Below, piece by piece: positions 1 through 20,789 of a stretch of DNA of 20,789 bases. The position numbers were made by a program, and so were the translations under genes. Origin of the DNA: a virus; IMG/VR virus record IMGVR_UViG_3300042890_001611, positions 1-20,789 of that record; one strand, written 5' to 3'. Each line of letters begins with the position of its first letter. Within the stretch, counting starts at the first letter, position 1. The notes under the pieces were generated by a model. That model had not been told where the DNA came from and did no database searches. It was given only the letters and a program-made list of their open reading frames with translations.

Positions 1-430
1 TATATTTAATTAAAGATTGTGGCATATGGCCTTTTGAATTGTGATATTTTTGAATTTTTTGCATTTCAGCCGTAGATGATTTATCTCCCATCATTTTTGC
101 TAAGGCCATAACTGCACCATTGTGGTCATTATTATCGGTTAAATCTTTTATGTTGTCCAGTTCATCGGATAAAGATACTCTTTTAGGTTCTTTTTTATCC
201 TTATCGGCCATCATTTGATTAAACGCATTATCACCATATTTTTTTAGTTTATCATCATTACCAAAAACGGATGTTCCACCAACTTTAGATGCTCTACCTG
301 CAGTTGTTACTCTACCTGCAACTACTACCTTTGTATCAGGTCTTAATTTATGATTTTTACTATAAGTGTCAAATGCTGCCTGAGATGGAAAATCAATCTC
401 TTGTAATGGAATGAGGTTTATTAAACGCAT
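1..430 (-). CDS. Hypothetical protein, 3' end outside the window
   Basis: An open frame runs from ATG at 430 to the window edge without a stop (about 143 residues visible). The N-terminus is MRLINLIPLQEIDF, followed by a short module around residues 17-40 ending in LRPDTKVVVAGR. The remainder is charged and lysine/aspartate-rich (residues 58-100) and looks helical, with no membrane segment or signal peptide. I do not recognise the family with confidence; similar short 'KLRP-T-KV' modules are, from memory, common in marine phage proteins of unknown function. A copy of the ATATTTATA leader motif stands 34 bases upstream, so it is probably expressed separately from the polymerase gene before it. 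No Shine-Dalgarno sequence precedes the ATG. Confidence 0.75.
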   Translation of the reverse strand, partial: MRLINLIPLQEIDFPSQAAFDTYSKNHKLRPDTKVVVAGRVTTAGRASKVGGTSVFGNDDKLKKYGDNAFNQMMADKDKKEPKRVSLSDELDNIKDLTDNNDHNGAVMALAKMMGDKSSTAEMQKIQKYHNSKGHMPQSLIKY

Positions 431-463
431 ATTATTGTCTATTAATTGGATATAATTATATGA

Positions 464-472
464 TATAAATAT
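464..472 (-). promoter_or_regulatory. Late-type leader motif ATATTTATA
   Basis: The coding strand reads ATATTTATA, one of eight exact copies in the window, 34 bases upstream of the ATG at 430 and just beyond the stop of the polymerase gene. Position and recurrence suggest a promoter; the function is inferred. Confidence 0.5.
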
Positions 473-478
473 AAAATT

Positions 479-1750
479 TTAACTTATAACCTCTAAATTG
501 TTATAATTCTCTCCTTCTTCAACTTTAACCGGGAAACCGCCTTTCTCCATTATCTCTCTAATGTCGTTTAAAAGATTTTCTCTTTCAATAGGATGAGTGT
601 CTATAAGAAAGGCATCATAGGTATAAAGTATCATTTTTGACATTTTCCCACTCAAATACTCCATGACCTCACCAATCTTCATATAATTGATTTCAGTCTC
701 TAACGATTGTAGTAAGTAGTTGAATACCTTTTGTTCGTTTGCACTCTCAATTCTATCAAATGGTATTTCTCTTTTATATAAGAGTGTCGTAAGTTTTCCC
801 GAAATGACGAACGATTGATATAATTTCTTAATGTATTTATCTACCAATTGAAAGAATGGAATTTCTCGTGCATTCTCATCTAATCCCCCATAAAGGTATG
901 TAAAGGTTATTTTCTTTGCTGTCTCTATATCGCACCCATAAAGGTTTGCAAGGTGTTGGTGAGCCGTTGTACCCGTTGGAAACTCATACCCAACCATTTT
1001 CGCAATCAAACGAATGTGATAAGACTCATAGTCAAATTGAATCAATGTACCATGTGGATGACGACTTATAAACATTTCTCTCGTTCCATCACTTTTGTTT
1101 AAAGCAGAGTAGTTTACGTTAAGATGTCTATTGGATGGCCTTCCCGTCGTAGTGTATGGGTTATATTGTGTGTAGACGATATCATTCTTTCGCAGATATT
1201 GCTCGTTGAAGTTAAAACTATCAATAAATTTTTCTCTAACGACCTTTACCCCAGCCCCTTCCAACCTTCCCAATGTTTGGATTGCTGATGTATATTTTCT
1301 ATTCCATTCGTTTCTTGTACTGATATTTGGGATTGTCTTTAAGATTTCATACCATTTCATTAAAGGTACACAATCATTTAACTCTTTAAAGTCGTTTCTA
1401 TACCCCCTATAAACCGATTCTACGACCTCATTAAAGATAAATGGTTTCCCATTCTCTTCAAAGTAAACCCACTCATAATCCAATCCTATGGTGTTTAAAT
1501 ACCTATTGTCTAAAACTAATGTATTTACATGGACTATTTTGGATATATCAAACTTGTCTAATTTCTTTGCATCTATGTGATTCAAATTAATTATTCCATC
1601 ACTTCCGTCACTTTGTCTATAATAAATAAACGATAAACGATTTCCCAACGGATGTGCTCTATGAGAACTCCATACAGGAATGATAAGGTCAATATTTACA
1701 TTACCCTTTAAAAACAAAAGTAGGGTATGTTTATCTTCAATTAGATTCAT
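479..1750 (-). CDS. Divergent family A DNA polymerase, polymerase core only
   Basis: The 423-residue product carries the palm/fingers motifs of family A (Pol I-type) DNA polymerases in the right order. TTGRPSNRH (201-209) matches the TGRLSS region with its conserved Arg (R204). QFDYESYHIRL (238-248) is motif A, with metal-binding D240. ETAKKITFTYLYGG (276-289) is the O-helix, with K279, F283 and Y287 at the positions of Pol I K758, F762 and Y766. QSLETE (348-353) matches the conserved Gln motif, and YTYDAF (376-381) is motif C with D379, where the usual form is HDE. The Pol I R754 position appears to be Ile (I275). Residues 1-140 show no recognisable 5' nuclease and no DxE exonuclease motif, so proofreading is probably absent or supplied elsewhere. 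T4 itself uses a family B polymerase. A role in replication or repair is inferred. The start codon is buried in a hairpin (see 1719-1758). Confidence 0.8.
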   Translation of the reverse strand: MNLIEDKHTLLLFLKGNVNIDLIIPVWSSHRAHPLGNRLSFIYYRQSDGSDGIINLNHIDAKKLDKFDISKIVHVNTLVLDNRYLNTIGLDYEWVYFEENGKPFIFNEVVESVYRGYRNDFKELNDCVPLMKWYEILKTIPNISTRNEWNRKYTSAIQTLGRLEGAGVKVVREKFIDSFNFNEQYLRKNDIVYTQYNPYTTTGRPSNRHLNVNYSALNKSDGTREMFISRHPHGTLIQFDYESYHIRLIAKMVGYEFPTGTTAHQHLANLYGCDIETAKKITFTYLYGGLDENAREIPFFQLVDKYIKKLYQSFVISGKLTTLLYKREIPFDRIESANEQKVFNYLLQSLETEINYMKIGEVMEYLSGKMSKMILYTYDAFLIDTHPIERENLLNDIREIMEKGGFPVKVEEGENYNNLEVIS

Positions 1751-1758
1751 ACCCTACT
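1719..1758 (-). promoter_or_regulatory. Start-codon hairpin of the polymerase gene (putative translational operator)
   Basis: In the mRNA, AGUAGGGUAUG (1758-1748) pairs perfectly over 11 bp with CAUACCCUACU (1729-1719) across an 18-nt loop. The 5' arm contains the only SD-like sequence (AGUAGGG) seen before any gene here plus the AUG itself; the 3' arm is codons 8-11. The pairing is seen directly. Translational control, perhaps autoregulation as for T4/RB69 gp43, is inference. Confidence 0.6.
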
Positions 1759-1789
1759 AATATACTAAAAATATTTTGATTTACAAAAT

Positions 1790-2566
1790 TTATTCTCCCC
1801 AATGCTTTTGTTTCATCTCATAGATGTCGATTGGTTCTCTTTTCATTTGATTTCCTGGATTGAAATATGCACCCTTCTTTAAATACCCACATAAGAAGTT
1901 TCTTCTCATTCTTGTAGTATCTCTATTTGGTTCACTACCATGTACAACATGTGAGTGTAATAATGCAACTTGTCCTTTTCTTAAATATCCTTCAATCTTT
2001 TTGAAATCATGTCCTTCTGGCATTACACAACTCTTACCTCTCTCACTTCTCCAGTTACCTGTATTTGTTTTCTTTCTTTCCTCATTATCTTCAATTGGTA
2101 ATATAGGTAATCTATGTGAACCTTCATAATTCCAAACTGCTCCATTTTCAGGGTCGTGATTATCTAATGCTAATGCAGTGTTAATAATTTCATTATGTCC
2201 ACATCCTGTATAAAATGCGTTTTGATGTTGGTCTCTACCTAATTCACCTTTTGGTTTATAATAACCCCAAGTTTGCATTCCGACTATATTACCTTCCATT
2301 AGAAATTCACATGCTTCCACAATTTTTGGATGTGAAAACATTTTTTCAACTTTTTCAGAAACTTTGTGTGGGTGCATGATTGGTTCAAACTCTTGCCATT
2401 TTTCAGGTTCGTTTGTATTTCTTTCCAATCTTAATCTATCTAATTCTTCGTTTAATTCATCAACCTCTTGTTCGGTTAATAATTCTAAAACTGTCCAACC
2501 TCTATATCTCCAATCAAAGGTCATTTGTTGTCTTTCCTCAAAGGATAAGTGTTTGTATTCTTTCAT
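1790..2566 (-). CDS. PhyH-family 2-oxoglutarate/Fe(II) dioxygenase with altered metal ligand
   Basis: The 258-residue protein looks like a phytanoyl-CoA dioxygenase-type double-stranded beta-helix enzyme. An N-terminal helical part (1-60) leads to GRDQHQNAFYTGCGH (110-124), where the iron-binding HxD is expected; GAVWNYEGSHRLP (142-154) is the typical strand after it; LLHSHVVHGSEPN (202-214) holds the distal His (H209); and R219/R221/R222 are candidates for the 2-oxoglutarate-binding Arg. The expected ligand Asp at 116 is Asn (codon AAC), giving HxN...H. The family hydroxylates small molecules or protein side chains; the substrate here is unknown. Such enzymes are common auxiliary genes in marine T4-like phages. 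A degenerate copy of the leader motif (2586-2594) lies 20 bases upstream. No SD sequence is visible. Family assignment is firm; activity is uncertain. Confidence 0.85.
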   Translation of the reverse strand: MKEYKHLSFEERQQMTFDWRYRGWTVLELLTEQEVDELNEELDRLRLERNTNEPEKWQEFEPIMHPHKVSEKVEKMFSHPKIVEACEFLMEGNIVGMQTWGYYKPKGELGRDQHQNAFYTGCGHNEIINTALALDNHDPENGAVWNYEGSHRLPILPIEDNEERKKTNTGNWRSERGKSCVMPEGHDFKKIEGYLRKGQVALLHSHVVHGSEPNRDTTRMRRNFLCGYLKKGAYFNPGNQMKREPIDIYEMKQKHWGE

Positions 2567-2636
2567 AACTAATTTGTTTTATATAATTAAATATAGTGAA
2601 AATTATTTTAATTACCAAATTTTTATATGATTTTTA

Positions 2637-3026
2637 TCATTTATAAAATTGAAGTAAGTTTGGTAAATATAAACCTATGTTTTTTATTTTAAAAGATGTC
2701 ATAGAAATTGAAGATTTGTTTGATTCTATTACCCCACTATCCAATAATTCACCAATACCATTATATATTTTTTCTTTTGGGCCGGTGATTCTCCAAGGCA
2801 TATCGTCTGTTATCCAGTATGGATTGTCTTGTAATCTTTGAAAAATATCAAAATTTACTTCAAAAACAAAACCATTTGGGTCATTTGCTTTTTGAATAAA
2901 ATATCTTGTAATCACACCCGTATCATAATTATCAGCTGATGGTATTGGTACTATTGTCTGTGGTATATCCAATGGAGGAAATGTTTTATTTTTTACTAAA
3001 TCACTATACATATCATTTTTATTCAA
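2637..3026 (-). CDS. Small baseplate-operon protein, function unknown
   Basis: The frame is 129 residues if it starts at the TTG at 3026, which overlaps the hub gene by 8 bases. An in-frame ATG at 3011 gives 124 residues and begins 7 bases after the hub stop; I think the ATG is more likely, but neither has an SD sequence. Its distance behind the hub gene makes co-transcription and translational coupling likely. The sequence is mixed alpha/beta without membrane segments; the middle (residues 39-95) has aromatic and proline residues such as NPYWITDDMPWRITGP. I do not recognise a family. Position suggests a baseplate or virion component (wedge, spike or assembly factor). Confidence is high for coding, low for role. 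Confidence 0.75.
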   Translation of the reverse strand: MNKNDMYSDLVKNKTFPPLDIPQTIVPIPSADNYDTGVITRYFIQKANDPNGFVFEVNFDIFQRLQDNPYWITDDMPWRITGPKEKIYNGIGELLDSGVIESNKSSISMTSFKIKNIGLYLPNLLQFYK

Positions 3027-5379
3027 ATGTGAATCTATACGCTATCTCTAATATTGTTGTCCATCTATTTTCTTTAATACTATGTTTTACATTTAATACT
3101 TGAAAATATCCCTTTTGATTATAAATTTCAGGTACACCATCAATTAAAAAATATTCACCACAACTTATTCCGGCAATACCATCCATTGTTATTGTTGCTT
3201 CTAAAAATGTTAAACCAATCGTACCAGTTGGTGCTTTTGGTATTTTTGCTTGTATTAATGATGAATCTTTGTATATTAAATTATTTTTTTGTTCTGTTTT
3301 ACCATTACTATTCATTTTAAATCTAACAATATTTTTTTTAAGAGCTTCTTCTGTATTTTTTATTTCTTTTTGGGCCTGTTTTTCTGCAGCTAATTTATCC
3401 TTTTCCTGTTCAGCTTTTGTTTTAGTAACGGGTGTTATTGTAGTGGCCTTATTAGAATCATTAATTTCTGAAGCTTCGTCTACTTCTTTTGCAAGTATTG
3501 GATTTAATGAATAATATCCATCTGCATTTTTTGCATATGAATAGTCTATATTTGCATATTTTGTTCTTAAATCTACAATTTCTTTAGTATTATCATTTTT
3601 ATTTCCATTTTTATTAGAATTTAATATAAATCTACTATTATATAAAGCCTGTGCTTGCATCAAGTTATCTAATTCTAATTTAAATTCAAAATTTTCAATA
3701 ATTGAACCAGATGCACCTATGTTTAATCTATATATGTTTTCTTTTTCTTTTTTTTGTGGGACGGGGTTTTCAATTTTTAATTTTTCATCAACTATTATTA
3801 AATTATTGTCACCTTCTTTATCTAATGCTTTTTGTAATCTTAAATAAGACATACCATACATATTGGCACTTATCAATGATAATATTGAATTTATTACATC
3901 AGCTTTAGTATATGATTTATTATATGAGTCTAAAAAAGAATCATAACTTATAAAAACATTTAATAAATTTCCAACATTTTTATATATCCTTCGTTCGTTG
4001 TCCTTATTCTTTCTATTATATATTGTAAATAATGCTGGTGTTTTTTCAGTTTCTTCTTCATTAGTTACATTAAATTGATATTTGTTCTTTTCACCTATTT
4101 TACATTCTAAGTTCTTTTTTTCGTTTATGTATATTACATTTTTTTTCTCTTTGGATATTTCTATTGAAGGTATCTCTCCAGGAAATAATAAAGAATCATT
4201 TGATGAAATTAAATATTTGCTAGAATTTACAGGAATTATATCTATTTTTTCTGAATTTTTGTCATTTTCATCTTTTAAATAATAATATTGGTCTGTATTT
4301 AGAACTTCTTTTTTAGTTAAAAATAAGTCTAAATTATTCAATAAATGTAGTATCAATCTAAATGAAATATATGGTGTTTTACTATACGTTTCATCTTTTG
4401 CATCGTTATTAATTAATCCCCAATTAAAAAAATCTTCATACCATTGATTTTTATTTAATTTATTCGTTAAGATATCTACTGGAAGATTAAAATCACTAAC
4501 TAATTTTGCTACCCAACTTTTATAATCATCGGTTACTGGTGCTTTTTTTGTACTAGTAATGGCATATAATTTTCCCTGTTTAATTGGTGTCCATAATTGT
4601 AATTCATTTCCTGCAGATATTTCCATTTTTACATTGTATGAACCATCGGATTCTATTGTGTATGAAAAATTTGTAGTTCTACCGGCCATAAAATCATAAT
4701 CACCATTTGTTTCTGCTAAAATTCCAATATAATCCTTTTTAGTTGTTTTATTTTTTTGTGAATAAATTTCAAAAAAGTCCTTTATAAAATTTGTGTGTGA
4801 TTTTTTTGCAAATAAATATTTATCTATTGTTGTTTTACCAGACCATAAAGAACCTGCCCAAAGAGGTGTATTTGGTTTTCTAATATCACTATTATGGCCA
4901 TATTCTAATACAACATTCATTCCAGGTCTTAAAAAGAAAAGTTCAAACATTTCCAATTGTTTTAATGTAAAAACTTTTATTTCTAAATTTGCCGTTTTTA
5001 AAGTATTGTTACCATTTAATGAATCTATTTCTAATGAAAGTATAATGGGAGGTGATACTCTTCTGTTTTTTTCACCTGGGACAACAATAGTATTACCATC
5101 TAAATCTCTACCTATTGTACTAAAACTTTTTTCATAGGTTCTATCACTATCATTTGTAGAATTTGATATAACACATCCTTTATATGCCGATGCTGGATAG
5201 TTTCCTGATGAATACATTTTAGCTATATCATCCGAATTATTAGGTTGATTTGTTACTATTGCAGGGGATGATAATATTACAAATGGTGATAATAAATTTA
5301 ATTGTTCTTTATTATTTTTTCTGTAATCAAATTTGTTTTTTATCCAAGGTTTTAATTGGTCTAAAAATGGGAATTCCAT
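3019..5379 (-). CDS. Baseplate hub-like protein (gp27/gpD-type)
   Basis: This 786-residue protein follows the LysM-like gene by 3 bases. Its C-terminus (about 723-786) has the pattern of contractile-tail hub proteins: GISCGEYFLIDGVPEIY, then GYFQVLNVKHSIKENRW and TTILEI, which matches 'G-sPGd-f-id-lP--y---G-F-V--v-H-i--n-W-T'. A lysine/glutamate-rich predicted coiled-coil or linker lies at about 655-682. The N-terminal half is beta-rich, with blocks such as FELFFLRPGMNVVLEYGHN that also fit hub folds. It is roughly twice the length of T4 gp27 (about 390 residues), so it contains large insertions. I saw no lysozyme or spike repeat inside it. It is inferred to form the central hub that joins tube and spike. 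Base composition is very AT-rich: one 60-base line counted by hand (3301-3360) is 20% G+C. Confidence 0.7.
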   Translation of the reverse strand: MEFPFLDQLKPWIKNKFDYRKNNKEQLNLLSPFVILSSPAIVTNQPNNSDDIAKMYSSGNYPASAYKGCVISNSTNDSDRTYEKSFSTIGRDLDGNTIVVPGEKNRRVSPPIILSLEIDSLNGNNTLKTANLEIKVFTLKQLEMFELFFLRPGMNVVLEYGHNSDIRKPNTPLWAGSLWSGKTTIDKYLFAKKSHTNFIKDFFEIYSQKNKTTKKDYIGILAETNGDYDFMAGRTTNFSYTIESDGSYNVKMEISAGNELQLWTPIKQGKLYAITSTKKAPVTDDYKSWVAKLVSDFNLPVDILTNKLNKNQWYEDFFNWGLINNDAKDETYSKTPYISFRLILHLLNNLDLFLTKKEVLNTDQYYYLKDENDKNSEKIDIIPVNSSKYLISSNDSLLFPGEIPSIEISKEKKNVIYINEKKNLECKIGEKNKYQFNVTNEEETEKTPALFTIYNRKNKDNERRIYKNVGNLLNVFISYDSFLDSYNKSYTKADVINSILSLISANMYGMSYLRLQKALDKEGDNNLIIVDEKLKIENPVPQKKEKENIYRLNIGASGSIIENFEFKLELDNLMQAQALYNSRFILNSNKNGNKNDNTKEIVDLRTKYANIDYSYAKNADGYYSLNPILAKEVDEASEINDSNKATTITPVTKTKAEQEKDKLAAEKQAQKEIKNTEEALKKNIVRFKMNSNGKTEQKNNLIYKDSSLIQAKIPKAPTGTIGLTFLEATITMDGIAGISCGEYFLIDGVPEIYNQKGYFQVLNVKHSIKENRWTTILEIAYRFTFE

Positions 5380-5382
5380 AAC

Positions 5383-5685
5383 TTATTTATTTATTTTTTC
5401 AAACTCATTTAATATCGCAGATAGATTTGATGGTATTCTCATTTGAGTACCTGGTTCAATATGTAAAGATGCTTGATTTAAATTATTTGCAATTGCAATT
5501 ACCCACCATAAACTTATATCATTATAATATTTGTAAGATAATAAATCCAATCTATCACTTTCTTCGGATATTATATATAAATCATTATCCGTTGGTTTTA
5601 TTCTTGGATAAATGACACTTCCTAAATATCTTTTTTTAGTGTCTTTTGAATTTAAATTATTTGCGTATTGATATCTATTTGGCAT
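5383..5685 (-). CDS. LysM-like baseplate protein (gp53 / tail protein X type)
   Basis: The 100-residue product has a LysM-like core at about 36-86. YIISEESDRLDLLSYKYY (37-54) is followed by SLWWVIAIANNL (58-69) and IEPGTQMRIP (76-85), which is the recurring 'D-lD-iA-k-Y-d---WW-IA--N-----i-PGt-lriP' signature of small baseplate proteins (P2 gpX, the LysM part of T4 gp53). These proteins sit at the junction of tube cap, hub and wedge. The gene is tightly packed: 2 bases after the preceding 464-residue gene and 3 bases before the hub gene, the same order (cap, LysM, hub) as in other contractile tails. No own promoter motif and no SD sequence are visible, so translation is probably coupled. Confidence 0.85.
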   Translation of the reverse strand: MPNRYQYANNLNSKDTKKRYLGSVIYPRIKPTDNDLYIISEESDRLDLLSYKYYNDISLWWVIAIANNLNQASLHIEPGTQMRIPSNLSAILNEFEKINK

Positions 5686-5687
5686 TT

Positions 5688-7082
5688 TTATTGTTTTGTT
5701 TCACCTATAACAAATGGTGTTGAAATTGGATAAGCTGAATTATATTCGTTACTATTTGTTATTCCATCAAAATCATATTTATATTTTGTTATTCCACCAG
5801 TTCCTTTTTCTATTTTATGATTTTCTATTATTTTCATACTAATAGATACATCTATAACTGATGGATATAAATGATTATCATTTTCCAATCCAACTATTTT
5901 TAACGCGGGATGTAATCCTTCTTGATTACCATTAACATCGGCATTTGGCCATATAGTATTATCATCTACTACAAAAGATATATTTTCTACAAAACCAAAA
6001 ACATTTTTATACATATCACCAATTGATAAGTAAAATAAATTTGGAGAAAATGCATATTGATTATATATTGTACTATTTGCTTCGGTATAAGACATTGTTG
6101 AAACTTCTTCATATGGAAATGCCAATGATTTTAAATAATTTATTTTTTTAATCATTTTTTCTTTTTGTGTAACCGTATAATAGTATACTTTTAAATTAAA
6201 TTTTAAGCTTCTTTCAACACCACCATATCTATATGTTTTAAATGGTGAACCAATATATTTAACATCACTCCACTCCGTTGTAACATCTTCACTTAATCCA
6301 GATATTGCACCTGCAAATGGAACTATTTCGTTATTACCATATTTTTTGAATGTAACCCATACTTGATTTACATCTCTATTTTCATTTATAGCTTTATTTA
6401 AACCACTTTCATTTGCAAATTTTTCCTCTTCTAATATATACTTATTTGCTCCTGACCAACCTGCTTTTTCTTTAAATGTTCTTAATTTTACTGATTTGCC
6501 TGCAAATAATCCTTTACGTTCTTCACCATCTATATCCAACTGATGAACTGTTTTATACTCACTATTCTTTATTTCTGCTCCTTTGGTTTTTCCGGCTTTA
6601 TTTTTACCAAATCTTGGATGATAACTTTCATTTTTTGGAATTTTTAATGAACTGGCTAATTCTTTAATTGCACCTACACTTCCAAATTGTTTTATCCCAC
6701 TAGCTACTATACCTTCGGTTGATTGACCACCTCCAAATATATTTAATAATTCATTAGAAGGATTTGGTGAAGTTTTTACAACATAAGCTCTTCCTGATTT
6801 TATGGAATCTCTAAGTAATGCTGCGGTTGGAGCCAATAGTGAAACCGGTTTTGCAAGTGGAGATAAACTACGAAAAATTGTATCGGATGGTCTATTTGCC
6901 GAACCACCACCATTATTTCCTGCTATTAATCCACCCACTAAATCTGCTATTGGATTTGGAGATGCTGCAAGTAATGCAATACCTCTTGGTGGATTAAGAA
7001 TACCTTTACTCTCTATACGAATATTATCTTTACTGTATATTTCTTTGCTTCTTTGCTTAAAAAGGTCTTGTATTGTTTGCAT
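5688..7082 (-). CDS. Baseplate protein, candidate tail-tube cap/initiator
   Basis: The 464-residue protein begins with a Gly/Ala/Ser/Pro-rich, apparently flexible region (about 28-150, including AGNNGGGSANRP). It continues into a beta-rich domain (about 240-450) with VPFAGAISGLSEDVTTEWSD (254-273) and TYRYGGVERSLKFNLKVYYY (283-302). I do not recognise it from motif alone. Its place directly after the tape measure and before the LysM-like and hub genes is where tube-cap or initiator proteins lie in contractile phages (T4 gp48/gp54, Mu gp43, P2 gpU by analogy), so a cap role is inferred. It heads a four-gene run (cap, LysM, hub, small ORF) with gaps of a few bases, and a leader motif lies 19 bases upstream of its ATG. 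Confidence 0.6.
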   Translation of the reverse strand: MQTIQDLFKQRSKEIYSKDNIRIESKGILNPPRGIALLAASPNPIADLVGGLIAGNNGGGSANRPSDTIFRSLSPLAKPVSLLAPTAALLRDSIKSGRAYVVKTSPNPSNELLNIFGGGQSTEGIVASGIKQFGSVGAIKELASSLKIPKNESYHPRFGKNKAGKTKGAEIKNSEYKTVHQLDIDGEERKGLFAGKSVKLRTFKEKAGWSGANKYILEEEKFANESGLNKAINENRDVNQVWVTFKKYGNNEIVPFAGAISGLSEDVTTEWSDVKYIGSPFKTYRYGGVERSLKFNLKVYYYTVTQKEKMIKKINYLKSLAFPYEEVSTMSYTEANSTIYNQYAFSPNLFYLSIGDMYKNVFGFVENISFVVDDNTIWPNADVNGNQEGLHPALKIVGLENDNHLYPSVIDVSISMKIIENHKIEKGTGGITKYKYDFDGITNSNEYNSAYPISTPFVIGETKQ

Positions 7083-7100
7083 TTATTAGAATCAATTTTA

Positions 7101-7109
7101 TATAAATAT
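7101..7109 (-). promoter_or_regulatory. Late-type leader motif ATATTTATA
   Basis: Exact copy on the coding strand in the extended form GATATTTATATAA, 19 bases before the ATG at 7082. It would drive the four-gene baseplate run. Function is inferred from recurrence. Confidence 0.55.
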
Positions 7110-7130
7110 CTTTTAATACAATTTATAGTA

Positions 7131-9770
7131 TTATCCGGCTATTATTGATGATGCGTATCCAGTAACACCTGTTGTAGTTTGTACAGTACTACCCAATCCG
7201 TATTGATTATTTTTTACTTTTTGTAAAGCTTTATTTACTCTAGTACTATCCATAGTAATATTTTTACCTTGTAGTGTTGCATCAATTACATTACTTAATA
7301 ATTCATTTGTAACTTCACCTTGTCTTAATAATTTCGTATATCCATTTGCTTCCGCTTGAAATATTTGTTGTAATACATTTTTCAAATTGAACGAATCATC
7401 TTTTGCCTGTTTAGTTCCTGCTGCAACTGCAACTGTTGTTTTTTCTAAATTAGTAGGTATAGTTGCATTCATTGTTGTATTAAGTGTTGAAACTGCAGTT
7501 GTCAAATTTGCAGTTTCTTTTGCCGTTCCTGCAGGGGCCGATATTGATACTGAACCTACCATATCTCTTAAATTTTTCATAAAAGCAGTATTTTCATTCA
7601 TATATCGTGCACCTCCTGAAGCTTGAAATTGCTCAAATGTTTTTGGAAAAGACTTTTTTACTTTTGCTTCATACGCCAAATATTCCTCACTAGATGATTT
7701 GGAATACATTGTTATAAGTTTTTGGAACGAGGCTAATTTAATTTTTTGTGCACCAATTTCTTTATCTACTTTTTCTTTATAATCTTTTAATCCATACTGG
7801 TCTAATACAGATGTTGGGTCTTTGGCATCCATCATTTTTTTCATAACTTCGGCTAATTGGTCATCTTTAATATACCCAGCTTTTACCAATTTTTGGTAAT
7901 CACCTATAATATTTTGTTGGTCTGCCCCCTTCATTGTCACACCACTTGCTGCAAATGCTCCTGACATTTGTTGTTTTAGGTTACCCGCTGCAAAGACACT
8001 TGTTGCTGCTTCAACCATAGCCTCAGCTGCAGCTAAATCCTTTATATTTTGTTTCTCATAGTATAATGACCACTTTGCTCTATATGCTGCTTCTAATTGA
8101 ATTCCTGCCAGTCTTTGTTGCTGTTCAGCCATTAGCATTACTAATCTTTGTTTTTGTTCAAATTTTAACAATTCTAATCTCTGTGCTTGCTCTAATCCCA
8201 ATTTTCTTCCTGCATTTGCAACTTCGGTTTTTAACATTTGGTCGGCTATTTGTTTGCCAGCTTCTGCATTTGCTGATAATTCACCACTCATGCTTCCTCC
8301 ACTGCCTTGTAGTAGTGCCATCAATGCGGTTGTACTCATACCTGTTGCCTGTGCCAATGCCTGTCTTTGGAATGCATTCATTGCATTTATATCCATACCA
8401 CCCAATGATGATTTTAATGCATTTGCAGCACCGACACTATCATTGGCCATTAATCTAGCTCTTACTTCTGAAAGATTTACATTACGGCCCAACATTGCCG
8501 ATAAACTCATTTCAGATTTTATACTATCTTTATAATTTAACACCATTGAGTCAGTTGCTCCTAACATTTCTTTATATGAAACTGACATTTTACTAAGTAT
8601 TCCAGCTTCCCTTACTAAATTGTTGTAATTCATATCAGCAAACTTTGCAATTTCTTCTGCAGCGTTTGATATTTCACCAAAAAGTGTAGACGCTATTAAC
8701 CCATTTTTTTCTGCAAATACACCGAGTCCACCTATTAAATTAGATGCCATTTCACCGGATATTTTTGCACCAATTTTGAATAACTTTGTCATATTCAAAA
8801 CATCATCAGTAGACCCTCCAAAATATTTAGAAAGGGCAGCTGCTTGTTCTGTTATTTTGGTCATTGATTTTGCACCATATCCGAACGCAGTTTGGAATTT
8901 TCCCATTGCCGTTGCAATCTCTTGAGAAGAACTACCCACTGCTTTAAGAGCTCTTTCTGATATTTTTTGATATTTCGTTATAAATCTAAGTCCCATTTGT
9001 TGTAATGCACTTCTTTTTTCATTCTCCGCATCCAAAGTTTGCATTGCTTGTTGTTGACCGAATACCAATGCATCTTTTTTCAATCCAATTTCATACTCAA
9101 TTTGGTCTTTTACTAAACTTTGATTATATTGAAGCATTTCCATTGCACCTTGCTTCTCATAATTAAAAACATCTTGTTGTAATTGTTGTTTTAATTCCAA
9201 AGGTTTCTTATATAAAAATTCTGCGTCAATTTTTCTAAATGCTTCAGTACCTTCTAAAGATTTGGACATTTCGGCTATACCACCTGCTCCTAACATTTTA
9301 TTACCGGACATCATTTTCATTGTAGATAATGCCTTTGCTGCACCACCACTATTCCAAAAATCATAAGCCATTTTTGCAAGGCCACCAAGTGCAGCTGCGG
9401 GGCCTGCGATTCTTAATAAATTACCACCCAAAGATGAAAGGCCTTTTGCACCTTTGTTTAATGCACCTTTACCAAACATTTTTTCACCAACCGAATTATG
9501 AAATTTTTTAACTACACTTTTTGGTAGAAAGGTTTCTGCTAAATCAGTAACTTTACCCAGTCCCAATTTGTTAAACATTTTTTTACTTCTGGATGCAGCT
9601 GCTGAATCTTTTTCTTCTTTATTTCCACCACCATTAGGTTTTCTACTATTATCTTCTAATACCTGAATCAACCTATTTATTGAGGACGCTAAATCATTTG
9701 ATTCTCCTGGAACATAATTTGATATTCGTGAGTTTTTTACATTATTATTTTTTGGTCGTCTTTTGGCCAT
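7131..9770 (-). CDS. Tail tape measure protein
   Basis: The 879-residue protein is long, strongly helical and Ala/Gln/Lys-rich, and has the position and composition of a tape measure protein. A basic, disordered N-terminus (1-65) is followed by a hydrophobic stretch (about 112-137, GPAAALGGLAKMAYDF). Long amphipathic coiled-coil blocks include one at about 515-560 rich in 'EQ-QRL' repeats. A middle domain around 270-480 (FGYGAKSMTKI, SLSAMLGRNVNLSEV, ATGMST) resembles helical parts of marine phage tape measures. It would set tail length and be ejected at infection. The gene follows the frameshifting chaperone, which is the standard order. The chaperone extension probably binds this protein during tail assembly. 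A leader motif lies 24 bases before the ATG. Confidence 0.85.
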   Translation of the reverse strand: MAKRRPKNNNVKNSRISNYVPGESNDLASSINRLIQVLEDNSRKPNGGGNKEEKDSAAASRSKKMFNKLGLGKVTDLAETFLPKSVVKKFHNSVGEKMFGKGALNKGAKGLSSLGGNLLRIAGPAAALGGLAKMAYDFWNSGGAAKALSTMKMMSGNKMLGAGGIAEMSKSLEGTEAFRKIDAEFLYKKPLELKQQLQQDVFNYEKQGAMEMLQYNQSLVKDQIEYEIGLKKDALVFGQQQAMQTLDAENEKRSALQQMGLRFITKYQKISERALKAVGSSSQEIATAMGKFQTAFGYGAKSMTKITEQAAALSKYFGGSTDDVLNMTKLFKIGAKISGEMASNLIGGLGVFAEKNGLIASTLFGEISNAAEEIAKFADMNYNNLVREAGILSKMSVSYKEMLGATDSMVLNYKDSIKSEMSLSAMLGRNVNLSEVRARLMANDSVGAANALKSSLGGMDINAMNAFQRQALAQATGMSTTALMALLQGSGGSMSGELSANAEAGKQIADQMLKTEVANAGRKLGLEQAQRLELLKFEQKQRLVMLMAEQQQRLAGIQLEAAYRAKWSLYYEKQNIKDLAAAEAMVEAATSVFAAGNLKQQMSGAFAASGVTMKGADQQNIIGDYQKLVKAGYIKDDQLAEVMKKMMDAKDPTSVLDQYGLKDYKEKVDKEIGAQKIKLASFQKLITMYSKSSSEEYLAYEAKVKKSFPKTFEQFQASGGARYMNENTAFMKNLRDMVGSVSISAPAGTAKETANLTTAVSTLNTTMNATIPTNLEKTTVAVAAGTKQAKDDSFNLKNVLQQIFQAEANGYTKLLRQGEVTNELLSNVIDATLQGKNITMDSTRVNKALQKVKNNQYGLGSTVQTTTGVTGYASSIIAG

Positions 9771-9793
9771 AGTGTTTATATTACTTTACATTA

Positions 9794-9802
9794 TATAAAT
9801 AT
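9794..9802 (-). promoter_or_regulatory. Late-type leader motif ATATTTATA
   Basis: Exact copy on the coding strand (GATATTTATATAA form), 24 bases before the tape measure ATG and just after the stop of the chaperone extension. Confidence 0.55.
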
Positions 9803-9815
9803 CATTTTATCCGTT

Positions 9816-10043
9816 TTATCTCCTTATTGTTTTACTTGTTGGAGTGGATTTGTTAGGAGGTTTATTTACATTTTCTGCAATACCTCTCTCCGTTTCTTTT
9901 GATTCTATTAATTCGTTCCAATAAAATTCTCTTAAACGCACGGGCATATAATACACATCATGCCAAGTAAATCCACCATTGGAGTTGTATATTAAACTAA
10001 ATATCTTTTTGTGTAAGAATTGTGAATAATTAGTCGGCAGGGT
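9816..10043 (-). CDS. +1-frame extension of the tail assembly chaperone (gp51/GT-like)
   Basis: Immediately after the T7 run at 10050-10044 a second frame is open for 75 codons to a TAA at 9818-9816. It reads TLPTNYSQFLHKKIFSLIY, then SNGGFTWHDVYYMP, VRLREFYWNELIES, and a basic tail. The pattern 'F-ly--GGFTw-dvy-MP--lR-FYw--L' is, to my recollection, that of gp51-like or GT-like tail chaperone extensions. It has no ATG, GTG or TTG before GTG-TAT-TAT-ATG, which lies inside the conserved block, so independent initiation is unlikely. Reading it needs a +1 slip on TTT. The fusion would be 268 + 75 = 343 residues. The alternative is a homopolymer sequencing error: six T's would fuse the frames directly. 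Confidence 0.7.
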   Translation of the reverse strand, partial: TLPTNYSQFLHKKIFSLIYNSNGGFTWHDVYYMPVRLREFYWNELIESKETERGIAENVNKPPNKSTPTSKTIRR

Positions 10044-10848
10044 AAAAAAAGTCTACCCCAATTGGTACTTTTAACGCCTCCTTTTCGCCGGTAAAAGGTG
10101 ATACATATTCAAATGTAAAATCTACATCCGGAGTTATTTCATTTATATATTTTCTAAGTGCTTTAGAATCTGCTGCCTGTAATTGATTCATAACAAAATT
10201 ACTGATATGACCCAAATCTCTATTACCATCCACCTCTATAATAATTCTTCTATATCTAGATGTAATTTCATTTGGTTGTTTTGATATTTTTTCACTTGCT
10301 TCTGTATCTTTTTGAATTGCCATTTCGTCAGCATGTGTTAACAATTTAAATTTAATTGCAACTTTTGTTTTTGGAAGTAAAAAATCATATTCATTATTTC
10401 TATTTAATATTGATTCATCTACTTCTTTAATACTTAATTTAGAAATGTCAACTTTAACATTTACTGGTTCATTTTCAATAGGGTCGTTAATTACTACATC
10501 GTATTCAGGACCATATGCTAATACTCTACTTGCAACTAATATTGCGTTTTTATCACCAATTACTAAATCATCCATTTTAATATTATTATCTACAATTATA
10601 GATTCTAATAACTTATCCAAAACAATTCCTTTACGAATTAAGTTTGTAGAAGTTAAAATATCTTCTTCTTTTGCAGTCAATAATTTAATAGTAATTTCAC
10701 CAGATGCTAACGGATGTGTTTCAGGATATACTAATCCTTTACTTGCTAAACTAATAACCTCCGTTGGAAATGGGTATGATTTTTTCTGTGTTTGTTGAGC
10801 GGGTGTTGATAACCCTCTTGTAACTTGTTGTTCTATGTTTTGTTCCAT
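10030..10848 (-). CDS. Tail assembly chaperone / baseplate hub subunit (gp26-like)
   Basis: The zero-frame product has 272 residues. After a Gln-rich N-terminus come TIKLLTAKEEDILTSTNLIRKG (about 53-74), DDLVIGDKNAILVASRVLAYG (about 92-112, including the 'D---il---R---yG' pattern), and two beta-rich repeats with VDISKL and VDFTFEY. This resembles the T4 gp26-type base plate protein family, which acts early in hub and tail-tip assembly. It ends GVDFFYPAD, where FF is encoded in a T7 run and the stop comes four codons after the second Phe; a +1 slip there joins the 9816-10043 frame. Position between tube and tape measure is the classical place for a frameshifting chaperone. The upstream leader has only a poor match to the late motif, after the terminator at 10885-10927. 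Confidence 0.75.
   Translation of the reverse strand: MEQNIEQQVTRGLSTPAQQTQKKSYPFPTEVISLASKGLVYPETHPLASGEITIKLLTAKEEDILTSTNLIRKGIVLDKLLESIIVDNNIKMDDLVIGDKNAILVASRVLAYGPEYDVVINDPIENEPVNVKVDISKLSIKEVDESILNRNNEYDFLLPKTKVAIKFKLLTHADEMAIQKDTEASEKISKQPNEITSRYRRIIIEVDGNRDLGHISNFVMNQLQAADSKALRKYINEITPDVDFTFEYVSPFTGEKEALKVPIGVDFFYPAD
10044..10050 (-). promoter_or_regulatory. Putative +1 ribosomal frameshift site (T7 run)
   Basis: The coding strand reads GAC TTT TTT TAC CCT GCC GAC TAA. A Phe-tRNA in the P site can slide one base forward and re-pair with UUU, after which ACC CTG CCG is read in the frame of the extension. The -1 frame closes after about 19 codons and lacks a protein-like pattern. A tandem -2 slip would mispair. 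Confidence 0.5.
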
Positions 10849-10884
10849 AATAAAATATAACTTTGTGTTTAATAATATATATAC

Positions 10885-10927
10885 ACTTTTTAAAAAAATA
10901 AAAGGGATACTTTGTGGGTATCCCTTT
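10885..10927 (-). terminator. Intrinsic terminator after the tail tube gene
   Basis: On the minus strand AAAGGGATAC and GTATCCCTTT (10927-10918 and 10910-10901) form a perfect 10-bp stem with a 7-base loop, followed by TATTTTTTT. It starts 22 bases after the tube stop codon and is oriented to end minus-strand transcripts. It would isolate abundant sheath/tube mRNA from the chaperone and tape measure genes. Confidence 0.9.
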
Positions 10928-10949
10928 CGTTTATTATTTTTAGTCTAAA

Positions 10950-11438
10950 TTAGAATTCTAAGATAGCGTAATCGTAAGTTAAAGTTAATTCAATTGCAAC
11001 TGGGTCGTTTGAACTCCAATCTAAATCACCGAAATTAGCTTGAGTAATAAATGCACCTTTTAAAGTCCATTGTTCTACCTTATCACCTACCGGGCCTAAG
11101 ATATAGAATGTAATGTCTTTTTTGTAGAATGCAGCGTATCCATCTCTACCTGTTAACGACTCATGTGATTGTCTAATCCACTCCATAACTTGTTGTGCAC
11201 CTGATGGTACGATTGGGTCATAAAGTGTAATGTTTACATCATCCCATGTAGATTTTCCTTTAATCTTTCTTTTTACGTTAATGTGGTCTAATTCAACAAC
11301 TTCCGATGTGAATGTAGGTCTACTTGCAGTTTTAATGATATACGATTCTATACCGTTAATTTCCATAATGAACCTATTACTTAACTTCGGTTCAAAGTTC
11401 TTATAGAAAATTTTATCAAACTCTAATATTTCTGGCAT
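10950..11438 (-). CDS. gp19: Tail tube protein (gp19-like)
   Basis: The 162-residue protein has the length and pattern of T4-type tail tube subunits (T4 gp19 is 163 residues). Recognisable features are the N-terminal LSNRFIMEINGI (20-31), TWDDVNITLYDPIVPSG (64-80), the central VMEWIRQSHE helix (84-93), and a C-terminal beta part with QANFGDLDWSSNDPVAIELT ending LTYDYAILEF. Subunits stack as hexameric rings to make the inner tube that is pushed through the host envelope when the sheath contracts. The gene follows the sheath by 46 bases, has its own leader motif 26 bases upstream, and is followed by a strong terminator, consistent with very high late expression. Confidence 0.93.
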   Translation of the reverse strand: MPEILEFDKIFYKNFEPKLSNRFIMEINGIESYIIKTASRPTFTSEVVELDHINVKRKIKGKSTWDDVNITLYDPIVPSGAQQVMEWIRQSHESLTGRDGYAAFYKKDITFYILGPVGDKVEQWTLKGAFITQANFGDLDWSSNDPVAIELTLTYDYAILEF

Positions 11439-11463
11439 TTTACTTTATTTTTTTATTCTTTTA

Positions 11464-11472
11464 TATAAATAT
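11464..11472 (-). promoter_or_regulatory. Late-type leader motif ATATTTATA
   Basis: Exact copy on the coding strand (GATATTTATATAA form), 26 bases before the tail tube ATG. It lies in the 46-base gap after the sheath stop. Confidence 0.55.
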
Positions 11473-11484
11473 CTATTTCTTAAA

Positions 11485-13818
11485 TTATCCGTTAAATGCT
11501 GCACCAGTTGGTAAGATGTTGAAATCAATTTGAATGAATTCAGCGGTCTTAGTTGGTTGTAAGTAGATAGCACCTTTAAGGATGTTTCTATCAATTACAT
11601 CTGGAGTATTATTTGAATCATCCATTACAACACGGAATGCGTACAAACCTTGTCTTTGTTGGATTGATTCTAAATAAGGGTTAGCAATATTTAAGAATCT
11701 ATTTCTTGTCTCTGCGGTGTTTTGTTCAAATACTAAGTATCTTGAAGTAGATGCGATGTATTTTCTTACAGTTAATAATAATCTTCTTACATTAATTCTG
11801 TCTAATGCAGATGGTTTATCTTGTAATGTCTTTTGACCGAATACTACAATACCTTGTCCTGGGAATTGTACGATTGGGTTTACTTTGTTTTCGTATAAAT
11901 CATCTTTTTCAGATTGTGTTAATCTATCTAATACACTAACTGCTCCAATCAATCCACCTCTATTCAATCCTGCTGGTGCGAACCATTCTGCTGCTACTCT
12001 ATCGTTTGCTGCGAATACGCCAGGTAACAATACTGATGGTGGAACTGTGATAAGTTTGTTTGTGTTTACATCGATTGTTTTAATCCAAGGATAATAAACA
12101 GCCGCCATATTTGAATCTACTGCTTGTGCTTGTGTTATAGTTGCTGGTATCTTTGTATCTGCATTACCTGCATCTCCAATAAAGAATGCGTCGTTTCTTT
12201 GTTCAACCATATCTAAAATTGAAGTAAATACAGATGAGTGGTCTGCTCTATTAACGTGAGGTGCTACTACCATATTGATATCATATTCGTCAGCGTTAGA
12301 TAAAGCTGCGATGTGTTTTCCGTATGCTAATTTACCTGCAGTTGTTGCTGGTTCAATATCTGATGCGTTTGTGTTTGGTGCAAATCCGTCAAAACCTTCT
12401 TGGAATGCTACTACAAATTGTCTTTTTGCAACATCTGCTGATGTTTGTGTTAATGGATTTAATGTTAATCCACAAATAGTATCTAATGAGAATACATCGT
12501 TAGCTCCGTTTCCTGCACTTACAGGAATTGGTTTCATATAAATTTTGTTATCTGCATTGTTGTCTAAATCAATACCACTATACTTTGTAGAGTCTACTAC
12601 TGAGCCTGTTGAGAATGTTACTCTTGGAATTAAACTAGCGTATGATGTTGCTAGGTCAGGGCTTACCGCTCTCACAGGTAATTGATATGCAGCGTGTCCG
12701 AAAGGTACTGCTTGTACGGGAGCTTGTTCGTTTAAATACGAAATTCTAATATATTTTGAATTATTCACCCAATCACCACTTTCAGTTATTTTACCATCTG
12801 ATGCTATACTTCTTTTTCTATCACCAATTACTCTACTAATAAAGTTTGGAGAGTTAGGGTCTAAGTTTACATTTGAATAAGTTTCTAATACTGTCTTTTT
12901 CTTATCGGTATCGTTGAAATCTCTTACTACAACCGTAAATGTACCATAATCAGTTCCGTTTGTTGTACCTGCTGCTTTAACATTTGTAATACCAATTTTT
13001 ATTTTAGTATTTGCTATGTTTCCTGCGGTAATTGTTTCAACTTGGAATAAAGAATATCTATCACCTGAAATTAATTGAGATTTAATGATTGGAGTTAATG
13101 CCTCACACGCTTCACCATTTTGTGCAGAACCACTAAATTTTTGGTCTACTAATACAACTGCACTTGCACTTAAAGGAGTAAGTGTACCTAATGAACCTGT
13201 GAATGCACCTGTATCAATTCCGTTTGAAGTTGATAATGTATAAGAACCTATATTAGCTACAAATCCGTTTTCTTTGAAAAAAGCGTATGAGTAAGCTCTT
13301 TTTGTACCATATGCAGATGTGCCAAATACTGATTCAATATCATTATCATCCGATAATTCTAAAGATGCACTATATCCAGTTGGAGCTATTCCACTACCAC
13401 TTAATGCTATTGAAAAATCACCACTAGCATCTCTATCAGAAACCGTTGTTCCTGTGAAACCAATTGCACTTCCTGATGTATTAAATAAGATACCCAATGC
13501 ACCTGTATATGAACCGGTTGCTGCTATTAATAATAAAGGAGCGGCTTCGGTATAACCTGTTTTTCCGGCTACTCTACAAATAGTTGCAGTTCCTGCTTCT
13601 CTTAAATAATTTTGTACTGCTAAAGGAGTATAATATGTGTCATCTACTACTCCAAAAAGAGTTTCAAATTCAGCTTGTGAATTTACAATTGTTGGTACTA
13701 ATGGGCCTTCTTTGAAAGGGCCGATGAATGCTGCACCTATTTCAGCCACACCTTGTTGTAAAAATGAAAGGTCGTTTTCTTTTGTAAATACGCCTGGTGA
13801 TACTATCTTTTCTGCCAT
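11485..13818 (-). CDS. gp18: Contractile tail sheath protein (gp18-like)
   Basis: The 777-residue protein starts with VSPGVFTKENDLSF (6-19), the typical sheath N-terminus, followed by AAFIGPFKEGPLVPTIVNS and a YYTPLAVQNYLREAG segment. The C-terminal third has the conserved sheath core: INVRRLLLTVRKYI, LESIQQRQGLYAFRVVMDD and a final FIQIDFNILPTGAAFNG. The middle (roughly 130-400) is Ser/Thr/Gly-rich and probably forms the surface-exposed insertion domain that varies between phages. It is longer than T4 gp18 (659 residues). It polymerises around the tube and contracts to drive infection. The direct pairing with the tail tube gene is the standard arrangement. The A/T-rich leader carries the late motif 36 bases upstream and no SD. 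Confidence 0.95.
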   Translation of the reverse strand: MAEKIVSPGVFTKENDLSFLQQGVAEIGAAFIGPFKEGPLVPTIVNSQAEFETLFGVVDDTYYTPLAVQNYLREAGTATICRVAGKTGYTEAAPLLLIAATGSYTGALGILFNTSGSAIGFTGTTVSDRDASGDFSIALSGSGIAPTGYSASLELSDDNDIESVFGTSAYGTKRAYSYAFFKENGFVANIGSYTLSTSNGIDTGAFTGSLGTLTPLSASAVVLVDQKFSGSAQNGEACEALTPIIKSQLISGDRYSLFQVETITAGNIANTKIKIGITNVKAAGTTNGTDYGTFTVVVRDFNDTDKKKTVLETYSNVNLDPNSPNFISRVIGDRKRSIASDGKITESGDWVNNSKYIRISYLNEQAPVQAVPFGHAAYQLPVRAVSPDLATSYASLIPRVTFSTGSVVDSTKYSGIDLDNNADNKIYMKPIPVSAGNGANDVFSLDTICGLTLNPLTQTSADVAKRQFVVAFQEGFDGFAPNTNASDIEPATTAGKLAYGKHIAALSNADEYDINMVVAPHVNRADHSSVFTSILDMVEQRNDAFFIGDAGNADTKIPATITQAQAVDSNMAAVYYPWIKTIDVNTNKLITVPPSVLLPGVFAANDRVAAEWFAPAGLNRGGLIGAVSVLDRLTQSEKDDLYENKVNPIVQFPGQGIVVFGQKTLQDKPSALDRINVRRLLLTVRKYIASTSRYLVFEQNTAETRNRFLNIANPYLESIQQRQGLYAFRVVMDDSNNTPDVIDRNILKGAIYLQPTKTAEFIQIDFNILPTGAAFNG

Positions 13819-13853
13819 TTTATATGCTTTAATTTAAATTTATTAATTCTCAA

Positions 13854-13862
13854 TATAAATAT
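13854..13862 (-). promoter_or_regulatory. Late-type leader motif ATATTTATA
   Basis: Exact copy on the coding strand, 36 bases before the sheath ATG, in the 71-base gap after the Hint-protein stop. Confidence 0.5.
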
Positions 13863-13889
13863 AAAATTTTCAATCAAAACAACAAAATC

Positions 13890-15608
13890 TTATTTGTATG
13901 TTGGAGAGAAATAATCGTATACTTGTCCTACTGATGCTTGTAATTGTAATGTGTTGTAGAATAATACAGGTCCAATTTGTCCGTTCCAGAATGTTGTTCT
14001 TGCACTATTACTACCAATTGTTAAAAAGTTTGTAGATGAAGGTGCCGTAAATGCTGATGCGGTAAATGTTCCTACTGATGTTTTATCTACATAAACTGTT
14101 ACAGTTCCTGATGGTTGGAATGTTGCTGAAATCATATACCAAACATTTACTGATAATGAAGTTGTCAATTGTGCACTATTTCCTAATGCACTACCATAGA
14201 ATTTTACTCTATTTAAAGTAGAACTATCTGATGATTCAATTGCTAAACCATAAAAACCCGCGTAGTCAAAAATGTGTCTTGATGCTACACCCAATGTTGT
14301 AGTTGGTCTAATCCACATATGAATTGTACCGGTATTAGTATTGAATTGAGAAATACCACCATTAATATTTGTTGTAGTATCTTTATACCAGAATTGATTT
14401 GTACCATTTCCAGTCCAATATTTTTCTTTTTTACTTGCTCCATTATTATAAGATGGGTTACCACCACTTATACTTGCTGCGTTTGTTACACCTGCAGGTC
14501 TTACACCTGTATTATATCCTGCTAAATCTAACCAGTCTGCTGTTGCTGTACCATCTGTTGATGATGCTTTTCCTGGGTCAACATACATTCTTAATCCTGA
14601 AGATGGGATATATGGTTGAGTTGTTGTACCTTTGTTATGTGAAATTAAACCATTTGATAAGAATACATCGGCGTTTTCTACATTCAACGTTACAATTTCA
14701 ACATCTGCAGTTACTACTTCTATATTTGTTATTTCAATTTCACTTTCATCTTGCATAATAAGTTTGTCTCCAGGTAAAATTTCACCTACATTTTTAAACT
14801 TATATTTACCAATCTCATTATCATAAACATATAATGGGTGAGTTTCAGTTGCATTTATTAAACCATTATTTAAAGAAAAATATCCTTCTGCGAAATTAAA
14901 TGTTATATCTCTAACTACTACGTTTTTGGAATCACCTGATAATGTGTTTGACAAATAAAATCTCCATTCAACTTGGTCACTATCTAATGGTTGAGATTCA
15001 TCTGGTAATCCAGTTGGTTCCCATGCTTTGATTTCATCACCAACATTTAAATCTTCAATATTTACTTCATTTCCGTTTGCTAAAGTTACTTTAGTACCAA
15101 ACAATAAACAGAAATCAGGTTGGTTAATTGTATTATAAACATCTACTGCGTATAATGTTTTTGTAGTTGTAGTATTATAATTTGTTGCTGCTGTATTATA
15201 TCCATCGGCATACTTCATAGATAATATCGATGATGCTTCCGAATAATTTGATGCGTTAATTGCTGCGGGTGTGATTGGAAACGATGGAGATGCTCCTAAT
15301 GTTGGAGAACCTACTGAAAAGTTTGCGTTATCAAAGGTCACAGAATAGTTTGCTGCTACACTTCCAACTCTAGTTCCATGTAAAGAACCGGCTGAACCAA
15401 ATGAAAAAGTTGCATTTTCTGATGTGCTTTCTACTATGTATGTAAAAGTTGGTTGATTTATTGTTATAGAATCAACTGCGAATTCTAACATTGATGCTGC
15501 AGTTCCTGCTGATGCGTTTCTTGCATTTAAAGACGAAGCTTGTGTAGTTCTTTCCGAACCCACTGTTGCTCTATATAAATTACCTAACGATAAATTTGTT
15601 CTTGCCAT
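13890..15608 (-). CDS. Adhesin-like virion protein with Hint (intein-like) and LamG-like domains
   Basis: The 572-residue protein has three parts. Residues 1-166 are Ser/Ala/Thr/Asn-rich and beta-like, probably for virion attachment. Residues 167-325 are a Hint domain: block A starts with C167 (CLLFGTKVTLANGNEV), then IEDLNVGDEI (184-193), block B NATETHPLYV (252-261) with T254 and H257, and a C-terminal block VEIVTLNVENADVFLSNG ending LISHN with H324-N325. The next residue is Lys (K326), not Cys/Ser/Thr, so normal protein splicing is not expected. Residues 335-572 resemble a LamG/concanavalin-like carbohydrate-binding domain (LRMYVDPG, GTIHMWIRP, NVWYMISATFQPSGTVTVYVD, WNGQIGPVLFYN). There is no room for a homing endonuclease. 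Location between fibre and sheath genes suggests a tail or head adhesin that self-cleaves or cross-links. Domain calls are firm; the role is inferred. Confidence 0.8.
   Translation of the reverse strand: MARTNLSLGNLYRATVGSERTTQASSLNARNASAGTAASMLEFAVDSITINQPTFTYIVESTSENATFSFGSAGSLHGTRVGSVAANYSVTFDNANFSVGSPTLGASPSFPITPAAINASNYSEASSILSMKYADGYNTAATNYNTTTTKTLYAVDVYNTINQPDFCLLFGTKVTLANGNEVNIEDLNVGDEIKAWEPTGLPDESQPLDSDQVEWRFYLSNTLSGDSKNVVVRDITFNFAEGYFSLNNGLINATETHPLYVYDNEIGKYKFKNVGEILPGDKLIMQDESEIEITNIEVVTADVEIVTLNVENADVFLSNGLISHNKGTTTQPYIPSSGLRMYVDPGKASSTDGTATADWLDLAGYNTGVRPAGVTNAASISGGNPSYNNGASKKEKYWTGNGTNQFWYKDTTTNINGGISQFNTNTGTIHMWIRPTTTLGVASRHIFDYAGFYGLAIESSDSSTLNRVKFYGSALGNSAQLTTSLSVNVWYMISATFQPSGTVTVYVDKTSVGTFTASAFTAPSSTNFLTIGSNSARTTFWNGQIGPVLFYNTLQLQASVGQVYDYFSPTYK
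14634..15110 (-). other. Hint / bacterial-intein-like domain coding segment
   Basis: This in-frame segment encodes residues 167-325 of the adhesin, from the presumed nucleophile Cys to the terminal His-Asn. At 159 residues it is mini-intein sized. Lys at +1 places it nearer to BIL-type or Hedgehog-type Hint domains than to splicing inteins. Confidence 0.75.
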
Positions 15609-15619
15609 AGTATAAAGTG

Positions 15620-16618
15620 TTATTCTCCGTTATAAATATCTAAAAGTTTATCTTTCCATTCATCTTTATTGGAAAAGTTTTTAATCATCCAATTTTTAAG
15701 TTTTTCAAACTCTACTTTACGGGTTTCGTAATCATCCTGACAAATTGTTTCGTAGGTTTTTTTAAATGTTTCCTCATCAATCGCTTTGTACTTATAGTCA
15801 AGTGGAACATGCCATGTTTCATGTAATATTGGTAATTTACCCCAATCGACTGCTTCAAATATTCCATATCCAAATGGTTCATATTGAAAGCAAGAATGAG
15901 ATATTCCCCAATCAAGTCCATAGAACCTTTCTTTATATTTGTAATCAAACTTGTAAATTTTTGCTTTTTCAAATTTGTATCCATATTTCTTTTTATAATA
16001 TTTGTTGAATGTTTCTGAATTAGTAGAAATGAATCCACCTAACCCATCCATGTATTCAACATTTTTTCTACCTTCAACTCTTGCTGCATATCCTAATTCT
16101 ACTGATGTTGAAAGTTCTTTATTTTGTGTGAATGTATAATTATTTGGAATATGATGTAAATTTTCCGTTTCATATGGAAAATGATACAATCCTACCCAAA
16201 CTTTATTTTTAATTTTATCAATTAATTCGTTTTCATATTCCCAATTTCCGTACCAATGTAGATATTCTTCTTTTCCCATCTGTGCCATTAAAGACACTTT
16301 GGTTAAATTGTGAAAAATTATTGAATCAATCTTTTCTAAATTTTGATGAACTGCTTTGGTTGGGGTGTAATGTCCATGTAATATATGTATGCGTCTTGCA
16401 CCTTCAAAGATTTCAATAATTTTATCTTCGTTGGTTTCCCAAACATGGTCAATATCAATTGGAAATTCTTCGTAATTTATAGGTTTGTGTCTATGGAAAA
16501 TAAGAAGTGGCTTAACTTCTAAGTTAGGAGCCACTTCTTTTATCCAATTAGTTACCCATATATCAGCACCGCTATTGAACCAGGGTCCTCCAGCGGTGGT
16601 GTAATATACATCATACAT
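15620..16618 (-). CDS. GT-B fold glycosyltransferase (GT4-like)
   Basis: The 332-residue protein has a GT-B-like layout. The N-terminal domain contains GGPWFNSGADIWV (10-22), a typical acceptor-side glycine-rich loop, and HILHGHY (78-84). The C-terminal domain contains LGYAARVEGRKNVEYMDGL (175-193), matching the 'R---rKg' donor region, and EPFGYGIFEAVDWGKLPI (247-264), an E-x7-E motif (E247, E255) that binds the nucleotide sugar in GT4-type retaining enzymes. No membrane segment is seen. It starts 3 bases after the stop of the S74 tail fibre gene, so the two are probably co-expressed and the fibre or neighbouring adhesin is a candidate acceptor. Host glycans or DNA are alternatives. The leader motif of the next gene lies inside its last codons. 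Confidence 0.85.
   Translation of the reverse strand: MYDVYYTTAGGPWFNSGADIWVTNWIKEVAPNLEVKPLLIFHRHKPINYEEFPIDIDHVWETNEDKIIEIFEGARRIHILHGHYTPTKAVHQNLEKIDSIIFHNLTKVSLMAQMGKEEYLHWYGNWEYENELIDKIKNKVWVGLYHFPYETENLHHIPNNYTFTQNKELSTSVELGYAARVEGRKNVEYMDGLGGFISTNSETFNKYYKKKYGYKFEKAKIYKFDYKYKERFYGLDWGISHSCFQYEPFGYGIFEAVDWGKLPILHETWHVPLDYKYKAIDEETFKKTYETICQDDYETRKVEFEKLKNWMIKNFSNKDEWKDKLLDIYNGE
15631..15639 (-). promoter_or_regulatory. Late-type leader motif ATATTTATA inside the glycosyltransferase 3' end
   Basis: Exact coding-strand copy (GATATTTATAACGGAG) 23 bases before the ATG of the Hint-LamG gene. It overlaps the last codons of the glycosyltransferase, so the motif is kept even where it must also encode protein. 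Confidence 0.55.
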
Positions 16619-16621
16619 TTA

Positions 16622-18190
16622 TTATAAACCTTTTGATTCTTTTAACTTTTCGATTTCGATTGTTAAAGAATGAATTTGTGTTTGTTGTTCTTTGATACCT
16701 TCAATTAATAATGCTACTAATTTATCGTATTTAACTGCTTTGAAACCACTTTCTCTTGTTTGAACTAATTGAGGTAATACTGCTTCAATTTCTTGTGCGA
16801 TTACACCCACATCGTTTCCTTCGTATCCGTGCTCAGCTTTGTTTTCAGCTTTCCAATCATAAGTGTTACCACTAATTTTAGAAATCTTATCCAATGCGTT
16901 TTCGATTGGAGTAATGTTTTCTTTGAAACGAATATCTGAAGATGAGAATGCTACAACATCATTTGATGCGTCAATTCTACCTGCAGTTGCTGATGCTGCC
17001 ATTCCAACTCCTAATGAATTGAATTGAACATTTGAAGATGTTGCTACTGCTTGACCGATTGCGATTGATGGGGTTGCATTTTCACCACTATTGTTAGAAA
17101 GAGTTACACCTGTTCCTGCTACTAAACTTGCAACATAATCACCTGTTGTTTGTGTTGCTAATGCAATGTTTCCACTAGCAGAACCTAAACTTACTTGAGA
17201 TGAGCCACTTACTATTCCTGCTGGGATAGATGAGATACTTGCGTATGTAATTTGAGATGAACCACTTACTATACCCGATGGGATAGATGAGATACTTGCG
17301 TATGTAATTTGAGATGAACCACTTACTATACCCGATGGGATAGATGAGATACTTGTGTATGTAATTTGAGATGAACCACTTACTGTACCCGTTGGTAAGT
17401 TTGCGATTGTTTGTGCTGAACCCGAAACTACACCCGTTGGTAAATTTGCAATTGTTTGTGCAGAACTTGAAACGATTCCTGTTGATAAAGTTAATCCGTT
17501 TATAGCTCCAGTAGTAGTAATAGAACCAGTTATTACTAAATCATTTCCAAATACTATATTAGTTCCACCTGAACTTAAAAATTTAGATGTACCATCTTGC
17601 ATGCTAACATTTCCTTTAACGGAAATTAAACCAGCGGTTGGGTCTAATAATATATCACCACCACCAGAAGATTTTAATTCAATATCTCCGTCTACAGTTT
17701 GTAATATAATATTATCAGTACCTAATTCATTAAATTTAATTGATTGACCAGTATCGGTTGTAAATATTAATTCTGTTGCGTTTGATGAAAGTACTTGAGT
17801 TCCATCAATGTATAATGATGCAGATGATAAATATAAGTCTCTCCATTGTTTACTAGGAGAACCTAAATCAAATACACTATCTAATGAAGGAATAAGTGAT
17901 GAACTTAAAGATGCAACTACATTAACTGTGTCAGATGTGTTATCTCCTATTGTTAATTTACCACCTAATGTTAAATTACCTGCAACGTTTGCATTTCCGG
18001 TAATGTCTAATCCAGAACCTGAAATTGCTCCGAAATTTCCGGTACTTCCTGTACCTGCTGATGATAATACGATGTCGCCTGTTGCTCCACCGACTACCAA
18101 TGTTCCCAATGTGGTGTTCACATATGGTTCTCCGAATGCTAATGAACCGGATTGTTGTGCGGTACTACCGCGTCTAAATTTAAGTCCCAT
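16622..18190 (-). CDS. Tail fibre with C-terminal S74 intramolecular chaperone
   Basis: The 522-residue protein begins GLKFRRGSTAQQSG (2-15), an N-terminal motif common to phage fibres. It continues through beta-structured, Gly/Ser-rich repeats including VFDLGSPSKQWRDLYLSSA (about 106-124), a frequent fibre module. Residues about 226-335 are tandem repeats of 15 and then 19 residues (SGSSQITYASISSIPSGIV). The C-terminus from S418 is a peptidase S74 intramolecular chaperone domain (SDIRFKENITPIENALDKI, DVGVIAQEIEAVLPQLV, KAVKYDKLVALLIEGIKEQQ) ending in a coiled coil; this domain trimerises and usually cuts itself off before the Ser of SDxRxK. It is presumably a host-recognition fibre. The glycosyltransferase follows 3 bases later. 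The leader is 51 bases from motif to ATG and contains a small hairpin. Confidence 0.85.
   Translation of the reverse strand: MGLKFRRGSTAQQSGSLAFGEPYVNTTLGTLVVGGATGDIVLSSAGTGSTGNFGAISGSGLDITGNANVAGNLTLGGKLTIGDNTSDTVNVVASLSSSLIPSLDSVFDLGSPSKQWRDLYLSSASLYIDGTQVLSSNATELIFTTDTGQSIKFNELGTDNIILQTVDGDIELKSSGGGDILLDPTAGLISVKGNVSMQDGTSKFLSSGGTNIVFGNDLVITGSITTTGAINGLTLSTGIVSSSAQTIANLPTGVVSGSAQTIANLPTGTVSGSSQITYTSISSIPSGIVSGSSQITYASISSIPSGIVSGSSQITYASISSIPAGIVSGSSQVSLGSASGNIALATQTTGDYVASLVAGTGVTLSNNSGENATPSIAIGQAVATSSNVQFNSLGVGMAASATAGRIDASNDVVAFSSSDIRFKENITPIENALDKISKISGNTYDWKAENKAEHGYEGNDVGVIAQEIEAVLPQLVQTRESGFKAVKYDKLVALLIEGIKEQQTQIHSLTIEIEKLKESKGL
17196..17385 (-). repeat. 57-bp tandem repeats in the tail fibre gene
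   Basis: Units begin at 17196, 17253 and 17310, with a partial fourth from 17367. The units at 17253 and 17310 differ at a single base; the unit at 17196 is more diverged. Each encodes a 19-residue SGSSQITY-SISSIP-GIV repeat. The near identity at DNA level, including third positions, points to recent duplication. Confidence 0.9.
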
Positions 18191-18240
18191 TTTAGTTTAC
18201 TCTTTTTTTTAGTTAAAGTATAAGAAATTCCTTATACGAT

Positions 18241-18249
18241 TATAAATAT
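18241..18249 (-). promoter_or_regulatory. Late-type leader motif ATATTTATA
   Basis: Exact coding-strand copy, 51 bases before the tail fibre ATG; the longest spacing in the window. The intervening leader holds a 7-bp hairpin (18218-18237). Confidence 0.45.
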
Positions 18250-18291
18250 AGAAAGTGAACTAAATAAGTTGATTTGTAAATAAATTTATTT

Positions 18292-18741
18292 TTAACATGG
18301 TTGGTCTTCTATTAATGCTATAATACGGCCTGTACTATTGTTTATTTGCCATGCAAGTGAATTGATATAAACATAATCATAACCTTGTAATGGAGTTGCA
18401 CTTGTATCAATATACACAAAACAATTTACACCAAAATCAAATGGGCCACAATTTGAATAAAATATTCTATTTGCATTAGTTGAATCATCACATACACCAG
18501 TGATTGTATTTGACCTACCACATCCTGTAAACACAGTTAATGGTGGAATATAATGGTCATATCCCCACCATTCATTTATTGAATTTGGAGTTGAACCATT
18601 TGGACGATTTGGACTATTTGGATTTAGTGGTGCATAAGTGCCAGATTCTGCTTCATTAAGTCCAATTTGAGCATCCGATGCTCTACCTAATTCTGTATTT
18701 ATATCTGCAAATGATATTTGTGCTGATGATTGTAATGGCAT
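18292..18741 (-). CDS. Small fibre-tip-like virion protein with cysteine-containing C-terminus
   Basis: The 149-residue protein starts PLQSSAQISFADINTELGR (2-20), then IGLNEAESGTYAPLN and SINEWWGYDH (54-63). This is the common phage module 'g-IS-sdI--ELg-----isL-------isms--yG', found in small fibre and tail-tip proteins. The C-terminal 85 residues contain five cysteines (C74, C84, C98, C107, C149) in a beta-like context, unusual in this cysteine-poor virion set; they could form disulfides in the extracellular particle or bind a ligand. I do not recognise the C-terminal domain. A leader motif 16 bases upstream and a 100-base gap to the fibre gene suggest independent transcription. It is probably a host-contact protein, by position. 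Confidence 0.7.
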   Translation of the reverse strand: MPLQSSAQISFADINTELGRASDAQIGLNEAESGTYAPLNPNSPNRPNGSTPNSINEWWGYDHYIPPLTVFTGCGRSNTITGVCDDSTNANRIFYSNCGPFDFGVNCFVYIDTSATPLQGYDYVYINSLAWQINNSTGRIIALIEDQPC

Positions 18742-18756
18742 TATACTGTTATTTTA

Positions 18757-18765
18757 TATAAATAT
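18757..18765 (-). promoter_or_regulatory. Late-type leader motif ATATTTATA
   Basis: Exact coding-strand copy (TATATTTATATAA) 16 bases before the ATG at 18741, the shortest spacing, touching the end of the methyltransferase gene. Confidence 0.5.
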
Positions 18766-18767
18766 AA

Positions 18768-19988
18768 CTATCTATTATAAATCCAATTTTCACAATAGTT
18801 TATTTCTTTAATAGATTTTAGATTATCTATTATTTTTGTATCAACCAATTCAGGATGTACCCACCAATCTTCATATGGATTATTGTTATTTGGTGAAATA
18901 TTTGATACAACCAATTCATATCCAAAAGATTTAAGATATTTTCTACTTTTATCTCTCACATCGTCAAATTCTCTTGTATAAAAATCATGTTCAAATGTTA
19001 TAACTCTAAACTTATTTTTCCAAAAAGGAATAGATAGTAAAACATTATAAGATGTGTTTGCAGGGTCTATATCTATTTGTAAATAATCTATTATATCATT
19101 ATTTTTTAATAAATCCAATTCTTCCCAATTGATTTTAGTAGCATCATTTATTATTGGAATTGTATTTCTAATTAACCAATTTTCTTTTTGTCTATTATCA
19201 ATATCTACACTAACACCATTCCATCCAAATTCTTCTAATAATTTTGTATTATTTCCATATATTGGGTCTGCACATCCTATCTCTAACCATTTTCCTAATT
19301 TTTTACCATTCAAAACCATTAACACAAACAAATCCTGAAATGATTGTGAATAGTTTCCAACCATCGTTTCTGCTCCTTCAAATTTAAATCTTAAATTTTT
19401 ATAATTTTCTAAAGTATATTTAATCGGTTCACTCCAATTATTACCCAATCTATTTAAATTATCAATTGCTGCATTCTTAAATTTTTCAGATATATTTTTA
19501 GAAATTTTAATTTCTCTCATTATTTGTAAACTTTCTTGAAATAATCCTATCCACCAAGCAGTTACCCCTCGTTGAAAATCAAATGTTTCTATTCCATCAT
19601 ATTCTAAATAAGTTATAGAATCTGGTAAATCAGTTGATAAACTTTTTCCAATCATCGAATGTGTATATCCCTCCTGCCAATCTCTATTTCTTTCATATGC
19701 TCTACACAATAGAAAATGTGCTTCAGGTCTGTTGGGTAATAAACTGATTGCTCTTAATAAAAGTCCTTTAATCATGAACCACCTATTACCTTGCTTTTCA
19801 AAACACAATGCAATTCTACACAATGATTCGTATTGCAATTTTACATCAAACCCAAATTCTATTGACCTTACATAAAATCCAGCCGCAGATGCCGTTTGTC
19901 CTATGTTTTCATATTCCAATCCTAATCGGAAACAAATATTACTATCTTTTGGATTATTTATATATTCTTTTAATAACTTATTTAACAT
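18768..19988 (-). CDS. TPR domain plus FkbM-type SAM methyltransferase
   Basis: The 406-residue protein has a helical N-terminal part (about 1-120) of TPR-like repeats: FRLGLEYENIGQTASAAGFYVRSIE (20-44) and a second around AHFLLCRAYERNRDWQEGY (90-108). The C-terminal part (about 208-380) is an FkbM-like class I methyltransferase: NYSQSFQDLFVL (212-223), the SAM-binding motif KWLEIGCADP (233-242), TKLLEEFGWNGVSVDID (248-264), and DYLQIDIDP (301-309). Such enzymes O-methylate sugars or small hydroxyl groups and recur beside glycosyltransferases in phage and surface-polysaccharide loci; TPR parts can hold the acceptor. The start overlaps the radical SAM stop by one base (TAATG), giving translational coupling. 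Acceptor unknown; virion or host glycan is a reasonable guess. Confidence 0.85.
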   Translation of the reverse strand: MLNKLLKEYINNPKDSNICFRLGLEYENIGQTASAAGFYVRSIEFGFDVKLQYESLCRIALCFEKQGNRWFMIKGLLLRAISLLPNRPEAHFLLCRAYERNRDWQEGYTHSMIGKSLSTDLPDSITYLEYDGIETFDFQRGVTAWWIGLFQESLQIMREIKISKNISEKFKNAAIDNLNRLGNNWSEPIKYTLENYKNLRFKFEGAETMVGNYSQSFQDLFVLMVLNGKKLGKWLEIGCADPIYGNNTKLLEEFGWNGVSVDIDNRQKENWLIRNTIPIINDATKINWEELDLLKNNDIIDYLQIDIDPANTSYNVLLSIPFWKNKFRVITFEHDFYTREFDDVRDKSRKYLKSFGYELVVSNISPNNNNPYEDWWVHPELVDTKIIDNLKSIKEINYCENWIYNR

Positions 19989-20789
19989 TAATTTAATTTT
20001 TTTGGTTCAATTCCATTTTCACAATGTGAACACAAATTAAAGCATGAAAATGGTACCGGTATTATATCATCATATTCTTGTTCAAATAGATTTCCCAATA
20101 TTTGTTCCAAACCATAATCCATACAACACAAACTTACTCTACCATCCGGTAATAAAACATTATGATAAAGTGTTTCAATACAATTGCATGTCATATTTTT
20201 ATCACCATGTTCCATATGATTAAACCTATCTTTTATTTTTTCCAATTCAGGTTTAATAATTGCTTCTCCTAAAAGATTTCCAGCTCTACTCCAAAATGTA
20301 GGAACATGTGCAGTTGGATATATGTGTCTTACACTATTATGAATTTCATTTCCCATACTCATTACATAAAATCCTTTGATTTCGTTTTCTATTGATTTAA
20401 TGTATTCAATCGTTTCTATGTATTTTGGTGTTATTGGATGTTTTGCAATTCGTTCTTCATCAGGTAAGTGTAAGCAAAATCCACTATTTGGGCCATTATC
20501 AAAATCAATATGTTTAATTTTTTTTATATCCTCAATAGTTAAACCAACTCCAGTTGTAAATACTGATATTTTATGTCCTTTACTATGTGCATACAAAATC
20601 ATATCCGATGTTTTTTTATTTAGAAATGGTTCTGTGAATCCACTAAATGTAATTCTAATTTGTTTAGGAAGTTTATCTATTACTTTTACAAAATTTTCAT
20701 ATGTAAGTGTTTTTACACTATCATATTTTTGCATTAATAATCTTTGAGGACAAAATGCACAATCCACTACACATCCTTTTGGTGGAATT
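19988..20789 (-). CDS. Radical SAM protein with SPASM-like C-terminus, 5' end outside the window
   Basis: The frame runs open to the window edge. The GTG at 20767 is not the real start, because the first cysteine of the radical SAM motif lies upstream of it: GCVVDCAFCP is the CxxxCxxC cluster that binds the 4Fe-4S/SAM centre. Counting from that GTG, SGFTEP (42-47) corresponds to the SAM-binding GGEP motif. C194, C196, C214, C215, C242, C246 and C249, with LLPDGRVSLCCMDYG (205-219), give a SPASM-like auxiliary cluster region. SPASM proteins commonly modify peptides or act on small molecules; some sit with sugar-modifying genes. At least 266 residues are present. It is coupled to the FkbM-type gene (one-base overlap), so both likely serve one modification pathway. 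The substrate cannot be told from sequence. Confidence 0.85.
   Translation of the reverse strand, partial: IPPKGCVVDCAFCPQRLLMQKYDSVKTLTYENFVKVIDKLPKQIRITFSGFTEPFLNKKTSDMILYAHSKGHKISVFTTGVGLTIEDIKKIKHIDFDNGPNSGFCLHLPDEERIAKHPITPKYIETIEYIKSIENEIKGFYVMSMGNEIHNSVRHIYPTAHVPTFWSRAGNLLGEAIIKPELEKIKDRFNHMEHGDKNMTCNCIETLYHNVLLPDGRVSLCCMDYGLEQILGNLFEQEYDDIIPVPFSCFNLCSHCENGIEPKKLN

Follow-up and report, generated by a model that had tools for sequence, protein, structure and literature searches.

A stretch of viral DNA of 20,789 nucleotides (the window; positions 1 to 20,789 of IMG/VR record IMGVR_UViG_3300042890_001611) was found to encode a predicted phage tail adhesin in which residues 167-325, as judged from family profiles and a structural model, are a HINT domain whose nearest solved relatives are A-type BIL domains. 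An unusual, invariant lysine at the joint between this domain and a tip of sugar-binding-like type suggests that the virus may rebuild the tail protein after its synthesis. The reading preferred here, to which sequence, modelling and analogy lend a likelihood somewhat short of even, is that the protein is a precursor with BIL-type self-processing, in which Lys326 would accept the acyl group from Cys167, the anchor and tip would be joined, and the Hint would be lost.

The gene lies on the minus strand at the coordinates given by a first-pass annotation of the window (13890-15608, a range in which the plus strand is interrupted by many stops), and the codons of the residues singled out by that annotation (C167, T254 and H257, H324-N325, and the Lys at +1) were located where it had placed them. 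The features of the gene are as follows.

13890..15608, minus strand: gene for the 572-residue precursor, in the order N-domain, Hint, Lys-Gly, LamG (from the ORF list; full-length model, mean pLDDT 84.6)
15111..15608, minus strand: N-domain, residues 1-166, putative virion anchor, retained together with the Hint whichever C-domain follows
14634..15110, minus strand: BIL-type Hint domain, residues 167-325, assigned from structure and profile matches
15108..15110, minus strand: Cys167 (A:1), predicted nucleophile of the N-S acyl shift, also invariant in the A3/A4 alignments
14838..14849, minus strand: block B, T254-x-x-H257, with the His invariant and the Thr in at least 90%
14667..14669, minus strand: Asp314 at block F position 13, usually His in inteins and BILs
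14634..14639, minus strand: His324-Asn325, predicted site of Asn cyclisation
14628..14633, minus strand: Lys326-Gly327 (+1 and +2), with the K326 codon at 14631-14633
13914..14603, minus strand: LamG/ConA-like display domain, residues 336-565

The LamG-like nature of the C-terminal domain, also proposed in the first-pass annotation, was borne out by a Pfam Laminin_G_3 match at residues 420-554 (E 1.4e-14) and by the resemblance of this part of the model to AbnA domain 4 (Z 21.7, rmsd 2.6). The earlier description of the N-domain as Ser/Thr-rich holds only in a mild form, with these two residues forming 27% of residues 1-166 versus 22% of the protein overall. Cys167 is the sole Cys of the 572 residues.

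Single-sequence searches of Pfam, NCBIfam, PHROGs and the PDB returned no significant Hint match, and the Hint families of Pfam appeared only marginally (Intein_splicing, E 0.048); the identity of the domain was settled by the family profile and the structural model, which, unlike those searches, gave clear matches. In a broader family alignment all 57 members were matched by Pfam Intein_splicing (best 9.6e-8) and 22 by PT-HINT, while a family profile searched against PDB sequences retrieved Tetrahymena BIL2 (6TMM/6Y75, 5e-6), then a Clostridium BIL (2LWY, 5.7e-5), and then inteins. An AlphaFold2 model of residues 152-345 (mean pLDDT 81.5, core >90) displayed the all-beta Hint horseshoe fold, and its best structural match was again BIL2 (6Y75; Z 19.0, rmsd 1.7 Å over 137 residues, 23% identity), followed by 2LWY (Z 18.5, rmsd 1.7), with inteins and Hedgehog domains slightly lower. 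Eighty-five PDB chains matched the model with Z of at least 8, and the best 50 listed consist entirely of inteins, BILs and Hedgehog domains; in the full-length model the N-domain is followed by the Hint and then the LamG domain, and the matches listed in its fold search are to LamG or Hint. The first-pass annotation had named a profile search against Hint, intein and BIL families and a structure prediction of residues 160-335 as checks on its claim of an intein-like domain within a phage adhesin; both upheld that claim, as did the invariance of the predicted catalytic residues described below. The self-processing that it proposed for the protein is plausible.

The domain carries the Cys at A:1 and the T-x-x-H of block B that, together with the fold, mark the HINT superfamily, and its assignment to the A-type BILs is supported by a His-Asn C-terminus without Cys, Ser or Thr at +1 and from its position in a non-conserved tail-locus protein with an exchangeable C-domain, rather than in an enzyme active site. 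Profile and structure scores place BIL2 and 2LWY best, with inteins close behind. A B-type BIL domain, which lacks a C-terminal His-Asn, was ruled out by the invariant His-Asn, and a Hedgehog (Hog) domain by the invariant Asn325 and the LamG or FN3-like domain behind it.

Relatives with 72-100% identity across the Hint region are encoded at 80 IMG/VR loci, and a family profile confirmed 286 candidate stretches. C167, T254, H257, H324, N325, K326, G327 and T328 are invariant in 81 of 81 homologues, while the codons of His324, Asn325 and Gly327 differ synonymously among them, which shows that the predicted catalytic residues are under purifying selection, far beyond chance. The initial Cys, the block B His, the HN and the Lys-Gly are unchanged down to approximately 30% identity, a degree of invariance that a structural spacer would not need; that the Hint is catalytically silent and retained in such a role, as its atypical block F might indicate, is thus considered very unlikely.

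Lys-Gly occupies +1 and +2 in 134 of 137 unique proteins with N-domain and Hint, that is, in all 134 with a genuine family junction; two of the three set aside have no junction (frame-broken or cut), and the third (L265), picked up by its position, is an intein unrelated to the family. Homologues were sampled both by a DNA scan keyed on HN-Lys-Gly and by a separate, independent scan keyed on the N-terminus of the tail sheath, and since every complete junction in the sheath-keyed sample is also HN-Lys-Gly, the invariance is not an artefact of the motif search. Among 397 loci no N-domain without a Hint was found, frame-broken fragments aside, which argues that the Hint is not an optional mobile intein. 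That the tail gene harbours an ordinary mobile intein, as the shared fold superfamily might suggest, is accordingly regarded as extremely improbable: there is no homing endonuclease, the insertion is not in a conserved enzyme site, the +1 residue is not Cys, Ser or Thr, and the host gene has no Hint-less allele among the loci searched. A canonical class 1 intein was rejected on the same lysine and the same 397 loci. A scan of prokaryote genomes with the family profile returned zero relatives, a scan with the Hint of LR756508 returned zero matches, and neither N-domain nor Hint was found near the sheath of two isolated relatives (as judged by sheath), Microcystis phage Mel-JY01 and Flavobacterium phage immuto.

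Hundreds of viral contigs carry homologues at this locus, which in the window is flanked by the following genes.

11485..13818, minus strand: gene immediately downstream, encoding the tail sheath protein (Pfam 5.5e-16; PHROG tail sheath 7.7e-70)
15620..16618, minus strand: 332-residue GT-B-like protein, directly upstream of the Hint adhesin across an 11-nt gap
16622..18190, minus strand: tail fibre with an S74 self-cleaving chaperone domain (Pfam Peptidase_S74 3.5e-18, Mtd_N 5.2e-6)

The adhesin gene thus lies between the 332-residue gene and the sheath gene, near the tail tube and S74 fibre genes, and the order is identical in a 245-kb genome. At this fixed locus the N-domain (about 165 residues) and Hint (about 160 residues) are kept and the C-terminal part varies among two LamG types, an FN3-like domain and a beta-rich domain of 108 residues; on the Hint tree these four classes need three changes, or two if both LamG types count as one. 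Because the Lys-Gly is invariant despite these changes, it belongs to the Hint module and not to the C-domain. From the sheath and tube gene neighbourhood and the interchange of C-domains, we infer that residues 1-166 act as a virion anchor.

In the preferred mechanism, (i) Cys167 would attack the F166-C167 bond, forming a thioester on residues 1-166; (ii) Asn325 would cyclise and free Lys326; (iii) an amine of Lys326 (the alpha amine, or the epsilon amine before cyclisation) would take the acyl group; and (iv) the Hint would depart, so that the N-domain and the exchangeable display domain end up linked, and some of the precursor would simply be cleaved as a by-product. The fold and active site match those of splicing-competent A-type BILs, which have no +1 nucleophile and in which, after formation of the Cys1 thioester and cyclisation of the Asn, the amine so released can ligate the flanks by attack on the thioester (PMC4031507). 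Tetrahymena BIL2, furthermore, is reported to form isopeptide bonds with lysine side chains, with different substrates (PMC8616854). Transfer to Lys326 is favoured on account of these two precedents and of the invariant lysine, which sits exactly at the position of the accepting side chain of inteins. Joining would also retain the particle's receptor-binding tip, and this would account for the tip domain that follows the Hint in every variant. The first-pass annotation had held that Hints without Cys, Ser or Thr at +1 cleave or attach a nucleophile; this statement was too narrow, as in A-type BILs aminolysis following Asn cyclisation can also lead to splicing (PMC4031507).

One argument against joining lies in block F, where position 13 is Asp in 111 of 113 distinct family junctions and His in two; His is found there in both 2LWY and BIL2 and is thought to assist Asn cyclisation (PMC4031507), so that the reaction at the C-terminal end might proceed slowly or not at all. 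The main rival reading is that the protein undergoes cleavage only, by hydrolysis of the thioester at C167, by Asn cyclisation at N325, or by both, with anchor and tip parting or staying non-covalently associated and with the lysine speeding cleavage or blocking splicing. This appears possible, if on the unlikely side: cleavage predominates in experimentally studied A-type BILs, a polarisable +1 residue may aid C-terminal scission (PMC4031507), and the tail module already contains a self-cleaving domain in the adjacent S74 fibre gene, but the receptor-binding domain would be released, the absolute invariance of Lys-Gly at the cut is hard to explain, and the Asp at F:13 would be expected, if anything, to weaken Asn cyclisation.

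Amines of other subunits in the virion, or of the host, might instead accept residues 1-166 from the C167 thioester, in the manner of Hedgehog or BIL2, making the Hint a conjugation or crosslinking device. The earlier suggestion that the anchor is joined to an amine does have a precedent in the lysine isopeptides made by BIL2 (PMC8616854), which is also the closest fold match and acts on different substrates, and in Lys+1 proteins that end at their Hint the N-side reaction is the only one that could matter. Transfer in trans nevertheless seems quite unlikely, as it leaves the invariant HN-Lys-Gly cis junction and the conserved tip unexplained, and the acceptor is not known.

The BIL2 of Tetrahymena thermophila BUBL1 (6Y75, 6TMM) shares the Cys1, the block B His and the His-Asn end without Cys, Ser or Thr at +1, but is a eukaryotic domain with Met at +1, a block F His and ubiquitin-like flanks, whereas the adhesin is a phage protein with Lys-Gly and a block F Asp; the joining of an acyl group to a lysine amine, reported for BIL2 (PMC8616854), is only proposed for the adhesin. 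The Hog domain of Hedgehog (1AT0; Z 17.6) has the same fold and forms a thioester at Cys1, but has no C-terminal Asn step, uses cholesterol as acceptor and belongs to animal signalling proteins. The S74 endosialidase-type intramolecular chaperone is likewise a self-processing-type domain of phage tail fibres, but its fold is unrelated, its chemistry is Ser/Lys, and it is C-terminal and released by one cut. The A-type BIL of Clostridium thermocellum (2LWY) shares the HN terminus and the lack of a +1 nucleophile, and differs in its block F His and its bacterial origin. Dassa et al. reportedly found, in 2004, Ala at the +1 position of the Clostridium thermocellum BIL. For A-type BILs of this kind, both splicing and cleavage are documented (cited in PMC4031507). 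A further comparison is with the 'intein domain' tail proteins found in phage NCTB and with the tail fibres of Alexandravirus (Erwinia/Dickeya), which also contain an HN-ending Hint in a phage tail protein, are in some cases annotated as virion structural, and have Asp at F:13 in the junctions read; unlike in the adhesin, their Hint lies at the extreme C-terminus with 3-10 residues after it, the +1 residue is Ala, Thr or Lys, and the N-domains are unrelated. The fibre of Dickeya phage AD1 is one that terminates in a Hint.

Lysine at +1 is not confined to this adhesin family, as judged from a scan for another Hint C-terminal motif, unconditioned on +1. Cys, Ser or Thr stood at +1 in 227 of 237 sites (viral: C80 S29 T6 K4 V1 R1; genomes: S71 C27 T14 K3 E1), and Lys accounted for seven of the other ten and was the commonest alternative, an excess with a probability of approximately 1e-6 to 1e-5 at 7-10% background Lys, on small numbers and with kinship ignored. 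This prevalence of Lys speaks for the preferred reading. It might be imagined that the side-chain amine of Lys+1 acts as a second nucleophile on the Cys167 thioester, giving an isopeptide (branched) joint between anchor and tip and possibly also between neighbouring fibre subunits, and that a distinct 'lysine' class of Hint building phage adhesins is common to the other viral and bacterial HN-Lys Hints; this broader proposal is rather unlikely. In some other Lys+1 Hints the chain stops at the Lys or shortly behind it, within one to four residues (HNK, HNKV or HNKH before the stop); joining cannot be the purpose in these, which counts against the preferred reading.

Several further architectures were observed among such proteins. 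Those at L247:3818-6121 and L258:3821-6595, and their relatives, contain three or four tandem Hints with internal junctions such as HN/CF, HN/KFC and HN/RAC, end in HN-K and a stop, and have an N-terminus that is ATP-grasp-like by eye; assignment of one tandem multi-Hint ORF (in G001) as a tail protein was dropped, as its surroundings give no support. In two bacterial contigs (L593 and L612), one or two Hints are followed by HN/KGG and Gly/Ser-rich tails.

Neither the Hint fold nor the organisation of A-type BILs is new, and 'intein domains' in phage tail proteins (the NCTB annotation) were already known, as was the chemistry family itself. What appears to be new, from comparison of the viral sequences, is the combination of anchor and Hint with exchanged C-domains and an invariant H-N-Lys-Gly at the same viral locus; a search of the open literature turned up no account either of tail proteins combining Hint and LamG or of Lys+1 Hints and their chemistry, though papers outside the searched literature are possible. 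If the domain is active, phages would have in it a self-contained means of splicing their adhesins together, with the interchangeable tip attached at a fixed Lys-Gly. The isopeptide reported for BIL2 raises the question whether lysine can act as acceptor at the junction of an intein; a natural, conserved Hint with Lys at +1 would offer a direct test of this and could, if active, yield a new tool for ligation.

The 332-residue gene, detected by its profile, adjoins the gene for N-domain and Hint on its upstream side in all 196 genuine loci with room for it, with the L265 intein as the sole exception, and was absent from every locus of the sheath sample that lacks a Hint. Among 50,697 phage records it has a single relative, located about 70 nt downstream of the Lys+1 Hint protein of LR756508. 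Most larger genomes carry a second copy, and both examined copies adjoin another adhesin without a Hint; the gene is therefore tied to adhesin modules, and not strictly to Hints. Profile searches of Pfam and the PDB gave nothing significant for the protein, and its motif EPFGYgIFEAvdwGKlPI (family form EPFGYxIFEAxDxGKLPI), which we take to be indicative of that fold class, suggests a GT-B glycosyltransferase.

In the neighbouring S74 fibre (16622-18190, minus strand), the Mtd_N domain (major tropism determinant, N-terminal) comes first, and the protein contains repeats of SGIVSGSSQITYASISSIP. Elsewhere on the minus strand of the window are genes for a PhyH-type dioxygenase (1790-2566; Pfam 1.5e-15) and, at the contig end, for a radical SAM/SPASM protein (19988-20767) that adjoins a TPR-methyltransferase-like ORF (18768-19988), together with an ORF of 423 residues (479-1750) that lies beside the baseplate genes and, on inspection by eye, looks like the polymerase portion of a DNA polymerase of family A.
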